Of a stretch of 64,000 bases of DNA, positions 1 to 64,000 are shown piece by piece. The notes under the pieces were generated by a model. It was not told where the DNA came from. It saw only the letters and a program-made list of their open reading frames with translations, and ran no database searches. The stretch lies in the NCBI GenBank assembly GCA_030684935.1, contig JAUXXH010000036.1, positions 1 to 64,000 of the forward strand. Direction: 5' to 3'. Made by a program: the position numbers and the translations under genes. Within the stretch, counting starts at the first letter, position 1, and every line of letters begins with the position of its first letter. Origin of the DNA: Pseudolabrys sp. (GTDB taxonomy: Bacteria; Pseudomonadota; Alphaproteobacteria; Rhizobiales; Xanthobacteraceae).

Positions 1-834
<834 letters not shown>

Positions 835-864
835 TCAGCGCCGAACGATTCCGTTAGTGTGTGC

Positions 865-1182
865 TTAGGCGGCTTTCTTCTTGGCGGCGGCGCCGCCTTC
901 GATCACGCCCATGACGTCGGATTCCTTCATGATGAGGAGATCCTGGCCGTCGATCTTGACCTCGGTGCCCGACCACTTGCCGAACAGCACGGTGTCGCCG
1001 ACCTTGAGGTCGATCGGGATCAGCTTGCCGGCTTCGTCGCGGCCACCAGGGCCGATGGCGACGATCTCGCCCTGCGAGGGCTTCTCTTTGGCGGTGTCGG
1101 GAATGATGATGCCGCCGGCGGTCTTTTCCTCGGCATCGATGCGCTTGACGACGACGCGGTCGTGCAGCGGGCGGAACTTCAT
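865..1182 (-). CDS. groES: Co-chaperonin GroES
   Basis: This is the 10-kDa lid of the GroEL chamber; 105 residues is the usual length. The sequence opens [19 protein letters not shown], has [15 protein letters not shown] matching the mobile loop that binds GroEL, and has [14 protein letters not shown] near the end, as in other GroES proteins. A short Lys/Ala-rich tail (AAAKKKAA) closes it. A strong AGGAGG ribosome binding site lies five bases before the ATG. It is the first gene of the groESL operon and sits about 120 bp downstream of a CIRCE operator, so HrcA-repressed heat-shock control is expected. Confidence 0.98.
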
Positions 1183-1537
1183 AGTGTCCTCCTAAGTTAT
1201 TGAAAGGGTAGTCTTTTCGGTGGCCGGGGTCCCTGAGCCAACCCCTTGGGCCGGCAAATGGGAGCCTCCACCGGAGCCTGCAAGGGCCCTCGGGAAATTT
1301 CTTAGCACTCATCTCGGGCGAGTGCCAACAATTTTTAAAACGGACGGATTTTCAGCGACTTAAGTCGCCCCTCCGACTGCGTTGTGTGCCGTGCGATTCG
1401 CGCTGTCGCGCGACATTGTTAGCCGGTGCCGCCAGTTGCTGCTAACGCCTTGAATTTACACAGTTTGTTTACAGTTTTGGCTTGCAATGACCGGTGCCGG
1501 GATTGGAAACTTCACGTCGTTCAAACGGAGAACGCGA
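1183..1537. other. Intergenic region between divergent groES and usg
   Basis: The 355-bp gap between the divergent groES and usg genes contains the CIRCE operator and presumably the promoters of both. An AT-richer stretch at 1329-1350 just beyond CIRCE may hold part of the groES promoter. I see no convincing gene here. Confidence 0.6.
1302..1328. promoter_or_regulatory. CIRCE operator (HrcA binding site) of groESL
   Basis: The inverted repeat TTAGCACTC-N9-GAGTGCCAA matches the CIRCE consensus TTAGCACTC-N9-GAGTGCTAA with a single mismatch in the right arm. It lies upstream of groES, where HrcA-controlled chaperonin operons of alphaproteobacteria carry it. hrcA itself is not in the window. Confidence 0.95.
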
Positions 1538-1822
1538 ATGGTTTCGACAGGTGCAGTTTCGGAAGACTTCCGCAAGCAGGTCGACGGTTTCGGCCTGACC
1601 ACCGCCCACATCCTCTATCGCCGCCCTGACCACCAATGGCTGCTGCAATCGTATGTGTGGCAGGCCTACGACCTGTTTCCGAAGTTTCCCGAGCTGCAGA
1701 AGTTTCTGGAATTCTGGCAGGCCAAGCTCGAGGGCCCGCTGCATTCGGTCGAAGTGGCGCACTGCAAGCTGATCAAGCCGGCCGAACTCAAGGCCATCGA
1801 CGGCGAGTTCAGGCTGCATTAG
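1538..1822 (+). CDS. usg: Usg family protein
   Basis: This is a small soluble protein of the Usg family, named for its position near trp or trehalose-type loci in some proteobacteria; its function is not established. From the ATG at 1538 it has 94 residues and reads MVSTGAVSEDFRKQVDGFGL, then TAHILYRRPDHQWLLQSYVWQ and FPELQKFLEFWQAKLEGPLHS, strongly conserved in the family. I chose the internal ATG because GGAGAA lies just upstream and because the extra N-terminal residues of the longer reading frame do not look like protein. It stands alone, followed by palindromic repeats. Family assignment is good, function unknown. Confidence 0.88.
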   Translation: MVSTGAVSEDFRKQVDGFGLTTAHILYRRPDHQWLLQSYVWQAYDLFPKFPELQKFLEFWQAKLEGPLHSVEVAHCKLIKPAELKAIDGEFRLH

Positions 1823-1870
1823 CCGGGCGAAGACTGGAGCGCGCTTTAAGGCGGTGAGGCACCTGCTGCC

Positions 1871-1986
1871 TGTCATCGCCGGGCTCGACCCGGCGATCCA
1901 TGAGGCGGTGCATCATCGGCAGACTTGCGTAAGGCCTTGCCGTGCGGCAGCTCATCATGGATGCCCGGATCAAGTCCGGGCATGAC
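1871..1986. repeat. Palindromic intergenic repeat, copy 2, downstream of usg
   Basis: TGTCAT at 1871 and ATGACG at about 1986 bracket two hairpins: TCGCCGGG/CCCGGCGA at about 1875-1896 and ATGCCCGGA/TCCGGGCAT at 1961-1983. The arms closely match those at 737-825 and 55362-55475, while the middle (1900-1955) differs. Confidence 0.8.
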
Positions 1987-2100
1987 GCAGAATATTTGGC
2001 GCGCGCCGCAATGACGCAGAATGTGGAGCATCGCTTGTGCTTCACAGCACCGTCGATCCGATTCAACTGTCAAACAGCCAATGCTCCGCCGCCCGTATTC

Positions 2101-2375
2101 TTTGCGGCGCCGGGTGCGCCGTCAGTCCCATCCGCAAATCCAGTCCCCCGAACGAGGGGAGCAGAGCGCCGGGAAACGCGGAGGTGTGCGAAACCTCCTG
2201 GGCGGCCGGCGCGGCCGCCCGACACGCCTGGCGAAGCGTGTCCTCTCTGTTTGCGATCACAGAGCGAACGCTTCACGGCGCTCCGCTGGCGGATTTTGCG
2301 GACATCGGCACCGCTCTTCCGGGAAGGGACGGGGGTTACTTGGGCCACCCTGATCCGGAGGGCTTCCGCCCTCCT
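2101..2375. repeat. GC-rich array of consecutive hairpins, probably non-coding
   Basis: Several perfect stems follow one another: TTTGCGG/CCGCAAA (2101-2138) enclosing GGCGC/GCGCC; GGAGGT/ACCTCC (2180-2198); GGGCGGCC/GGCCGCCC (2200-2220); GACACGC/GCGTGTC (2221-2242); CTCTGT/ACAGAG (2245-2264); and GGAGGGC/GCCCTCC (2357-2374). Open reading frames overlap here in four or more frames with no start signals or protein-like composition. A structured RNA or a dispersed structured repeat are the two best guesses; the whole gap from 1823 to 2641 carries no gene I can support. Confidence 0.6.
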
Positions 2376-2641
2376 TCAGTCCCAACCACGTCCAGCCCAC
2401 AAGGGGCAGCCGGTCATAATGCCGGCGGGCGGTTGGCCGGGCCGCCCGAGCGCGGGGTGCAACTCCCGCCCGCGGGCCGCATCCTGATCCATCTTCGGCT
2501 TGCCTCCGGAAGACGCCCTCGACGAGCAGGACGAAGACAGGATTACATACCTTGGGATTATAGTCAAGACCCGGCGCTGGTCCGGTGCGTCGGCGCGTAT
2601 TAGGGTGCGGCGCAGCGGCATCACAGAATCGGGCACCGGCA

Positions 2642-4225
2642 ATGGCAGGCGTGTTTCAGGACGACAAGATCTACGTCGGCAAAAGCGGCAAGGGCGAATA
2701 TCTCAGCCTCAAGCTCGCCAACCGGCACGGCCTGGTGACCGGCGCCACCGGCACCGGCAAGACCGTGACGCTGCAGGTGCTGGCGGAAGGTTTTTCCCGC
2801 GCCGGCGTGCCGGTCTTCGCCGCCGACATCAAAGGCGATCTGTCCGGCATCGCCGCGCTGGGCGAGGAAAAAGACTTTCTGGTCAAGCGCGCCACCGAGG
2901 TCGGCTTCAAATACCAGGTCGACGAATTCCCGGTGGTGTTCTGGGACCTGTTCGGCGAGCAGGGCCACCCGATCCGCACCAGCGTATTCGAGATGGGTCC
3001 GCTGCTGCTGTCGCGCATGCTCAACCTCAACGAGGTGCAGGAAGGCGTCATCAACATCGCCTTCCGCTTTGCCGACGACGAATTCGGCGCCGCCGATGAT
3101 GCCAACAAGGGCCTGGTCGATCTCCAGGACCTGCGCTCGCTGCTGTCCTACCTCTCCGACAATGCCAAGGAGATCGGTTCCCGCTACGGCAATGTGACCG
3201 CCACCAGCATCGGCGCGGTGCAGCGGCAACTGCTGGTGCTGGAAAACCAGGGCGGCGCCAAGTTCTTCGGCGAGCCGGCGCTGGCGCTCGACGACCTGAT
3301 GCGCGTCGACCGCGATGGCCGCGGCATCATCAACATGCTCGCCGCCGACAAATTGATGGAGAACCCGAAGCTCTACGCCACCTTCCTGCTGTGGCTGATG
3401 GCGGAGATGTTCGAGCAGCTTCCCGAGGTCGGCGACCTCGACAAGCCGAAGCTGGTGTTCTTCTTCGACGAGGCGCATCTGCTGTTCAACGACGCGCCGA
3501 AGCCGCTGCTCGACAAGATCGAGCAGGTGGTACGGCTGATCCGCTCCAAGGGCGTCGGCATCTATTTCGTCACCCAGAACCCGCTCGACGTGCCCGACAA
3601 GGTGCTGGCGCAGCTCGGCAACCGGGTACAGCACGCGCTGCGCGCCTTCACGCCGCGCGACCAGAAGGCGGTGCGGGCCGCGGCCGAGACGTTCCGGCCG
3701 AACCCGAAACTCAATACCGAGCAGGTGATCACGCAACTGGGCAAAGGCGAGGCGCTGGTGTCGTTCCTGGAAGGCAACGGCACGCCGAGCATGGTCGAGC
3801 GCACGCTGATCTGCCCACCGGCAGGGCGGCTCGGAACGCTGACGGCGCCGGAGCGGCGCGCCGTGGTTGCGCGCAGCCCGCTGCGCGGCAAATACGACCA
3901 GGCGATCGACCCGGATTCAGCGCACGAAATGCTGCAGCGCCGGGTGGCGGAAAAGGCCGAGACCGTGCCGGCGCCCAAGGGCGCCGCGCCGCGCGGCCGC
4001 ACCGTGCCGAACTCTGGCCCGACGGTGCCGCCGCCGGCGACGGGCGGCGGCTGGCGCGACACGCTGGGCGGCGTGCTCGGCGGCGGCGGCGGTTCGCGCG
4101 GCCGCATGTCGACCGGCGAGATCGTGGTCAAGCAGGTGGCCCGTTCGGTCGCGTCCCAGGTCGGCGGGCAGCTCGGCCGGGCGGTGATGCGCAGCATCTT
4201 CGGCAACCTGACCGGACGGCGCTGA
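2642..4225 (+). CDS. HerA-like ATPase of the DUF853 / YjgR family
   Basis: This is a P-loop ATPase of the HerA/FtsK-like superfamily, DUF853 (YjgR) branch, about 527 residues from the ATG at 2642. Walker A is GATGTGKT (residues 34-41) and Walker B is [12 protein letters not shown], followed by [16 protein letters not shown], a sensor-like motif conserved in the family. The C-terminal 100 residues are Pro/Gly-rich, with a run of glycines before a final helix. The upstream extension to 2585 falls in the hairpin array and was left out. Cellular role is unproven: family members are usually called helicase-like, but no substrate is known. It is followed at 62 bp by a small basic protein on the same strand. 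Confidence 0.9.
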
Positions 4226-4287
4226 GCCGCACGCGTCTGCCTCTTTAAATGCGGTCATGGACACCGCTCCAGCAGCAGGAACGACCC

Positions 4288-4629
4288 ATGGCCAGCGACG
4301 ACAAGAAAACCAAGGCCGTCCCGGCGCCCAAAGCCGAGAACGCCGCCGGGAAAGAGACGCCGAAAAAAGCCGAGGGCAAGGTCGACGGGAAGACCGACAC
4401 CAAGGCCGCCGCCGAACCGGTTACGGCCGAGGCCGAGAAGACCGCCGACGCGCCGTCGAATTACAGCCGCGGCGAGGGTCAGAAAGCGGTGACCCAGGCC
4501 TACAAGGACAACTGGAACGCGATCTACGGCAATCCGGCGAAAAAGCCCGCCAGGAAGCCCGCCAGGAAGCCGGCCAGTCGGCCGGCCAAGAAAACGGCCA
4601 AGAAGACGACCAAGAAGAAAAAGCGCTAG
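4288..4629 (+). CDS. Small lysine/alanine-rich histone-H1-like protein
   Basis: The 113-residue product is strongly basic and low in complexity. The N-terminal two thirds alternate Lys, Ala, Glu and Pro; a short ordered segment, [20 protein letters not shown], lies in the middle; and the tail is built from repeated KPAR and KKTAKK units ending KKKKR. Such tails are seen in bacterial histone H1-like and other nucleic-acid binding proteins, so DNA or RNA binding is the best inference. The ATG at 4288 follows AGGAACGACCC. The stop overlaps the stop of the convergent dehydrogenase gene through a shared CTAG. No family name can be given with certainty. Confidence 0.7.
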
Positions 4630-5384
4630 CCGCGCCCGACGAACGGCATGGTCGTGGCCATCACCGTCATGAACAGCACGTTGGTGCTGAGCGGCAGCCC
4701 GGCCATGTAGACCACGGCATCGCCGACATGCGCGGCATCCATGCGCGGCTCGATCATCTTGGTGCCGTTCGGCTGCAACACGCCGTCACCCTGCACCATG
4801 CGCTCGGTCAGCGGGGTGGCGGCGTTGCCGATATCGACCTGGCCGCAGCAGATGTCGTATTGGCGGCAATCGAGCGAGGTCGACTTGGTCAGGCCGGTCA
4901 CCGCGTGCTTGGTCGAGGTATAGGCGACCGAGAACGGCCGCGGCGCGTGCGCCGAGATCGAACCGTTGTTGATGATGCGGCCGCCGCGCGGCGACTGCGC
5001 CTTCATGATCTTGATGGCTTCCTGCGTGCACAGGAACATGCCGGTGAGATTGGTGGCGACGACGTTCTGCCAGGTCTCGAACGGCAGGTCCTCGAGCGGC
5101 ACCGGCGGCGCGCCGATGCCGGCATTGTTGAACAGCACGTCGAGCCGGCCGAAGGTTGATTTCACGGTGGCGAAAAGCGCCAGAATGGAGTCGCGGTTCG
5201 ACACGTCGGTCGACACCGCCAGAGCCTGCGCGCCGGTCGCGTTGATCTCGGAAGCGACCGCCGCGAGCGGCTCCTTGCGGCGGCCGGCCAGCACCACGGT
5301 GTAGCCGGCCTTGGCCAGCGCGATCGCCACGGCGCGGCCCACGCCCGTTCCAGCCCCCGTCACCAGCGCAATCTTCGCAGTCAT
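4626..5384 (-). CDS. Short-chain dehydrogenase/reductase (SDR family)
   Basis: This NAD(P)-dependent oxidoreductase of classical SDR type has about 252 residues. The nucleotide-binding TGAGTGVG motif is near the N-terminus, NNAGIG follows in the middle, and the catalytic Ser and the YxxxK pair appear as NNGSIS and YTSTKHA. The start was set at the second methionine (5384), since AGGGAAGGA precedes it by a suitable distance; an earlier ATG lies at 5408. The substrate cannot be told from sequence. The gene is convergent with the histone-like gene and upstream of the GGDEF/EAL gene in the same direction. Confidence 0.92.
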
Positions 5385-5497
5385 CGGCTTGTCCTTCCCT
5401 GACGTCATTTTTTTCTGGCGTTCGCCATATCACAGAACGGCCGGGACGCGATACCGCGGCAAAGGAGGGTAGAGCCGGAGTGAAGGACGCCGATGGC

Positions 5498-7756
5498 CTA
5501 GCCGGCCATCGCCTGCGGCACGTCGATCGGCTGGAACGGCTCGGCCGATTGCAGGCGGGCGGTAATGTCGGCCGGCGGCACGGCCTTGCCGAAGCGATAG
5601 CCCTGCATGCTGTGCACGCCTGCCGCCCGCAGGAAAAGCTGCTGGTCGGCGGTCTCGACGCCCTCGGCGGTGACCTTCATGCCGAGGCCGCGGCCGAGAC
5701 TGACGACCGCGTGCACGATTGCCGCCGCGTCGGCCGCCTTCTCGATCGAATTGACGAAGCTGCGGTCGATCTTGAGCTTGTCGAACGGGAAGCGGCGCAG
5801 ATAGAGCAGGCTGGAATAGCCGGTGCCGAAATCGTCCAGCGCCAGCCGCACGCCGAGCGCCTTGAGCCGCAGCATGCCGGCCTCGGCGGTATCGATGTTG
5901 CCGAGCAGCACACTTTCGGTGAGTTCGAGTTCGAGCCGCGCGGGATCGAATTGCGTCTCGGCCAGCGTGCGCTCGACCAGATCGGCGAAGTCGCTGCGGC
6001 GGAATTGCAGCGGCGAGACGTTCACCGCGACTGACAGCTGAGGCCAGGCCTTGCCGTCGAGACAGGCGCGGCGCAGCACCCAGGCGCCGAGTTCGATGAT
6101 CAGGCCGCTGTGTTCGGCCACGGCAATGAATTCGCTCGGCGGGATTTCGCCGCGCGTCGGATGAGTCCATCGGCAGAGGCCTTCGACGCCGATGACGACC
6201 TCGCCGCTCTTGTTGACTATTGGCTGATACATCAGCTTGAGTTGATCATTCTCGATCGCCTCGCGCAGGTCGGCTTCAAGCAGCTTGCGGCTCGACAGGT
6301 CGGCATCCATCGCTGCATCGTAGAGGCAGGCGCGGTTGCGGCCTTCGTTCTTGGCGCGGTACAGCGCGATGTCGGCGAATCGCATGATGTCGGCGGCGGC
6401 GCCGCTCTTGCGGTCGATCACGGCGATGCCGATCGAGGCGCCGATGACGATATTCTGGCCGTTTATGGCGTAGGGCGCGCAGATCGCGGCGATGATTCGC
6501 TGGGCGATGCTCATCATGGTGATGGGGTCATTGCCGGTCGCCGAGATGATGGCGAATTCGTCGCCGCCGAGCCGCGCCACCAGATCGCCGCCGCGCAGCG
6601 TGCGCGACAGCCGCAGCGTCACATTGCGGATCAATTCGTCGCCGACGTGATGGCCGAGGGTGTCGTTGACGTCCTTGAAGTGGTCGAGGTCGATATAGAA
6701 CACGGCGGCCGGCGAGCGGCCGTTGCGCACTTCGTCGATGATCGATTCCAGCCGTTCGCCGAAGAAGATGCGGTTGGGCAGGCCACACAGCGGATCGTGC
6801 ATGGCCAGATGGCGCAGCCGCGATTCGCCGACGGCGATGGCGGCGGCGGTGCGGCGCATGTAGCGCAGCACGAAGGCGGCGAGCAGCGCAAATCCGACGA
6901 GGGCGACGGCAATGAACGGCACGACGCTTTCGACGATCTGGGCGCCGGGCTGCTTCGGCGTCCAGACGAAGCGGGCGATCGGAGCACCGGCCGGGGTGGC
7001 CAGAGAATAGAGCAGGTCGCCCGGCGGCGCGGTGTCGTTCTCGGTCATCCGCAGGTTGTCGAGCCGCAATTGGGCGCCGATGTCGTCGAGCACGATGCTG
7101 TCGATGTATTTGATCGACATCATGATCGGCGCGGCCGCTGTGGCGTCAACCGGTCCGACGGCGACGGCGGCGATGACCGCCGGCCGGCCGCGCACCCTTC
7201 GGACCACGGACGCGTGCGGCTGGACGCCGGCTTCGCGCTGGCCCGTCAGGCCGAGCGGAGCGGCGCCCGGCAACGACGTGTCGCGCCCGCGCATATAGTC
7301 GAGCACCGCGGCATAATCTGCCCGCGCGATTTCCACCCAGTTCGGATCGACCGCCCTGCGCCCGACCAGCGAGTAGAGCGGATTGTCGGCGGCATCGAAG
7401 ACAAAGACGTAGTCATGATCGAAGAACGTTTCCAGCCAGCCGCCGAGGCGGAGCTGGGTCCAGTGGGCGTCGAAATTTTCGCGGAGGTTGCGTGCCGCCG
7501 CGTCCGAGGCGGCGACGCTTTCGATCTCGCGCTTCACGCGTTCGCCGAGATTGCCGAGGGCGCGGGTGAACAATTGCCTCTCGTGATCGATCGCGACTTC
7601 GTCGGCGCGCTGGGCAGACGACAGCACCGCCACCACGATACAGACAATGGCGACGGCGACGATGCCACCGATCGGCACCACGACGCTCAAGCGGGCGCGA
7701 TCCCAACTGGTCTGGGTGCGCTCCCTGGTGAAATGCGGGCGATCGGCAGTCGGCAC
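5498..7756 (-). CDS. Membrane GGDEF/EAL cyclic-di-GMP turnover protein with a periplasmic sensor
   Basis: The 752-residue protein probably makes and/or degrades the second messenger cyclic di-GMP. A membrane segment at about 24-47 and a second at about 278-299 frame a roughly 230-residue periplasmic part, probably a CHASE4-type sensor. The GGDEF domain follows with an intact GGDEF motif (397-401) and an RGGD inhibitory site five residues before it (388-391), so cyclase activity with product inhibition is expected. The EAL domain has EGL in place of EAL at 525-527, a tolerated variant, and keeps DDFGTGYSSL (641-650) and EGVET (698-702), so phosphodiesterase activity is plausible. It has its own upstream gap and no obvious operon partner. 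Confidence 0.93.
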   Translation of the reverse strand: MPTADRPHFTRERTQTSWDRARLSVVVPIGGIVAVAIVCIVVAVLSSAQRADEVAIDHERQLFTRALGNLGERVKREIESVAASDAAARNLRENFDAHWTQLRLGGWLETFFDHDYVFVFDAADNPLYSLVGRRAVDPNWVEIARADYAAVLDYMRGRDTSLPGAAPLGLTGQREAGVQPHASVVRRVRGRPAVIAAVAVGPVDATAAAPIMMSIKYIDSIVLDDIGAQLRLDNLRMTENDTAPPGDLLYSLATPAGAPIARFVWTPKQPGAQIVESVVPFIAVALVGFALLAAFVLRYMRRTAAAIAVGESRLRHLAMHDPLCGLPNRIFFGERLESIIDEVRNGRSPAAVFYIDLDHFKDVNDTLGHHVGDELIRNVTLRLSRTLRGGDLVARLGGDEFAIISATGNDPITMMSIAQRIIAAICAPYAINGQNIVIGASIGIAVIDRKSGAAADIMRFADIALYRAKNEGRNRACLYDAAMDADLSSRKLLEADLREAIENDQLKLMYQPIVNKSGEVVIGVEGLCRWTHPTRGEIPPSEFIAVAEHSGLIIELGAWVLRRACLDGKAWPQLSVAVNVSPLQFRRSDFADLVERTLAETQFDPARLELELTESVLLGNIDTAEAGMLRLKALGVRLALDDFGTGYSSLLYLRRFPFDKLKIDRSFVNSIEKAADAAAIVHAVVSLGRGLGMKVTAEGVETADQQLFLRAAGVHSMQGYRFGKAVPPADITARLQSAEPFQPIDVPQAMAG

Positions 7757-7931
7757 GCTTGGGCCCCCTAAGATGTCCTGCCAGTTGGACTTTTCATGGG
7801 GAACCGTAGTGACGAAAGCTTGCTATTCACTTTCGTTCGCGGCCTCCCGCATGCGGGTTCTGCCTGCAAACCGCAATTCGGCGGGTGGTGTTAACCGGAG
7901 GTAAAAACAGAGATGGGACGCTAAATGGAAC

Positions 7932-8678
7932 TTATGTCGAACTGCGGTAGGGCGGCCGCGGGATGGCGATATGGGCGGCGCGCAGCGCCGCCGACCAGCG
8001 CTCGCGCAGGTCCTGAAAGTAGGGCTCGCCCGGCTCGATGCGATAATTCACCTCAGAGTTGTATGTATCACGGCGCACAAGCATAAGGTCTATCGGCAGG
8101 CCGACGCCCAGATTGGAGCGCATGGTCGAGTCCATCGAGATCAGGCCGATCTTGAGCCCGTCGTAGATGTCGGTGTCGAAGCCGATGGCGCGATCCAGGA
8201 CCGGCTTGCCGTATTTGTGCTCGCCGATCTGCAGGTAGGGCGTGTCGGTGGTGCATTCGATGAAATTGCCGGCCGAATAGATCATGAACAGCCGCAGCCG
8301 GCCGCCTTTGACTTGGCCGCCGAACAGGAAGGCGACGTTATGGTCGACGTCGGCCTCTTCCAGCGCCTTGCCTTCGAGGGACTGAATCTTGCGGACGGCA
8401 TTGCCGATGCGCTGCGCCGCCTTGAACATGGTCGGCGCATTCATCAGGGTTTCGAGTTCGCCCGTCTCCGGGTTCTCGATGCCCTCAGTGAGCATGCTGC
8501 GCACGGTCTGGCTCAGCGACAGGTTGCCGGAGGAGGCCAGCGCCATCACCCGTTCGCCCGGCTCGGTGTAGACATGCAGCTTGCGAAACGTCGACACATT
8601 GTCGAGGCCGGCATTGGTACGGGTATCGGCGATCATCACCAGACCTTCACGCACCAGAATTCCACAGCAATAGGTCAT
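7932..8678 (-). CDS. Anbu, proteasome-like peptidase
   Basis: Anbu is the ancestral-beta-subunit peptidase, related to HslV and to the proteasome beta subunit. The chosen start gives MTYCCGILVREG, so removal of Met exposes Thr2 as the N-terminal nucleophile; Asp18 (IADTR) and Lys33 (FRKLHV) fit the other catalytic positions, and SSGN follows. A longer frame reaches 8750 but would bury the nucleophile, so it was rejected. The 248-residue length is usual for the family. It is the last gene of a four-gene operon with the transglutaminase-like, alpha-E and ATP-grasp genes, the recurrent Anbu context. Structures of Anbu are known but no physiological substrate is. Confidence 0.9.
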   Translation of the reverse strand: MTYCCGILVREGLVMIADTRTNAGLDNVSTFRKLHVYTEPGERVMALASSGNLSLSQTVRSMLTEGIENPETGELETLMNAPTMFKAAQRIGNAVRKIQSLEGKALEEADVDHNVAFLFGGQVKGGRLRLFMIYSAGNFIECTTDTPYLQIGEHKYGKPVLDRAIGFDTDIYDGLKIGLISMDSTMRSNLGVGLPIDLMLVRRDTYNSEVNYRIEPGEPYFQDLRERWSAALRAAHIAIPRPPYRSST

Positions 8679-8731
8679 GGGGTCCGACTTCTTCCGTTTG
8701 TTGCGTGCCTGTGGCTTATAGCGTCGACGTT

Positions 8732-9559
8732 CTAGCTTTGCGACTGCCACTGCGACTGGTCAACCTGGACCGCGACCTTGAGGGTTTCGCCGCTGCCGCC
8801 GTAGCGCGTGCCGCGCACCGGCGCGGCGCCAAGATAATCGAGGCCGATGGCGACCCGCACATAGGCATCGGTGGCGCAGAGCTTGTTGGCCGGATCGAAG
8901 CCGATCCAGCCGAGTTTCTCGACATAGGCCTCGGCCCAGGCATGGCCGGCGTCTTGAGCGATGACGCCGTCGGCGCGATAAAGATGCCCACCGACATACC
9001 GCACCGGAATGCCAAGGCCGCGGGCCGCGGCAATATAAATATGGGCGAGGTCCTGGCAGACGCCGCGCTTCAGTGCAAAGGCCTGCGCCGCAGTGGTGAC
9101 GGTCTGGGTGGGGTCGGTGTCATAGGTGATTTCTTCGTTCACCGCGGTCAGCAGCGCATGCAGGACCGATAGCGTGTCATCGCCGGCCGAGGCGCGGGCG
9201 GCCGCGGCGAATTCGGCAATGGCGGAGTCGGCCTGTGTTAGGTCGGTGTCGCGCAGGAACATACTGGGCGGGAATCGCTCGACCGCGCCGGCGACCAGCC
9301 CGTTGGTGTCGCTGGTGTCGACCTCGCCCTCGACCGCGACTTTCAATTCGTCGAACGGGCCATCAGCGGTAAACGTATGCGCGACGTTGCCGAACGCATC
9401 CTCATACTGGTGCAACAGGCAGTCTTCCGACAGATCGACGCGCCAGTTAAGCACGTACTGGCCCTCGTGATTGCGCGGGGTCAGCCGCAACAACTGCGTC
9501 ACGCCTTTCGGCGGCGTGTCGTAGTGGTAGGTGGTGGTGTGGGATACGCGGATCCGCAT
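8732..9559 (-). CDS. Transglutaminase-like protein of the Anbu operon
   Basis: This 275-residue protein has a transglutaminase-like (papain-like fold) domain. The N-terminal part, MRIRVSHTTTYHYDTP, is the beta-sandwich typical of bacterial transglutaminase-like N-terminal domains. The triad is visible as Cys in KRGVCQDLAH, His in GHAWAEAYV and Asp in GFDPANK. In the Anbu context such proteins are thought to act as peptidases or amide-bond-handling enzymes, but this is inferred from genomic context only. The downstream Anbu start lies 53 bp beyond its stop, and the alpha-E gene lies 76 bp upstream. Confidence 0.9.
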   Translation of the reverse strand: MRIRVSHTTTYHYDTPPKGVTQLLRLTPRNHEGQYVLNWRVDLSEDCLLHQYEDAFGNVAHTFTADGPFDELKVAVEGEVDTSDTNGLVAGAVERFPPSMFLRDTDLTQADSAIAEFAAAARASAGDDTLSVLHALLTAVNEEITYDTDPTQTVTTAAQAFALKRGVCQDLAHIYIAAARGLGIPVRYVGGHLYRADGVIAQDAGHAWAEAYVEKLGWIGFDPANKLCATDAYVRVAIGLDYLGAAPVRGTRYGGSGETLKVAVQVDQSQWQSQS

Positions 9560-9635
9560 GGGGGCTTGGTACTATCTCAGCACGGTTGACGGGACCATGA
9601 CGGTAACACATCCGGCCCGGATTGGCGCGCGCCCC

Positions 9636-10577
9636 TCAGATCAGGAACTGTTCGGTGACGGCGGCGCCTAGCTTGTTGTTCTCGGTGATGAACTCGCTGA
9701 TGAATTCGTGCAGGCCGCGTTGGAAAATGCCGTCCATCTTGCTGTTCTGCAGCCGGGTGCGCAGGCCGCGCGCCTGGCGCTGGGCGGCGCCCTGGCGGCC
9801 ATAGGCGCCGCCGAGCTGGTCGAGGTTGCGCACGATCGCCTCATAGCAGGAGGCGAGCGAGCGCGGCATTTCCTCGCGCAGGATCAGGAGGTCGGCGACC
9901 AGCCATGGCTTGAGGCTCTCGCGGTAGACCCAGTGATAGGCGGTCAGCGCCGACACAGAGCGCAGGATCGCCGCCCACTGGAAATAATCGAGCGGACCGC
10001 CGACGCGCTCGTTATCGGGCAGCAGCAGATGATACTTCACGTCGAGGATGCGCGCGGTGTTGTCGGCGCGCTCGACATAGACGCCGAGCCGCGAGAACCA
10101 GTAGGCGTCGTTGCGCAGCATCGTGCGGTAGGCGGAGCCGTCATAGCGCAGCGACGACTCCTGCACCCAGCGCAGGAAGCGCGAGGTTTCCTCGCGGGTG
10201 GTCGGGCCGTTGCCGAAGCGCTTGAGTTCGAGCCAGGTGCCGTTGATGGCATCCCACATTTCCATGGTCAGCGCGGTGCGCACCGAGCGCGCATTGCTGC
10301 GCGCCATCTCGAAGCAGGACCGGATCGACGACGAGTTGGCGGTGGAGAAGGCGAGGAAGTCAGTGACGTTTTCCTCGTTGGCCTCGTCGTAAAGCTTGAA
10401 GAAGGCGTTGGAGCAGCCGGCGGTCAGCACCGCCGATTCCCATTCATTGCTGCTGCCGACATAGGCCAGCGGCAGCGCCGAAAGCCGCTGGGTGGCATCG
10501 AGAATGCGCGCCAGATATTCGGCGCGCTCGACATAGCGCGAGAGCCAAAACAGGTTGTCGGCGGTGCGGGAGAGCAT
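9636..10577 (-). CDS. Alpha-E domain protein of the Anbu operon
   Basis: This 313-residue, nearly all-helical protein belongs to the alpha-E family. The start at 10577 gives MLSRTADNLFWLSRYVERAEYLARIL, with the ERAE signature that names the family; a second related segment, SRLGVYVERADNTARILDV, recurs in the middle. The longer reading frame to 10688 runs through a palindromic repeat and was rejected. Alpha-E proteins always travel with ATP-grasp and transglutaminase-like genes in Anbu-type operons and are thought to be partners of the ATP-grasp protein; their biochemical function is unknown. Confidence 0.9.
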   Translation of the reverse strand: MLSRTADNLFWLSRYVERAEYLARILDATQRLSALPLAYVGSSNEWESAVLTAGCSNAFFKLYDEANEENVTDFLAFSTANSSSIRSCFEMARSNARSVRTALTMEMWDAINGTWLELKRFGNGPTTREETSRFLRWVQESSLRYDGSAYRTMLRNDAYWFSRLGVYVERADNTARILDVKYHLLLPDNERVGGPLDYFQWAAILRSVSALTAYHWVYRESLKPWLVADLLILREEMPRSLASCYEAIVRNLDQLGGAYGRQGAAQRQARGLRTRLQNSKMDGIFQRGLHEFISEFITENNKLGAAVTEQFLI

Positions 10578-10587
10578 GCTTAAGGGC

Positions 10588-10714
10588 CTTGTGTCCCGGA
10601 CGCGGTGCAGCGCACTTGCGATGCACCGCAGAGCCGGGACCGTTGCGGACTCGGAATTTGGAATGATCCCGGGTCTGCACTGCAGCACTTCGTGCTGCAG
10701 TGCGCCCGGGACAA
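10588..10714. repeat. Palindromic intergenic repeat, second family, inside the Anbu operon
   Basis: GTCCCGG at 10593 and CCCGGGAC at about 10705-10712 form the outer ends. Inner hairpins include GCGGTGCA/TGCACCGC (10602-10629) and CACTGCAGCAC/GTGCTGCAGTG (10679-10702). This repeat resembles the common tyranny of short GC-rich dispersed elements in Bradyrhizobium-like genomes, but is unrelated to the family at 737, 1871 and 55362. It occupies the spacer between the ATP-grasp and alpha-E genes. Confidence 0.75.
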
Positions 10715-10740
10715 GTCAAAACGCTGCGGCGTCATAACGA

Positions 10741-12159
10741 TCATCCGTCAAGCACCCACGTATCCTTGGTCCCGCCGCCCTGGCTGGAATTGACCACCAG
10801 CGAGCCGTGCTTCAGCGCCACCCGCGTCAAGCCTCCCGGCACGATGCGAACCTTGTCGCTGCCTGTCAGCACGAACGGGCGCAGATCGACGTGACGCGGC
10901 GCCACGCCTTCCTCGACGCAGGTCGGGCAGGTCGACAGCGCCAAAGTCGGCTGGGCGATGAAGTTCTCCGGCGCCGCCTTGAGCTTTGCGCGGAATTGTT
11001 CGATCGCGATCTTGCTGGCGGTCGGCCCGATCAGCATGCCGTAACCGCCGGAGCCGTGCACTTCCTTGACCACCAGTTCGTTGAGATGGTCGAGCACATA
11101 GGCAAGCTGTTCCGGCTCGCGGCAGCGCCAGGTCGGCACCGTCTTCAGGATCGGCTCTTCGCCGAGGAAGAACTTCAGGATCGCCGGCATGAAGCTGTAG
11201 ATCGCCTTGTCGTCGGCGATGCCGGTGCCGACGGCGTTGGACAGCGTCACGTTGCCGGCCTGGTAGGCCGACATCAGGCCGGGGACGCCGAGCGCGCTAT
11301 CGGGGCGGAAGGTGAGGGGATCGAGATAGTCGTCGTCGATGCGCCGGTAGATGACGTCGACCCGGCGCGGACCCTGCGTGGTGCGCATGTAGACCACTTC
11401 GTTCTTGACGAACAGGTCGCGGCCCTCGACCAGTTCGACGCCGAGCTTGTCGGCCAGGAACGAGTGCTCGTAATAGGCGGAATTGAAGACGCCCGGCGTC
11501 AGCAGCACAACGGTCGGCTCGCGCATCGCCGACAGCGGCGCGGCCGATTTCAGGGTGGCCAGCAGTTCGTCCGGATAGTTCTCGACCGGCGCGATGCGGT
11601 GGCGCGAGAACAGCTCCGGGAACAGCCGCATCATGATCTCGCGGTTCTCCAGCATATAGGAGACGCCGGAGGGCGTGCGGGCATTGTCCTCGAGGACGTA
11701 GAAGGTGTCGGCGTCGACCCGGATGATGTCGATGCCGGCGATGTGGACATAAATGTCGTGCGGCACTTTTTGCCCGCTCATCTCCGGCCGGAAGGCGGGG
11801 TTGCGGAACACCATGTCCTCCGGCACGACGCCGGCGCGCAGGCACTCGCGGGCGCCGTAGACGTCTTTGATGAACATGTTCAGCGCCTTGACGCGCTGCG
11901 CCAGGCCCTTTTCCAGCAGCCGCCATTCATCGGCAGCTAGAATGCGCGGGATTACGTCGAACGGGATCAGGCGTTCGCTGGCGTCGGCCTCGCCATAGAC
12001 GGCGAAGGTGATGCCGATGCGGCGGAAGATGAGTTCGGCTTCGCGGCGCCGGTAGTCGAGAACGTCCGGCGGCACTTCCTTGAGCCAGCGGGCGAGCTCG
12101 CCATAAGCGGGGCGCACGCCACCGTCCAAGCCCTTCATCTCATCGAAGGCGGCAGACAT
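10741..12159 (-). CDS. Circularly permuted ATP-grasp protein, first gene of the Anbu operon
   Basis: This 472-residue protein is a circularly permuted ATP-grasp enzyme of the type found with alpha-E and Anbu genes. Recognisable segments are VYGEADASERLIPFDVIPR, DIYVHIAGIDIIRVDADTF, YVLEDNARTPSGVSYMLENR, the central LTPGVFNSAYYEHSFLADKL and KEVHGSGGYGMLIGPTAS, the last probably the ATP-binding Gly-rich loop. ATP-grasp enzymes join carboxylates to amines or thiols, so a peptide-ligase function is expected, with the substrate unknown. It is the first gene of the operon, preceded by a 353-bp gap. The start is the only ATG that includes all the conserved N-terminal residues. Confidence 0.92.
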   Translation of the reverse strand: MSAAFDEMKGLDGGVRPAYGELARWLKEVPPDVLDYRRREAELIFRRIGITFAVYGEADASERLIPFDVIPRILAADEWRLLEKGLAQRVKALNMFIKDVYGARECLRAGVVPEDMVFRNPAFRPEMSGQKVPHDIYVHIAGIDIIRVDADTFYVLEDNARTPSGVSYMLENREIMMRLFPELFSRHRIAPVENYPDELLATLKSAAPLSAMREPTVVLLTPGVFNSAYYEHSFLADKLGVELVEGRDLFVKNEVVYMRTTQGPRRVDVIYRRIDDDYLDPLTFRPDSALGVPGLMSAYQAGNVTLSNAVGTGIADDKAIYSFMPAILKFFLGEEPILKTVPTWRCREPEQLAYVLDHLNELVVKEVHGSGGYGMLIGPTASKIAIEQFRAKLKAAPENFIAQPTLALSTCPTCVEEGVAPRHVDLRPFVLTGSDKVRIVPGGLTRVALKHGSLVVNSSQGGGTKDTWVLDG

Positions 12160-12512
12160 CTTCAGGAACCCCCAGCGGCGCGACGGCGATGCGTGCCTTA
12201 AAGGACGGCTGTCCTTTCCCTCACGGGGGCGGCGAACGCCGTCCCCGGCTATTTATTCTGCAAGCTTCAGGCCAAGACTAGCCCAACTCAGGCCGCGAAG
12301 TACCCGGCGCAATGCCGCAGAAAGCTAGGAAAACCACGGACTTGCGGCTGTTGGCAACGGCTGGATTCACGGTATCTGCCTGTTTTTTGGGCGGATTTGC
12401 TGCCGGGATAAGCCGAGCGGCCCGTTAAAGTTCCATCCGATCGGACCGGCCGCTTGAGCAGCCCGCGGGGTCACGCTAGGTCTCGGGGCCACGCCAAGGA
12501 ATCCAGCACGCC
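12160..12512. other. Intergenic region between divergent Anbu operon and CinA-like gene
   Basis: This 353-bp gap presumably holds the promoters of both operons. The clearest structure is the inverted repeat AAAGGAC-ggct-GTCCTTT at 12200-12217, about 45 bp from the ATP-grasp start, which could be an operator or a leader hairpin. I see no gene in the remainder. Confidence 0.5.
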
Positions 12513-13277
12513 ATGACCAGCTCTTCGCCCGCATCCGTGACCGCCGCCGTCCTGGTGATCGGTGACGAGATCCTCTCCGGCCGGACCAAGGACAAGAACA
12601 TCGGCTACATCGCCGAGTACATGACCGCGCTCGGCATCGACGTGAAGGAAGTGCGGGTGGTCTCCGACGACGAGGCCGACATCGTCGCGGCGCTGAACGC
12701 GCTGCGCCAGCGCTACACGTATGTTTTCACCACCGGCGGTATCGGCCCGACCCATGACGACATCACCGCCGATTGCGTCGCCAAGGCGTTCGGCCTGCCG
12801 ATCCACCACGACCCCCGCGCGGTGGCGATCATGACCGAGCGCGCCGCCAAGACCGGCACCGAGATGAACGAGGCGCGCATGCGCATGACGCGCATGCCCG
12901 TGGGTGCCGAGCTGGTGCTCAACAAGGTGTCCGGCGCGCCGGGCTTCTGGATCGAGAACGTCATCGTGATGGCCGGCATCCCGTCGGTGATGCAGGGCAT
13001 GCTCGACGAGGTCGCGCCCAAGCTCAAGACCGGCGTCAAGCTGATCTCGGAAACCATTCGCGCCGATGCGCGCGAAGGCGATGTCGGCACCGAACTCGGC
13101 CTGGTCGCCAAGGCGCATCCCGACACCATGATCGGCAGCTATCCTTTCTTCGACGAGAAGGGCGACCCGAACACCAACATCGTGGTGCGCGCGCGCGACC
13201 CGGAGAAACTCGCCGCCGCCAGGGCCGCGGTCGAGACCATGCTGGTCAAGGTCAAGGCGGAGATGACCAAGGCTTGA
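12513..13277 (+). CDS. CinA-like molybdopterin-binding domain protein
   Basis: This 254-residue protein matches the N-terminal (MoaB/MogA-like) domain of the competence/damage-inducible protein CinA: AAVLVIGDEILSGRTKDKNI at the start, TTGGIGPTHDDITADCVAKAF for the molybdopterin-cofactor-type loop, and VSGAPGFWIENVIVMAGIPSVM. The deamidase domain of full CinA is absent. Such stand-alone proteins are common in alphaproteobacteria. Some family members hydrolyse nucleotide pyrophosphates, so a nucleotide-repair role is possible, but nothing here proves it. The next gene starts 68 bp downstream on the same strand. Confidence 0.88.
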   Translation: MTSSSPASVTAAVLVIGDEILSGRTKDKNIGYIAEYMTALGIDVKEVRVVSDDEADIVAALNALRQRYTYVFTTGGIGPTHDDITADCVAKAFGLPIHHDPRAVAIMTERAAKTGTEMNEARMRMTRMPVGAELVLNKVSGAPGFWIENVIVMAGIPSVMQGMLDEVAPKLKTGVKLISETIRADAREGDVGTELGLVAKAHPDTMIGSYPFFDEKGDPNTNIVVRARDPEKLAAARAAVETMLVKVKAEMTKA

Positions 13278-13344
13278 TCCTCCGCGTGCGGCGCTGACGC
13301 GGTCGTGATCGCACCGCATTGACGATCGCGTCTACGGTGCGCGC

Positions 13345-13920
13345 ATGGGCCATCCGATCACACGTGCTTTTCTTATTGTTGCGATGTTGACCTCCGGCGC
13401 TTCGATTGCTGCGGCCGACCCGCGCGCCTGGGAGGCCCTGCGCGGCGATGGCCATGTCGCTCTGATCCGCCATGCTTCGGCGCCGGGCGTCGGCGATCCG
13501 GCCGGCTACCGGCTCGACGACTGCATGACGCAACGCAATCTCAACGATGCCGGCCGCGGCGCCGCCCGCGCACTGGGCGACCGCTTCCGCGCCGAGCGCG
13601 TTAGGGTCGGCAAGGTCGTGGCCTCGCAATGGTGCCGTTCGCGCCAGACCGCCGAACTCATGAATATCGGTCCTGTCGAGGACGCGCCGGCGTTCAACAA
13701 CGTCTTCGTGCTGCGCGATCAGCGCGACCGGATCACCGCCGAGGGTCGGGCGGCGATCGCCGCCTGGGGCGGGCCGGGGACGCTGGTGGTCGGCACCCAT
13801 GGCGACAATATTTATGAACTGCTCGGGTTCAATCCGCGCGAGGCCGAGGTCGTGGTGGTGAAGCCGGACGCGGCCGACCCGCGCAAGATGCGGCTGATCG
13901 GACGCATCCCGCCGCCCTGA
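13345..13920 (+). CDS. Secreted histidine phosphatase family protein
   Basis: This is a 191-residue protein of the histidine phosphatase (phosphoglycerate mutase-like) superfamily. An N-terminal signal peptide (MGHPITRAFLIVAMLTSGAS, then IAAA) points to the periplasm. The catalytic loop reads LIRHASAPG, with RHA in place of the usual RHG; NLNDAGRGAARALGD and SQWCRSRQTAEL follow, and the second catalytic His is in VVGTHGDNIYELLG. The substrate is unknown. The next gene starts at 14035 in the same direction. Confidence 0.87.
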   Translation: MGHPITRAFLIVAMLTSGASIAAADPRAWEALRGDGHVALIRHASAPGVGDPAGYRLDDCMTQRNLNDAGRGAARALGDRFRAERVRVGKVVASQWCRSRQTAELMNIGPVEDAPAFNNVFVLRDQRDRITAEGRAAIAAWGGPGTLVVGTHGDNIYELLGFNPREAEVVVVKPDAADPRKMRLIGRIPPP

Positions 13921-14034
13921 TCCGGAACAGCGGCCCACAGAAATATAGGCTGTTTTCGCGGCGGGCGTTCGGTTTTGCGGGGAACTAGGCTAGAACGGGC
14001 CGTCCTTTATCCGCGACCTGCCGAGAACCCAGCT

Positions 14035-14544
14035 ATGTCCGATGCCGCGCCCCGTCCCGAGAAGGTTTTTCCCGTTTCCTGGGACCAGTTTCACCGCGAC
14101 GCGCGGGCGCTGACCTGGCGGTTGCATGCGGCCGGGCCGTTCGAGGCGATCGTCTGCATCACCCGCGGCGGCCTGGTGCCGGCGGCCATCGTGGCGCGCG
14201 AACTCAACGTGCGCATCATCGAAACCGTCTGCATCGCCAGTTATCACGACTACAAGAACCAGGGCCCGGTCAACGTGCTCAAGGGCATTGCGCCCGAGAT
14301 CAGCTCGATGCGCGCGCAGGGCAAGGGCGTGCTGATCGTCGATGACCTGGTCGATACCGGCAAGACCGCGCGCGTGGTGCGCGAGCTGCTGCCGTCGGCG
14401 CATTTCGCCACCGTCTACGCCAAGCCGATGGGCCGGCCGCTGGTCGACACCTTCATCACCGAGGTGTCGCAGGATACCTGGATCTATTTTCCGTGGGACA
14501 CGGGCCTGGCCTTCGTGCCGCCGATCCGGGCGGGGGGCGACTGA
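14035..14544 (+). CDS. gpt: Xanthine phosphoribosyltransferase
   Basis: This 169-residue enzyme transfers phosphoribose from PRPP to xanthine (and guanine) in purine salvage. The PRPP-binding motif is [17 protein letters not shown], preceded by [25 protein letters not shown], both typical of Gpt-type enzymes. I chose the ATG at 14035 ([20 protein letters not shown]), which matches the usual length; a longer frame from 13975 adds 20 residues without support. The substrate preference is by family and not proven here. Confidence 0.9.
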
Positions 14545-14588
14545 AACACATTCCACACGGCATAAAAACAAGATCAGGGAGAAGACAC

Positions 14589-15578
14589 ATGCTCAACCGA
14601 CGTACGTTTCTCGCCAGCGCGGCCTCGGTGGCGGTGGCCGGCGCCGTCGCGCCCGCCGGCGCGCAGACGGCCTATCCGGCGAAACAGATCAGTATTCTGG
14701 TCGGCTATCCGGCCGGCGGTGGCGTCGACATCGTCGCGCGCATGGCGGCCGAGGCGATGCGGCCGCTCGGCCAGAACGTGGTGGTCGAGAACCGCACCGG
14801 CGCCAGCGCCATGATCGCGGCCGGCGCGGTCGCCAAGGCGGTGCCCGACGGCCACACGCTGCTGATGGCGGCCTCGGGCGAGGTGGCGATCAACCATTTT
14901 CTGTTCAAGGAGAAGATGAACTACGATCCGCTGCGTGAACTGACGCCGGTGGCGCTGATCGGCATCGTGCCCTGCGTGGTCGTGGTCAACGTCAACACGC
15001 CGGTCAACAACCCGAAGGAACTGATCGCCTACGCCAAGGCCAATCCCGGCAAGCTGTCGTTCTCGTCGTCCGGCATCGGCAATCCGCAGCAGCTCGCGGG
15101 CGAACTGATGAACAGCATGGCCGGCATCAACGTGCTGCACGTGCCGTATCGCGGCTCGGCGCCGGCGGTGACCGATGTGGCGACCGGCGCGGTCACCATG
15201 AGCTTCTCCAGCCTGGCGGCGGCGCTGCCGCTGATCCAGGGCGGCAAGCTGCGCGCGGTGGCGGTCACCTCGAAGGAACGGATGCCGCAACTGCCCGACG
15301 TGCCGCCGCTGCATGAAGGCGCGCCGGGTCTGGCCGGCTACGAACTGCTGAACTGGTTCGGCCTGTTCGCCACCGCCGGCACGCCGCCGGCCGTGATCGA
15401 CCGGCTGAACGGCGTCGTCAACGCCATGCTGAAGGACAAGACGGTGGCGGACAAGCTGATGACGCAGGGCATCGTGCCGACGACTATGACGGCCAGGGAA
15501 TACAAGGCCTTTGTCGATTCTGAGGCCGCCAAGTTCGGCAAGATCGTCGAGCAGGCCAATATTAAGTTGAGCAACTAG
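14589..15578 (+). CDS. Bug-family periplasmic tricarboxylate-type substrate-binding protein
   Basis: This 329-residue protein is a Bug (tripartite tricarboxylate transporter TctC-like) extracytoplasmic binding protein. The leader MLNRRTFLASAASVAVAGAV carries an RRTFL twin-arginine-like motif before a hydrophobic stretch, then AGAQTAYPAKQISILVGYPAGGGVDIVARM, the family signature. The later segments GKLSFSSSGIGNPQQLAGEL and VPYRGSAPAVTDVATGAVTM are also typical. No membrane components are adjacent, as is usual for Bug proteins, so the ligand cannot be deduced. A cupin gene follows 51 bp downstream on the same strand. Confidence 0.93.
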   Translation: MLNRRTFLASAASVAVAGAVAPAGAQTAYPAKQISILVGYPAGGGVDIVARMAAEAMRPLGQNVVVENRTGASAMIAAGAVAKAVPDGHTLLMAASGEVAINHFLFKEKMNYDPLRELTPVALIGIVPCVVVVNVNTPVNNPKELIAYAKANPGKLSFSSSGIGNPQQLAGELMNSMAGINVLHVPYRGSAPAVTDVATGAVTMSFSSLAAALPLIQGGKLRAVAVTSKERMPQLPDVPPLHEGAPGLAGYELLNWFGLFATAGTPPAVIDRLNGVVNAMLKDKTVADKLMTQGIVPTTMTAREYKAFVDSEAAKFGKIVEQANIKLSN

Positions 15579-15629
15579 GCCGCCATTCGTTCTATGATCC
15601 GCTAGAGCCTTTATCCCGGGAGGACCGCG

Positions 15630-16088
15630 ATGAACGTCAAGCCGAATACCGACAATGCGACGCCCGTCAACGCCGACCTGCTGTCGCGCGTGGTGCGCGC
15701 CAAGGACATGCCGTGGCAGACGATGCGCTTTCCCGGCTGCGAGATGAAGACCTTGCTGTTCGACGCCAAGAGCGGGCTCGCCACCATGCTGATGCGGATG
15801 GCGCCGGGCGCGGTTCTGCCCGACCATGAGCACGTGCTGATCGAGCAGACCTATGTGCTGGAGGGTTCGCTGGTCGACAAGGAAGGCCCGGATGCCGGCA
15901 TCGAGGTCGGCGCCGGCGAATTCGTCTGGCGTCCGGCCGGCTCGCGGCACACCGCCTGGAGCCCGAAGGGCGGCACCTTCCTCGCCATGTTCCAGATCCC
16001 GAACAAGTTCTTCGATCAGGAAGGCAAGGTGGTCGACGCCTCCGGCAAGGACTGGGACGAGGTCTGGGGCCCGTTATTAGCCAGATAG
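15630..16088 (+). CDS. Cupin domain protein of ChrR type
   Basis: This is a 152-residue single-domain cupin. The metal-binding residues are visible: HEHVLIEQTYVLEGSL gives His, His and Glu, and SRHTAWSP gives the last His. AGEFVWRPAGSRH and GTFLAMFQIPNKFF are typical of the ChrR-like (anti-sigma factor cupin) branch. A start at 15630 is preceded by GGGAGGACCGCG. The function could be a metal-dependent dioxygenase or isomerase of unknown substrate. The gene lies just downstream of the Bug-type binding protein and upstream of tRNA-Leu. Confidence 0.85.
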   Translation: MNVKPNTDNATPVNADLLSRVVRAKDMPWQTMRFPGCEMKTLLFDAKSGLATMLMRMAPGAVLPDHEHVLIEQTYVLEGSLVDKEGPDAGIEVGAGEFVWRPAGSRHTAWSPKGGTFLAMFQIPNKFFDQEGKVVDASGKDWDEVWGPLLAR

Positions 16089-16140
16089 CCTGACGCCGCC
16101 CGCGTGGACCTGTCCTCCGCGCGTGCGGCGGACGACCCCC

Positions 16141-16226
16141 GCGGACGTGGTGGAATGGTAGACACTAGGGACTTAAAATCCCTTGGGAGTAATCCCGTCC
16201 GGGTTCGAGTCCCGGCGTCCGCACCA
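16141..16226 (+). tRNA. tRNA-Leu (anticodon UAA)
   Basis: The acceptor stem GCGGACG (16141-16147) pairs with CGTCCGC (16216-16222), followed by A and an encoded CCA. The anticodon loop reads ACTTAAAAT with TAA as anticodon, and the T-loop GGTTCGAGT is intact. The long variable arm of class II tRNAs is visible (GGGAGTAATCCC). The tRNA marks the left edge of a low-GC gene pair. Confidence 0.97.
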
Positions 16227-16252
16227 AATTTAGAGCCATTGGATTTTTATTC

Positions 16253-16948
16253 ATGGTTGAGTCGCGCATTGCGGATTTGCGGACTTTCTATTCTATCCTG
16301 GACCATCTCGCCGGAAGTCTTGGCGGCGCCAAACTGCTCGCCGAATGTACTGGCCGGCTTTCATGGCCGCGACGGGGCGTCTACTTTTTCTTTGAGGCCG
16401 GCGAGCAGCGCAGTGATAGCGGCGACGGACCACGCGTTGTTCGCGTTGGCACTCACGCGCTTACCAGCACCTCGCGCTCAAAATTGTGGACACGACTTTC
16501 ACAGCATCGCGGCCAGACAGGCAGCGGCGGCGGCAATCATCGGGGCTCTATCTTCCGGCTAATAGTTGGTACTGCGCTTATAAGTCGAGGCGTTCAGACT
16601 TGCCCGAGTTGGGGTAAGGGCAGCAGCGCGGCTCGGGACATCCGAGAGTTGGAAGTCGAGCTTGAGCGCCAGGTTAGCGCAGTTATTCGCGCTATGCCGT
16701 TTATCTGGGTTGCCGTAGACGACGAGCCAGGGTCGGGAAGTTTGCGTGGCTATATCGAACGAAACGCCATTGCATTGCTGAGTAACTTTGGGCGCGATCG
16801 GGTTGATCCGCCTTCCTCTCGATGGCTTGGTCATCAGTGCGATCGTCCCCGGGTCCGCGAATCAGGACTCTGGAACTCCAATCACGTCGATGAATCGTAT
16901 GATCCGGCTTTTCTCGGTGAGCTCGAACGTCTGGTAGCCATGCAATGA
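16253..16948 (+). CDS. Unknown protein, possible GIY-YIG-like nuclease (first gene of the tRNA-linked pair)
   Basis: The 231-residue product was not recognised as a named family. Features suggesting a GIY-YIG-type nuclease fold are RGVYFFFE (41-48) followed by RVVRVGTH (61-68), then Arg81 in TRLSQHRG and a later YIERNAIALLSN (167-178) with Glu169 and Asn178. The distance between the first two motifs is longer than in classic GIY-YIG proteins. NHRGSIFRLIVGTAL and SGLWNSNHVDESYDP are other strongly structured stretches. The gene starts 26 bp after tRNA-Leu, is AT-richer than its neighbours, and its last four bases overlap the next start (ATGA), so the two are probably co-translated. Restriction or defence is a guess. 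Confidence 0.7.
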   Translation: MVESRIADLRTFYSILDHLAGSLGGAKLLAECTGRLSWPRRGVYFFFEAGEQRSDSGDGPRVVRVGTHALTSTSRSKLWTRLSQHRGQTGSGGGNHRGSIFRLIVGTALISRGVQTCPSWGKGSSAARDIRELEVELERQVSAVIRAMPFIWVAVDDEPGSGSLRGYIERNAIALLSNFGRDRVDPPSSRWLGHQCDRPRVRESGLWNSNHVDESYDPAFLGELERLVAMQ

Positions 16949-17604
16949 TTGCGGTGATTCAGTGCGCCGCAAACAAGCGGGTTGACGCTGGATATTTTCA
17001 CCATGCGAACGGAAGAGCGGTACAGTTTGTTGCGGACCCTTCCAAGATAACGTCGTCCGATCGATACGTTTTCGCGAGGCCCGATGACATTGCTCGAGAG
17101 GGGGTGTCGTGGCGAGATTTGCTGGTGCAATATAATCTGTCGCCGAATAAGAATCCGTACGCTCTACTTCCCGCCATCGATCTCTATACCAATGAGTGCT
17201 ACCGAAAGCTTGCCTCAAAGGTCGGCAGAGGTAACACCTATATACTTTCAGCGGGCTGGGGTCTCATTTCGGCAGACTTCCTTACGCCGGTCTACGACAT
17301 CACCTTCAGCGGCGCTGCTGATCCTTGCAAGAGACGCCGCCGAGGCGATGTCTACCGAGATTTGCGCATGCTGCCTGCTGCGGAGGTCCCGGTTCTGTTT
17401 TTTGGCGGCAAGGACTACGTCTCTTTATTTTGTGAACTGACAAGTCACGTCAAGGGGCCTAGGATAGTTTTCTATAACTCATCAAAGCCGCCTGCTGCAG
17501 TGAATTGCCGCTTGCATCGCTTCGACACGTCCACGCGCACGAATTGGCACTATGAATGTGCTCGTGCCTTCATAGAAGGGCGGCTGAGACTGCCAGAAGC
17601 TTGA
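16945..17604 (+). CDS. Unknown protein resembling YaaA/DUF6884-type proteins (second gene of the tRNA-linked pair)
   Basis: The 219-residue product is not a family I can name with certainty. Near the N-terminus IQCAANKR (5-12) resembles the Cys/Lys loop of YaaA and DUF6884-type proteins; LYTNECYRKLA (80-90) and YILSAGWGLISADFLTPVYD (99-118) match the usual later motifs of such proteins, and FFGGKDY (152-158) and TRTNWHYECARAFI (197-210) are further well-conserved-looking stretches. Codon use is AT-richer than in neighbours and the start overlaps the preceding gene through ATGA. YaaA-like proteins are DNA-binding, so a nucleic-acid role fits the nuclease-like partner, but this is inference. 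Confidence 0.7.
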   Translation: MIAVIQCAANKRVDAGYFHHANGRAVQFVADPSKITSSDRYVFARPDDIAREGVSWRDLLVQYNLSPNKNPYALLPAIDLYTNECYRKLASKVGRGNTYILSAGWGLISADFLTPVYDITFSGAADPCKRRRRGDVYRDLRMLPAAEVPVLFFGGKDYVSLFCELTSHVKGPRIVFYNSSKPPAAVNCRLHRFDTSTRTNWHYECARAFIEGRLRLPEA

Positions 17605-17704
17605 GATCGCGGACTTAAATGCGATTGTTCTATTGCTGGCTTGAGCTCGCCGCGCGGGGCGCATGTCCGTCCCCGCGCGGCGTTGCTTCGGCTTGTCCCG
17701 CCGC

Positions 17705-17893
17705 TCAGCGGAACAGAGCGCGGGCGAGGACAACCAGTCCTGCGATGCCGATGCACATCACGATGCCGGGCATGAAGGCTGTGAGCGTCGGCGAGGTGAC
17801 GAAGCGGTGGGGCTTGCCCTCTTCAGGCGTGGCAAAAATGAAGAGGCCGACAGCGAGTGCCAGCAGTGTGGAGCCGGAGAGAATGTTGATCAT
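17705..17893 (-). CDS. Small two-helix membrane protein
   Basis: The 62-residue product has two hydrophobic segments, at roughly residues 6-20 (LSGSTLLALAVGLFIFA) and 36-56 (LTAFMPGIVMCIGIAGLVVLA), joined by a short polar loop (TPEEGKPHRFVTS), so it is probably a membrane hairpin. I started it at the ATG at 17893, which is preceded by AAAGG; a longer frame begins at 17926. I do not recognise a family. Confidence 0.6.
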   Translation of the reverse strand: MINILSGSTLLALAVGLFIFATPEEGKPHRFVTSPTLTAFMPGIVMCIGIAGLVVLARALFR

Positions 17894-17993
17894 GATGATA
17901 GCCTTTGCCGGCAGCGCGCCATGCATGATGGCGACGCCGCGGCGCCGTAAATTGCAGTGTGATGGGTGGGTGCGACCGTAATGGCCGCGCGTG

Positions 17994-18437
17994 TCAGGCC
18001 GTCAGCCGGGGCGGCGCGCGCGCATTGAAGGCGCGGGGCGTGAGAATCCGCGGCGCCGCGCCGATGCGGAAAGCCGGCGCGGACGCGGCGCGTGCCGGGG
18101 AAATCAGCAGGCCGGCGGGCGTCAGGGCGAAGGGCGCGTCGCCCGTGGCCGGGTCAGATGTGTGCGGGCCGCTCGGCAGTGCGGACACCGCCGCAAGAGG
18201 GCGCGGGGCCACGCGGGGCAGGGTGCCGGGGCTGGCAAAGACAGTCGACGGCGAATAGCCGGCGGGGATGTCGCTGGCGCCGAAAGCGGCCTGCGACAGC
18301 GTGCGGCCAGGGGCCGTCCAGTTCAGAACAAGGAGGATCGCCGCCAGGGCGCCGGCCAGCCGCCGCAACGATGTCGCTTTAAACCACATGGACGCGGGGC
18401 TCTGGCCGGCAATGCCCAGCATGGGCCACGCGAACAT
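17994..18437 (-). CDS. Hypothetical protein with one hydrophobic segment
   Basis: This frame of about 147 residues has a hydrophobic stretch (LAGALAAILLVLNWTAPG) that could be a membrane anchor or signal peptide, then a Pro/Ala-rich tail (ARPLAAVSALPSGP and similar) without visible motifs. Start is uncertain: ATG at 18437 or at 18389. There is no clear ribosome binding site, and its GC-rich composition makes a chance frame possible. I list it as tentative. Confidence 0.35.
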   Translation of the reverse strand: MFAWPMLGIAGQSPASMWFKATSLRRLAGALAAILLVLNWTAPGRTLSQAAFGASDIPAGYSPSTVFASPGTLPRVAPRPLAAVSALPSGPHTSDPATGDAPFALTPAGLLISPARAASAPAFRIGAAPRILTPRAFNARAPPRLTA

Positions 18438-18598
18438 AGGTTTCCGTCCGCCGGGGTGCAAGCATCCCGGCAGGCACGGACGTCATAATATCGCTACTTT
18501 GGGGCTATCGGGTGCGATAGAATCATATCAATGGTCTTGTTGCGCGCACGGAATGTCCCGCGGCCGCACCCTTGCAACAAAGTGCGTGACATAAAACC

Positions 18599-18979
18599 AT
18601 GCCGCTGACGATCCCTAAATCACGTATAGCGCTGCGTGCTGGCATCGCCGGCCTTGCGGTGATGGCGCTGTCCGGCTGCGCCTCGGACGAAACCGCTGGC
18701 AGTCTGTTGGTTTCGCCGGGCAAATTCACGCTCTTTACCTGCCCGGATCTGGTCCGGCATGAAGCGGGGCTGCTTGCACGGCAGCGCGTGCTGGAAGGCC
18801 TCATCGCCAAGGCTGGCCCGGACGCCGACGGCCGTTTCGTCAGCGCCATCGCCTACCGCCCCGAATATACCACGGTTCGGGCGGAGCGAAATTTGCTGCG
18901 CCGGGTCTTTGCCGAAAAGGAATGCCAAGGCTCCCTGACGCCCGCGCCGGCCGCCGGGGCCATGGCGCCACGCCGATAG
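18599..18979 (+). CDS. Small lipoprotein, unknown function
   Basis: The 126-residue protein has a clear lipoprotein signal: a basic start (MPLTIPKSRIALRAG), a hydrophobic core and the lipobox LSGC with Cys27 as the attachment site. The mature part contains FTCPDLVRHEAGLLARQRVL, which looks helical, and a second cysteine at ECQGSL, which may pair with the cysteine in FTCPD. The family is common in Bradyrhizobium-type genomes with no assigned function. The start follows no strong ribosome binding site, so a small N-terminal shift is possible. Confidence 0.75.
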   Translation: MPLTIPKSRIALRAGIAGLAVMALSGCASDETAGSLLVSPGKFTLFTCPDLVRHEAGLLARQRVLEGLIAKAGPDADGRFVSAIAYRPEYTTVRAERNLLRRVFAEKECQGSLTPAPAAGAMAPRR

Positions 18980-19067
18980 GTGCAGTTCCGGGCTTGGAAC
19001 TTTTCCGGCCCGCCGCCATTATCCTCCCACAGCCGCGCTGCGGCGCGGCATCACCACGGGGGCGGCC

Positions 19068-19235
19068 ATGGCCACAGGCGTACTTATCAGCATACTCATC
19101 ACGTTTCTTGTCGTTGTTCTGGTGCTTTACCTGATCAACATGCTGCCGATCGACGGCCGCGCCAAGCAGATCGCCCGCATTATCGTGATCATCATCGGCG
19201 TGCTGTCACTGCTCAGATACCTTTCGGTATTCTAG
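19068..19235 (+). CDS. 55-residue membrane protein of Thivi_2564 type
   Basis: This gene is too short for most gene finders: MATGVLISILITFLVVVLVL leads, then YLINMLPIDGRAKQIARIIV and a second hydrophobic segment IIIGVLSLLRYLSVF. The MLPIDGRAKQIAR loop between the two helices is characteristic of the Thivi_2564 family of small membrane proteins. GGGGGCGGCC precedes the ATG. Its last four bases overlap the stop of the convergent FG-GAP gene. Function is unknown. Confidence 0.8.
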   Translation: MATGVLISILITFLVVVLVLYLINMLPIDGRAKQIARIIVIIIGVLSLLRYLSVF

Positions 19236-20230
19236 TCGCGGCGGATCAGCACCAGAGACCCATCTGCAAGGCCGGCGGCAATCACCGCCGGCTTTGCGAT
19301 GTTGGACACCAGGGCAAGGTTTGTGACGGCCTGGGCCGGCAGTGCGACGACGGCGATTTCACGCGCACCCGACACGAATGAGATGAAGCGCAAGCGGCGG
19401 CGGTCGAGCGACGGCACGGCCAGATCGGCGATGCCGTCACCATCGAAGTCGGCCACCGCGCTCATGTCGATGGCGCGCGAACCGATGGCGTGATTGGAAA
19501 CGCCGGGCAGCTCCGCGATTTTGCGCATGGTGGTGCCGGCCCAGCCCCACAATTCGAGTGCGCCGACGACATGCGGTTGGCGCACCAGCGCGATCTCCAG
19601 CTTTCCGTCGCCGTTGAAATCGGCAATGCCGGCCGGGTCGAGCCAGCGGTTGGGCTGGCCGAGCGGCGGGGTCTCGGCGACGATCTCGTATTTGCCGTTG
19701 CGGTCGGCAATGACCGCCAGGCTGGCGCCGCGCGCGAGATAGGCCTTCACCACCACGATCTCGTCGATACCGTCGCCGTCCAGGTCGGCAAGGCGGGGCT
19801 GCAAATCCTCGAATACGGCGTCGTCCTTGAGCCGGATCGTCTGGCGATGGCCGCCGCGGGTTTCGATTTCCAGCGCCCCGGCCTCGATGGCATCGCCCAG
19901 CACGCCATGGCCGTAGCGCCTTGTCGGCTCGGACAGCCAGGTGCGGACGATGTTGCGCGTGCCGTAGGCCACGCGCCCGTCGGGCAGGGCGCCCTCGGGC
20001 CGTTCCGGCTGTGGCGGCGCCTCGACGAAGACCAGACGGGCCTTGGGACCGGTGAGTTCGATCCGGTACCAGAGCCCGCCGGCCATCACCAGCGTCTGGC
20101 CGCCGATCGTTTCGATTGCGGTCACGCGCGCCGGCGTGTCGAGCCGCTGCACACGCCATTCGGCGGCCTGGCTGGCGCCGGCAAAGGCGCACGCTGCCGC
20201 GGCAACAACGGCGAGACAGAAACGGTACAT
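19232..20230 (-). CDS. Secreted VCBS/FG-GAP repeat protein
   Basis: The 332-residue protein has a signal peptide (MYRFCLAVVAAAACAFAGAS, QAA) and then beta-propeller-type blades. Three calcium-binding-like loops are visible: LADLDGDGIDEIVVV, IADFNGDGKLEIALV and VADFDGDGIADLAVP, each spaced like FG-GAP/VCBS repeats. Such proteins are extracellular or periplasmic; the role is unknown. It ends 11 bp before copA, on the same strand, so it lies downstream of copA's stop but may be transcribed with it. It overlaps the stop of the 55-residue membrane protein. Confidence 0.85.
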   Translation of the reverse strand: MYRFCLAVVAAAACAFAGASQAAEWRVQRLDTPARVTAIETIGGQTLVMAGGLWYRIELTGPKARLVFVEAPPQPERPEGALPDGRVAYGTRNIVRTWLSEPTRRYGHGVLGDAIEAGALEIETRGGHRQTIRLKDDAVFEDLQPRLADLDGDGIDEIVVVKAYLARGASLAVIADRNGKYEIVAETPPLGQPNRWLDPAGIADFNGDGKLEIALVRQPHVVGALELWGWAGTTMRKIAELPGVSNHAIGSRAIDMSAVADFDGDGIADLAVPSLDRRRLRFISFVSGAREIAVVALPAQAVTNLALVSNIAKPAVIAAGLADGSLVLIRRD

Positions 20231-20241
20231 GCGGTGCGGAC

Positions 20242-22581
20242 CTAGAGTTTGACGCGGCGCAGGCGCAACGCATTGCCGACCACGCTGACCGACGACAGCG
20301 CCATCGCCGCCGCGGCGATGATCGGCGACAGCAGCAGGCCGAAGGTCGGGTACAGCACGCCGGCGGCAATCGGCACCCCGGCGGCATTGTAGACGAAGGC
20401 GAAGAACAAATTCTGCCGGATATTGTTCATGGTGGCGGCCGACAGCGCGCGCGCCCGGACGATGCCGGTCAGATCGCCGCCGAGCAGCGTGACGCCGGCG
20501 CTTTCGATGGCGACGTCCGAGCCCGTGCCCATGGCGAGCCCGACATCGGCCGCCGCCAGCGCCGGCGCGTCGTTGACGCCATCGCCGGCCATCGCCACGA
20601 CGCGGCCTTCGCCGCGCAGTTTTTCCACCACGGCGCTTTTCTGATCGGGCAGCACCTCGGCCTCGACCTCGTCGATGCCGAGACGTCTGGCGACGGCCAG
20701 CGCCGTGGTGCGGTTGTCGCCGGTGAGCATCACCACGCGGATGCCGAGCGCCTTCAAAGCGCGCACGGCGTCCGGTGTTGTCGGCTTGACCGGATCGGCT
20801 ATGGCGATGATGCCGGCCGGCTTGCCGTCGACGGCGACGAAGATGGCGGTGGCGCCGTCGGCGCGCAGGCGTTCGGCTTCTACGGACAGCGCTGCCGTGT
20901 CGATGGATAGTTCGGCAAGGAATTTGGCGTTGCCGATCGCCAGCCGTTTGCCCTCGACCATGCCGATGACGCCTTTGCCGGCAGGCGAGTCGAAGTCCTG
21001 CACCGGCGCGAGGTCGATGGCGCGGTCAGTTGCTTCCCTGACGATCGCCGTGGCCAGTGGATGTTCGCTGCTGCGCTCGGCGCTGGCGGCGAGCCGCAGC
21101 ACCTGCGCCTCGTCGAAGCCGTCAGCGGCGACCACCGCCACCACCTTCGGTTTGCCCTCGGTCAGGGTGCCGGTCTTGTCGACCACCAGCGTGTCGACCT
21201 TTTCCATCCGCTCCAGCGCTTCGGCGTTCTTGATCAGCACACCGGCCTGGGCGCCGCGGCCGACGCCGACCATGATCGACATCGGCGTCGCCAGCCCGAG
21301 CGCGCAGGGGCAGGCGATGATCAGCACGCTCACCGCCGCGACCAGCCCATAGGCGAAGCGCGGCTCCGGCCCGAACGTTGCCCAGGCGGCGAAGGCGACC
21401 AGCGCCACCGCAATCACCGTCGGCACGAACCAGCCGGAGACCCGGTCGGCGAGCCGCTGGATCGGCGCGCGGCTGCGCTGCGCGGTCGCCACCATCTGCA
21501 CGATCTGCGCCAGCAGCGTCTCGCGGCCGACCTTGTCGGCGCGCATGACGAAACTGCCGGAGGCATTCAGCGTGCCGCCGATCACGCGGGCATCCTTCTC
21601 CTTGGTCACCGGCATGGATTCGCCGGTCACCATCGATTCATCGAGCGACGAGCGGCCCTCGAGCACGACACCGTCGACCGGCACCTTGTCGCCGGGGCGT
21701 ACGCGCAGGCGGTCGCCCGGTTTCACGGCGTCGAGCGGGATGTCCGCGTCGCTGCCATCGTCCGCGACGCGGCGCGCGGTCTTGGGCGCCAGATCGAGCA
21801 GTGCCTTGATCGCGCCGGAGGTCGCCTCGCGGGCGCGCAGTTCGAGCACCTGGCCGAGCAGCACCAGCACGGTGATCATGCTGGCGGCTTCGAAGTAGAC
21901 CGCGACCGCGCCGCCGTGACCGCGGAAGGCCGGCGGGAACAGGCCGGGCGCCATCGTCGCGACCACGCTGTAGATGTAGGCGACGCCGACGCCCATGGCG
22001 ATCAGCGTGAACATGTTGAGGTTGCGCGTCAGCAGCGACTGGTAGCCGCGCTCGAAGAAGGGCCAGCCCGCCCACAGCACCACCGGCGTGGCGAAGGCGA
22101 ATTGCAGGTCGGCCGACAGGCCCGGATCGATCCAGTTGTGCGCGCCGGGGAAGTGACCGCCCATCTCCAGCACCATCACCGGCAGCGCCAGCAGCAGGCC
22201 GATCCAGAACCGTTTTGTCATGTCGGCCAGTTCGGGATTGGGGCCGCTGTCGGCGGTAACGGTTTCCGGCTCCAGCGCCATGCCGCAGATGGGGCAGGCG
22301 CCCGGGCCCTTCTGTCGGATTTCCGGGTGCATGGGGCAGGTGTAGATCGCGCCTTCGATTACCGGCGCCGGTTTGCGCGGGCCCAGATATTTTTGCGGAT
22401 CGGCGGTGAACTTGGTTTTGCAGCCGGCCGAGCAGAAATAATAAGAATGGCCGCGATGCTCGGTGCGGTGCTTGGCGGTGGCCGGATCGACCGTCATGCC
22501 GCACACGCGGTCGAGTACGCCGCCCGGCGTGGCTGGATGGCCGCCTGCTTCGTGACGGTGCGGTCTGGCGTTGGTGCTCAT
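20242..22581 (-). CDS. copA: Copper-exporting P-type ATPase with YHS and heavy-metal binding domains
   Basis: This 779-residue P1B-type ATPase pumps Cu(I) out of the cytoplasm. The N-terminus has a YHS domain (CGMTVDP at 27-33, FCSAGCK at 49-55) and a heavy-metal binding motif CPMHP...CPICGM (82-101) but no CxxC HMA domain. The core shows the TGES loop, CPC at 424-426 within [13 protein letters not shown] and DKTGTLT from 468, the phosphorylated Asp being 468. [16 protein letters not shown] is the hinge. It is divergent from the csoR-type gene across a 44-bp gap with a palindromic operator, so copper-induced expression is likely. Confidence 0.96.
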
Positions 22582-22596
22582 GGCGGCCTCTTGCGG

Positions 22597-22619
22597 TATA
22601 TACCCTAGGGGGGTATATA
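22597..22619. promoter_or_regulatory. Palindromic CsoR-type operator between copA and csoR
   Basis: TATATACCC followed by TAGGG and GGGTATATA forms a near-perfect 23-bp palindrome, the arrangement (AT-rich arms around G/C runs) typical of CsoR-family operators. It lies in the 44-bp gap between divergent copA and the repressor gene and so could control both. Confidence 0.85.
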
Positions 22620-22625
22620 GACGGG

Positions 22626-22901
22626 ATGAACGGCAACAGCAAGGCGGCCAATCTCAAGCGTCTCAAGCGCATCGAAGGCCAGGTGCGCGGGATCGCGCGC
22701 ATGGTCGAAGATGACCGCTATTGCATCGACATCGTGACGCAGATCGGCGCGGTCCGCGCGGCGCTGCGCAAGGTCGAGGAAGAACTGCTCCGCGGCCACG
22801 TCGCGCATTGCGTCGAGCACGCCATCAGCAGCGGCGACAAGGCCGACCAGCGGCGCAAGGTCGCCGAACTGATGGACGTAATGGGCCGCGTCAACCGCTA
22901 G
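22626..22901 (+). CDS. csoR: CsoR/FrmR-family metal-sensing repressor
   Basis: This 91-residue all-helical DUF156 repressor binds its operator in the apo form and leaves on metal binding. [19 protein letters not shown] is the diagnostic helix, and the metal-binding residues fit a CsoR C-H-C set: Cys in RYCIDIVTQ, then His and Cys in HVAHCVEHA. Divergence from copA across a palindromic operator makes copper the most likely ligand. Related nickel or formaldehyde sensors (RcnR, FrmR) are less likely because of the residue pattern and neighbour. Confidence 0.9.
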
Positions 22902-22905
22902 ACGG

Positions 22906-23100
22906 TCACCGCGTCGAACAGCCGATCATGCTGTAGGCCGGGCAGGTGCCGAACGCGGCCGTCAGGATCGGCACGATGCCGATCCAGCCGACCCAGCTCC
23001 AGCTCGTGCCGGGTGCGATATAGCCGAGGGCGAAGGCGATCAGCGCGAGGCCGATTACCACGCGGGCGATCCGGTCGATTGTTCCAACGTTCACGGTCAT
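22906..23100 (-). CDS. DUF2892 inner-membrane protein
   Basis: This 64-residue protein has two hydrophobic helices and the family features MTVNVGTIDRIARVVIGLAL at the start and GTCPAYSMIGCSTR at the end, as in YgaP C-terminal-like DUF2892 proteins. GGAG lies seven bases before its ATG. It is the last gene of an operon with the two YeeE/YedE-type genes, separated from the first by 12 bp. DUF2892 is often linked to sulfur handling, in line with its neighbours; the cysteines may carry sulfur, which is inference. Confidence 0.88.
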   Translation of the reverse strand: MTVNVGTIDRIARVVIGLALIAFALGYIAPGTSWSWVGWIGIVPILTAAFGTCPAYSMIGCSTR

Positions 23101-23112
23101 GGGTAGCTCCTG

Positions 23113-23736
23113 TTATTCCGCAGGCTGTGCGAACATCTTGCTTCCGGATGATGAATGTCCTTGCGGCAGATTGCCGTCGACATCGCCGCCCATTTCGTCG
23201 CGCCACGGCTTCCACTTCTCAAGCGCCACAAGAATGGCGACCAGCGCGGCGGCCAGCAGCAGCGCACCCACCCAGTACGGGATGCCGATCAGATCGGTGA
23301 AGATCAGCCTGCCGCCGCCCTGGCCGAGGAAACTCGTCGACAGCGCCGGCTGCGCGTAGGAAAAGGCGACCGCGCCGGCGATCCCGCCGAGCAGCGTGAA
23401 CAGCGCGTCACGATAGCCGACGCCGACCTGCGCCAGCGTCGTGCCGGGACAGGCGCCGGCCAGCGCAATGCCGACGCCGAGGATGAGCCCGCCGATGATA
23501 TCGGCGGCGTAAAGCGCCGCCTTCGGCTGCAGCTTCACATAGCCAAAGCCATTGAGCACGGCCAGCACCACGGCGCCCGTCGCGACTGCGGTGAGAAAGA
23601 CCTTGAGCATGATGAAGTTTCGCAACTGCATCTGGCCGACGATGATGCCGGGTTCGAACACGCGCGATTTCTCCAGCGCGAAACCGAATGCGATACCCAT
23701 GACGAGACCGACGGCGATGGCAAGCGTGAGCGACAT
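23113..23736 (-). CDS. YeeE/YedE family transporter half, sulfur-compound uptake
   Basis: The 207-residue membrane protein is one half of a YeeE/YedE-type sulfur transporter, believed to move thiosulfate or a related sulfur compound. It shows GFALEKSRVFEPGIIVGQMQ near the start and a family-typical GGLILGVGIALAGACPGTTL, with the Cys of ACPG probably in the sulfur pathway. Start is supported by GAGGAG. It is followed by DUF2892 and preceded by the second half gene, with 21 bp between. Confidence 0.88.
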   Translation of the reverse strand: MSLTLAIAVGLVMGIAFGFALEKSRVFEPGIIVGQMQLRNFIMLKVFLTAVATGAVVLAVLNGFGYVKLQPKAALYAADIIGGLILGVGIALAGACPGTTLAQVGVGYRDALFTLLGGIAGAVAFSYAQPALSTSFLGQGGGRLIFTDLIGIPYWVGALLLAAALVAILVALEKWKPWRDEMGGDVDGNLPQGHSSSGSKMFAQPAE

Positions 23737-23757
23737 GGCGTTCTCCTCGGACGAAGG

Positions 23758-24273
23758 TTAGATGCGGCGAAGCAGCAACATGGCGGCGCCGATGCCGCCT
23801 GCAAACATGGCGGCGACCGCGACCGTGGATCCGACCGCGAGCTGGGCGACGCCGGACAGGCCGTGGCCGCTGGTGCAGCCATCGGCGATGCGGGCGCCGA
23901 CCAGCATGATGAAGCCGGCGCCGAAGGCGAGAGCGTAGCGCTTTGCCGGCGAGGCCGTGCCAAGCGCGCGTTGCCAGATCGGCGAGATGGGCTGGCGCGT
24001 GGCGCCGGACAGTTTCATGGACGCAAAAGCGCCGACGGCGATGCCGATGACCAGCGCGACCTGCCACCAGTTCTTGGCGGTGGCGGCGACGTGGCGCGCG
24101 ACATAGTCGATCTTGAGAATGGAGGGATCGATCCACGAGGCGACCAAGCCGCCGATCGTGACATAGGACGACGACGCGCCGAGCGCGGTTTCGATGAGGA
24201 GAAACGCGGGGATCTGCAACAGGCCGATGAATATACCGGCGACGTAAGGCGACCACGCTTTTTGCATCAGCAT
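23758..24273 (-). CDS. YeeE/YedE family transporter half, sulfur-compound uptake
   Basis: This 171-residue membrane protein is the other half of the pair. VAGIFIGLLQIPAFLLIETAL and a later GFIMLVGARIADGCTSGHGL are YeeE/YedE signatures, including the Cys-Thr-Ser-Gly-His loop that matches the partner's ACPG loop. I chose the ATG at 24273 because GGAGG lies seven bases upstream; the ATG at 24279 would be only one base from it. A palindromic FNR/FixK-like box lies about 60 bp upstream, so low-oxygen control is possible. Confidence 0.87.
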   Translation of the reverse strand: MLMQKAWSPYVAGIFIGLLQIPAFLLIETALGASSSYVTIGGLVASWIDPSILKIDYVARHVAATAKNWWQVALVIGIAVGAFASMKLSGATRQPISPIWQRALGTASPAKRYALAFGAGFIMLVGARIADGCTSGHGLSGVAQLAVGSTVAVAAMFAGGIGAAMLLLRRI

Positions 24274-24334
24274 TTTCATGCCTCCGGATGACCGAACCTA
24301 GGCGCTCTGGATACGCCGGTGCCGGGCGGGGATG

Positions 24335-24348
24335 TTGACGTGGATCAA
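24335..24348. promoter_or_regulatory. Candidate FNR/FixK box upstream of the YeeE operon
   Basis: TTGAC-GTGG-ATCAA matches the FNR/FixK consensus TTGAT-N4-ATCAA at nine of ten defined positions. It is centred about 69 bp before the YeeE start at 24273 and is the only such box I noticed in this promoter. Confidence 0.6.
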
Positions 24349-24367
24349 GCCAGCGGCTGATCGCCGG

Positions 24368-25390
24368 TCAGGCGAATTGCTGCCTTGCCAGCTTCGCGCC
24401 GGCGCCCAGCGCCGCTAGCTTGGCGGCGGCGATGTCGCGCCGCATCGGCGCCATGCCGCAATTGGTGCAGGCGACGATGCGCTGCTTCGGCACGAACTGC
24501 ATGACCTCGCCGATCACCTGCGCTACCTGCTCCGGCGTCTCGACGGCGTCCGTGGCGACATCGATGACGCCGACCAGCACGTCCTTGCCCTCGAGCAGCG
24601 CCATCAGTTTCAGCGGCACCCGCGAGTTGATCGCCTCGATCGACACCTGACCGATGCGGCTCCGGCTCAGCGCCGGGAAAATCTTCTCGTACTGCTTCCA
24701 CTCGTCGCCGAGCGAGTTCTTCCAGTCGATATTGGCCTTGATGCCGTAGCCGTAGCAGATGTGCACGGCGGTGGTGCAGGTGAGCCCGTTGATGGCGCGG
24801 TGCAGCGCCTCGATGCCCCAGCCGGCGACGTCTTCCATGAACACGTTGAAGGCCGGCTCGTCGAACTGGATGACGTCGACGCCCTCGGCCTGCAGCGCAC
24901 GGGCTTCGCGGTTCAGCAAATCGGCGAAGGCCATCGCCATCTTCACCTTGTCGCCGTAATGCGCGTCGGCGACGGTGTCGGCGATCGTCATAGGACCGGG
25001 CAGGGTGATCTTCAGCTTGCGGGTGGTGTGAGCGCGCGCATACCGCGCCTCGGTGCCGTGCACGCGGCCTTTCAAGGCGAGCGCGCCGTTCACCACCGGC
25101 ACCATCGCCTTGTAGCGGTCGCCGCGGATGCCCATTTCGACCTTGTTCTTTGTGTCGATGCCGTCGACGAATTCGAGAAAGCCGTGGACGAAATGCTGGC
25201 GCGACTGTTCGCCGTCGCCGACAATGTCGATGCCGGCATCTTCCTGCAGCTTCAGCGCCAGCAAAGTGGCGTCGAGCTTGCCCTGCGCGAGGTCGTCGCC
25301 GCTGAGCCGCCACTGCGGCCAGAGCTTGTCGGGCTCGGCCAGCCAGGACGGCTTCGGCAGGCTGCCGGCGATCGTCGTCGGAAACATCAT
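24368..25390 (-). CDS. Methionine synthase-like (MetE C-terminal domain) methyltransferase
   Basis: This 340-residue enzyme corresponds to the C-terminal catalytic domain of cobalamin-independent methionine synthase alone. Zinc-type ligands are visible as His210 and Cys212 in AVHICYGYG and Cys311 in CTNCGM; VIQFDEPAFN (174-183) is also conserved. Such short forms are called core-MetE and may use methyl donors other than the usual folate. The start overlaps the stop of the monooxygenase upstream through ATGA, so the two are translationally coupled. Whether it makes methionine is open; it could methylate another thiol. Confidence 0.85.
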   Translation of the reverse strand: MMFPTTIAGSLPKPSWLAEPDKLWPQWRLSGDDLAQGKLDATLLALKLQEDAGIDIVGDGEQSRQHFVHGFLEFVDGIDTKNKVEMGIRGDRYKAMVPVVNGALALKGRVHGTEARYARAHTTRKLKITLPGPMTIADTVADAHYGDKVKMAMAFADLLNREARALQAEGVDVIQFDEPAFNVFMEDVAGWGIEALHRAINGLTCTTAVHICYGYGIKANIDWKNSLGDEWKQYEKIFPALSRSRIGQVSIEAINSRVPLKLMALLEGKDVLVGVIDVATDAVETPEQVAQVIGEVMQFVPKQRIVACTNCGMAPMRRDIAAAKLAALGAGAKLARQQFA

Positions 25391-26610
25391 AGCGGCTGCT
25401 CCGGGCGCGCGACGTGCTCGGGTGGCTTCCAGTTATACAGCCAGTCGTAGCGGCCGAGCAGTTTATCCCCGCTGGTCAGGCGCATGACGGTGTTTCGGAC
25501 AAAGCCTTCCGGCCCGGTCAGCCCATAGATGCGGGCCTGTTTGCGCGACGCCTTGGCCGCGCGGGTGGTCCGCGCGGCGCGCGCTTTTTCATACGTGCGC
25601 AACGCCTGTTCGGGATTGTCCAGGTTGGCGGCGAGGCAGGCCGCGACCACCGCCGCATCTTCGATCGCCATGCCGGCGCCCTGCGCCAGGAATGGGAGCA
25701 TGGGGTGGGCGGCATCCCCGATCATTGTCACCGGACCGTCGCCACCCTTGAACGGCGCTCTGCGGTCATACAGCGCCCACTTCACCCATGTGTCGGGAAT
25801 GGCGATCAGGTCGCGCGCCTTGTCCGACCATGACCAGCGCGCAAAATGGCGCAAAATCTCGGCGCGGCCGCCGGCGGCCGACCAGCCGGTCTCGCGCCAC
25901 GTGTCGTGGACGATGCCGACGAAATTGATCAGCCGGCCGCTCTTCACCGGGTAATGCACCAGATGCGCATCGAGGCCGAGCCACAGATGCACGAAGGGCT
26001 GGCGAAACTCTGCCGGCACCTTCTCCACCGGCACCAGCGCCCGCCATGCGGTGCGATGGGCGAAGCGCGGCGCGCGCTGGCGGCGCAATTTGGCGCTGAC
26101 GCCCGACCAGATGCCGTCGGCGCCGATCAGGGCGATGCCGCGTTCGTCGACCACGTGCTGGCCGCGGTGTCCCTGGACGGTGATGCCGTGCGGATGGGTG
26201 GCAAAATCGTCGACGCGGACGCCGAGCTTCAAGGTGATGTCGCGCTGCGCCAGCGCGGCATTTGCCAGCACGGTCTGCAAATCGCCGCGATGGATGGTGA
26301 TGAAGGGGGAGCCGTAGCGGCGCAGCGCCTCGCTGCCGAGCGGGATGCGGACGATTTCGCGGCCGGAGCCGCCGCTCATGACGCGGATCGCCTGCGGCGC
26401 GGTCACCAGAGGCAGCAGGTGCTCGCGCAGCCCGAGCACTTCCAGCACGCGGGTGGCATTGGGCGACAGTTGCAGGCCGGCGCCGGCCTCTTCGAGTTTC
26501 GGCGCCTGCTCCAGCACCGTCACGCGCAGGCCGGCGCGCGCCAGCGTCAGCGCCGCCGTCAGACCGGCAATGCCGGCGCCCGCGACAATGACATGACGCT
26601 CGGACGCCAA
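25387..26610 (-). CDS. FAD-dependent aromatic-ring monooxygenase
   Basis: This 407-residue flavoprotein hydroxylates an aromatic or related substrate. VIVAGAGIAGLTAALTLARAG is the FAD-binding Rossmann motif (after the start), LIGADGIWSGVS and MIGDAAHPMLPFLAQGAGMAIEDA are the standard later motifs of the salicylate/3-hydroxybenzoate hydroxylase type. A TTG at 26610, preceded by GGAG eight bases upstream, gives the correct N-terminus; the ATG at 26685 would lie inside the upstream zinc-finger gene. It overlaps the methyltransferase by ATGA. The true substrate is unknown. Confidence 0.88.
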   Translation of the reverse strand: MASERHVIVAGAGIAGLTAALTLARAGLRVTVLEQAPKLEEAGAGLQLSPNATRVLEVLGLREHLLPLVTAPQAIRVMSGGSGREIVRIPLGSEALRRYGSPFITIHRGDLQTVLANAALAQRDITLKLGVRVDDFATHPHGITVQGHRGQHVVDERGIALIGADGIWSGVSAKLRRQRAPRFAHRTAWRALVPVEKVPAEFRQPFVHLWLGLDAHLVHYPVKSGRLINFVGIVHDTWRETGWSAAGGRAEILRHFARWSWSDKARDLIAIPDTWVKWALYDRRAPFKGGDGPVTMIGDAAHPMLPFLAQGAGMAIEDAAVVAACLAANLDNPEQALRTYEKARAARTTRAAKASRKQARIYGLTGPEGFVRNTVMRLTSGDKLLGRYDWLYNWKPPEHVARPEQPL

Positions 26611-26632
26611 GGCAATAGCTCCAAAGTCGGGA

Positions 26633-26884
26633 TCAGGCGGCGGATGCGGCCAATGGCAGAGCGCATTCGAGTGGCCGGGCGGCATGCGAATCGAGCGCCG
26701 GGTCGAAGCGATAGAGCGTCGAACAATAGGGGCAGACGATCTCGTTGTCGCCGCCCATGTCGAGAAACACGTGCGGATGGTCGAACGGCGGCGTGGCGCC
26801 GACGCACATGAATTCCCTGGCGCCGACCTCGATCACCGGCAGGCCCGGATCATTGTGAAAATGCGGGACGACGTGCCCTGCCAT
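26633..26884 (-). CDS. Zinc-finger (zf-CHCC) domain protein
   Basis: The 83-residue protein matches the zf-CHCC family, the same fold as the mitochondrial complex I subunit NDUFS6. The zinc ligands are visible: CVGATPPFDHPHVFL gives Cys and His, and IVCPYCSTLYRF gives the Cys pair. It is a short soluble protein of unknown role in bacteria. It lies 23 bp upstream of the TTG of the monooxygenase on the same strand. Confidence 0.88.
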   Translation of the reverse strand: MAGHVVPHFHNDPGLPVIEVGAREFMCVGATPPFDHPHVFLDMGGDNEIVCPYCSTLYRFDPALDSHAARPLECALPLAASAA

Positions 26885-27087
26885 GGATTGTCCTCGTTAC
26901 GATAAGCGAAAGCGGCGATTTCGCGCACCATAGCGAGGCGGGCGGAGCATGTCACCGTTCGTAAACCGTCAGCGCGTTAACCTCGGAACTCCGCGGAATC
27001 CCCGGCGTTTTCAGTGCGGGAGCGGGACGGCTGAAGGCTTGCGGGGCCAGGTCGCGATTCCGCCGTGATTCGGGTAAAAGCGAAAGC

Positions 27088-28257
27088 ATGCGAAACGCCG
27101 AAGGATTCGCGCCACCGGAGTTGCAAGTCGCGCGGGTGCGCGCGCGGCCGGTGCGCGCGCGGCGTGTCGGCCCGGTTTTGGTCCTTGCGGCGCTGCTGGC
27201 GGCCGCTGCCGTCTATGTCGTGCCGCGCGGCATCGAAGCGCAGCACATTCTGGCCATCGAGGACGATCCGTCGGCGGTCGCGTCGCATCTGCTCGACGGC
27301 AATTTCGATGCCGCGCTGGCGCAGCGCGAGATCGAGGCGGCGCTGGCCGCCAAGGATCCCGATCTGGCGCAGAGCTTTGTCGATCTGTCGGCGCAGCGTC
27401 AGGTGGCGCTCGATCCGGCGCTGATTGAGCAGGTCAATGCGGCGGTGGCCGACGCGGGATCGGCGCGGGCGGTGACCGAAAGCTTCGCGCTCGGCCTGTT
27501 CACCGGCGAGCCTAATGACATGGCGGGTCTGGCCGGCACCGCGCTCGGCGACCTGTTCGTGTTCGGCGACATCCGCGACGCGGTGCGCGAGGTCTCGCGC
27601 ATGGCGTCCGGTCAGCCGGTCGACGAGGTGGTGCTGGGGCTGTCCGCGATCGGCCTCGCCATCACGGCCGGCACCTACGCCACGCTCGGTGCCGGGGCGC
27701 CGGCACGGGTCGGCCTGTCGCTGGCCAAGGCGGCGCGGAAAACCGGCCGGCTCAGCGCGGATCTGACGGCCTCCATCAGCCGGATGATGCGCGGCGTGGT
27801 CGACTGGGGCGGCCTGAACAAGGCGATTGCCGGAGCCTCGATCGCCCAGCCGCAACTGGCCATCCGCGCCGCGCGGGAATCGGTCAAGGTCGAGCGCGCC
27901 GGCGGGCTGATGCATCTGGCCCGCGATGTCGGGCGGGTGCAGTCCAAGGCCGGCACCAAGGCGGCGCTCGATGGGTTGAAGATCGCGGGCTCGCCGCGCC
28001 AGATGGCGCGCGTCGCCAAGCTCGCGGAGAAAGAGGGCAGCCGCACCCGCGCCATCCTGAAGCTGGTGGGCGGCGGCGCGCTGGCGCTGACGATGTTCAC
28101 CTTCAACACCAGCCTGTGGCTGCTCGGCGCCTTGTTCACGCTGGTCGCCTTCGTGTCCTCGCTCAAGAGCGCAACCGAACGCGGCACCCAGCGCTTCATC
28201 AACTATCGCAAGCGGCGGCGGTTGCGGCGCTATGAGGCGCTGACGGTCCGGGCTTAG
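27088..28257 (+). CDS. Conserved hypothetical membrane protein
   Basis: This 389-residue protein was not recognised as a named family. It has an N-terminal basic stretch (RARPVRARRVGPVLV) leading into a membrane helix (VLAALLAAAAVYVV), a helix-rich Ala-heavy centre that includes a second hydrophobic stretch (VVLGLSAIGLAITAGTYATL), and a last membrane segment (GGGALALTMFTFNTSLWLLGALF) before a basic tail (NYRKRRRLRRYEALT). The pattern suggests an inner-membrane protein. It starts 203 bp after the zinc-finger gene, in the opposite direction to it. Confidence 0.8.
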   Translation: MRNAEGFAPPELQVARVRARPVRARRVGPVLVLAALLAAAAVYVVPRGIEAQHILAIEDDPSAVASHLLDGNFDAALAQREIEAALAAKDPDLAQSFVDLSAQRQVALDPALIEQVNAAVADAGSARAVTESFALGLFTGEPNDMAGLAGTALGDLFVFGDIRDAVREVSRMASGQPVDEVVLGLSAIGLAITAGTYATLGAGAPARVGLSLAKAARKTGRLSADLTASISRMMRGVVDWGGLNKAIAGASIAQPQLAIRAARESVKVERAGGLMHLARDVGRVQSKAGTKAALDGLKIAGSPRQMARVAKLAEKEGSRTRAILKLVGGGALALTMFTFNTSLWLLGALFTLVAFVSSLKSATERGTQRFINYRKRRRLRRYEALTVRA

Positions 28258-28328
28258 GCCATTTTCCTGTCGCGTTGCGTCCCGCGCCATTGGCGGTTAT
28301 GAGCCCGTCCCTGGACGGGGAGACCGCA

Positions 28329-29081
28329 ATGCCCAGTTTCCACCATGACGGCGTCGAGATCGCTTTTCTCGACGAAGGCGAAGGCGACCCGATCGTGCTG
28401 GTGCACGGCTTCGCCTCGACCAAGGAGGTCAACTGGGTCAACCCGTCCTGGACCCGTACGCTGACGCGCGCGGGGCGGCGGGTGATTGCGCTCGACAACC
28501 GCGGCCACGGCCAGTCGGGCAAGCTGTACGACGCTGATGCCTATCACACCGAAAAGATGGCGGATGATGTGGTGGCGCTGCTCGATCATCTGCGATTGCC
28601 GCGCGCCGACGTCATGGGCTATTCGATGGGCGCGCGCATCACCGCTTTTGTCGCGATGAAATACCCGGACCGGGCGCGGTCCGCGATCCTCGGCGGCCTT
28701 GGCATTCATTTGGTCGACGGCGTCGGCCTGCCGGTCAGCATTGCCGCGGCGCTGGAAGCGCCGTCGCTGGCGGATGTGACCGACCCGACCGGACGCACCT
28801 TTCGCGCCTTCGCCGAGCAGACCAAATCGGACCTCAAGGCGCTGGCCGCCTGCATCCGCGGCTCACGCCAGACCCTGACGCGCACAGAGGTCGGAGGTAT
28901 CGAGGTGCCGGTTCTGGTCGCCGTCGGCAGCAAGGATGACGTCGCCGGTTCGGCCGAGGAACTGGCCGCGCTGTTACCGAAAAGCGAGTGGGTCGATATC
29001 CCCGGGCGCGACCATATGGTTGCGGTCGGGGACAAGGTGTTCAAAGAAGCGGCACTGGACTTCCTTAACCGCGCGGCCTGA
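28329..29081 (+). CDS. Alpha/beta-hydrolase
   Basis: The 250-residue enzyme has a standard alpha/beta-hydrolase fold: VLVHGFASTKEVNW at the oxyanion loop, GYSMGARITAFVAMKYPDR with nucleophile Ser in GYSMG, and VAVGSKDDVAGS and PGRDHMVAV near the acid and histidine. The ATG at 28329 fits the usual N-terminus; a longer upstream reading begins at 28275. No substrate can be deduced. The next gene, cysE, starts 96 bp downstream on the same strand. Confidence 0.9.
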   Translation: MPSFHHDGVEIAFLDEGEGDPIVLVHGFASTKEVNWVNPSWTRTLTRAGRRVIALDNRGHGQSGKLYDADAYHTEKMADDVVALLDHLRLPRADVMGYSMGARITAFVAMKYPDRARSAILGGLGIHLVDGVGLPVSIAAALEAPSLADVTDPTGRTFRAFAEQTKSDLKALAACIRGSRQTLTRTEVGGIEVPVLVAVGSKDDVAGSAEELAALLPKSEWVDIPGRDHMVAVGDKVFKEAALDFLNRAA

Positions 29082-29177
29082 CGCGCACATGCCTTGCGGC
29101 CTTGGGAAGGCTTGGCCTCTGCCATTTTGTGCTAAAAGGACTATCTGAGGGGTCCGAGAGGACTGGAGAAACGATTC

Positions 29178-30008
29178 ATGGCTCAATTTCAGACACGGCC
29201 GGCAACGGGCCTCGACACGGTCGACCCGGTCTGGTCGCGCATCCGCGCCGAGGCGGACGACATCACCCGGCGCGAGCCTGAGCTCGCGACCTTCATCTTC
29301 GAGACCATTCTCAATCACGGCTCGCTCGAGGCCGCCGTCATCCATCGCGTCAGCGAGCGGCTCGGCAGCAGCGATGTGTCCGGCGACCTGATCCGCCAGG
29401 CCTTCACCGAAGCCTTGCAGGACGACGCCACGATCGGCGAGGCGTTCCGCGCCGACATCGTCGCCACCGTCGACCGCGATCCGGCCACCACGCGCTTCCT
29501 CGAGCCGGTGCTGTATTACAAAGGTTTCCACGCCATCCAGACCCATCGTTTGGCGCACTGGCTGCGCGGCAAGAGCCGCAAGGATTTCGCGCTGTATCTG
29601 CAGAGCCGGTCGTCGGCCATCTTCCAGTGCGACATCAATCCGGCGGCGAAAATCGGCCGCGGCATTTTCCTCGATCACGCCACAGGCCTGGTGGTCGGCG
29701 AGACGGCCGTGATCGATGACGATGTGTCGATCCTGCACGACGTCACGCTCGGCGGCACCGGCAAGGAACACGAAGACCGCCACCCGAAAATCCGCCGCGG
29801 CGTCATGATCGGCGCCGGCGCCAAGATCCTCGGCAATATCGAAGTTGGCCATTGCGCACGTATCGCGGCAGGCTCGGTCGTCATCAAGCCGGTGCCGAAC
29901 AATGTGACGGTGGCCGGCGTGCCGGCCAAGGTGGTCGGCGAGGCCGGCTGCCCGGAACCCTCGCGCGCCATGGACCAGATGCTGTACGGCATCATGCTGG
30001 ACGGCTAG
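29178..30008 (+). CDS. cysE: Serine O-acetyltransferase
   Basis: CysE acetylates serine with acetyl-CoA, the first step of cysteine synthesis. The 276-residue protein has the helical N-terminal domain followed by hexapeptide repeats (NPAAKIGRGIFLDHATGLVVGE, IDDDVSILHDVTLGGTGKE, GVMIGAGAKILGNIEVGHCAR), with catalytic His in FLDHATG and DVTLGGTGK. The start follows GGAGAAACGATTC. The long N-terminal extension is of the Rhizobiales type. Product inhibition by cysteine is expected from the family. Confidence 0.95.
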   Translation: MAQFQTRPATGLDTVDPVWSRIRAEADDITRREPELATFIFETILNHGSLEAAVIHRVSERLGSSDVSGDLIRQAFTEALQDDATIGEAFRADIVATVDRDPATTRFLEPVLYYKGFHAIQTHRLAHWLRGKSRKDFALYLQSRSSAIFQCDINPAAKIGRGIFLDHATGLVVGETAVIDDDVSILHDVTLGGTGKEHEDRHPKIRRGVMIGAGAKILGNIEVGHCARIAAGSVVIKPVPNNVTVAGVPAKVVGEAGCPEPSRAMDQMLYGIMLDG

Positions 30009-30083
30009 ATTTTACCTGTTCGGCAAGACTTGCGTGCCCGTGTCCGATCGGGCAACTAGGCGCGACAATCAAGGAGCGACCCG

Positions 30084-30509
30084 GTGGACGTAACTGAAGT
30101 CAAAAAGCTCGACGCCTATCTCAAGAAATTGTTCGGCAACAACAATATCCGCGTTGTGCCGAAGGCGGGCGACGTCGCCGAAGTGTATATCGGCGAGGAT
30201 GATCTCGGCGAACTGACTGTCGATGACGAGGACGGCGACCGCTCGTTTAATTTCCGCATGGTCATTCAGGTCGGCAGCGATCCGAGCATCCAGCCGATCC
30301 CGACGCTCAATGCCTATCTGCGCAGCAAGTTCGAAAACGACAAGATCCGGGTGATGACACGGCCGAAAAAGACCGACTCGCTGGAAGCCTATATCGGCGA
30401 AGAGTTTCTCGGCGTGCTGTTTCTGGAAAACGAAAAAGGCCGCAAGTCGTATATTTTCGAACTGCCGATTCTGGACGTCGATCTGGCCGAAGAAGGCGTC
30501 CAGCTCTAG
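30084..30509 (+). CDS. Tandem DUF3126-type protein
   Basis: The 141-residue product consists of two related halves. LDAYLKKLFGNNNIRVVPKA and NAYLRSKFENDKIRVMTRPK, and VYIGEDDLGELTVDDEDGDR and AYIGEEFLGVLFLENEKGRK, line up, so a single-domain protein of about 70 residues seems to have been duplicated. The start is GTG with AAGGAG seven bases before it. DUF3126 proteins are usually single-domain alphaproteobacterial proteins of unknown function, so the duplication is the notable point. The stop overlaps by four bases the stop of the convergent gene. Confidence 0.82.
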   Translation: MDVTEVKKLDAYLKKLFGNNNIRVVPKAGDVAEVYIGEDDLGELTVDDEDGDRSFNFRMVIQVGSDPSIQPIPTLNAYLRSKFENDKIRVMTRPKKTDSLEAYIGEEFLGVLFLENEKGRKSYIFELPILDVDLAEEGVQL

Positions 30510-31228
30510 CGTTGTGACGGCTGCGATGGCGGATGCAGCCGCGCAATCAGACGATCGATACCGCCGGCGACGCTCTTCCAGTCGCTCAGCCAGTCACGCG
30601 GAAAGCGCACGGTGAGGTCGGCATTGCCGATGCGCCGTTCCAAGAGACACGATCCTGAATTGGTGACGCCCTTGCGCGAGCAGCGCGCCAGGAAGTGTTC
30701 CGGCGCCGCCTGCTCGTAGGCCAGTTCTTCGCCCTGATAGGGCGTGCCATCGCGGAAGGCCCGCACCGTCAAGCCATCGGGGCCGTTGACCGGCTCGGCC
30801 GCCCAATAGCGCGGATAGATTGTCGCCAGCCGCTCGCCAAGCGGCAATGTCCCGTCGGCGACCTGGATGGTGACGAACAGCCGCTCGTTGGGATCGACCG
30901 GCGCGCCGACCGTCGGCTTGCGCGCCGGATCGGGCGGCAGCAGCGATGGCCACAGATAAGCGAGATCGATGCGGTCCTGGGTGCCGGGGCGGCGCTGGAC
31001 TTTCTGGCGGATCGCCGCCGGCTCGATGCTGAAGGCGATATCGCCCACCATTACAGGCACTGAAGGGGCGTCGCGCGCCACGGGCGGCTCCGGCCAGCGC
31101 GGCCACAGCACGTAGGCGACAAAGACCGCAGCGGTCACCGCCACCGCGGCAAACAGCAGCACCGGTGCGGTCAGCGGACCGGTTCCCGCGCGGCGTTTGC
31201 GGGGCTGCTGTCGCACCAAAGTGGCCAT
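30506..31228 (-). CDS. Hypothetical single-pass membrane protein
   Basis: The 240-residue protein begins with a basic stretch and one membrane segment (PVLLFAAVAVTAAVFVAYVL), then a periplasmic part. YPRYWAAEPVNGPDGLTVRA, GTPYQGEELAYEQ and SGSCLLERRIGNADLTVRFP look like beta-rich extracytoplasmic sequence, with one Cys pair (CSRKG, SCLLE). I started at the ATG at 31228 because the upstream extension has no support. No family name can be given; it is common in this bacterial group. Confidence 0.75.
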   Translation of the reverse strand: MATLVRQQPRKRRAGTGPLTAPVLLFAAVAVTAAVFVAYVLWPRWPEPPVARDAPSVPVMVGDIAFSIEPAAIRQKVQRRPGTQDRIDLAYLWPSLLPPDPARKPTVGAPVDPNERLFVTIQVADGTLPLGERLATIYPRYWAAEPVNGPDGLTVRAFRDGTPYQGEELAYEQAAPEHFLARCSRKGVTNSGSCLLERRIGNADLTVRFPRDWLSDWKSVAGGIDRLIARLHPPSQPSQR

Positions 31229-31407
31229 TCCGTCTCCTGAATCCGAATCGTTTGCCAGTATGCCACGGCGGGCAGGGCGGCTTTGCGGCCGGGGGGCTCG
31301 CTCCCACCCCAAGGCAGCATGTCTGTCTTAACCATTCGTTAAGGATGTGCTGGCCCGGAGGGCTCCGCCTTGGCATGGATGGCGGCGTAGCGCGTTGAAA
31401 GGCCGAC

Positions 31408-31740
31408 ATGTCGCCGCATTCCCTGCAAATGTTTCTGGCGCTCGCGCTCGGATTTGCCGCCGCCGGGCTGTGCAGTTCGGCGTACCGGCTCGCCACCAGC
31501 CGGCTGCCGAGCTTTGCGCTGCTGTCGAGCGGGCCGCGGCCGTCGGCCTTTGCCGCTTTGCCGCTGCTGATCGTGTCGGCGCCGTTCCTGATCATGCGCA
31601 ATACGCTGCTGGGCCACCGGCAGGAAAGCCGCCGCTTCGAATTCGTCTTCCTGGCGACCCTGATTGCAGGCTTCTGGAGCCTGATGTCGGGCACCGTGCT
31701 GATGATGACCCTGCAGGCCTGCGGGCTTTTCTCGGCCTGA
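31408..31740 (+). CDS. Small multi-pass membrane protein (DUF6949-like)
   Basis: This 110-residue membrane protein has at least three hydrophobic segments. It carries LALALGFAAAGLCSSAYRLA near the start, LPLLIVSAPFLIMRNTLLGH in the middle and ATLIAGFWSLMSGTVLMMTL near the end, features I associate with the DUF6949 family, though without a search this remains tentative. Function is unknown. A gamma-carbonic anhydrase gene follows 56 bp later. Confidence 0.75.
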   Translation: MSPHSLQMFLALALGFAAAGLCSSAYRLATSRLPSFALLSSGPRPSAFAALPLLIVSAPFLIMRNTLLGHRQESRRFEFVFLATLIAGFWSLMSGTVLMMTLQACGLFSA

Positions 31741-31796
31741 GCCACTTCCAATTCGCCGCTGTCATGGGTTAGGTCCAGTCTCCACAGGAGACGGGC

Positions 31797-32327
31797 ATGC
31801 CGATTTACGAACTCGACGGACAGGCGCCGGAATTTCCCGGCCCGGATCAATACTGGGTGGCCGAAACCGCGGTGCTGATCGGCCGCGTGCGGCTGAAGGC
31901 CGATTCCAGCGTCTGGTTCGGCGCCGTGCTGCGCGGCGACAATGAATGGATCGAACTCGGCGAACGCTCGCAGATCCAGGACAACGCCACGCTGCACACC
32001 GACCCGGGCTTTCCGCTGACCATCGGCTCGAATTGCGTGATCGGCCACAACGTGATCCTGCATGGCTGCACCATCGGCGACAACACGCTGATCGGCATGG
32101 GCGCGATCGTGTTGAATGGCGCCAGGATCGGCAACAACTGTCTGGTCGGCGCCGGCGCATTGGTGACCGAGGGCAAAACCTTCCCGGACAATTCGCTGAT
32201 CGTCGGCGCACCGGCACGCGCGATCCGCACCCTGGACGACAAGGCGCTGGCGATGATCCGCGGCGGCGCCGACGTCTACGTGAAGCGCTCGAAGCACTAC
32301 GCGAAGAATCTGAAGCGCGTCGGCTGA
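31797..32327 (+). CDS. Gamma-class carbonic anhydrase-like protein
   Basis: This 176-residue left-handed beta-helix protein belongs to the gamma carbonic anhydrase family. Hexapeptide repeats are visible throughout, and the candidate metal-ligand histidines fall in ATLHTDPG, NCVIGHNVILHG. A start at 31797 is preceded by GGAGACGGGC. The usual name is gamma carbonic anhydrase or YrdA-like; many such proteins are catalytically weak. A hairpin terminator-like structure follows. Confidence 0.92.
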   Translation: MPIYELDGQAPEFPGPDQYWVAETAVLIGRVRLKADSSVWFGAVLRGDNEWIELGERSQIQDNATLHTDPGFPLTIGSNCVIGHNVILHGCTIGDNTLIGMGAIVLNGARIGNNCLVGAGALVTEGKTFPDNSLIVGAPARAIRTLDDKALAMIRGGADVYVKRSKHYAKNLKRVG

Positions 32328-32348
32328 TGCGCTGGGCCTGAAAAAGGT

Positions 32349-32378
32349 GCGGCCAGCCCCTGGGGGAGGGCTGGCCGC
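32349..32378. terminator. Strong hairpin downstream of the gamma carbonic anhydrase gene
   Basis: GCGGCCAGCCC (32349-32359) and GGGCTGGCCGC (32368-32378) form a perfect 11-bp stem with an eight-base loop. No clear run of T follows, so it may end transcription weakly or protect the transcript end. Confidence 0.6.
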
Positions 32379-32465
32379 TCGCGAACCCGGTCTGGGGGAC
32401 GGGGAGGGTGGGGACGTGACCGGGAGCGCGAATTCCTGTGTTGCCTTGTTCAGATCACCTGATGA

Positions 32466-33143
32466 CTAGCGTGCGGATACCGTGGCCGGCGCGTTGCGCG
32501 GCTCGTTCAGCGATACCCAGACGTTCGGATCGGACTGCGACTGACGCTTGATGAAGCGGTAGCCGGTCTTCTGCCACGGCAGGACTTCCGTCTCCTGATT
32601 GTCGAGAATGAACTCGCCGCGATCGGTCTTGACCGTCAGCACGGCGTGGCCATCGCCCTTCTTGTCGCGCACCACCGTGATCAGCAGGGCCTCGCGCGGC
32701 CAGCCGGCCTGGATCAGCATGCGCCGCTTCAGCAGCACATAATCCTCGCAGTCGCCCTGGCCGTTATCCGGGTAGTTCCAGCGCTCGACCACGCCCCACT
32801 GTTCCTGGTCGGTAATCGGCTTGATGGTGTCGTTGACCCATTTGTTGACCTTGACCAGGTCGGCCCACGATTTGGCGGTGAGCACGATGTCGCGCGGCGC
32901 GGTCGGCCGCGTGGCACATTCCGATTTGTACTCGAAGCAGAATTCGACCCAGCCGATCGGCGGTCGCGACGTTTCGCCGACCGAAACATACAGCGCGCGT
33001 TCATTCGGCACAGCGGCCGAATTACCGAGCGACGCAGTCCGGCTCGCAGCAACGGCGCCGCCGATCGAGATCGCCAGCGCGGCGGCGCCGACCAGAACCA
33101 GCGTGCCGCCGGTTCGCGAAATCTGTTTGAAGTCCCTGTCCAT
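32466..33143 (-). CDS. Periplasmic transglutaminase-like cysteine peptidase (BTLCP)
   Basis: This 225-residue protein has a membrane-anchor or signal segment (GGTLVLVGAAALAISIGGAV) and a transglutaminase-like cysteine peptidase domain. The triad is seen as Cys in GQGDCEDYVLLKRRML, His in GDGHAVLTV and Asp in ILDNQETEV. It belongs to the bacterial transglutaminase-like cysteine peptidase family, as does LapG, which trims adhesins under c-di-GMP control; no LapD or LapA partner is adjacent. I chose the ATG at 33143 (MDRDFKQISR). Confidence 0.88.
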   Translation of the reverse strand: MDRDFKQISRTGGTLVLVGAAALAISIGGAVAASRTASLGNSAAVPNERALYVSVGETSRPPIGWVEFCFEYKSECATRPTAPRDIVLTAKSWADLVKVNKWVNDTIKPITDQEQWGVVERWNYPDNGQGDCEDYVLLKRRMLIQAGWPREALLITVVRDKKGDGHAVLTVKTDRGEFILDNQETEVLPWQKTGYRFIKRQSQSDPNVWVSLNEPRNAPATVSAR

Positions 33144-33496
33144 CGTTGTGGCCCCTGTCCCGTCTTGTTGGGACCACAATTGCCACGAAGCATTTGCATC
33201 GCCGCTAAGTCTAGGGAGCCAGTTTTAGGCTAATGGAGCTCAAGTTAGAGACGAATACAGTATTACTTAGCCGCTATTTCGAGTAAAAATGTAACGAATA
33301 CAGTTTGTGTAAAATTTTAGACGTTAATGCGTCGAATGCAGCAATAGCGCCCTTGTGCACTGGTTTATGCGCGGACGTTTACCTTGCTGGGTTTGTGAAT
33401 TGCGCCAGCGCGTTACCGGCGCGGGCCCACGCTTGGGCCGCTCGCCGCGGCCTGGCGGCGGGAAATTCTAGGGAAGCCGTTTACACACCGGTGACG
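33144..33496. promoter_or_regulatory. AT-rich promoter region of the cysteine peptidase gene, with direct repeats
   Basis: This 353-bp gap is much AT-richer than the surroundings, mainly at 33215-33345. ACGAATACAGT occurs at 33251-33261 and again at 33294-33304, 43 bp apart (about four helical turns), and TCGAATGCAGC at 33332-33342 resembles it. The peptidase gene is transcribed leftwards from here, so the repeats lie in its promoter region and may bind a regulator. I see no gene. Confidence 0.5.
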
Positions 33497-34132
33497 CTAT
33501 TCGCCGGTGATGCTTTCTTCCAGGGAATCGGGATGCGGCAGCCGGGTGAATTCGATGGCGAAGCCGTCTTCGATATGACGGACCACCCGGCCCGGGGTCT
33601 TGCCAATGGTGACGGCCGCGCCAACGGCCGGCCGCAGTTCGGGCGCAATCGATACCGCCGCACCCGAGGCGGAAATGTCGATGACGCGGCAGCCGACATT
33701 GGTGCCGTTCGGCAAAACGAGCCGCGCGAACGGATTGCGCGGCGCGAAGCGGCCGTGGCGCCGGTCTTCCGGCAAATTGAGGATATCGCGGTTGGCGAGC
33801 CATGTGAGCTGGGCGGCGAGCTTGTCGCGCTTGCGCACCGTCGCCGAGATCGTCATGGCGAAGCCATTCTCGAAAACGCGCGAGATCGTGCCTTCGAGGC
33901 GGCCGAGATGGTCGACATAAGCGATGACCCGTTCGCCCGGGGCGCCGGCGATCGGGGCGATGATGGCCATGCCGCCCGGCGACATGTTGGTTACCTGGCA
34001 GGGGAATTCGCGCCGGTCGGCCAGCATGTAGCGCCCGAGCAGGTCCACTTTGACACGCTGATGCCGCCGCCGTTCTTCCGCACGGGGCACAATTCGAGGC
34101 TGGGTCAAGGGCAGCGCCATGGCAATTGGCAT
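33497..34132 (-). CDS. Tandem PilZ domain protein
   Basis: This 211-residue soluble protein has two PilZ-like domains. The first is RRRHQRVKVDLLGRYML with CQVTNMSPGGMAII; the second is RHGRFAPRNPFARLVLPNG with CRVIDISASGAAVSI. PilZ domains bind cyclic di-GMP through RxxxR and (D/N)xSxxG; only the first copy has an obvious RxxxR-type basic start and an NMSPGG, and the second has DISASG. The start could be 34132 or the ATG at 34120. Its c-di-GMP link fits the GGDEF/EAL protein in the window but not a specific operon. Confidence 0.85.
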   Translation of the reverse strand: MPIAMALPLTQPRIVPRAEERRRHQRVKVDLLGRYMLADRREFPCQVTNMSPGGMAIIAPIAGAPGERVIAYVDHLGRLEGTISRVFENGFAMTISATVRKRDKLAAQLTWLANRDILNLPEDRRHGRFAPRNPFARLVLPNGTNVGCRVIDISASGAAVSIAPELRPAVGAAVTIGKTPGRVVRHIEDGFAIEFTRLPHPDSLEESITGE

Positions 34133-34188
34133 TCTGGGGCGTGAGCGCCCTGAGCCAATGACCCTATGGTTCTATTATTAACGGCAGG

Positions 34189-34839
34189 TTAGCCGGTGCG
34201 TTCGCCCGACGGGGCGTCCCGGCCGCCGCTGTAGACGACAAATCCGTGCCGCACCCGGATATCTTCGACCGATGGGACGACCGTGGCCGCGGGCTCTGCC
34301 GGCGCTTCCGGCACGATCGACCCAGAACGGCGCTGTCCGATGGTGGGCTCCGGTCCGATATGGCGCAGGGTGCCAAGTTCGAGATTGGCGATCGGCTTCT
34401 CGCCCAGCCAATAGGGTGGCGCCAGCGGGGCCAGCGCGCCGATGGCGCGGATGCGGGCGTGGCCGGTATGGGCAAGCGGCAGCAGCAGCAGTTCGAGGTC
34501 GAGAATGTCACCATCGGCGGTGCGGCCGGTGAGACCCGCCACGGCGCTGATCTGCTCGTCAATGACGATGGTGAGCAGGTCGTCGATTTTTGGGATGCTC
34601 TCCTCGCTCCACAGCGAGGAGAACTCTTCGCCCTTGAGTTCGCGCCCGAACAAGGCACAAACGCGGGTGCCGGCGAGACGGAACCTGAGCCGGTCGACGA
34701 AGTCCGCTGCCAGCATCACAGTATCGCTGAGCGCATGGCGGATGTCCGCCGGATCGATCTCCGAGCGATCGGGAGCCGGACGATTGCCCCGCTGCCGAGT
34801 CCAATAAGCGAACAACGCTTGCGTCGAAGGATGCTTCAT
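34189..34839 (-). CDS. PAS_5 family protein
   Basis: The 216-residue protein is a PAS-domain protein of the PAS_5 type frequent in Rhizobiales. MKHPSTQALFAYWTRQRGNR leads, followed by RLRFRLAGTRVCALFGRELK and DLLTIVIDEQISAVAGLTGR, the last two typical. The ATG at 34839 was preferred over a GTG nine bases upstream. A PAS-only protein may sense a small ligand or oxidative state; no output domain is visible. The gene is on the same strand as the PilZ gene, 56 bp upstream of it, which makes co-transcription likely. Confidence 0.82.
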   Translation of the reverse strand: MKHPSTQALFAYWTRQRGNRPAPDRSEIDPADIRHALSDTVMLAADFVDRLRFRLAGTRVCALFGRELKGEEFSSLWSEESIPKIDDLLTIVIDEQISAVAGLTGRTADGDILDLELLLLPLAHTGHARIRAIGALAPLAPPYWLGEKPIANLELGTLRHIGPEPTIGQRRSGSIVPEAPAEPAATVVPSVEDIRVRHGFVVYSGGRDAPSGERTG

Positions 34840-35101
34840 GGCCGCCACCTGTTCCGTCGCGAGACGGTGCCGGCGTCGTCATGTCCCCGATCGGGACATG
34901 TGCGCCGGCTTTTCGCCGCGATGGCATCCACACAGCAGGCGGCGTGCCCGCGGGCGGATTTGCGGGGCGGAACGCGCGTTAGTGTTAAAATCGGCGGCTG
35001 CCAGGCGGTACAACGGGTTCGGCGTCGTGCTGCGCTCGCAGAGAGGGCTTGCGGCGCGACCATGAAGCGGCGTAATTCAGGCCTCCACGGGATCCCGCCT
35101 G

Positions 35102-35851
35102 GTGAATCGCGAGCCGGCCTTCAACATTCCTTTTATTGTCATGGTGCTGCTGGCTGTGCTGGCCGCGATCCATGGCGTGCGCACGCTGCTGCTGAGCGAA
35201 GATCAGGATATCGACGTCCTGATCGCCTTCGCCTTCATTCCGGCGCGCTATGAAAGCTCGGCGGTGCTGGGCGGCACGTTGCCGGGCGGCTTCGGCGCCG
35301 ACGTCTGGACCTTTGTCACTTACTCACTATTGCACGCCGACTGGACGCATCTCATCGTCAACTCGGTCTGGTTGCTGGCGTTCGGGAGCGCGGTGGCGCG
35401 CCGGTTCGGCACTTCGCGGTTCATTGCGTTCTGGGCCGTGACGGCGGCGGCCGGCGCGGCGCTGCATCTGGCCACCCACGCCGGCGAACAGGTGCCCATG
35501 ATCGGCGCCTCGGCGTCGATTTCCGGCACCATGGCGGCGGCGATGCGGTTCGCCTTCCAGCAGGGCGGTCCGCTTGGATCGCTGGGCAGCACCGACGAGC
35601 GCGCATACCGCGTGCCGGCGCTGCCGCTGACTGGCGTGCTGAGCGATCCGCGCGTGCTGATCTTTCTCGCGGTGTGGTTCGGCATTAACCTCTTGTTCGG
35701 ACTCGGCTCGTTGCCGATTACCGGGAGCGAACAGTCGGTTGCGTGGCAGGCGCATATCGGCGGCTTCCTCGCCGGTCTGTTGTTGTTCTCATGGTTCGAC
35801 CCGCCGCAGCGGCCGCTGCAATATGACGATTACGAGGCGCGCGAGGTTTAG
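35102..35851 (+). CDS. Rhomboid intramembrane serine protease
   Basis: This 249-residue multi-pass membrane protease cuts transmembrane segments. Rhomboid features are HADWTHLIVNSVWLLAFGSA (L1-type loop and helix), GASASISGTMAAAMRF with catalytic Ser137, and QAHIGGFLAGLLLF with the catalytic His. About six hydrophobic segments are present. The start is a GTG at 35102. Its target is unknown. Confidence 0.92.
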   Translation: MNREPAFNIPFIVMVLLAVLAAIHGVRTLLLSEDQDIDVLIAFAFIPARYESSAVLGGTLPGGFGADVWTFVTYSLLHADWTHLIVNSVWLLAFGSAVARRFGTSRFIAFWAVTAAAGAALHLATHAGEQVPMIGASASISGTMAAAMRFAFQQGGPLGSLGSTDERAYRVPALPLTGVLSDPRVLIFLAVWFGINLLFGLGSLPITGSEQSVAWQAHIGGFLAGLLLFSWFDPPQRPLQYDDYEAREV

Positions 35852-35974
35852 GACTACCGCGGCGCAACATGCGCGGACGCAGTTTTACCTTGACGGAACC
35901 GCTGCACCGGCGGGATCGTTGGTACGGACCCGGAATCGCGCGATCACTCCCCGCCGGGCACAGGGAGTCTTGCC

Positions 35975-36406
35975 ATGAACGTCGAAAAAATCCTGACTGT
36001 GAAGGGCGACAACGTCATCACGATCGAGCCCACCGCGAATCTTGCCGACGCTGCGAGACTTCTGAGCACGCATCGCATCGGCGCGGTGGTGATTGTCGGG
36101 GCGGGCGGACGCCTGTCCGGGATTTTGTCCGAGCGCGATATCGTGCGCGCGATTGCCGAGCACGGCGCTGCCGCTTTGACGGCCCCGGTCAGTCAGGAGA
36201 TGACCCGCAACGTCATGACCTGCGTCGAGACCGACTCCGTCGCCGACATCATGGAAAAAATGACGACCGGCAAGTTTCGCCATTTGCCGGTGCTGCGCGA
36301 CGGCAAAATGATCGGGCTGGTGTCGATCGGCGACGTCGTCAAACACCGCGTCGGCGAGATCGAGCGCGAATCCGAGGAAATGCGCGACTACATTCGCAGC
36401 GCCTGA
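35975..36406 (+). CDS. Tandem CBS domain protein
   Basis: This 143-residue protein consists of two CBS domains, which bind adenosyl nucleotides. DNVITIEPTANLADAARLLS and GIGAVVIVG-type strands are in the first; RNVMTCVETDSVADIMEKMT and FRHLPVLRDGKMIGLVSIGDVVK in the second. Such short proteins are regulatory or energy-sensing. The stop directly abuts the stop of the convergent patatin gene. Confidence 0.92.
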   Translation: MNVEKILTVKGDNVITIEPTANLADAARLLSTHRIGAVVIVGAGGRLSGILSERDIVRAIAEHGAAALTAPVSQEMTRNVMTCVETDSVADIMEKMTTGKFRHLPVLRDGKMIGLVSIGDVVKHRVGEIERESEEMRDYIRSA

Positions 36407-37456
36407 CTACTTGCCGCCGCCACCATTGCTGTTCGCAACATAAGGCTGCGACAGCGCGGCCACCGCTTCGTTGATGCCCTCGATGGCCTTTTCGGCCGCT
36501 TCGGCGCCGAGCCGGATGGCATCGCTGGCGCGGTGGAAGTCGAACCAGCCGACCGGACCCAGCCGCGGGCTGATCATCACATCCGGCGGATCGCCGGCCA
36601 GCCGCGCGCGCGTGATGCGGTCCTGCATGACATTGAACGCCTCGACCATGACAGTCGGAATGCCCGGCCGGTCGCGGCTGCCGAGGAACTGGCGGCGCAA
36701 CGAACGGTCGCCGCCGAACAGTCGGCGCAGGCCTTGCGATTTCGGCGGCACGGCGTCATCGCTTTCGTCGGGCCCGTGGTGCGAGATCAGAGTGCCGCGG
36801 CCGAACAGATCGGCGTTCAGATTGACCGCGATCACGAGCCGGGCGCCAAGCGCGCGCGCAGCGGACACCGGCACCGGATTGACCAGCGCACCGTCGACCA
36901 GCCAGCGGCCGCCGATCTTCACCGGCGGGAAGATGCCGGGCAGGGCATAGGACGCGCGCACCGCGTTCACCAGCCGCCCATGGGTCAGCCAGATTTCATG
37001 GCCGGTATTGAATTCGGTCGCGATGGCGGCAAAACGCAGCGGCAGGTCGTCGATGCGGGTGTCGGCCAGACTGGCTTCCAGCGCCGCGGCGAGCTGATTG
37101 CCGCGAATGAGGCCGGAGCCGGACAGGCTGATGTCGAGATAGCTGAGCACGCCACGCACCGTCAGGGTGCGCGACCAGGTCTCCAGCGCGTCGAGCTGTT
37201 GGGCGGCGTAACAACCGCCGACCACCGCGCCGATCGAGGTGCCGACGATGACATCCGGCACAATGCCGTGCGCCGACAGCGTCCGCATCACGCCGATATG
37301 GGCAAAGCCACGCGCCGCGCCGCCGCCCAGCGCCAGGCCGATGGTCGGACGCGTGGCGGCCGGATGCGGCTGTTCGGTGGTGGCGTCAGCCGCGCGGTCG
37401 CCGCCGTGCCGCATGCGTCCGAAGAGTCCCTCGAAGACCAAAGCCGTGCTCCCCAA
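36407..37456 (-). CDS. Patatin-like phospholipase of RssA type
   Basis: This 349-residue lipolytic enzyme of the patatin family has GGGAARG (oxyanion hole), GTSIGAVVG with the nucleophile Ser, and VDGALVNPVPVS with the catalytic Asp, all in the RssA-like arrangement. It is likely cytoplasmic or membrane-associated. The first residues fit a TTG start; an ATG 14 codons in would remove only variable sequence, so the start is uncertain. The natural lipid substrate is unknown. Confidence 0.9.
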   Translation of the reverse strand: MGSTALVFEGLFGRMRHGGDRAADATTEQPHPAATRPTIGLALGGGAARGFAHIGVMRTLSAHGIVPDVIVGTSIGAVVGGCYAAQQLDALETWSRTLTVRGVLSYLDISLSGSGLIRGNQLAAALEASLADTRIDDLPLRFAAIATEFNTGHEIWLTHGRLVNAVRASYALPGIFPPVKIGGRWLVDGALVNPVPVSAARALGARLVIAVNLNADLFGRGTLISHHGPDESDDAVPPKSQGLRRLFGGDRSLRRQFLGSRDRPGIPTVMVEAFNVMQDRITRARLAGDPPDVMISPRLGPVGWFDFHRASDAIRLGAEAAEKAIEGINEAVAALSQPYVANSNGGGGK

Positions 37457-37597
37457 TGCCCGATCATCCCGCCGGGCACGTCCGCGGACAAGCGCATCAG
37501 ATCAACATGGTGAAAACGCTAGCGGCGCCTTGTGACCGGATCGTGAGCCAAAGCCTGCGCCCGGCCGATTACGTAATGGTTAAATGCGGGGAAAGGC

Positions 37598-38203
37598 CTA
37601 TTGCGACGGTCGCGTCATCGAAAACAGGCTCTCGACCACGGCATACTCGTCGTAGCCGCAGCGGGCGATCGGCTTCATGGCGGCGGTGTCGAGGCGGCCA
37701 TCGACCACGAAACGGTCGTCGATGTGGACGCCGACCACCTCGCCGAACACCACGTAGCAATCGGCCGGCTCGCCGTCGGCGGTCTCCACCGGCACGATCT
37801 TGATCAACCTGCATTCGAGCGCGCAGGGCGAGGCCGCAACCCGCGGCGGCTTGACCAGGCGCGATGGCGCGGCGGCGAGGCCTGCGCGCTCCATCTCGTT
37901 GACGCCGCGCGGCAGCGGCGCGGCGGTGACGTTCATGGCGTCGCGCAAGTCCCAGGTGGCGAGATTGCAGACGAATTCGCGGGTCTGCTCGATGAAGGCG
38001 ACCGAGTCCTTGAAGCCTTCGCTGGCGAACATCACCAGCGCCTTGCGGCTGTTGATGCCGTTGAAGAACGAATAGGGCGCCAGGTTGATCTGACCCTCGA
38101 GGCTGATCGAGGTGATCCAGCCGATCGGCCGCGGCGCCACGATCGCCTTGAACGGATCGTGCGGCAGCAGCTTCAGATCGCGCTTGGCGGGCTCGTAGAA
38201 CAT
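37598..38203 (-). CDS. Flavin reductase family protein
   Basis: The 201-residue protein is a flavin reductase-like (FMN-binding split barrel) family member: MFYEPAKRDLKLLPHDPFKA, IVAPRPIGWITSISLEGQIN, LAPYSFFNGINSRKALVMFA and ERAGLAAAPSRLVKPPRVAAS are characteristic. It probably reduces FMN or FAD with NAD(P)H or binds flavin. It overlaps the nitroreductase gene by one base in TAATG, so both are translationally coupled. Confidence 0.9.
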   Translation of the reverse strand: MFYEPAKRDLKLLPHDPFKAIVAPRPIGWITSISLEGQINLAPYSFFNGINSRKALVMFASEGFKDSVAFIEQTREFVCNLATWDLRDAMNVTAAPLPRGVNEMERAGLAAAPSRLVKPPRVAASPCALECRLIKIVPVETADGEPADCYVVFGEVVGVHIDDRFVVDGRLDTAAMKPIARCGYDEYAVVESLFSMTRPSQ

Positions 38204-38781
38204 TACTTTTCTGGGCCCACGTAATGCGTGACGATGTCGGCAAGCTTCGGCCGGTCGCGATCTTCCGGCGGCCGCGCCGGCCGACCGATGTGGACAAAGC
38301 CGGCAATTCGCTCGTCCGCCGCAAGGCCGAGCGCCGCCAGCACGCGCCGATCATAGGCGTACCATTCGGTGAGCCAGCTGGCGGCGAAGCCCAAGGCATG
38401 GGCGGCCTGAACGAGGCTCATGGTCGCGGCGCCCGCCGACATCAGCTGCTCCCATTCCGGGATCTTGGCATGCGGCGTCGCTTTGCTCACGACCGCGATC
38501 ACCAGCGGCGCGCGGGCGAGCCGGTGGCGCTCGAAGGCAAGTTGCTCGGCCGTCGCATCTGGGCGGCCGGCGCTGAAAGCCGCGGCGATGGCGTCGCCCG
38601 CGGCCAGGCGCGCCTCGCCCGCGATGACAATGAAACGCCACGGCGCCAGCTTGCCGTGATCGGGCACCCGCGAGGCGATGGTCAGAAGCGTGTCGATGTC
38701 CGCCGGGGACGGCGCGGGCCCGGCCAATTCCATCGGCTTGACCGACCGGCGGGTCTTCAGCAATTGCAGGGCGTCGGGCAT
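38203..38781 (-). CDS. Nitroreductase family protein
   Basis: This 192-residue FMN-dependent nitroreductase begins MPDALQLLKTRRSVKPMELA and contains IASRVPDHGKLAPWRFIVI, SAGAATMSLVQAAHALGFAA and GFVHIGRPARPPEDRDRP, diagnostic of the family (YdjA-like). The open frame extends upstream to 39465 but that part is noise; the ATG at 38781 gives the usual length. The overlap with the flavin reductase gene suggests they are expressed together; substrates are unknown. Confidence 0.9.
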   Translation of the reverse strand: MPDALQLLKTRRSVKPMELAGPAPSPADIDTLLTIASRVPDHGKLAPWRFIVIAGEARLAAGDAIAAAFSAGRPDATAEQLAFERHRLARAPLVIAVVSKATPHAKIPEWEQLMSAGAATMSLVQAAHALGFAASWLTEWYAYDRRVLAALGLAADERIAGFVHIGRPARPPEDRDRPKLADIVTHYVGPEK

Positions 38782-38886
38782 CGGGACCTCACAGACTGTG
38801 CGATTGCGCCTAGCATGGTGGTTATACGGTGACAAACGAGGCCATGGCTTGAAATCGCCTCGATTTGGGCCGAAAAAGCCTCTGTC

Positions 38887-39909
38887 ATGAGCAGCGCATC
38901 CGTCATCGCCGCAGCCCGCGGCCGGCTGTGGCCGGCCATGGCGCTCCTTGTCGCCCTGATGGTCCCGTCGCCGGCCTGGGCTCAAGGGCAGGGCCTGTTT
39001 TCCAATACGCCGTCGACCGGTTTGATCGCGCCCGGCCAAAGTGGGGCGGGCGACGGTTTCAGCCGTGGCGGGTTGGTGGCGCCGCCGTCGCTGACGCCGC
39101 TGGTGCCGCCGGAGGGCGTCCCACAAGCGATGCCGATGGTGCCGGCCGGGCAGGTGGCGCTGGTCCTGTCGGCGCGTTTCGGCAAGGACGGCCCACCCAT
39201 CGGCGGCGGACTGCATTGGCGTGTCTATGCCGCCAAGCGAGACGCCGGCGGCAATTACCGGTTGATCAAGGAAGAGAAAGCCACACCGGCGCCGACTTTG
39301 GTGCTGCCAGCGGGCAACTACATCGTCCATGTTGGTTTCGGACTGGCCACCGCGGTGCGGCCGGTGACTTTGCAGGGTCCGACCGTGCGGCAGGAGTTCG
39401 TCTTGCCCGCCGGCGGTCTGCGCATGGAGGGCCGGGTCGGAGACGCCCGCGTGCCCGCCGGTCAAATATCATTCGATGTCTACAAAGGCAGCCAGTTCGA
39501 CGGCGGCGAGCGGCGGGCGATTGCCGAACACGTGGCGACCGGCGCCGTGCTGATGGTGCCGGAGGGCACGTATTACATCGTGTCGAACTACGGCGACGCC
39601 AATTCGTCGGTCCGTTCCGATATCCGGGTGCAGGCCGGCAAGCTCACCGATATCACCGTGACACACCGCGCTGCGGCGATCACGCTCAAGCTTGTCTCCG
39701 AGCAGGGCGGCGAAGCACTCGCCAACACCGCATGGTCGGTGTTGACGCCCGGCGGCGACGTGATCAAGGAGTCGATCGGTGCATTTCCGCGCGTGATTCT
39801 CGCCGAAGGTGAATATCGCGCCATCGCCCGAAATGAAGGCAAAGTGTTCGAGCGGGACTTCAAGGTGGTGACCGGCGTCGATGGCGATGTCGAGGTCCGC
39901 GCGCAGTAG
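38887..39909 (+). CDS. Conserved hypothetical secreted protein
   Basis: This 340-residue protein has a signal peptide (MALLVALMVPSPAWAQGQGL) and a Gly/Pro-rich segment before a mature part of repeated beta-rich units (LHWRVYAAKRDAGGNYRLIK, PAGNYIVHVGFG, VLMVPEGTYYIVSNYGDANS, IRVQAGKLTDITVTHRAAAI, LAEGEYRAIARNEGKVFER). The pattern suggests several carboxypeptidase-regulatory or Ig-like beta-sandwich domains. I do not recognise a named family. Location is probably periplasmic or outer-membrane associated. Confidence 0.8.
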   Translation: MSSASVIAAARGRLWPAMALLVALMVPSPAWAQGQGLFSNTPSTGLIAPGQSGAGDGFSRGGLVAPPSLTPLVPPEGVPQAMPMVPAGQVALVLSARFGKDGPPIGGGLHWRVYAAKRDAGGNYRLIKEEKATPAPTLVLPAGNYIVHVGFGLATAVRPVTLQGPTVRQEFVLPAGGLRMEGRVGDARVPAGQISFDVYKGSQFDGGERRAIAEHVATGAVLMVPEGTYYIVSNYGDANSSVRSDIRVQAGKLTDITVTHRAAAITLKLVSEQGGEALANTAWSVLTPGGDVIKESIGAFPRVILAEGEYRAIARNEGKVFERDFKVVTGVDGDVEVRAQ

Positions 39910-40012
39910 AGCCGGCCGACGCGGATCGCAACAAAACCTTCGCAATTGCCGTTATATCGAGAATTGACCGGAAATTTGGAACTTTTGTGACTGTCTGACC
40001 GTTGGAATACAT

Positions 40013-40795
40013 ATGCTTACGCAACCGATTGCGAACGATACTGCGATGGACATTTTCACCGGCCTCGATCCCAAAGCGGTCGCGCTGTTGTTCGACGTCG
40101 ACGGCACCCTGATCGACATCGGCCCGTCGCCGTTCGAGGTTGAAGTTACCGACGAACTCAAGGCGTCGCTCGTGCGGCTGTATGAATTGACCGAAGGCGC
40201 GCTGGCGCTGGTCAGCGGCCGCCCGATCGTCGATCTCGATATGCTGTTCGCACCGCTGAAGCTGCCGATGATCGGCGGCCACGGTGCCGAGATGCGCCTT
40301 CAGGACGGTGCCGTATTTCATTCCGCCGGCAATCTCCCGGACCGGATGCGGGGTATCCTCGCCGACCTGGCGACACCGGAATCGGGAATCGTCGCCGAGA
40401 ACAAGGGCTATTCTGTCGCGCTGCATTATCGCAAGGCGCCAAAAGAAGCCGAGCGCATTCGCAAACACATCGCGGCCGTTCGCGCCGCTTATCCGGAAGA
40501 AGCAACCGAGCTTTTGCTGGGCAAGGCGATGTTCGAGGTCAAACGTCCTGGTGTCGACAAAGGGTATAGTGTGCGCGAACTGATGAAGCACCCGCCGTTC
40601 GCCGGCCGGGTTCCGGTGTTCATCGGCGACGACGTCACGGATGAGTCGGTGTTCAAGGTTTTGCCTGACCTCGGCGGCAAAAGCTTTTCCGTGCGCCGGC
40701 ACTTCCCCGGCCTCGTCGGCATTTTCGACTCGGCCGACCAGGTTCGCAGCGCGCTCAAACTGCTGGCAAGCGGCAGGCAGGCGCAGCCTGCTTAA
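40013..40795 (+). CDS. otsB: Trehalose-6-phosphate phosphatase
   Basis: OtsB removes phosphate from trehalose 6-phosphate. The 260-residue enzyme is a HAD-type phosphatase: DVDGTLIDIG is motif I with the nucleophile Asp, LALVSGRPIVDLD follows as motif II-like, and FIGDDVTDESVFK is the last Asp-rich motif. GGHGAEMR is another conserved part. The start could be at 40013 or at a second ATG at 40046. It forms the first half of an otsB-otsA unit; otsA lies 349 bp downstream. Confidence 0.95.
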   Translation: MLTQPIANDTAMDIFTGLDPKAVALLFDVDGTLIDIGPSPFEVEVTDELKASLVRLYELTEGALALVSGRPIVDLDMLFAPLKLPMIGGHGAEMRLQDGAVFHSAGNLPDRMRGILADLATPESGIVAENKGYSVALHYRKAPKEAERIRKHIAAVRAAYPEEATELLLGKAMFEVKRPGVDKGYSVRELMKHPPFAGRVPVFIGDDVTDESVFKVLPDLGGKSFSVRRHFPGLVGIFDSADQVRSALKLLASGRQAQPA

Positions 40796-41144
40796 TTGCT
40801 GTTTCCTGCCGGAATATCTCCGTTTCTTTATCCAATTCGGATGGGACCGGCATTCACGGCTACGATTGACGCGGGGAACTTCCAAAGTGCGGCAAACGTT
40901 ATACGGTATGGGGAAGCAGGGCAGGCTGTCGCGTTTTTTTCGTTTGCCGCGTCTGCTTTATCGTTGCACTGTACCAAGCAGAGAAGGCCATGCCGGGGCT
41001 AGCGATGGTCGGGTTGTGTCGATTACGCCAAAATTTTCTGATGCTTGAGCGTGAGCATCACAAGACCGTCAGTTTGCGGGGAAACTGTCCCCAGGCCTAT
41101 TCGATTTCTGGAATGAGTTTGGCAGCGCGCGGGCTGTCGCAAGC
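40796..41144. other. Intergenic region between otsB and otsA
   Basis: This 349-bp gap holds the candidate EcfG promoter at 40875-40900. A short reading frame beginning at 40911 lacks support and I count no gene in it. The region between that promoter and the otsA start would be an unusually long leader of about 240 bases. Confidence 0.5.
40875..40900 (+). promoter_or_regulatory. Candidate EcfG-type general stress promoter of otsA
   Basis: GGAAC (40875-40879) and CGTT (40897-40900) are separated by 17 bases, matching the GGAAC-N16-17-CGTT promoter of the alphaproteobacterial general stress sigma factor EcfG. Trehalose synthesis is a common EcfG target in this group. It lies about 245 bp before the otsA start. 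Confidence 0.6.
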
Positions 41145-42575
41145 ATGGGGAGTTCGGCATTGGCCCGCCTTGTCGTAGTCTCAAACCGCGTCGGGATTCC
41201 CGAAAAGGGCGCGCGGGCGGGCGGGCTCGAAGTGTCGATCCGGCCGGCGCTCAAGGAGCGCGGCGGCATCTGGTTTGGCTGGAACGGCAAGTTCACCGAT
41301 GGCGACCCGCCGCCGGCCGAGACCGTCGAGCGCGAGAATGTCTCGTATGTCACCGTCGGCCTGCGGCAGGACGACTACGAGGAATTCTACAACGGCTTCG
41401 CCAACCGCGTTCTGTGGCCGATATTGCATTACCGGCTGGATCTGGCCGAATTTACCCGCCGCGATCTGGGCGGCTACTTTCGCGTCAACGAATTCTTCGC
41501 CGCCAACCTCGAGAAGGTCCTCAAGCCGGACGACGTTGTCTGGGTGCACGACTATCATCTGATCCCGCTGGCCAAGGCGTTGCGCGAGCGCGGCCACAAG
41601 AACAAGATCGGCTTCTTCATTCATATTCCTTTCCCGCCGCCGGAGATCGTCACCGCGCTGCCCAACCACGAGCGCTTGATGCCGGCACTCGGCCATTACG
41701 ATCTGGTCGGCTTCCAGACCGAAGTCGACGCGACCAATTTCTCGCGCTACCTGGCCAACGAATGCGGTCTCAGGCGCATCGATGGCGAAAGTTTCGAGTT
41801 CGAAGGCCGCGCCGTCAAAGTCGGGGTGTTTCCGGTCGGCGTCGAGACCGATGCATTTTCCCGCCTGGCCCGCCGCGCCATCGAATCCCCCTTCGTGCGC
41901 GACGTGCTGGGAAGCCTGTCCGGCCGCGCCATGATCATCGGCGTCGACCGGCTCGACTACAGCAAGGGCCTGCCGGAGCGGATGGACGCGTTCGAGCGCT
42001 TCCTCACCATCTTTCCGGAATGGCACGACAACGTCACCTATCTGCAGATCACGCCGTTCAGCCGTTCCGCCATTCCGGAATATGCCGATCTCGGCCGCGC
42101 TGTGGGCGAGGCGGTCGGACGCATCAACGGCAATTTCGGCGAGGCGTCATGGACGCCACTGCGCTACATCAACAAGGCGCACAGCCGCACGGCGCTGGCC
42201 GGGCTGTACCGGGCGGCGCGGGTCGGACTGGTGACGCCGTTGCGCGACGGCATGAACCTGGTGGCCAAGGAATTCGTTGCCGCCCAGGATGCGGACGATC
42301 CGGGCGTGCTGGTGCTGTCGCGCTTTGCCGGCGCCGCGCGCGAATGCACCGCCGCGCTGCTGGTCAATCCGTATGACCACGAAGGCGTCGCGCTGGCCAT
42401 CAACCGGGCGCTGTCGATGCCGCTCGACGAGCGGCGCCAGCGCCATGCGATCAATTACAAGGCGCTGTTGCAGAACGATCTCGGGGACTGGGCCGAGCGG
42501 TTCCTCGGTGCGCTGGAACGGCCGCCGACGCGCACCAGCGCACCGCCGCCGATGCGGATCGCCGGCGGACGGTGA
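41145..42575 (+). CDS. otsA: Trehalose-6-phosphate synthase
   Basis: OtsA transfers glucose from UDP-glucose to glucose 6-phosphate. The 476-residue GT20 enzyme contains [20 protein letters not shown] near the start, [40 protein letters not shown] and [20 protein letters not shown], all diagnostic. With OtsB it makes trehalose, a desiccation and heat protectant. A candidate EcfG promoter upstream implies stress control. Confidence 0.96.
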
Positions 42576-42579
42576 ATTC

Positions 42580-42593
42580 TTGACATAAATCAC
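42580..42593. promoter_or_regulatory. Candidate FNR/FixK-like box before the cytochrome c gene
   Basis: TTGACATAAATCAC matches TTGA-N6-TCAA at seven of eight positions and TTGAT-N4-ATCAA at eight of ten. It lies about 66 bp before the cytochrome start and just after the otsA stop. Confidence 0.45.
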
Positions 42594-42652
42594 GATCGAT
42601 CGCGTGGGCGGGGCATAGCCTGAACAACTGATAACTGCGGGGGTGGCTGCAT

Positions 42653-42970
42653 ATGCAAGGCGTCGTTCTGGGTCTGCTGTCGTCGATTGCCATTCTGACT
42701 CTGACGCCGGCGGCCAACGCCGCCGACGCGCGCAATGGCGAGACGCTGGCGAAGCGCTGGTGCGCGGATTGTCATGTCGTCGCTGCCGATCAGCGCAGCG
42801 GCACCACGCAGGCGACGCCGTTCTCGGCCATCGCCGACCGGCCCGGCTTCGATGCCGCGATGCTGGCTTTGTTCCTGCTGTCGCCGCATCCGAAAATGCC
42901 GGACATGGGCCTGTCGCGGGCCGAGGCCGCCGATCTGGTGGCCTATATCGCAACGCAGGGCGGGCGCTAG
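42653..42970 (+). CDS. Class I c-type cytochrome
   Basis: This 105-residue protein has a signal peptide (VLGLLSSIAILTLTPAANA) and a haem site CADCH (residues 37-41) with a likely Met ligand in HPKMPDMG. AEAADLVAYI near the end is typical of small class I cytochromes c. It is presumably a periplasmic electron carrier. A weak FNR/FixK-like box lies about 66 bp upstream. No oxidase or reductase genes are adjacent. Confidence 0.9.
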   Translation: MQGVVLGLLSSIAILTLTPAANAADARNGETLAKRWCADCHVVAADQRSGTTQATPFSAIADRPGFDAAMLALFLLSPHPKMPDMGLSRAEAADLVAYIATQGGR

Positions 42971-42976
42971 GCGCCG

Positions 42977-43345
42977 CTATCGCGCCGCCGGGGCGGGCGC
43001 ACGATTGGGCGCCGGTGTTGGAGCGGGGGTTGCGGTTTTGCCCGGCGTCGCCGGGCCCGGCATGCAGCTTACCGAGCCGATGGTGGTCGCGCCGTATTGC
43101 ACATAGCCGCTGGCGGTCGGCGGCGTGTGCGGCGCGGTGATCGGCAGATAGATGTAGCAGACGGTGCCATCGACCGGATCGCGCCAGCGCTGGATGATGG
43201 TGTCCTGCAAGGGGCCCGCGAACTGGCGTTCGAGCTGCATGCGCGGCAGCTTCGACCATTCCGCGGTCTGCGCCGCCGCCGGAGCGGAGGCCAAAACCAT
43301 CAGCGCCGTCGGCACAAGAAAAGCCGGCGTCATCCTCATCGTCAT
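42977..43345 (-). CDS. Small secreted protein coupled to the adhesin
   Basis: This 122-residue protein has a signal peptide (MRMTPAFLVPTALMVLASAP, AAA) and a short mature domain with two Cys (TVCYIYLP, SVSCMPGP) and a Pro/Ala-rich tail (ATPAPTPAPNRAPAPAAR). The start at 43345 overlaps the adhesin stop through ATGA, so it is probably translated with it; ATGs at 43351 and 43339 are alternatives. The family is not known to me; a role in adhesin export or surface display is inference from coupling. Confidence 0.75.
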   Translation of the reverse strand: MTMRMTPAFLVPTALMVLASAPAAAQTAEWSKLPRMQLERQFAGPLQDTIIQRWRDPVDGTVCYIYLPITAPHTPPTASGYVQYGATTIGSVSCMPGPATPGKTATPAPTPAPNRAPAPAAR

Positions 43346-45918
43346 CACCATGCGAATTGCAGTCCCATCCGGCCGCCGACCTGGCTCTGGTTCATGCCGA
43401 ACCCGACCGAGCCCGACGCCACCAGATTCTCGCTCAGCCGGACCGCACTTTGCAAGGCGAAAGCGTTCTCGCCGGCGAAAGTGCCGTAATTGATGCCGAT
43501 CGCGTATTTCTTGTTCTCCGGCAGGCTGCCGCCGCCCATGGCCATGGCCATGGCGACGCCGGCATCGGCGCGGTCGACGCGCTGGTTGACGTCGTTGATC
43601 TGGGTTTGCAGGCCGCTGATCCCGGCGGCCACGGCGTTGAGTTGCCCGACATTCACCGCGTCGGTCGGGTTGACGCCGGCGGCGACGTTGGTGACGCGGC
43701 GTTCGTTGCCGGCAGAGCCGACCGAGACCGTGTTGGCGATACTGGCAACCGAGCCCGAGCCGATCGCCACCGAGTTGGCCGCGGTGGCGCTGGCGTTGGG
43801 GCCGAGCGCCGTGGCGTTGCTGCCGGACGCCGACGCGCCGTCGCCGAAGGCCGCGCCGCCATTGGACGCGAAGGCGCCGGCGCCGACCGCGACCGAGCCA
43901 GTGGCGGTCGCGCCCGCGCCGATGGCGATGGCGTTCAAGCCGCTCGCCACCGCGCCGCGACCCTGAGCGAGCGCGCCGGGCGCGGTCGCCTGTGCATTGG
44001 TGCCCATGGCCATCGCGTCCTCGCCCGAGGCATTGGCGCCGCTGCCGACGGCAACCGCATTGGTGCCCGTTGCGGTGGCCGCGGGGCCGGTCGAGTTGGT
44101 TTTCATGTAGGTCGAGTTGCCGGCGCTGATGCCGGCGACGGTGCTCGACAGCGTGGCGATGTCGGCGGTGTTCTGCGCCACCTGTTGGTTGGTGGCGTAA
44201 AGCTGGCTGCCATTGACCGCTTCGGTGCTGGCCGCGGAGAGGGCGCCCACTGACACGCCGGTCAGGGTCCGCGTACCGGAGGTACCGGTGAAGTTGACGA
44301 CGGTGCCGTCAGTCGCGGCACCCACCGTGATCGGCTGGCCCGCCGCGCTCTGCTGCACCAGGCCGATGGTGCCGCCGCTGATCTGCGTTTGCAGGCTGGT
44401 GATGGCGCCATCGACAGCGCCGAAGGCGCTGCCGACATTATTGTAGGAGGTGCCGAGGATGGAATAGCTCGGGGCGCTCATAACGCCGGTTGCCGTGTCG
44501 AAGCTGGCGCCGAACGCGGCGGCAACGCGCTGGTTGGCGGTGTAAAGCTGCCCGGCGGTGGCGGCATCGGTGGAGCCGGAGGCGATGGTGCCGTCGGCCA
44601 TGTTGACGATGCGTCGCTGTCCGCCGACCGCGGTGGTGCCGACCGAGACCGTGTCGGCGACGTTGGCGATCGAATTGGGGCCGAGGGCGACGGAATTCGC
44701 GGCGCTGGCGACGGAGTTGTAGCCAAGCGCCATGGAGTCCGTGCCCAAGCCGATGACCCGCGACTGGTTTCCGATGGCAATGCCATTGGCGGAGGTGGCG
44801 ATGACATAGGCTCCATTGCCGGGGCCGCCGGCACTGTTGCCGCCGATCGCGATCGAGTTGGCGCCGAGCGATTGCGCGCCCGCGCCCAAGGCGGTGCTGT
44901 AGCCGCCGATGGCATAGGTGCCCGCGCCGACAGCGGTGTTTCTCATTCCATTGCCTCTAGCCTCTGCCATTTCGCCAATGGCGATGTTTTGGCCTCCGTT
45001 CCCTCTGGCAACGGCACTTCGGCCGATGGCAATGTTCGTGCTGGCATCGCCCATGGCGGCCGCATCTGCTCCCATCGCGATGTTGTAGCTCTGAAGGCCG
45101 TCGGCATAGGCTGCGTAACCTATTGCTAGGTTGCGGCTATTGTCGCCCGTAGCATAGGCGAGGCGGCCGACCGCGATATTGTTCGCTGCGTCGCCATTGG
45201 CATTGGCAGAAAAGCCAGTTGCAATATTGGCGCTAGAGGCTCCCGTGGCGAATGCCGAAGATCCTGTTGCAATGTTAGAGCTGTTCGCGCCGCCGGCATT
45301 GGCCGAAAAGCCCATGGCGGTGTTGCGGCTGCCATCGCCCCGCGAATCTGAATCTCCTATTGCGATGTTGTGACTCAGAGTGCCTGACGAATTGGCACTG
45401 AAGCCGAGCGCAATGTTGCGGCTGCTGTCGCCGCTGGCGATCGACGAGCGGCCAACCACGACATTATAAGACGCATAGCCGCTGGCATCGGAAAACCAGC
45501 CGGTGGCGATGTTGGCGCTCGAATCGCCGGACGCGTTGGCTCTGTCGCCGGTGGCGATGTTGTGGGCGCTATCGCCCGTGGCGGTCGAGATATAGCCGAT
45601 GGCAATATTCGATGCACTGCCTCCGCCGCCAGCATCGCCGCCGGCGATTGCCGCGTTGGCGCCGCCACCACCGGAATAGGAATTCAAACCACAAGAGAAG
45701 CTGTTGGTACCGCCATCACCCCCCGCCGAAGCCGCTCCGCCGGCGCCGACATTGTCGCAGATAAAGGCCTGCGCCGTTGGTGCCGTCACCACCGCAGCGC
45801 CGAGTACGGCGAGGGCGCAACCCGCCAGCAGTGCGGTGCGTCGCCGGCTTGAACCTTGGGCCCTGCGCGCGCCCATGCGCGTCTCGCTGCGGCCCCCACC
45901 GCCCCGCTGGTTCTGCAT
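43345..45918 (-). CDS. Trimeric autotransporter adhesin (YadA-like)
   Basis: This 857-residue surface protein has a signal peptide of the long type (SSRRRTALLAGCALAVLGAA) and a passenger of YadA-like head repeats. Fourteen tandem units of 16 residues (one of 15) with consensus NIAxGxxAxAxGxxSx run from about 45609 to 44940. NTVSVGSAGNERRVTNVAAG and similar neck-type motifs follow, and the C-terminal anchor domain NKKYAIGINYGTFAGENAFA ends in Trp as in trimeric autotransporters. I chose ATG 45918, preceded by GGAAG. It likely mediates attachment; the target is unknown. The AraC gene diverges from its promoter. Confidence 0.93.
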   Translation of the reverse strand: MQNQRGGGGRSETRMGARRAQGSSRRRTALLAGCALAVLGAAVVTAPTAQAFICDNVGAGGAASAGGDGGTNSFSCGLNSYSGGGGANAAIAGGDAGGGGSASNIAIGYISTATGDSAHNIATGDRANASGDSSANIATGWFSDASGYASYNVVVGRSSIASGDSSRNIALGFSANSSGTLSHNIAIGDSDSRGDGSRNTAMGFSANAGGANSSNIATGSSAFATGASSANIATGFSANANGDAANNIAVGRLAYATGDNSRNLAIGYAAYADGLQSYNIAMGADAAAMGDASTNIAIGRSAVARGNGGQNIAIGEMAEARGNGMRNTAVGAGTYAIGGYSTALGAGAQSLGANSIAIGGNSAGGPGNGAYVIATSANGIAIGNQSRVIGLGTDSMALGYNSVASAANSVALGPNSIANVADTVSVGTTAVGGQRRIVNMADGTIASGSTDAATAGQLYTANQRVAAAFGASFDTATGVMSAPSYSILGTSYNNVGSAFGAVDGAITSLQTQISGGTIGLVQQSAAGQPITVGAATDGTVVNFTGTSGTRTLTGVSVGALSAASTEAVNGSQLYATNQQVAQNTADIATLSSTVAGISAGNSTYMKTNSTGPAATATGTNAVAVGSGANASGEDAMAMGTNAQATAPGALAQGRGAVASGLNAIAIGAGATATGSVAVGAGAFASNGGAAFGDGASASGSNATALGPNASATAANSVAIGSGSVASIANTVSVGSAGNERRVTNVAAGVNPTDAVNVGQLNAVAAGISGLQTQINDVNQRVDRADAGVAMAMAMGGGSLPENKKYAIGINYGTFAGENAFALQSAVRLSENLVASGSVGFGMNQSQVGGRMGLQFAW

Positions 45919-46139
45919 TGACGCACTTCCGTACTGTGCGAAGCCGCGTGTTAGCACACCGGCTTGTCGCGGCCTGTCCCGCTAATTTTGTAGCGTAACG
46001 GCAGGCAAGGTCACGTGCGTGGCGTCCCATCTCTTGCCGCCACGTGTCATCTGGGTGTAAATTCAGTCCTACAACGCGGCGTTGCGACGAGGGGAACTCG
46101 AGGGCGAGGTTTCCTCGCGCTGCCAGGAGCTTAGCCAGC
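45919..46139. other. Intergenic region between divergent adhesin and AraC gene
   Basis: This 221-bp gap probably contains the promoters of both divergent genes and possible AraC-type binding sites. I saw no strong inverted or direct repeat that would mark one, and no gene. Confidence 0.4.
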
Positions 46140-47177
46140 ATGCCGCCGCCGCCAGTTGCGCACATGATTTTCGACACCACGACGCTGCCGGAGCCCACGG
46201 CGCGCGCAATCTGGCACGACACGCTCGGGCAGTTGTACGACGTGCAGCGGCGGGACGAGGCCGAGAGCTTCGCGGCCTGCATCGGAGTCTGGAACATCGG
46301 CGGCCTGATCATGACCGAGGGTCAGTTCAGCGGCGCCCGCTTGCTGCGCTCCGCCCGCCGAGCCCGAACTGATGGTTTCGACCACTATACTTTCATTTTA
46401 CAAAAGAAAGGTCGCTGGCAGGCCGACACTGGCGACCGGTTGCTGGAAAGCGGGCCGGGCCGTGTCTGCGCTATGGATGTTTCCCGGCCGATCGTGACCG
46501 ACGTTGGTGACAACGACAGCATCACCCTCACTTTGCCCCGCGACGTGCTCGACGCGGTGCTGCCGCCGTTCGATATGCACGGTCTGGTGCTCGACGGCGC
46601 GCGCGGCGCGCTGCTCTACGACTTCATCGTGTCGTTGCAGGGACGCGCCGGCGCCGGCAATGGGCCGGAAGCGCCGCAACTGGCCGAAGCAATCCGTCAA
46701 ATGGTTGCCGCCTGCCTGTCGCCGTCACGCGACGCGGCGGCGCGGGCGCGTCCGCAGATCGATAGCGTGCTATTGCGGCGTGCCACGGCACACATCGACG
46801 CCAATCTGGCCAATCCGGAGTGGGGCGGCAACGACCTCGGCCTTGTCATGCAAGTATCACGCTCCACGCTCTACAGGTTGTTCGTCGAATTTGGCGGAGT
46901 GGCCTCCTACATCCGCGCACGGCGGCTGGCGCGGGCGCATCTGCTGCTGGCCAATCCGCAGGAGCGGCGCAGCGTCTCGGAAATCGCAGCAATCTGCGGT
47001 TTCCAGAACGATACCTCGTTTAGCCGCGCGTTCCGCGAGACCTTCGGCTACTCGCCGCGCGAGGCGCGCTTTGGCAAGCCGGGGCCGGCCGACACTGCCG
47101 GCAGCGGCACCCGCGACGCCGCCATCGTCGTCGAATGGATCAACAGGTTGCGGGTGCCGGCAGCGGGCGGGCCTTAA
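46140..47177 (+). CDS. AraC family transcriptional regulator
   Basis: This 345-residue regulator has an N-terminal AraC-binding-like domain and a C-terminal helix-turn-helix pair. DNA-binding helices are visible in [20 protein letters not shown] and [20 protein letters not shown], with [10 protein letters not shown] closing as in the family. The ATG at 46140 is preceded by GGAG at about ten bases; a longer frame from 46044 lacks support. It diverges from the adhesin, so the adhesin promoter is the likeliest target. Confidence 0.88.
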
Positions 47178-49138
47178 GCCTTCGCCCGCTTCATGTCCGG
47201 CGGCGTCGCCTCGTCGGTCAGCAGCGTCAGCGCCTCGTCGAGCGGCATCACCGTCTGCTTCTCGGAGCCGAGCCGGCGGATCGAGACCTGCCGGGTTTCT
47301 GCTTCCTTCTTGCCGACCACCATCATCACCGGCACCTTGGCCAGCGAGTGCTCGCGCACCTTGTAGTTGATCTTCTCGTTGCGCAGGTCGCCGTCGGCGC
47401 GCAGGCCGAGCTTGCGCGCCGCCGCCACAACCTCGGCCGCGTAATCGTCGGCATCCTGCGTGATGGTGGCGATAATCGCCTGCTTCGGCGCCAGCCACAG
47501 CGGCAGGTGCCCGGCGAAGTGTTCGAGCACGACGCCGAGGAAGCGCTCCATCGAGCCGCAGATGGCGCGGTGGATCATCACCGGCGTTTTCCGTGAGCCG
47601 TCGGGGGCGATGTAGAAGGCGTCGAACCGCTCCGGCAAATTGAAGTCGACCTGCGTGGTGCCGCACTGCCAGTCGCGGCCGATGGCGTCGCGCAACACGT
47701 ATTCGAACTTCGGCCCGTAGAACGCGCCTTCGCCCGGATTGATCGCGGTCTTGATGCGCCCGCAGCCTTCGGCCTCGATGCGCTTGAGCACGTCCTGCAT
47801 GATCCCTTCGGCGTGATCCCAGGCGGCATCGGAGCCGACGCGCTTTTCCGGCCGCGTCGACAGCTTCACCGTCAGTTCGCCGTCAAAGCCGAAATCGGCA
47901 TAGGTCGACAGGATCAACTCGTTGATGGTCAGGCACTCCGCCGCCATCTGCTCTTCGGTGCAGAACACATGGGCGTCGTCTTGGGTGAAGGCGCGCACGC
48001 GCAGCAGGCCGTGCATGGCGCCGGACGGCTCGTAGCGGTGGACGATTCCGAATTCCGCCATGCGCAGCGGCAAGTCGCGGTATGACTTCAGCCCGTGCTT
48101 GAAGATCTGGATGTGGCCCGGGCAGTTCATCGGCTTGATGGCGTAGACGCGCTCATCCTCGGTGTCGTCACCGGCCGAAGTCGCCTGGAACATGTTCTCG
48201 CGGAACCACTGCCAGTGGCCGGAGGTCTCCCACAGCGCCTTGTCGAGCATCTGCGGCGCGTTGACCTCCTGGTAGTCGCCCTTCAGGCGCCGGCGCATAT
48301 AGGCGACGATCTCCTGGAAGATGGTCCAGCCGCCGGCGTGCCAGAACACGGTGCCGGGGCCTTCCTCCTGGAAATGAAACAGGTCCATCTCGCGGCCGAG
48401 TTTGCGGTGGTCGCGCTTCTCGGCCTCTTCCATATTCTTCAGATAGGTGTCGAGCTCTTCCTGCTTGGCGAAGGCGGTGCCGTAGATGCGCGACAGCATC
48501 GGATTGTTCGAGTCGCCGCGCCAATAGGCGCCGGCCACGCGCATCAGCTTGAAGGCGCTGCCGATCTTGCCGGTCGACGTCATGTGCGGGCCGCGGCACA
48601 GGTCGAACCAGTCACCCTGCTTGTAGATCTTCAGCGACTGGTCGTCGGGAATGGCGTCGATCAGTTCGACCTTGAAGCTCTCGCCCTTGTCGGCGAACAC
48701 CTTCTTGGCCTCATCGCGCGCCCAGACTTCCTTGGTGAACGGTTTGTCGCGCGCAATGATCTCCTTCATCTTCTTTTCGATGACGGGGAGGTCTTCCAGC
48801 GTGAACGGCTGGTTGCGGTGAAAGTCGTAATAAAAGCCGTTCTCGATCACCGGGCCGATGGTGACCTGGGTGCCCGGCCACAGCGCCTGAACGGCTTCCG
48901 CCAGCACATGCGCGGCGTCGTGGCGGATCAGCTCGAGGGCGCGCGGGTCGTCGCGCGAGACGAACTCGATCCTGGCGTCGTGCTCGATCGGATCGGCGAG
49001 GTCGACGACGGTGCCGTCGAGCGCCATCGCCACGGTACGTTTGGCCAGCGAGGGCGAAATGCCCTTGGCGATATCAAGGCCGGTAATGCCGTTGGGGTAG
49101 TCCCGACGCGCGCCGTCGGGAAAGGTCAGTGCGACCAT
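47174..49138 (-). CDS. thrS: Threonyl-tRNA synthetase
   Basis: This class II synthetase charges tRNA-Thr. The 654-residue protein begins [20 protein letters not shown] (TGS domain), has the editing domain and class II motifs including [20 protein letters not shown] with zinc-ligand Cys and His, and ends with the anticodon-binding domain. The overlap of four bases with the araC stop shows tail-to-tail arrangement. A small hairpin lies in its leader. Confidence 0.97.
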
Positions 49139-49161
49139 TGTCTCGTCTCCTGTTGCTCACT

Positions 49162-49179
49162 CCCACGAACGAGCGTGGG
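49162..49179. promoter_or_regulatory. Hairpin in the thrS leader
   Basis: CCCACG (49162-49167) and CGTGGG (49174-49179) form a six-pair hairpin with a six-base loop, about 25 bp before the thrS start on its strand. It may affect translation or mark the end of yidD mRNA; there is no evidence for a T-box. Confidence 0.3.
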
Positions 49180-49226
49180 TAAGCGGGTTTGGGGGAGGGA
49201 TATAGCAGCCGGTTCCGCCGGCGCAA

Positions 49227-49562
49227 CTACCGCGGCGGGGCGATCTCGTTGGTCCCGCGCCAGCGGGCGTAGCGCCAAGGCAGATACCAGTGCGCGCCAT
49301 CGGGCAGGGCGGCCGGCACGAAATCGAGACCGTGCGTGCCCCAGGGATGGCAGCGCGCAATTCGCCCAAGCGTCATCCAGCCGCCGGCCCACAGGCCAAA
49401 CCGGCTGATCGATTCGTCGGCATAGTCGGAACAGGTCGGAAGGTGGCGGCAGCGCGGGCCGAGCAGCGGCGATATCCCGTAGCGGTAAACGGCCACCAGT
49501 CCGCGCCCCGCCATGCGCGGCAGCCGTGCGATTGCGCCGAATAATGACTGATGTTGACCCAT
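49227..49562 (-). CDS. yidD: Membrane protein insertion efficiency factor YidD
   Basis: YidD is a small protein that aids membrane protein insertion. The 111-residue product has YRYGISPLLGPRCRHLPTCS followed by DYADESISRFGLWAGG and RIARCHPWGTHGLDFVP, the family signature with conserved cysteines. The start could be 49562 or an ATG further in (residue 18, MAGRGL), as the N-terminal 17 residues are variable. It lies directly upstream of thrS, not next to yidC. Confidence 0.9.
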   Translation of the reverse strand: MGQHQSLFGAIARLPRMAGRGLVAVYRYGISPLLGPRCRHLPTCSDYADESISRFGLWAGGWMTLGRIARCHPWGTHGLDFVPAALPDGAHWYLPWRYARWRGTNEIAPPR

Positions 49563-49768
49563 AAGGTTGATGGTTGTCCTGAAGTTCCAAAATCGGCGAT
49601 TGCCCAAGTCTCGATCAAAAACGGCGTCGGATAGCGACTTTTTTACACTAGACCCGACTCCCCACGCTTATTAAAAACGACATACGGGGGTCATACTCCG
49701 CCAGAGTCCGAACGGAGCGTGGGCGACCACGCCGAGAAAAATCGGGCGCGGCGGATTGAGGGGGAAGG

Positions 49769-51133
49769 ATGGTTCGCTCCCTTGGCTTAGCTGTTGCGCT
49801 GGCTTTTGCCGCGCCGGCCTTGCTTTTGCCGACGGCGACGCAGGCGGCCGATCGCACGGCGCCGATGAAATTCGAGCTGCGCCTGCAGGGCCCGGCCGAA
49901 ATTTGCGGCGGGCAATGTGCGCTCCTGATTTCGGCCAGCGGCGCCATCACCGCCGACACGCCGCGCGACTTCAAACAATTCGCCCGGAACCGCGATCTGC
50001 GCAACGCCACCGTTGTATTCGACTCGGACGGCGGTTCGGTGCTCGGCGCCATCGCGCTCGGCCGCGACATCCGCCGCCTGGCGCTGTCGACCACCGTCGG
50101 CCGCGTGATCGATATCGTGGCTACCGACGCCGCGGGCAAGAGCGGCAAGGACGAAACGCGGTTCGGCGAACCCGCGGCGCCGCGCGCCACCTTGTCGCCG
50201 CGCGGCGACTGCGAATCGATGTGCGCCTTCGTGCTGTTGGGCGGTGTGAAGCGCATGGTGCCGCCGGAAGCCCGTGTGCGCGTGCATCAGATCTGGCTCG
50301 GCGACCGCCGCGAGGATCCGACCGCTGCCAATTACTCCGCCGAAGACATGGTTCTGGTGCAGCGCGATATCGGCAAGCTGGCGCAGTACACAATTGAAAT
50401 GGGCGCATCGGTCGATCTGCTCGATCTGGCGCTGCGGATTCCGCCGTGGGAGCCCATGCATGCGATGACACGCGCGCAGTTGGTTGCCACCGGACTCATG
50501 ACCAAAGATCCGGCTGCGCCGCCGGCGCCGGCCACGGCCGCGGTGTCCCCGCCGGCCCCGGCTGCGGCAGTCCAGCCGGCGGCGCCGAAGGTGACCAGCG
50601 GCACGCAGGCGACGCCCATCAGCGACCGGCGCTGGAGCGTGGTCGAACGCGGCGGCGTGTCGACGCTGGCGCGGCGGCATCCGCTCACCGTCGAAGGCGA
50701 AACCATCGGCAGCTTCGACCTGGCGTTGGCCTGCAGCGCCGATGGCGACAGCTACGATTTCAGTTATGTCGAACGCCGCTATGGCGCGGCCGACAAGCCG
50801 TCATTGGCGCCGCTCTCGGGCGTCACGCTGCGCGTCGGCCGCGCGCTGGCGCCACTGAAAGTGGTGACCTCGGAACGCCGCACTGAGACCGGCGAACTTG
50901 TCTCGTTCGCGTCCGGGACGTTGTCTGCCGGCGTGGTCGGTGGCTTCGCTGGCGCGGGCAATCAGGCCATGATCATCGAGACCCGGAGCGAGGGCGTCGT
51001 CACCGTGATCCGGCTCGGCAACACCGGCGCGCGGCAGGACTTCCCTCAGCTCGCCGGCGGTTGCAGCAAGACGCCCGGCGCCCGCGCTGGCCTGCCGGCG
51101 CGCAATGCCGGTGCCTACGCCGCGGCGCAGTGA
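49769..51133 (+). CDS. Secreted ClpP-like protein of COG3904 type, unknown role
   Basis: This 454-residue protein has a signal peptide (MVRSLGLAVALAFAAPALLL) and a ClpP/crotonase-like fold. FDSDGGSVLGAIALGRDIRR matches the Gly-rich loop and GDCESMCAFVLLGGVKRMVP the presumed nucleophile region, with Ser or Cys before the Met. MTKDPAAPPAPAT and following Pro/Ala-rich stretch join a second, unassigned domain. Such proteins are periplasmic and may act as proteases. A catalytic His is not obvious, so activity is uncertain. Confidence 0.8.
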   Translation: MVRSLGLAVALAFAAPALLLPTATQAADRTAPMKFELRLQGPAEICGGQCALLISASGAITADTPRDFKQFARNRDLRNATVVFDSDGGSVLGAIALGRDIRRLALSTTVGRVIDIVATDAAGKSGKDETRFGEPAAPRATLSPRGDCESMCAFVLLGGVKRMVPPEARVRVHQIWLGDRREDPTAANYSAEDMVLVQRDIGKLAQYTIEMGASVDLLDLALRIPPWEPMHAMTRAQLVATGLMTKDPAAPPAPATAAVSPPAPAAAVQPAAPKVTSGTQATPISDRRWSVVERGGVSTLARRHPLTVEGETIGSFDLALACSADGDSYDFSYVERRYGAADKPSLAPLSGVTLRVGRALAPLKVVTSERRTETGELVSFASGTLSAGVVGGFAGAGNQAMIIETRSEGVVTVIRLGNTGARQDFPQLAGGCSKTPGARAGLPARNAGAYAAAQ

Positions 51134-51216
51134 TTTGCACCGCACGGGCGGTTCGTAACGAAAGCGTCATGTATCGTCGCTAGCAAGTCGCTGTGTTCCG
51201 TCACAGCGAATCGTTC

Positions 51217-53220
51217 ATGTTCTCCCGACATCTCGGCATTTCCGCAAAACTCAATCTCGCCGTCGCCATTCCCATCGTCATGGCTCTTGCGCTTGCCGGC
51301 GCGGCGGGGATCGGCATCGCCCGGGTGGCTGACCATGCCAAGCAGGGCATCAGTTCGGGTGTTGTGCTGCGGGACGCCAACGAGTTTTCCAAGGTGGTGG
51401 AACGGACCAGCCACTTCATCAACGATCCCGGCTCGCAACAGCAGGTCGAAGCGCGGCTCAAACCGGAAATCGCCCGGCTGCGCGAGCTTGCGAACGTCCT
51501 GGCTGAATCCTCGGAGGAGGGTGGCCAGACCGTCTTGCAAGGCTTCTCAGACGGCATCCGCGGCCTCGAACAGGTTGTCCTCGAAGCCATGCTCGCGCGC
51601 GGCGGACTGACCGAGGCGGTGTCGCTGTTTCCGTCAGCGCTCGGCGCGTTCGCGAGTGCCTCGGCAACGCTCGCCGTCAATCTGCGCGGCGCCGCGGTCG
51701 AGGGGGCCGAAGGCAAGTCGAATCAGCTGATGGAGCGTAGCGGCGCCCTGATCGAGATGATTGGGTCTTTCGCGCTCAACCCCGATAGAAGTGATTTCGA
51801 AAGCACGCGGCGGGCCATTTCGATGTTTGCCGATCTTGCCGACGATGCGGCGGCCTTGCTCAAGGCCGACGGCCGGAACGCCTGCGCGTTGTTGCGCGCT
51901 GTGGAGCGCGAGCGCTCGAAGTTGTTCGGCCTGGTCACACAAGTCGGCGGATCGTCGAGCCGGCTCAACACGGTACAGAAGCGGGTGCAAGAGATTCTGG
52001 ACATGTCCCGTAATACCGCCCAATTGCTAATGCTGAATAACCAGCAACAATCGCGAGAACACCTGTCCCAAATCGCCATGTGGGCGAGCGCCATGTGGGC
52101 GGGCGCCATTGCCGCCTTCGCCGTCGGTCTCTTGCTGGCGATCGGGATATATCTTTTCACGCGGCGCTCGATCGTTCAGCCGTTATCCCACCTCGAAGAT
52201 GCGATGAGGCAGCTCTCGAGCGGAAACACCGCCGTCGACGTTCGGTTCAACAACCGTACCGATGCAATCGGAACCATGGCGCGGGCGCTGGCGGTTTTCC
52301 GTGACAGCATGAACGAAGTTGCGGGCATGCGGGTCGACAAGGAGCAGGCCGACCGGATGACCGCCGAGAAGCGCCGATGCGAAATGAACGCGCTGGCGGG
52401 CAAGTTTCAAGCCGCGGTGGGCGACATTGTTGATGCGGTTTCGAACGCTTCGACCGAGCTTGAACAGGCGGCTGGGTCGCTGACCACGATCGCCGAGCAC
52501 ACGCGGAAGCTTTCGACCACCGCTGCCGCCACCTCCGAGCAATCCTCGCAGAATGCCTACATGGCGGCGTCGGCCGCCAACCAGCTGGATTCCTCGATCG
52601 TCGAGATCGACCGGCACGTGCAGGAATCCAGCGATATCGCGGCTGAGGCAGTGCATCAGGCCGGCCATACCGACGTTCGGATCGTCGAACTGGCGCGTGC
52701 CTCCGGCCAGATCGGACGCGTCGTCAACGTCATTTCGGCCATCGCCAAGCAAACGAATTTGCTGGCACTGAACGCGACCATCGAGGCGGCCCGGGCCGGC
52801 GGCGCCGGCAAGGGTTTTTCCGTGGTCGCACAGGAAGTCAAGCAACTGGCGGCGCAGACGGCGGCGGCGACGGAGGAGATCGGCGCCCAGATCGCCAGCA
52901 TGCAGGCCGCGACCGAGGACTCAGTCGCGGCGATCAAGCATATCTGCGGTATCATCGGCCGCATCGCCGCGCTGAGCACCACCGTCAGGGACGCGGTTCA
53001 CGAGCAAGGAACCGCGACCGAGCAGATTGCCTCCCATGTGCGGGACGCCGCCGACGCAACGGCGCAGGTCTCCACCGCGATCGCGGACGTGAGCAGGGGC
53101 GCCAGCGAAACCGATCTGGCGTCGTCTGCGGTCCTCGCATCGGCACGGTCACTGTCGGGCGAGAGCGTGCGGCTCAAGCTCGAAGTCGAGCGGTTCCTGT
53201 CGATGGTCCGCGCAGCCTGA
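51217..53220 (+). CDS. Methyl-accepting chemotaxis protein
   Basis: This chemoreceptor of about 667 residues has an N-terminal membrane segment ([20 protein letters not shown]), a roughly 270-residue periplasmic sensing part, a second membrane segment ([20 protein letters not shown]), a HAMP linker ([20 protein letters not shown]) and the highly conserved signalling tip [20 protein letters not shown]. The start is uncertain between GTG at 51193 and ATG at 51217. Ligand is unknown, and no che genes lie near. Confidence 0.94.
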
Positions 53221-53242
53221 CGCGGTGGCCGGACCCCGGCCG

Positions 53243-53887
53243 TCACGCCGCCTTGGCGAACTCGGCCTGCACGCTCTTTTCGTAAGCCAGCACCTTCTGC
53301 ACGCTCGGGCGCTGCTCCATGCGCTCGAAATGCGCCATGCAGTTGGCGAAGCCCGACAGGTCGAGCTTGAACAACTTGCCGCGGCGGAAGGTCCAGTAGA
53401 AATGGGCGTCGGCGGCGGTGAAGTGATCGAAGAAGAACTCGCGCCCCGCCAGCCGGTCGTCGGCGAGCTTGTAATTCTCGAACAGCGGCTCGATCGCCAG
53501 TTTGCGCACGCTGTCCTCGGTGCCCGGCACGTCGCAAATCCGCGATGGCGCGTTGAGGCGGGTCAGGTACGGGTGAATGCCCGACGAACACCAGGCGATC
53601 GTCGACAGCGCCTGGAGCTCCTGCCACGGATCGCTCGGCATCAGCTTGGCTTCGGGGAAGGTGCGGGCGATCCAGGTCTGGATGGCGGCATTCTCGCTCA
53701 GCGTCTTGCCGTCGACCACCAGCAGCGGCACTTTGTGCTTAGGATTGATCTTCAGGTACTCGGGCGACTTCTGCTGTCCCTTCTGAAGATTGATATTGCG
53801 AACCTCGAACTTGGCGTTGGCTTCCGTCAACGTGACGAAGGGCACCAGCGAGCAGGCGATCGGCGCGTAGTAGAGTACGATGTCCAT
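53243..53887 (-). CDS. Glutathione S-transferase family protein
   Basis: The 214-residue protein has a thioredoxin-like N-terminal domain (MDIVLYYAPIACSLVPFVTL) with Ser/Cys at the catalytic position, NPKHKVPLLVVDGKTLSENA as the glutathione-binding region, and a helical C-terminal domain. It is a typical beta-like GST of proteobacteria. Substrate unknown. It is convergent with the chemoreceptor gene. Confidence 0.92.
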   Translation of the reverse strand: MDIVLYYAPIACSLVPFVTLTEANAKFEVRNINLQKGQQKSPEYLKINPKHKVPLLVVDGKTLSENAAIQTWIARTFPEAKLMPSDPWQELQALSTIAWCSSGIHPYLTRLNAPSRICDVPGTEDSVRKLAIEPLFENYKLADDRLAGREFFFDHFTAADAHFYWTFRRGKLFKLDLSGFANCMAHFERMEQRPSVQKVLAYEKSVQAEFAKAA

Positions 53888-53944
53888 CGGAATCTCCGGC
53901 AGGTGTTGCGATTTATCGGGGCGTAAGGTGGCGAAAACAGAAAT

Positions 53945-54403
53945 TCATTTTGCTGCGGATAGCGCGGCGCTGGCGCGCCCGGCCTCGATCGCATCGGCCG
54001 CCTTCACCACCGCATCGAAGGTGAGCATAGTCGAAGCGTGGCGCGCCTTGTAGTCGCGCACAGGCTCGAGCACGGCAATGTCGGCCCATTTGCCGGACGG
54101 CGGAGGGCCATTCTCCTTCAGCATCTTGCGCACGGTCTCCCGCAGTTCCCGCAGTTCGCCGGCGCTGGAGCCGACCACATGCCGGGCCATGATTGAGGAC
54201 GACGCCTGGCCCAGGGCGCAGGCTTTGACATCATGGGCGAAGTCCGTGACCACCGGGCCGTCCATTTTCAGGTCGACGGTCACGGTCGAACCGCACAGTT
54301 TGGAGTGGGCCGTGGCGCTGGCGTCGGGGGCGCTGAGGCGGCCCAGGCGGGGGATATTCCCCGCCAGATCGAGGATTTTGCCGTTATAGACGTCGTTTAG
54401 CAT
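53945..54403 (-). CDS. NifU/SufU-like iron-sulfur scaffold-type protein lacking one cysteine
   Basis: This 152-residue protein belongs to the IscU/SufU-like scaffold fold. Cys37 in SKLCGSTVTV and Cys62 in VKACALGQASSSIMA are present, but the usual third Cys is replaced in YKARHASTML, and the Asp that usually follows the first Cys (C-G-D) is Ser here. A full Fe-S scaffold function is thus doubtful. It diverges from folE, a recurrent Rhizobiales neighbourhood with hisI downstream. Confidence 0.85.
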   Translation of the reverse strand: MLNDVYNGKILDLAGNIPRLGRLSAPDASATAHSKLCGSTVTVDLKMDGPVVTDFAHDVKACALGQASSSIMARHVVGSSAGELRELRETVRKMLKENGPPPSGKWADIAVLEPVRDYKARHASTMLTFDAVVKAADAIEAGRASAALSAAK

Positions 54404-54476
54404 CGATTTCCGTCCGGTTGCCGGTGATCCGGCTCATTGCCTCGACCGTATAAACGAATATATAGGGAGCATCCTT

Positions 54477-54506
54477 CCGGCGCGAGAAGGAGTTCTCTCT
54501 CGCCGG
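54477..54506. promoter_or_regulatory. Hairpin between the scaffold-like gene and folE
   Basis: CCGGCG (54477-54482) pairs with CGCCGG (54501-54506), and GAGA with TCTC inside, giving a ten-pair stem around an eight-base loop with one mismatch. It lies in the divergent promoter region and may be an operator or leader structure. Confidence 0.35.
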
Positions 54507-54675
54507 ACATGGAATTACCCCGCCTTGGGGTGACCCCATGCCATATGGGAATGCAGCGTCCCGATTGCTCCCGCTCTGGACTGGGCTCCACGGGCGGGTA
54601 TGTGACGCGGCCAACCCGGTGACACTCCCGGTTCGTCCAAGAGAGGCGGATACGGGTCGAACGGAGAGACCGTTG

Positions 54676-55329
54676 ATGGACGCCAAGAACACACCCGTGA
54701 AGCCGTGGCCGAAGCAGGAGCTGTCCGACCATGTGCGGACGGCGCCGGAGCCGGTCGCACCGCGGCCGACGCGCGAGCAGGCGGAAGCCGCCGTGCGCAC
54801 GCTGATCGCCTATGCCGGCGACAATCCGGAACGTGAGGGCTTGCTGGATACCCCAAAGCGGGTGATCGGTGCCTATGAGGAGGTCTATCAGGGCTACCGC
54901 GAATCCGCGGTCGAGGCGCTGGACCGTACCTTCGGCGAGACCGCCGGCTATGACGACTTCGTGCTGGTCAAGGATATCGCCTTCAATTCCCACTGCGAGC
55001 ATCACATGATGCCGTTCTTCGGCCGGGCGCATGTCGCCTATATGCCGACGGACCGGGTCGTCGGCCTGTCGAAGCTGGCGCGGCTGGTCGATGTCTACGG
55101 CAAGCGGCTGCAGACGCAAGAACATATGACCTCGCAGATCGCGACTGCGATCGAGGAAGTGCTCAAGCCGCGCGGCGTCGCCGTGATGATCGAGGCCGAG
55201 CATATGTGCATGTCGATGCGCGGCGTCACCAAGCCCGGCGCGCTGACCGTGACGACGCAGTTCACCGGCGCGTTCCGCGAGGCGGCCGAGCAGGTGCGCT
55301 TCATGAGCATGCTGCGCGGCGGGCGGTAA
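54676..55329 (+). CDS. folE: GTP cyclohydrolase I
   Basis: FolE converts GTP to dihydroneopterin triphosphate, the first step of folate synthesis. The 217-residue enzyme has [20 protein letters not shown], the zinc site [18 protein letters not shown] with Cys and His, and [20 protein letters not shown] with the second Cys. The ATG at 54676 gives a normal N-terminus. It is followed by a palindromic repeat and then hisI on the same strand. Confidence 0.96.
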
Positions 55330-55361
55330 GTCCGCCGTTGCAAACAGTGACCTCGCTCGTG

Positions 55362-55475
55362 GTCATTGCCGGGCTTGCCCCGGCAATCCATGATGAATCG
55401 CGGCGCCTATAAGATATTGTAACTCTTTCGCTTAAGCGACGCGTCATGGATGCCCGGGTCAAGCCCGGGCATGAC
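55362..55475. repeat. Palindromic intergenic repeat, copy 3, between folE and hisI
   Basis: GTCAT at 55362-55366 and ATGAC at 55471-55475 bracket TTGCCGGG/CCCGGCAA around 55366-55387 and TGCCCGGG/CCCGGGCA around 55451-55471. Arms match copies at 737-825 and 1871-1986; the middle is unrelated and AT-rich. Confidence 0.8.
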
Positions 55476-55514
55476 GGCGGAAACTGACGCACCCTCGGTT
55501 ACTCCGGTGACTTC

Positions 55515-55979
55515 ATGTCCGATGCTTCCCGATTTTCCGTTCGCGGTTCGACCGCCGACATCGAAGAAGGCCTCGCCTTCACGCCGAAGTTCGACGCCGA
55601 CGGTCTGATCACCGCGGTGGCGACCGATGCCGCGAGCGGCGACGTGCTAATGCTGGCGCACATGAACGCCGAGGCGCTGGCCAAAACCATCGAAACCGGC
55701 GAGGCGTGGTACTTCAGCCGGTCGCGCCAGGCGCTGTGGAAGAAGGGCGAGAGCTCCGGCCATGTCCAGCGCGTGGTCGAACTGCGCACCGACTGCGACC
55801 AGGATGCGCTGTGGCTCAGGGTCGAGCAGGCCGGACCCGGCGCCTGCCACACCGGCCGGCGCTCGTGCTTCTATCGCGCCGTCCCGCTGGGCCAGACCGG
55901 CGCCGTCCGCCTTGAATTCCGCGACGGCGCCAAGACGTTCGATCCCAAGGCGGTCTATCCGGGGCCCGCCAAGGCCTGA
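55515..55979 (+). CDS. hisI: Phosphoribosyl-AMP cyclohydrolase
   Basis: HisI hydrolyses phosphoribosyl-AMP in histidine synthesis. The 154-residue protein carries the conserved [40 protein letters not shown] and RSCFYRAV, including the metal-binding Asp and Cys residues. It lies alone from other his genes, as is usual in this order, with folE upstream. Confidence 0.96.
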
Positions 55980-55982
55980 CGG

Positions 55983-56852
55983 CTACTGCTTCACGCGCTC
56001 CAGCAGCGCCTTGGCGCGCACCAGATGCGGCCGGTCATACATTTTGCCGCCGATACCGACCGCGCCGGCGCCGGGCTGCGCGGCAAAGGCCGCGACCACC
56101 GCCTTGGCCTTGTCGATCTGCTCCGGCGTCGGCGTGAAGGCGGCGTTGATCACCGCCACCTGCGCCGGGTGAATGGCCAGCCGGCCGCTGAAGCCGTCGC
56201 GGCGGGCGTCGTCGGTGTCGCGGCGCAGTCCCTCGGTGTTGCGGAAGTCGACATAGACGGTTTCGATCGCTGGCACCCTGGCGGCTGCGGCGGCGTAGAG
56301 GCAGACCGACCGCGCCAGACGGTACGGCTCGGTGAGCTGGCCCTGTTCGTCGCGGTTGGACTCGGCGCCGAGTTCGGCCGACAGATCCTCCGGTCCCCAG
56401 GTGATGCCGATCAGCCGGGGGCTGGAATTGAGATAATCGCCGGCGGCGAACAGGCCGGCGGCGGATTCGACCGCCTGCGCCAGGATCTTGATCGAGCCTT
56501 GGGGAATGCCGGCGACGGCCTCGCGCGCCGTCAGCTTGGCGTCGAGATGGGTCACCGTGGCGCCGCCTTCCGCCTTCGGAAAGACCACGGCGTCCGGTTG
56601 GCCGGCGACAATGGCGTCGAGGTCGGCGTCGGTCATGCCGGTGTCGAAACCGTTGATGCGGACCAGCAATTTCGGACGGTTCTGCAGCGGCTGCATGCGC
56701 TGGAGGAAGTCGAGACAGGCGACGCGCGCGTTCTCCTTGCGCTCGACGGTGATGGAATCCTCAAGGTCGATGATGACGCCATCGGCGCCCGAGGCCATTG
56801 CCTTGTCGAGTTTGGGCCCGCTGTCGGCGGGAACGAAGAGAAGTGCGCGCAT
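55983..56852 (-). CDS. HpcH/HpaI-family CoA ester lyase (CitE-like)
   Basis: This 289-residue (beta/alpha)8 enzyme is of the CitE-like CoA-lyase type. RALLFVPADSGPKLDKAMAS at the start, DGVIIDLEDSITVERKENAR, KLLVRINGFDTGMTDADLDA and GITWGPEDLSAELGAESNRD are characteristic. It likely splits a malyl- or citramalyl-CoA. The MaoC dehydratase gene upstream on the same strand is a common partner, suggesting a mesaconyl/malyl-CoA-type pathway. The ATG at 56852 was preferred over the longer frame, which crosses a palindromic repeat. Confidence 0.9.
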   Translation of the reverse strand: MRALLFVPADSGPKLDKAMASGADGVIIDLEDSITVERKENARVACLDFLQRMQPLQNRPKLLVRINGFDTGMTDADLDAIVAGQPDAVVFPKAEGGATVTHLDAKLTAREAVAGIPQGSIKILAQAVESAAGLFAAGDYLNSSPRLIGITWGPEDLSAELGAESNRDEQGQLTEPYRLARSVCLYAAAAARVPAIETVYVDFRNTEGLRRDTDDARRDGFSGRLAIHPAQVAVINAAFTPTPEQIDKAKAVVAAFAAQPGAGAVGIGGKMYDRPHLVRAKALLERVKQ

Positions 56853-56869
56853 GTCTGGAGCCTCCTTGG

Positions 56870-56973
56870 CCTCATGGTTCGAGACGCATCGCTGCGCGAT
56901 GCTCCTCACCATGAGGGAGAAAGAAGACCTCATCCTGAGGAGCGGCCGCCAGGCCGCGTCTCGAATGATGGGG
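56870..56973. repeat. Palindromic intergenic repeat, third family, between the MaoC and CoA lyase genes
   Basis: CCTCATGG (56869-56876) with CCATGAGG (56909-56916), and GCATCGC/GCGATGC in between, form one hairpin; CCTCAT (56928) through GATGGGG (56967-56973) with GCGGCC/GGCCGC form the second. GAGACGC and GCGTCTC link the halves. The pattern is common in Bradyrhizobium-like genomes. Confidence 0.75.
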
Positions 56974-56981
56974 TCGGTTGC

Positions 56982-57464
56982 TTATTTCGTCCGCATGGTC
57001 ATGAAGACGTTGCGGTGGCATTCTGCCACCAGCGTGCCGTCCTGCTTGAAGGCCTGGTGGTGGAATTCGACGATACCGGCGCCGGGGCGGGATTTCGACG
57101 CGCGCTTGCTGACCACCTGGGTCGAGCAATGGACGGTGTCGCCCTCGAACAGCGGGTTGGGGAAGCGCACGTCTCTCATGCCGAGATTGGCGATGGTGGT
57201 GCCGACGGTCATGTCGGAAACCTGGATGCCGATCATCAGGCCGAGCGTGAACAGCGAGTTCATCAGAGGCTGGCCCCACTCGGTCTCGGTCTCGCAGAAA
57301 TGCCGGTCGATATGCAGCGGCTGGGGGTTGAGCGTCATGTTGGAGAACAGCATGTTGTCCATCTGCGTCACGGTCCGGGTGAGGCCGTGCTCGTAGGTCT
57401 TGCCGACCTCGAGATCCTCGAAATACAGCCCGCCGCGCTTGTGCCGCTGGATTGCCTCGCTCAT
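56982..57464 (-). CDS. MaoC-like dehydratase
   Basis: This 160-residue hot-dog-fold protein has FEDLEVGKTYEHGLTRTVTQ, DNMLFSNMTLNPQPLHIDRH with the catalytic Asn/His-type residues, and GTTIANLGMRDVRFPNPLFE. It most likely hydrates or dehydrates a C4-C5 acyl-CoA such as mesaconyl-CoA. It is upstream of the CoA lyase gene; the spacer contains a palindromic repeat of the third family. Confidence 0.92.
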   Translation of the reverse strand: MSEAIQRHKRGGLYFEDLEVGKTYEHGLTRTVTQMDNMLFSNMTLNPQPLHIDRHFCETETEWGQPLMNSLFTLGLMIGIQVSDMTVGTTIANLGMRDVRFPNPLFEGDTVHCSTQVVSKRASKSRPGAGIVEFHHQAFKQDGTLVAECHRNVFMTMRTK

Positions 57465-57593
57465 CGCTCGTCTCCGCTCGAAAGGGCTGCCGTTAACGTT
57501 TCATTTACCATAATTACCCAGTGTGGACAGCGTCCGCCAAGCAGCCGCGTCGCGTCTGGCCCTTAGCAGCCGAGCTAATCCAAGGGCAACCCG

Positions 57594-58553
57594 ATGGCCG
57601 TCAATTCCGTCCCCGTCAATTCGGTGCCCCTGATCACCGGCGCGATCCAGCAGGCCGCGCGCCAGACCGGCGTCAGTTTCGGCTATCTGCTCGCTACCGC
57701 GCAGATCGAATCCAACCTCAATCCGTCGGCCCAGGCGCCGACCTCGTCGGCCCATGGCCTCTACCAGTTCATCGAACAGACCTGGCTCGGCACGTTGAAA
57801 GAGGGCGGTGCGGCGCACGGCTATGGCCGCCATGCCGACGCCATCACCCGGCTGCCGGACGGCCGCTATGAGGTCGCCGATCCGGGCCAGCGCGCCGCGA
57901 TCATGCGGCTGCGCAGCGATCCCACCGCGAGCGCGGTGATGGCCGGCACCTTTGCCCGCAACAATGCCGCGCAGCTGCAGTCGGCGATCGGCCGCATGCC
58001 GTCCGAAGGCGAATTGTACATTGCCCATTTCCTGGGAGCCGAGGGGGCGGGGCGGCTGATCTCGGCCGCCGCGAACCAGCCAATGGCGCGCGCCGCCGAC
58101 ATGTTTCCGCAGGCCGCGGCGGCCAACCAGCGCATCTTCCTCGACAAGGCCGGCCGGCCGCGCAGCGCCAGCGAGGTCTATGCGACGCTGACCGGGCGGT
58201 TCGATTTTGCCCGCGCCGCCAGCGCAGCGCCGGTTCGCAGCGCGATGCCGGTCGTGGCCTTGCAGCCGCAGGCCGCGCAAGCTGTGGCCGCGCCGCCCGA
58301 TCCGGCCGCTGTCGCCCGGGCCTATGCGCTGGCGCAGGACGACCGCCCCGTGCTGCCGGATACCAAGCCGCTGTTCCAGGCGATGTTCACCGACCGCTTG
58401 CGCGGCGGCACGGCGCCGGCCAATGCCGGCGGCATTCCGGCGGCGACCAAGACCGCCGCGGCCGCCAGTCCAGGCGACTCGCCGGTGCGCGGCTTCGGCC
58501 TGTTCGGCGACGGTCCGGCCGATTCAGCGCGGCTGTTCAACGGCAAGTTCTGA
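57594..58553 (+). CDS. Lytic transglycosylase (SLT domain) protein
   Basis: This 319-residue protein has an SLT-type muramidase-like domain at the N-terminus: VSFGYLLATAQIESNLNPSA with the catalytic Glu39, followed by SAHGLYQFIEQTWLGT, the second SLT motif. There is no clear signal peptide, which is common for flagellar or locally delivered enzymes. The C-terminal third is Pro/Ala-rich. It could open peptidoglycan for flagellar or secretion assembly. Confidence 0.85.
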   Translation: MAVNSVPVNSVPLITGAIQQAARQTGVSFGYLLATAQIESNLNPSAQAPTSSAHGLYQFIEQTWLGTLKEGGAAHGYGRHADAITRLPDGRYEVADPGQRAAIMRLRSDPTASAVMAGTFARNNAAQLQSAIGRMPSEGELYIAHFLGAEGAGRLISAAANQPMARAADMFPQAAAANQRIFLDKAGRPRSASEVYATLTGRFDFARAASAAPVRSAMPVVALQPQAAQAVAAPPDPAAVARAYALAQDDRPVLPDTKPLFQAMFTDRLRGGTAPANAGGIPAATKTAAAASPGDSPVRGFGLFGDGPADSARLFNGKF

Positions 58554-58681
58554 GCGCCGGCCCGCGCCAACGTCGTTAACACCTGCAAAACATCTATGGT
58601 GAACCGTTTGTTAAGTGACATCGGCTAGCCTCACGGTCGGCCGCAAGTATGCCGGCTGTTGTTGTAGCGTCGGTAGGGTAC

Positions 58682-59887
58682 ATGATTGTTCGTCAGTTCC
58701 TTCAGTGGATCCGCAATGCCGCGCCCGGCGAGCGGGCCGAAGCCACCTCTGCGCTTGCGCGCGCTTATCTCCATTCCGATTTATCGAGTGACGATCTCGC
58801 TGCCGCCGAAGGCGCGATGATCATGCTGCTCGACGATCCGTCGCCCCTGGTGCGGCGGGCGCTGGCCGAGGTGTTCGCCTCGTCGCAGAAGGCGCCGCAG
58901 GTCGTCATCGACGCGCTGGCCGCCGATCAGCCGGACGTCGCACTGCCGGTGCTGTCGCGCTCGCCGCTGCTCAACGAAGACGACCTGGTCGATCTGGTCG
59001 CCACCGGTCAGACCGAGACCCAGATCGCCATCGCCGGCCGGCCGCTGTTGTCACGTTCGCTGGCCGCCGCCATCGCCGAAGTCGGCTCGGCCGAGGCCTG
59101 TCTCGAGCTTCTCGAAAACCCCAACGCCACCATCCCGTCATTCTCAGTCGACCGCATCGTCGATCGCTTCGGACATCTGGCCGCGATCCGCGAAAACCTG
59201 ACCGATCGCGACGATCTGCCGATGGCGACGCGCCAGGCGCTGCTGTCGAAGCTGTCGCAGACGCTGGCGGGCTTCGTGACCGCCCGGCACTGGCTCGGCA
59301 GCGAACATGCCGAACATGCCGCGCGCGAGGCCTGTGAAAAGGCCACCGTCGCGATGGCGGCCGAAACGCCTTATGAGGAAATCGGCGACCTGATGCAGCA
59401 TCTGCGCCAGAGCGGCCAGCTCACCGCCGGCATGATCCTGCGTGCGCTGCTGTCCGGCAATGTGGTGCTGTTCGAGGAGGCGCTGGCGGAATTGTCCGGC
59501 ATGCCGCTCGACCGTGTCACCGGCTACATTCACGACCGCAATATTTCCGGCTTCCGCGCGCTGTATCTCAAGGCCGGTCTGCCGAGCTCCGCCTATCCGG
59601 CGTTCCGCGAAGCGATCGCGGCGATGCGGGAGGGTGTGCTGGTCGGCGAGCAAGGCGGGGTGGCCCGGCTCAAGCGCGGCATGGTCGAACGCGTGCTGGC
59701 GCGCTGTGCCGGCGAACGGGGCCATGACGCTGCCTCGCTGCTGGCGCTGCTGCGGCGCTTTGCGGTCGAGGCCGCACGCGAAGAAGCGCGCATGTTCTGC
59801 GATGATCTGGTGGCCGACGACTATGTCGCTGAAGACCGGATGATGCCGCTGGACTATGCGCTCGAAGACCAGCGTCTGGTGGCGTAG
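58682..59887 (+). CDS. DUF2336 family protein
   Basis: The 401-residue helical-repeat protein matches DUF2336, which is common in alphaproteobacteria. MIVRQFLQWIRNAAPGERAE leads, with LLDDPSPLVRRALAEVFASS and repeats resembling HEAT-like helices. GGTAGGG precedes the ATG at 58682; a longer frame adds 11 residues. Function is unknown. It lies between the transglycosylase and the Hpt gene. Confidence 0.85.
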   Translation: MIVRQFLQWIRNAAPGERAEATSALARAYLHSDLSSDDLAAAEGAMIMLLDDPSPLVRRALAEVFASSQKAPQVVIDALAADQPDVALPVLSRSPLLNEDDLVDLVATGQTETQIAIAGRPLLSRSLAAAIAEVGSAEACLELLENPNATIPSFSVDRIVDRFGHLAAIRENLTDRDDLPMATRQALLSKLSQTLAGFVTARHWLGSEHAEHAAREACEKATVAMAAETPYEEIGDLMQHLRQSGQLTAGMILRALLSGNVVLFEEALAELSGMPLDRVTGYIHDRNISGFRALYLKAGLPSSAYPAFREAIAAMREGVLVGEQGGVARLKRGMVERVLARCAGERGHDAASLLALLRRFAVEAAREEARMFCDDLVADDYVAEDRMMPLDYALEDQRLVA

Positions 59888-59911
59888 TAAGACCGGCGCA
59901 TCACCCTCGGC

Positions 59912-59946
59912 GCCCTGCGCGGCTTTGACCCGCGCATCCATGACGG
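59912..59946. repeat. Degenerate half of the palindromic repeat, copy 4
   Basis: The string CTGCGCGGCTTTGACCCGCG with ATCCATGACGG resembles the right arm of the repeat at 737, 1871 and 55362 in reverse orientation, with several substitutions and no matching left half. It sits between DUF2336 and the Hpt gene. Confidence 0.45.
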
Positions 59947-59951
59947 GAAGC

Positions 59952-60530
59952 TTATTCCGGCGCGATCGACGGGCCGCCGATGATGTGCTCGAGCACCTCG
60001 GGCCGATCGCGATTTTCGGAAATCAGGAACTCGTCGGTGACCTCGCGCAGCCGCCGGGTCAGCAGCGTGGCCATCTCGCTGGCGTCGGAGCGGGCATATT
60101 CGCGATAGATCGCGCGCACCGAATCGACGTGCTGATCCACCAGTGTGAGCGGGATGCGGTTTTGATCCGGCGTGTGCTCGATCAGCCGGCACAGGCTGTC
60201 GGCCGCCGCCGCCACCGCCGGAAAGCCGAACGTCGCGGCTTCGCCTTTGATGTCGTGGGCGGCATGGAACAGCAGTTCGGTCGTTGTCTTGGTGAAGCCG
60301 TTCGCCGTAACGCCCTGGCGGGCCTGGTCGAGCCGTTCGCATTCGGAATTCATCCAGTCGGCGAACTCCGTGGACAATTCGGCCAGCGCCATTTCGGCGC
60401 GGGCGATGGGATCTTCTTCGCCGGGCTCGTACGGTTTGGTGGTCACCGCCTTGCGCAGTTTGTTTTCCGGCATGATGACCTCGTGGTCACCGTAGGTTGC
60501 GACGGCTGCGGTATCTCTGGGGAGCGCCAT
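59952..60530 (-). CDS. Histidine phosphotransfer (Hpt) protein
   Basis: This 192-residue protein has an Hpt domain with phosphorylatable His92 in HDIKGEAATFG (92-102). The flanking residues are helical and polar, and no catalytic kinase domain is present, so it is a phosphorelay intermediate. The response-regulator gene lies immediately upstream (15 bp apart) on the same strand, so they are probably transcribed together and act together. Confidence 0.88.
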   Translation of the reverse strand: MALPRDTAAVATYGDHEVIMPENKLRKAVTTKPYEPGEEDPIARAEMALAELSTEFADWMNSECERLDQARQGVTANGFTKTTTELLFHAAHDIKGEAATFGFPAVAAAADSLCRLIEHTPDQNRIPLTLVDQHVDSVRAIYREYARSDASEMATLLTRRLREVTDEFLISENRDRPEVLEHIIGGPSIAPE

Positions 60531-60545
60531 GATGCGACTGCCTTC

Positions 60546-61091
60546 TCAGCCTGGGGCTTTGACTTTGTCGAGCAAGGGCGTTTGTTTGATCAAGTCGACC
60601 TTGCCGCCCTTGCGGCGTTCGGGACCGACGTAGCTCGGATTGACGTTGCGGCGACGGTCCGGACCGAAATAGGTCCGGGTCTTCACGAACGGGCGCGGAT
60701 TGGCGACCACGTTGACGATCCGCTGATAAAGGCCCTTCGCCGAGATCGGCTTGGCCAGGAATTCGGTGACGCCGGCGTCGCGCGCGGCCACCACGCGCTT
60801 CTTTTCGGAATGGCCGGTCAGCATGATGATCGCCACGTAGGGGTTGGAATTGGCGCCCGGCTGGCGGATCATCTGGGTCAGCTCGAGTCCGTCGAAAATC
60901 GGCATCGCCCAGTCGGTGATGACGATATCGGGGATGAAATGGGTAAAGGCCTCCAGCCCGGTGGCGCCGTCTTCGGCCTCGTGCACTTCGCGCGCGCCGA
61001 AGCCATGCAGCAAGGTGCGCAGAATCCGGCGCATATGGGCGTTATCGTCGATGACGAGAAAGCGCAGGCGGTTGAAATCGATGCGTACCAT
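60546..61091 (-). CDS. CheY-like response regulator with a basic C-terminal tail
   Basis: This 181-residue protein has a receiver domain (FLVIDDNAHMRRILRTLLHG) with phosphoacceptor Asp60 in IVITDWAMPIFDG, Thr in IMLTGHS and Lys in LAKPIS. The last 50 residues include FGPDRRRNVNPSYVGPERRK, a basic tail conserved in a Rhizobiales-specific group. It has no output domain. It shares its transcript with the Hpt gene downstream. Confidence 0.9.
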   Translation of the reverse strand: MVRIDFNRLRFLVIDDNAHMRRILRTLLHGFGAREVHEAEDGATGLEAFTHFIPDIVITDWAMPIFDGLELTQMIRQPGANSNPYVAIIMLTGHSEKKRVVAARDAGVTEFLAKPISAKGLYQRIVNVVANPRPFVKTRTYFGPDRRRNVNPSYVGPERRKGGKVDLIKQTPLLDKVKAPG

Positions 61092-61226
61092 GAATTCCCC
61101 AGGCCCCGGGCGGGTCAGCCCGATACCTGGGGAGGGAGGCTACCGGGGTGCCGTTAATGAAGGGTTTAGTATAAGACAGTCCGATGGTGCCGGCGGTCCC
61201 GCGCGGCAACGCCACAACGCTCAGGC

Positions 61227-62075
61227 ATGGCCATGAAAACGATCCTGATTCCGACCGAAGATCACGACGCGATGCCGGCTGTACTGGAGGCCGCCCGTCT
61301 GGTCGCCCGCACCTTCGACAGCTACATGGAAGGCTTCGCGGTGCGTCCCTCGCTTGGCACTTATGTGACGGTCGAACCGGTCAGCAGCCTGGCGATCGCC
61401 GACGCCTATGACGCCGATTTGGCCCCGCAGGCGCGCGCCCAGTTCGAAGCCTTCATGCAAAAGCATTCGGTGCCCAAAGCCGATCCGGCGGGGTCGGTCT
61501 ATTCCTGGGCCTGGCCCTTCACCGATCCGGCCGAGGATTCCTTTATCGGCAACCGTGGCCGTGTGTTCGATCTGATTGCACTCGGCCGGCCGGGCTCGGC
61601 GGCGCAAAACCCGCGCATGGCGCCGCTGGAAGCGGCGCTGTTCGAAAGCGGCAAACCGGTGCTGATCGTGCCGCCGGCGGTGCCGAAGTCGATCGGTCGC
61701 AACGTGCTGGTGTCGTGGAACCGCAGCACCGAGCAGGCCCATACCAATGCCTTCGCGATGCCGATTTTGCGTTTGGCCGAGCAGGTGACGGTACTTACCG
61801 TCGAGGGCGGTACCAGCACCGGGCCGTCGGGCGAGGATGCCGCGCTGCATCTGCGCCGCAACGGCGTCAAGGCGACCGCGCTGACGGTGAAGCCGGGGTC
61901 GCGCACCGGCGGCGAGGCGACCGGCGAGATCACACTGGAACACGCCGCCTCGCTCGGCTGCGATCTGCTGGTCAAAAGCGCCTATACGCAGAGCCGGCTG
62001 CGGCAGATGATCTTCGGCGGTGCCACCCGCCATGTTCTGGCCAAAGCGACCTTGCCGATACTGATGGCGCACTGA
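61227..62075 (+). CDS. Universal stress protein
   Basis: This 282-residue protein belongs to the UspA family. MAMKTILIPTEDHDAMPAVL leads; the middle VLVSWNRSTEQAHTNAFAMP and C-terminal CDLLVKSAYTQSRLRQMIFG and GGATRHVLAKATLPILMAH are the UspA strand, loop and end motifs. Such double-length forms are common in this order. Stress or starvation control is expected but no promoter is obvious here. Confidence 0.9.
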   Translation: MAMKTILIPTEDHDAMPAVLEAARLVARTFDSYMEGFAVRPSLGTYVTVEPVSSLAIADAYDADLAPQARAQFEAFMQKHSVPKADPAGSVYSWAWPFTDPAEDSFIGNRGRVFDLIALGRPGSAAQNPRMAPLEAALFESGKPVLIVPPAVPKSIGRNVLVSWNRSTEQAHTNAFAMPILRLAEQVTVLTVEGGTSTGPSGEDAALHLRRNGVKATALTVKPGSRTGGEATGEITLEHAASLGCDLLVKSAYTQSRLRQMIFGGATRHVLAKATLPILMAH

Positions 62076-62088
62076 TAAGAGCGAACTC

Positions 62089-62132
62089 GGCCCCGAAGGC
62101 CGGCTGGCATTCGGGGCGGCGATTTCGGGGCC
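62089..62132. promoter_or_regulatory. Two mutually exclusive hairpins between the Usp and MFS genes
   Basis: GGCCCCGAA (62089-62097) can pair with TTCGGGGC (62110-62117) or with TTCGGGGCC (62124-62132), so only one of the two hairpins can form at once. The first has a 12-base loop, the second 26. It may be a terminator with an attenuator-like alternative; no clear T-run follows. Confidence 0.35.
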
Positions 62133-62157
62133 AAGCAAGACAGCAGGACATTCGTCA

Positions 62158-63663
62158 TTGCCGAACGTGCCCGATCCGACCCATAACGCCGCCGTTCCGG
62201 CGCCTGCGCCAAAATCTCCCGGCTTCTTTTCCGTCTTCCCCTCGATCATGCTGCCGATGTTTCTGGCAGTGGTGGATCAGACCATCGTCGCCACCGCGCT
62301 GCCGGCGATCGTCGCCACCATGGGCGGCGTGGAGCGGGTGTCCTGGATCGTCGTCGCCTATCTGATCGCCGCCACGATCTCGGCGCCGATCTTCGGGCGG
62401 CTTGGCGACTCCTTCGGCCGCCGCAACATGATGTTTGTCGCCCTCGGGATAGCCAGCGTTGCGTCGTTGCTGTGCGCCCTGGCAACATCGATCGAGATGC
62501 TGAGTCTCGCCCGCCTGCTGCAAGGCTTCGGCGGCGGCGGGCTGATGACGTTGTCGCAGGCGCTGGTGGGGGAGGCGATTCCGCCGCGCGAGCGGGCGCG
62601 TTACCAGGGTTATCTGGCCGGCATCGCCGTCTGTGCCAATTCGTTCGGTCCGGTGGCGGGCGGCTATCTGACCCAGCATTTCGGCTGGCAGTCGATCTTC
62701 CTCATCAACGTGCCGGTTGCCATCGGGGCGGCGGTGCTGGCTTTGCGGCTGCCGAAGCCTCCGGCGGAGCGGCTGCCGTGGAGCACCGATCCCGGCGGCG
62801 TCATCCTGTTCTCGATTTTCGTTTTTGCGACGCTGTTCTCGCTGGAGCAGATCCAACGCGTCAGGGTCAGCGATCTGCCGCTGGGTGCGGCGCTGCTTGC
62901 GGCCGGGATCGTCGCGCTGGTGCTGCTGATCCGGCATGAGAACCGGCAGGCGTCGCCGCTGATACCGCTCAGCCTGTTGCGGCAGCCGGCGATCTGGCAC
63001 AGCGACGCGCTGGCGGCCTGTCACGGGGCGGCGCTTGTGTCGCTGATCGTGTTCCTGCCGGTCTATCTGCAAGTGGTGCGCGGGGCGTCGCCGTCCGAGA
63101 CCGGGCTTGTTCTGGTGCCGCTCACCATCGGTATCGGCATCGGCTCGCTGGTCACCGGCCGTCTGGTCAGCCGGACCGGGCGGACAACGATCTTCCCGAT
63201 CTTTGGACTGACCGCGACCGCGCTCTGCTTCGGAGTGCTGGCGATCTGGGCCGGCGAGCTAGGCACCAACGGGCTGGCGGTCGTGATGCTGCTGATCGGC
63301 ACGTTCATGGGAACGGTGATGGGCGTCGTGCAGGTCAGCGTGCAGAGCGCGGCCGGCCAGCTCCGCCTTGGCGAAGCCGCGGCCTCGGTCCAATTTTCCC
63401 GGTCGATCGGCGCGGCCTTCGGCACGGCTTTGGTGGCAACGGCGCTGTTTGCCTATCTCGCGATCCGCAATCCGTCGGCGGCCCAGGTCTTTGCCGCCAT
63501 GGTCGAACACCGGGCGGCTAGCGGGCCGGTGCTGTCGGTGGCGCAGCGGCTGGCGATTCAGGCCGACATCGACGGCGCGTTCCGCGCCGGCTTCATGCTG
63601 ATGGCGGTCTTCTGCCTCATCGGCCTGGTGCTGGCATTGACCAATCCGCAGCGGCGGATTTAG
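62158..63663 (+). CDS. MFS drug:H+ antiporter (DHA2-like)
   Basis: This 501-residue membrane protein is a major-facilitator exporter with about 14 hydrophobic segments. FLAVVDQTIVATALPAIVAT near the start is the DHA2-type motif, and GRLGDSFGRRNMMFVALGIA is motif A. It probably exports a drug or toxic compound. The start is TTG at 62158, with AGGA nine bases upstream; I saw no in-frame ATG with better support. Confidence 0.9.
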   Translation: MPNVPDPTHNAAVPAPAPKSPGFFSVFPSIMLPMFLAVVDQTIVATALPAIVATMGGVERVSWIVVAYLIAATISAPIFGRLGDSFGRRNMMFVALGIASVASLLCALATSIEMLSLARLLQGFGGGGLMTLSQALVGEAIPPRERARYQGYLAGIAVCANSFGPVAGGYLTQHFGWQSIFLINVPVAIGAAVLALRLPKPPAERLPWSTDPGGVILFSIFVFATLFSLEQIQRVRVSDLPLGAALLAAGIVALVLLIRHENRQASPLIPLSLLRQPAIWHSDALAACHGAALVSLIVFLPVYLQVVRGASPSETGLVLVPLTIGIGIGSLVTGRLVSRTGRTTIFPIFGLTATALCFGVLAIWAGELGTNGLAVVMLLIGTFMGTVMGVVQVSVQSAAGQLRLGEAAASVQFSRSIGAAFGTALVATALFAYLAIRNPSAAQVFAAMVEHRAASGPVLSVAQRLAIQADIDGAFRAGFMLMAVFCLIGLVLALTNPQRRI

Positions 63664-63666
63664 CCC

Positions 63667-64000
63667 TCAGTCCCGCAGCAGTGCGGCCATGATGCGCTCG
63701 CGCGTCAGCGGCAGATCGCGAATGCGCAAGCCCAAAGCATGCGATACGGCGTTGCCGATGGCGGCGGCGGTCGGCCCCGCGGTGACTTCGCCGACGCCGA
63801 GCGGCACCTCGTCCTTTGTATTGATCAGCTCGATGTCGATCTCCGGCACCTCGCTGAATTTCAGCACCGGATAGGTCTCCCAGTCGAACGACGCCAGGCC
63901 CGATGCCGCGTCGCTGTCAAAGCGGACCTGTTCCTTCAGCACCCAGCTCGCCGACTGGATGACGCCGCCTTCGAGCTGGTTGATGGCGCCGTCCGGATTG
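63667..64000 (-). CDS. Xanthine dehydrogenase-family molybdopterin-binding subunit, C-terminal end (partial)
   Basis: Only the C-terminal 110 or so residues lie in the window. NPDGAINQLEGGVIQSASW precedes VLKEQVRFD, then SFDWETYPVLKFSEVPEIDI and GVGEVTAGPTAAAIGNAVSH, all typical of the large molybdenum cofactor-binding subunit of the isoquinoline 1-oxidoreductase/xanthine dehydrogenase type, with the conserved Glu in GEVTAGP as the catalytic residue. The gene runs off the right edge. Substrate cannot be told. Confidence 0.92.
   Translation of the reverse strand, partial: NPDGAINQLEGGVIQSASWVLKEQVRFDSDAASGLASFDWETYPVLKFSEVPEIDIELINTKDEVPLGVGEVTAGPTAAAIGNAVSHALGLRIRDLPLTRERIMAALLRD

Follow-up and report, generated by a model that had tools for sequence, protein, structure and literature searches.

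The window analysed here is a stretch of 64,000 nucleotides from a Pseudolabrys sp. contig. It holds two genes, called B and A below, directly behind a tRNA-Leu gene (Table 1). They overlap by ATGA and the first ATG lies 26 bp past the tRNA, which is the anatomy that a preliminary description of this DNA had given. L and G numbers are handles for loci and genomes.

Table 1. Features at the tRNA-Leu locus, in window coordinates.
Feature	Position	Strand	Remarks
tRNA-Leu(taa)	16141-16226	+	ARAGORN; intact; left edge of insert
Inserted segment, about 1.41 kb	16227-17638	+	Missing in sister-species congener L114
Gene B (gene 1), PDC-M57B family, 231 aa	16253-16948	+	PADLOC PDLC04714
Gene A (gene 2), DUF6884/YaaA-superfamily, 219 aa, 'long' form	16945-17604	+	Pfam PF21818
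Terminator-like hairpin directly 3' of gene A	17605-17626	+	Weak prediction

An insertion behind an intact tRNA gene

The GC fraction is 0.52-0.59 locally, against 0.62-0.72 in the rest of 12000-22000. At third codon positions (GC3) it is 0.56 for gene B and 0.57 for gene A, while the 58 other predicted genes of the window have a mean of 0.80 (sd 0.09) and just one of them is at or below 0.6; this contrast is somewhat inflated because the gene picker used favours high GC3. Elsewhere in this high-GC window, at 854-1312 on the minus strand, a further predicted gene stands out with a very low GC3 of 0.46.

The site is empty in L114, where the stretch with the cupin gene and the tRNA is 95% identical to the window. 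There, the tRNA end continues straight into sequence matching the window from 17639 on. This means that the window carries an insertion of two genes, about 1.41 kb long, exactly behind the tRNA CCA. The right edge was placed by eye at GCTTGA; BLAST homology restarts at 17650. The low-GC segment is acquired DNA, cleanly inserted behind an intact tRNA-Leu. The AT-richer third positions had earlier been taken as a sign of acquisition, and the empty site in the congener agrees.

Neither gene was found at this tRNA site in any of 18 congener loci, over stretches of 1.6 to 6.5 kb. Several of these loci (L115, L117, L123, L129) carry other, unrelated lower-GC DNA there, which makes the tRNA-Leu(taa) 3' end look like an insertion hotspot in the genus. 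In L129 an integrase-like gene (618-1805) follows soon past the inferred tRNA end.

The 1.4-kb insert itself consists of genes B and A only, with no integrase. Nor is there a flanking repeat at the window locus: the left and right flanks match with a score of 10, which is background level (cross-locus controls have a median of 8, a 99% point of 11 and a top of 15). Both absences had been noted in the preliminary description.

Three further candidate features were considered and rejected. A possible att remnant, 9 bp matching the anticodon arm, sits in the loop of the terminator-like hairpin and looks accidental, and the flank score is background. The hairpin is itself a weak prediction, since 16000-18000 holds two and shuffles lead one to expect 2.1. 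Conserved non-coding ends were not found either: across 37 matching stretches from relatives, the similarity at DNA level does not reach beyond the genes (16278-17446). Finally, the tRNA is no component of the system. Of 98 other loci, some with flanks shorter than 1 kb, just 4 have a tRNA within that distance, so the tRNA-adjacent layout that had been called typical is not a family trait.

The two proteins

Protein A matches Pfam DUF6884 at the cut-off (E=5.2e-7; 30.3 bits, where the curated cut-off is 30). Among PADLOC models it matches DpdC (E=7.3e-7) and PDC-M57A (E=5.1e-5, 21.6 bits). Its motifs CAANK (in IQCAANK) and LSAGWG fit the CxxxK and LSAxxG of DUF6884. Over 40 aligned rows, C7, L101, S102 and G106 are invariant and K11 and A103 nearly so; 39 of the 40 match the DUF6884 profile at E<=1.

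The AlphaFold2 model of A has a pLDDT of 96.5, and Foldseek found no match for it in the PDB at E<=0.001. With hhalign, the long A reaches the short DUF6884 partners found at other loci with 97.6%, and these reach YaaA with 89.4%. Directly, long A against YaaA gives 1.4%, so that the link runs via the short DUF6884 proteins only.

According to the Pfam paper, DUF6884 is marked by CxxxK and LSAxxG, folds like YaaA and may act in base flipping (PMC11701544). The domain of dpdC is given as DUF6884 in one source (PMC11888242); another files DpdC under DUF328/PF03883 and says that it converts dPreQ0 to dADG (PMC12839542). Protein A shares both motifs and the profile match with DUF6884 in the YaaA superfamily, the group of YfjM, YaaA and DpdC. 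Unlike DpdC systems, the window insert is without dpd genes.

The matches support A as a protein of the DUF6884/YaaA superfamily, also related to DpdC; the preliminary description had read gene 2 as YaaA/DUF6884-like. On the same sequence evidence, A is a probable DNA-base-binding or DNA-base-processing partner of B. As an aside, the DUF6884 model also matches YaaA-sized proteins at about 23-40 bits (in 151 of 249 genomes, E<=0.001). Annotations near its cut-off therefore mix two families.

Protein B is the PADLOC candidate defence protein PDC-M57B (E=2.4e-87, residues 5-229). It has no match in Pfam, NCBIfam or PHROGs. Its AlphaFold2 model has a pLDDT of 93.9.

GIY-YIG nucleases are defined by a set of motifs and by a topology, in the order strand-strand-helix...strand-helix. 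B has the GxY, xxG, Arg and Glu set (G42, Y44, G66, R81, E169) in that order. The model has strands at 42-52 and 60-67, a helix at 78-86, more helices, a strand at 149-154 and a helix at 164-176 that holds E169. In an alignment of 52 rows the invariant positions include G42, Y44, R64, G66, R81, H85, N95, H96, R97, E134, E138, R165, E169, W207 and N208, with T67 nearly invariant. In an earlier alignment of 8 rows G42 and Y44 were not invariant, because one Deinococcus row has a seemingly truncated start. Of the positions proposed from the single sequence, N178 is not conserved; the conserved Asn is N208.

Like GIY-YIG nucleases, B has GxY, VG and an E in the last core helix. It also has an R and an H four apart (R81/H85), as does the GIY-YIG protein aligned by hhalign. 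Unlike them, it has an invariant Arg64 at the place of the YIG Tyr (register by eye) and an extra NHRGS block, and its profile and fold matches to GIY-YIG are insignificant.

The preliminary description had called B possibly GIY-YIG-like and had proposed HHpred or structure prediction as a check. The outcome is divided: motif positions and predicted secondary structure are compatible, but hhalign gives GIY-YIG a probability of 2-3% (E 0.015-0.022), and Foldseek of the B model found no match in the PDB or BFVD at E<=0.001. The Pfam GIY-YIG model matched 1 of 56 B members weakly (E 0.28), and a PDB sequence search with the A and B profiles gave nothing credible. The GIY-YIG HMM scores B proteins at a median of -1.9 and a top of 4.1 (91 reported), versus a median of -3.8 and a top of 3.2 for shuffles (418 reported). 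The best-scoring B proteins mostly share one register around R81. The B of the window scores -2.9, which is not above typical shuffles. From its motifs and the predicted strand-helix order, B is likely a divergent GIY-YIG-like nuclease.

Distribution, mobility and neighbourhood of the pair

Loci were recruited via B alone, which gave 98 besides that of the window. An A-type (YaaA-like) gene adjoins B or is fused to it in 82 of these. Long A follows directly after B in 49, an A-type gene stands directly before B in 19, both are in one protein in 7 (in L061 with a weak A match only), and a weak or disrupted A is beside B in 7. A genome survey of this kind had been proposed as a check on the coupling of the two genes, and it finds a recurrent two-gene unit. 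By eye, the partners differ in architecture: besides long A there are short DUF6884 proteins, proteins in which an N-terminal segment resembling a winged helix precedes a YaaA-like part, and a CCxRK/SALxG type.

The other 16 loci have no adjacent A. They include all 4 haloarchaeal plasmid loci, although in 2 of these a frame weakly resembling A lies some 2 kb from B, and at least 4 loci with a contig end near B. In three of the haloarchaeal plasmids (L006, L008, L009) a convergent HNH endonuclease gene overlaps the end of B, and an ArdC-like or DUF955 gene precedes it. At L226:4883-9003, an A-B fusion is followed by SIR2-like, nucleoside deoxyribosyltransferase-like and recombinase-like genes (by eye).

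In the commonest, long-A form, A and B diverge together. Their distance matrices correlate with r=0.62 over 47 loci with long A, own included, and 0 of 5000 permutations were as high. Going by record titles, the tree of B (94 rows) spans ten bacterial phyla; it also contains haloarchaeal plasmids and a single Euryarchaeota bin, and the label Pseudomonadota needs 8 changes on it. Counting the genome of the window, gene B is carried by 2 of 43 genomes of the genus, 3 of 297 in the order sample and 2 of 398 in the phylum sample. In a congener (G693) the pair has a terminase-small-subunit gene and a ParB/methylase gene in its vicinity, and may thus lie in a prophage.

The window pair is a B-first, long-A form of a known but unstudied candidate system, PDC-M57, which PADLOC-DB v2.0.0 describes as M57A plus M57B. 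The B of the window is M57B and its A is weakly M57A. Unlike the PDC-M57A model (138 positions), this A is long (~220 aa) and carries an IQCAxxK block at its N-terminus; other loci have short forms in which A comes first. In the literature, PDCs are treated as candidates by guilt-by-embedding that await validation (PMC12988326). A search of the DefensePredictor paper for GIY-YIG, YaaA, DUF6884 and PDC-M gave no passage (PMC13092281).

The cassette is shared between bacterial families. Compared with blastn (E<=1e-10, matches over 150 bp), L038 (Rhizobium) and L039 (Mesorhizobium) are 96.5% identical over 1436 bp spanning both genes, with unmatched flanks (122 bp upstream and 9 kb downstream are available for L038). 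L053 (Salipiger) and L062 (Frigidibacter) are 93.7% identical over 1583 bp; about 9.8 kb upstream is unmatched, and L053 offers only about 290 bp downstream. Judged by these matches, the bare two-gene cassette moves between bacterial families by itself.

Clear direct repeats bracket the cassette in only 3 of 85 loci, with scores of 83-144 where 1500 cross-locus controls reach 15 at most. In L012 the repeats are 98 bp long (2255-2352 and 3881-3978). In L029 (9751-9902 and 11375-11526) they are 152 bp and in L036 (9735-9898 and 11356-11519) 164 bp; these two count as one case, since they have long flanks in common. In both, the left repeat coincides with the 3' end of a predicted gene, by eye a cobalamin adenosyltransferase-like one.

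The neighbourhood of the pair is rich in PADLOC matches. At 1e-15, 132 PADLOC families were matched by 129 proteins within 3.5 kb of the pair. Beyond 6.5 kb, 123 proteins matched 74 families. For 129 control proteins, taken from beside yaaA-like or GIY-YIG genes, the figure was 43; these controls were shorter (37,272 residues vs about 45,250 near the pair). Among the matches listed, which cover 25 families for each set, the near set has type I and II methylases, AbiEi/ii, SoFic, HEC-06, DruM, DrmMII, mad2 and Orf5. The far set has pAgo, JetC, Drt3a, SduA and mad2/mad3, and the control set has mad3, DpdF, BrxHI, SngC, PDC-S02, type I specificity and RT models. Whether the pair sits beside defence genes had been posed as a question earlier. 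The answer leans towards yes by this crude measure, which is supportive rather than strong because models, not proteins, were counted.

Defence, homing and other readings

The best explanation is that the pair belongs to a PDC-M57 kind of nuclease module, in which two genes that move horizontally target DNA, most likely that of phages; the odds are judged to be somewhat in favour of it. A, whose superfamily includes DpdC and the lesion-binding YfjM, would bind DNA and flip or process an unusual base. B, being GIY-YIG-like, would cleave at this base or close to it. The host's own DNA, lacking the unusual base, would escape. For that reason the pair could do without a methyltransferase, which is also the case in type IV and base-excision restriction. 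This division of labour is proposed because of superfamily membership, pairing and mobility.

Methylase-free defence by base-targeting enzymes has a described precedent in Brig1, of the uracil-DNA-glycosylase superfamily (PMC11078745), and Brig3, which resembles AAG (PMC13160076). The likeness is by analogy only: both act on modified phage bases with no self-methylation, as is proposed for the pair. A classical type II restriction-modification system was also considered and rejected, as the insert has only two genes and no methylase.

The module reading draws on the insertion, the pairing, the fusions, the co-divergence, the sharing of bare cassettes between families and the copies in phage contigs. 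Defence as the function is probable by association. The identity of B as PDC-M57B, the PADLOC matches among the neighbours and the link of DUF6884 to DpdC also count for it. The same phage contigs also supply points against defence: a pair in a head operon is odd for protecting a lysogen, and an HNH endonuclease uses the same slot. Further points against are the insignificant GIY-YIG matches, the crudeness of the PADLOC count, the unvalidated status of PDCs, the 16 loci with no adjacent A and the lack of a match to B among INPHARED records.

In 8 of 11 viral contigs, which may be prophages or fragments, the pair or B stands among head or packaging genes (L090-L096, L099). In another, L098, there is a portal-like gene on the opposite strand. 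In L091-L095 the pair lies between a head protease/major head gene and a head decoration gene; L090 has a B-first form 3' of a related decoration gene. B had no match in INPHARED (50,697 phage records) at E<=1e-5.

Both flanking genes are visible in 70 of 80 relatives of the phage head gene. The junction between head protease and decoration gene is empty in 67 of these, with 15-47 bp from one stop to the next open frame. The remaining three hold the pair (the source phage itself), an HNH_3 endonuclease gene (58 bits) and a 148-residue frame. The latter two occupants belong to relatives L294 and L287.

This bears on the main rival to defence, in which the pair is a two-component, free-standing, homing-endonuclease-like selfish element. 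In that scheme B would cut an unoccupied target site, to which A lends the DNA specificity, and the pair would be copied in during repair, as a rule at a conserved gene's 3' end. The clean, integrase-less insert behind the tRNA fits this, as do the recurring phage junction and its vacancy in most relatives, with an endonuclease gene once in its place. So do L029 and L036, where the cassette lies just past a predicted gene's 3' end with a duplication; fungal mitochondria have endonuclease elements that likewise come with a second copy of a gene's 3' end.

Homing is site-specific, whereas near-identical cassettes are found at unrelated sites. Partner swapping and PADLOC-rich neighbourhoods would be unexpected, and homing endonucleases are normally single genes. 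The shared phage site may also be simple descent, as the copies in L091-L097 form one clade on the tree. Set beside the free-standing phage homing endonucleases, the pair is alike in using an intergenic slot that an HNH_3 gene also uses, and unlike in being two conserved proteins at unrelated bacterial sites. On balance a selfish homing pair is unlikely. The defence and homing readings could both hold.

It is improbable that the two genes form a DNA repair pair without an anti-phage role, A locating damaged bases or ribonucleotides for incision by B. YfjM, a DUF6884 protein, is reported among the interactors of abasic and RNA-base lesions, which would suit such a role; the very patchy carriage, the low-GC mobile cassettes and the copies in phage contigs do not. 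A toxin-antitoxin-like pair, with a poisonous nuclease B that A restrains, would match two overlapping, mobile genes that are mostly inherited together, but it is most improbable given that A is a confidently folded protein of 219 residues with conserved CxxxK and LSAxxG, that some loci have B without a recognisable adjacent A, and that A-B fusions occur, which are unusual among toxin-antitoxin pairs.

The anti-phage module can also be given a bolder form, which is rather doubtful. Here, base processing by a YaaA-superfamily protein and cutting by a divergent GIY-YIG nuclease would make up a two-step, methylase-free restriction against one modified base. This would be a new class of mechanism. 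The cassette would also behave in a homing-like way at the 3' ends of conserved genes (tRNA, protein genes, the phage head operon), and so be both a weapon and a selfish element.

PDC-M57 is an unvalidated candidate, and a search of the available literature for that name found no paper. Fusions, partner swapping and co-divergence turn it into a concrete hypothesis, in which YaaA-type base handling is joined to a nuclease in two small proteins. For the YaaA/DUF6884 superfamily, which so far has little settled biochemistry, this would also provide a partner enzyme and a biological context.
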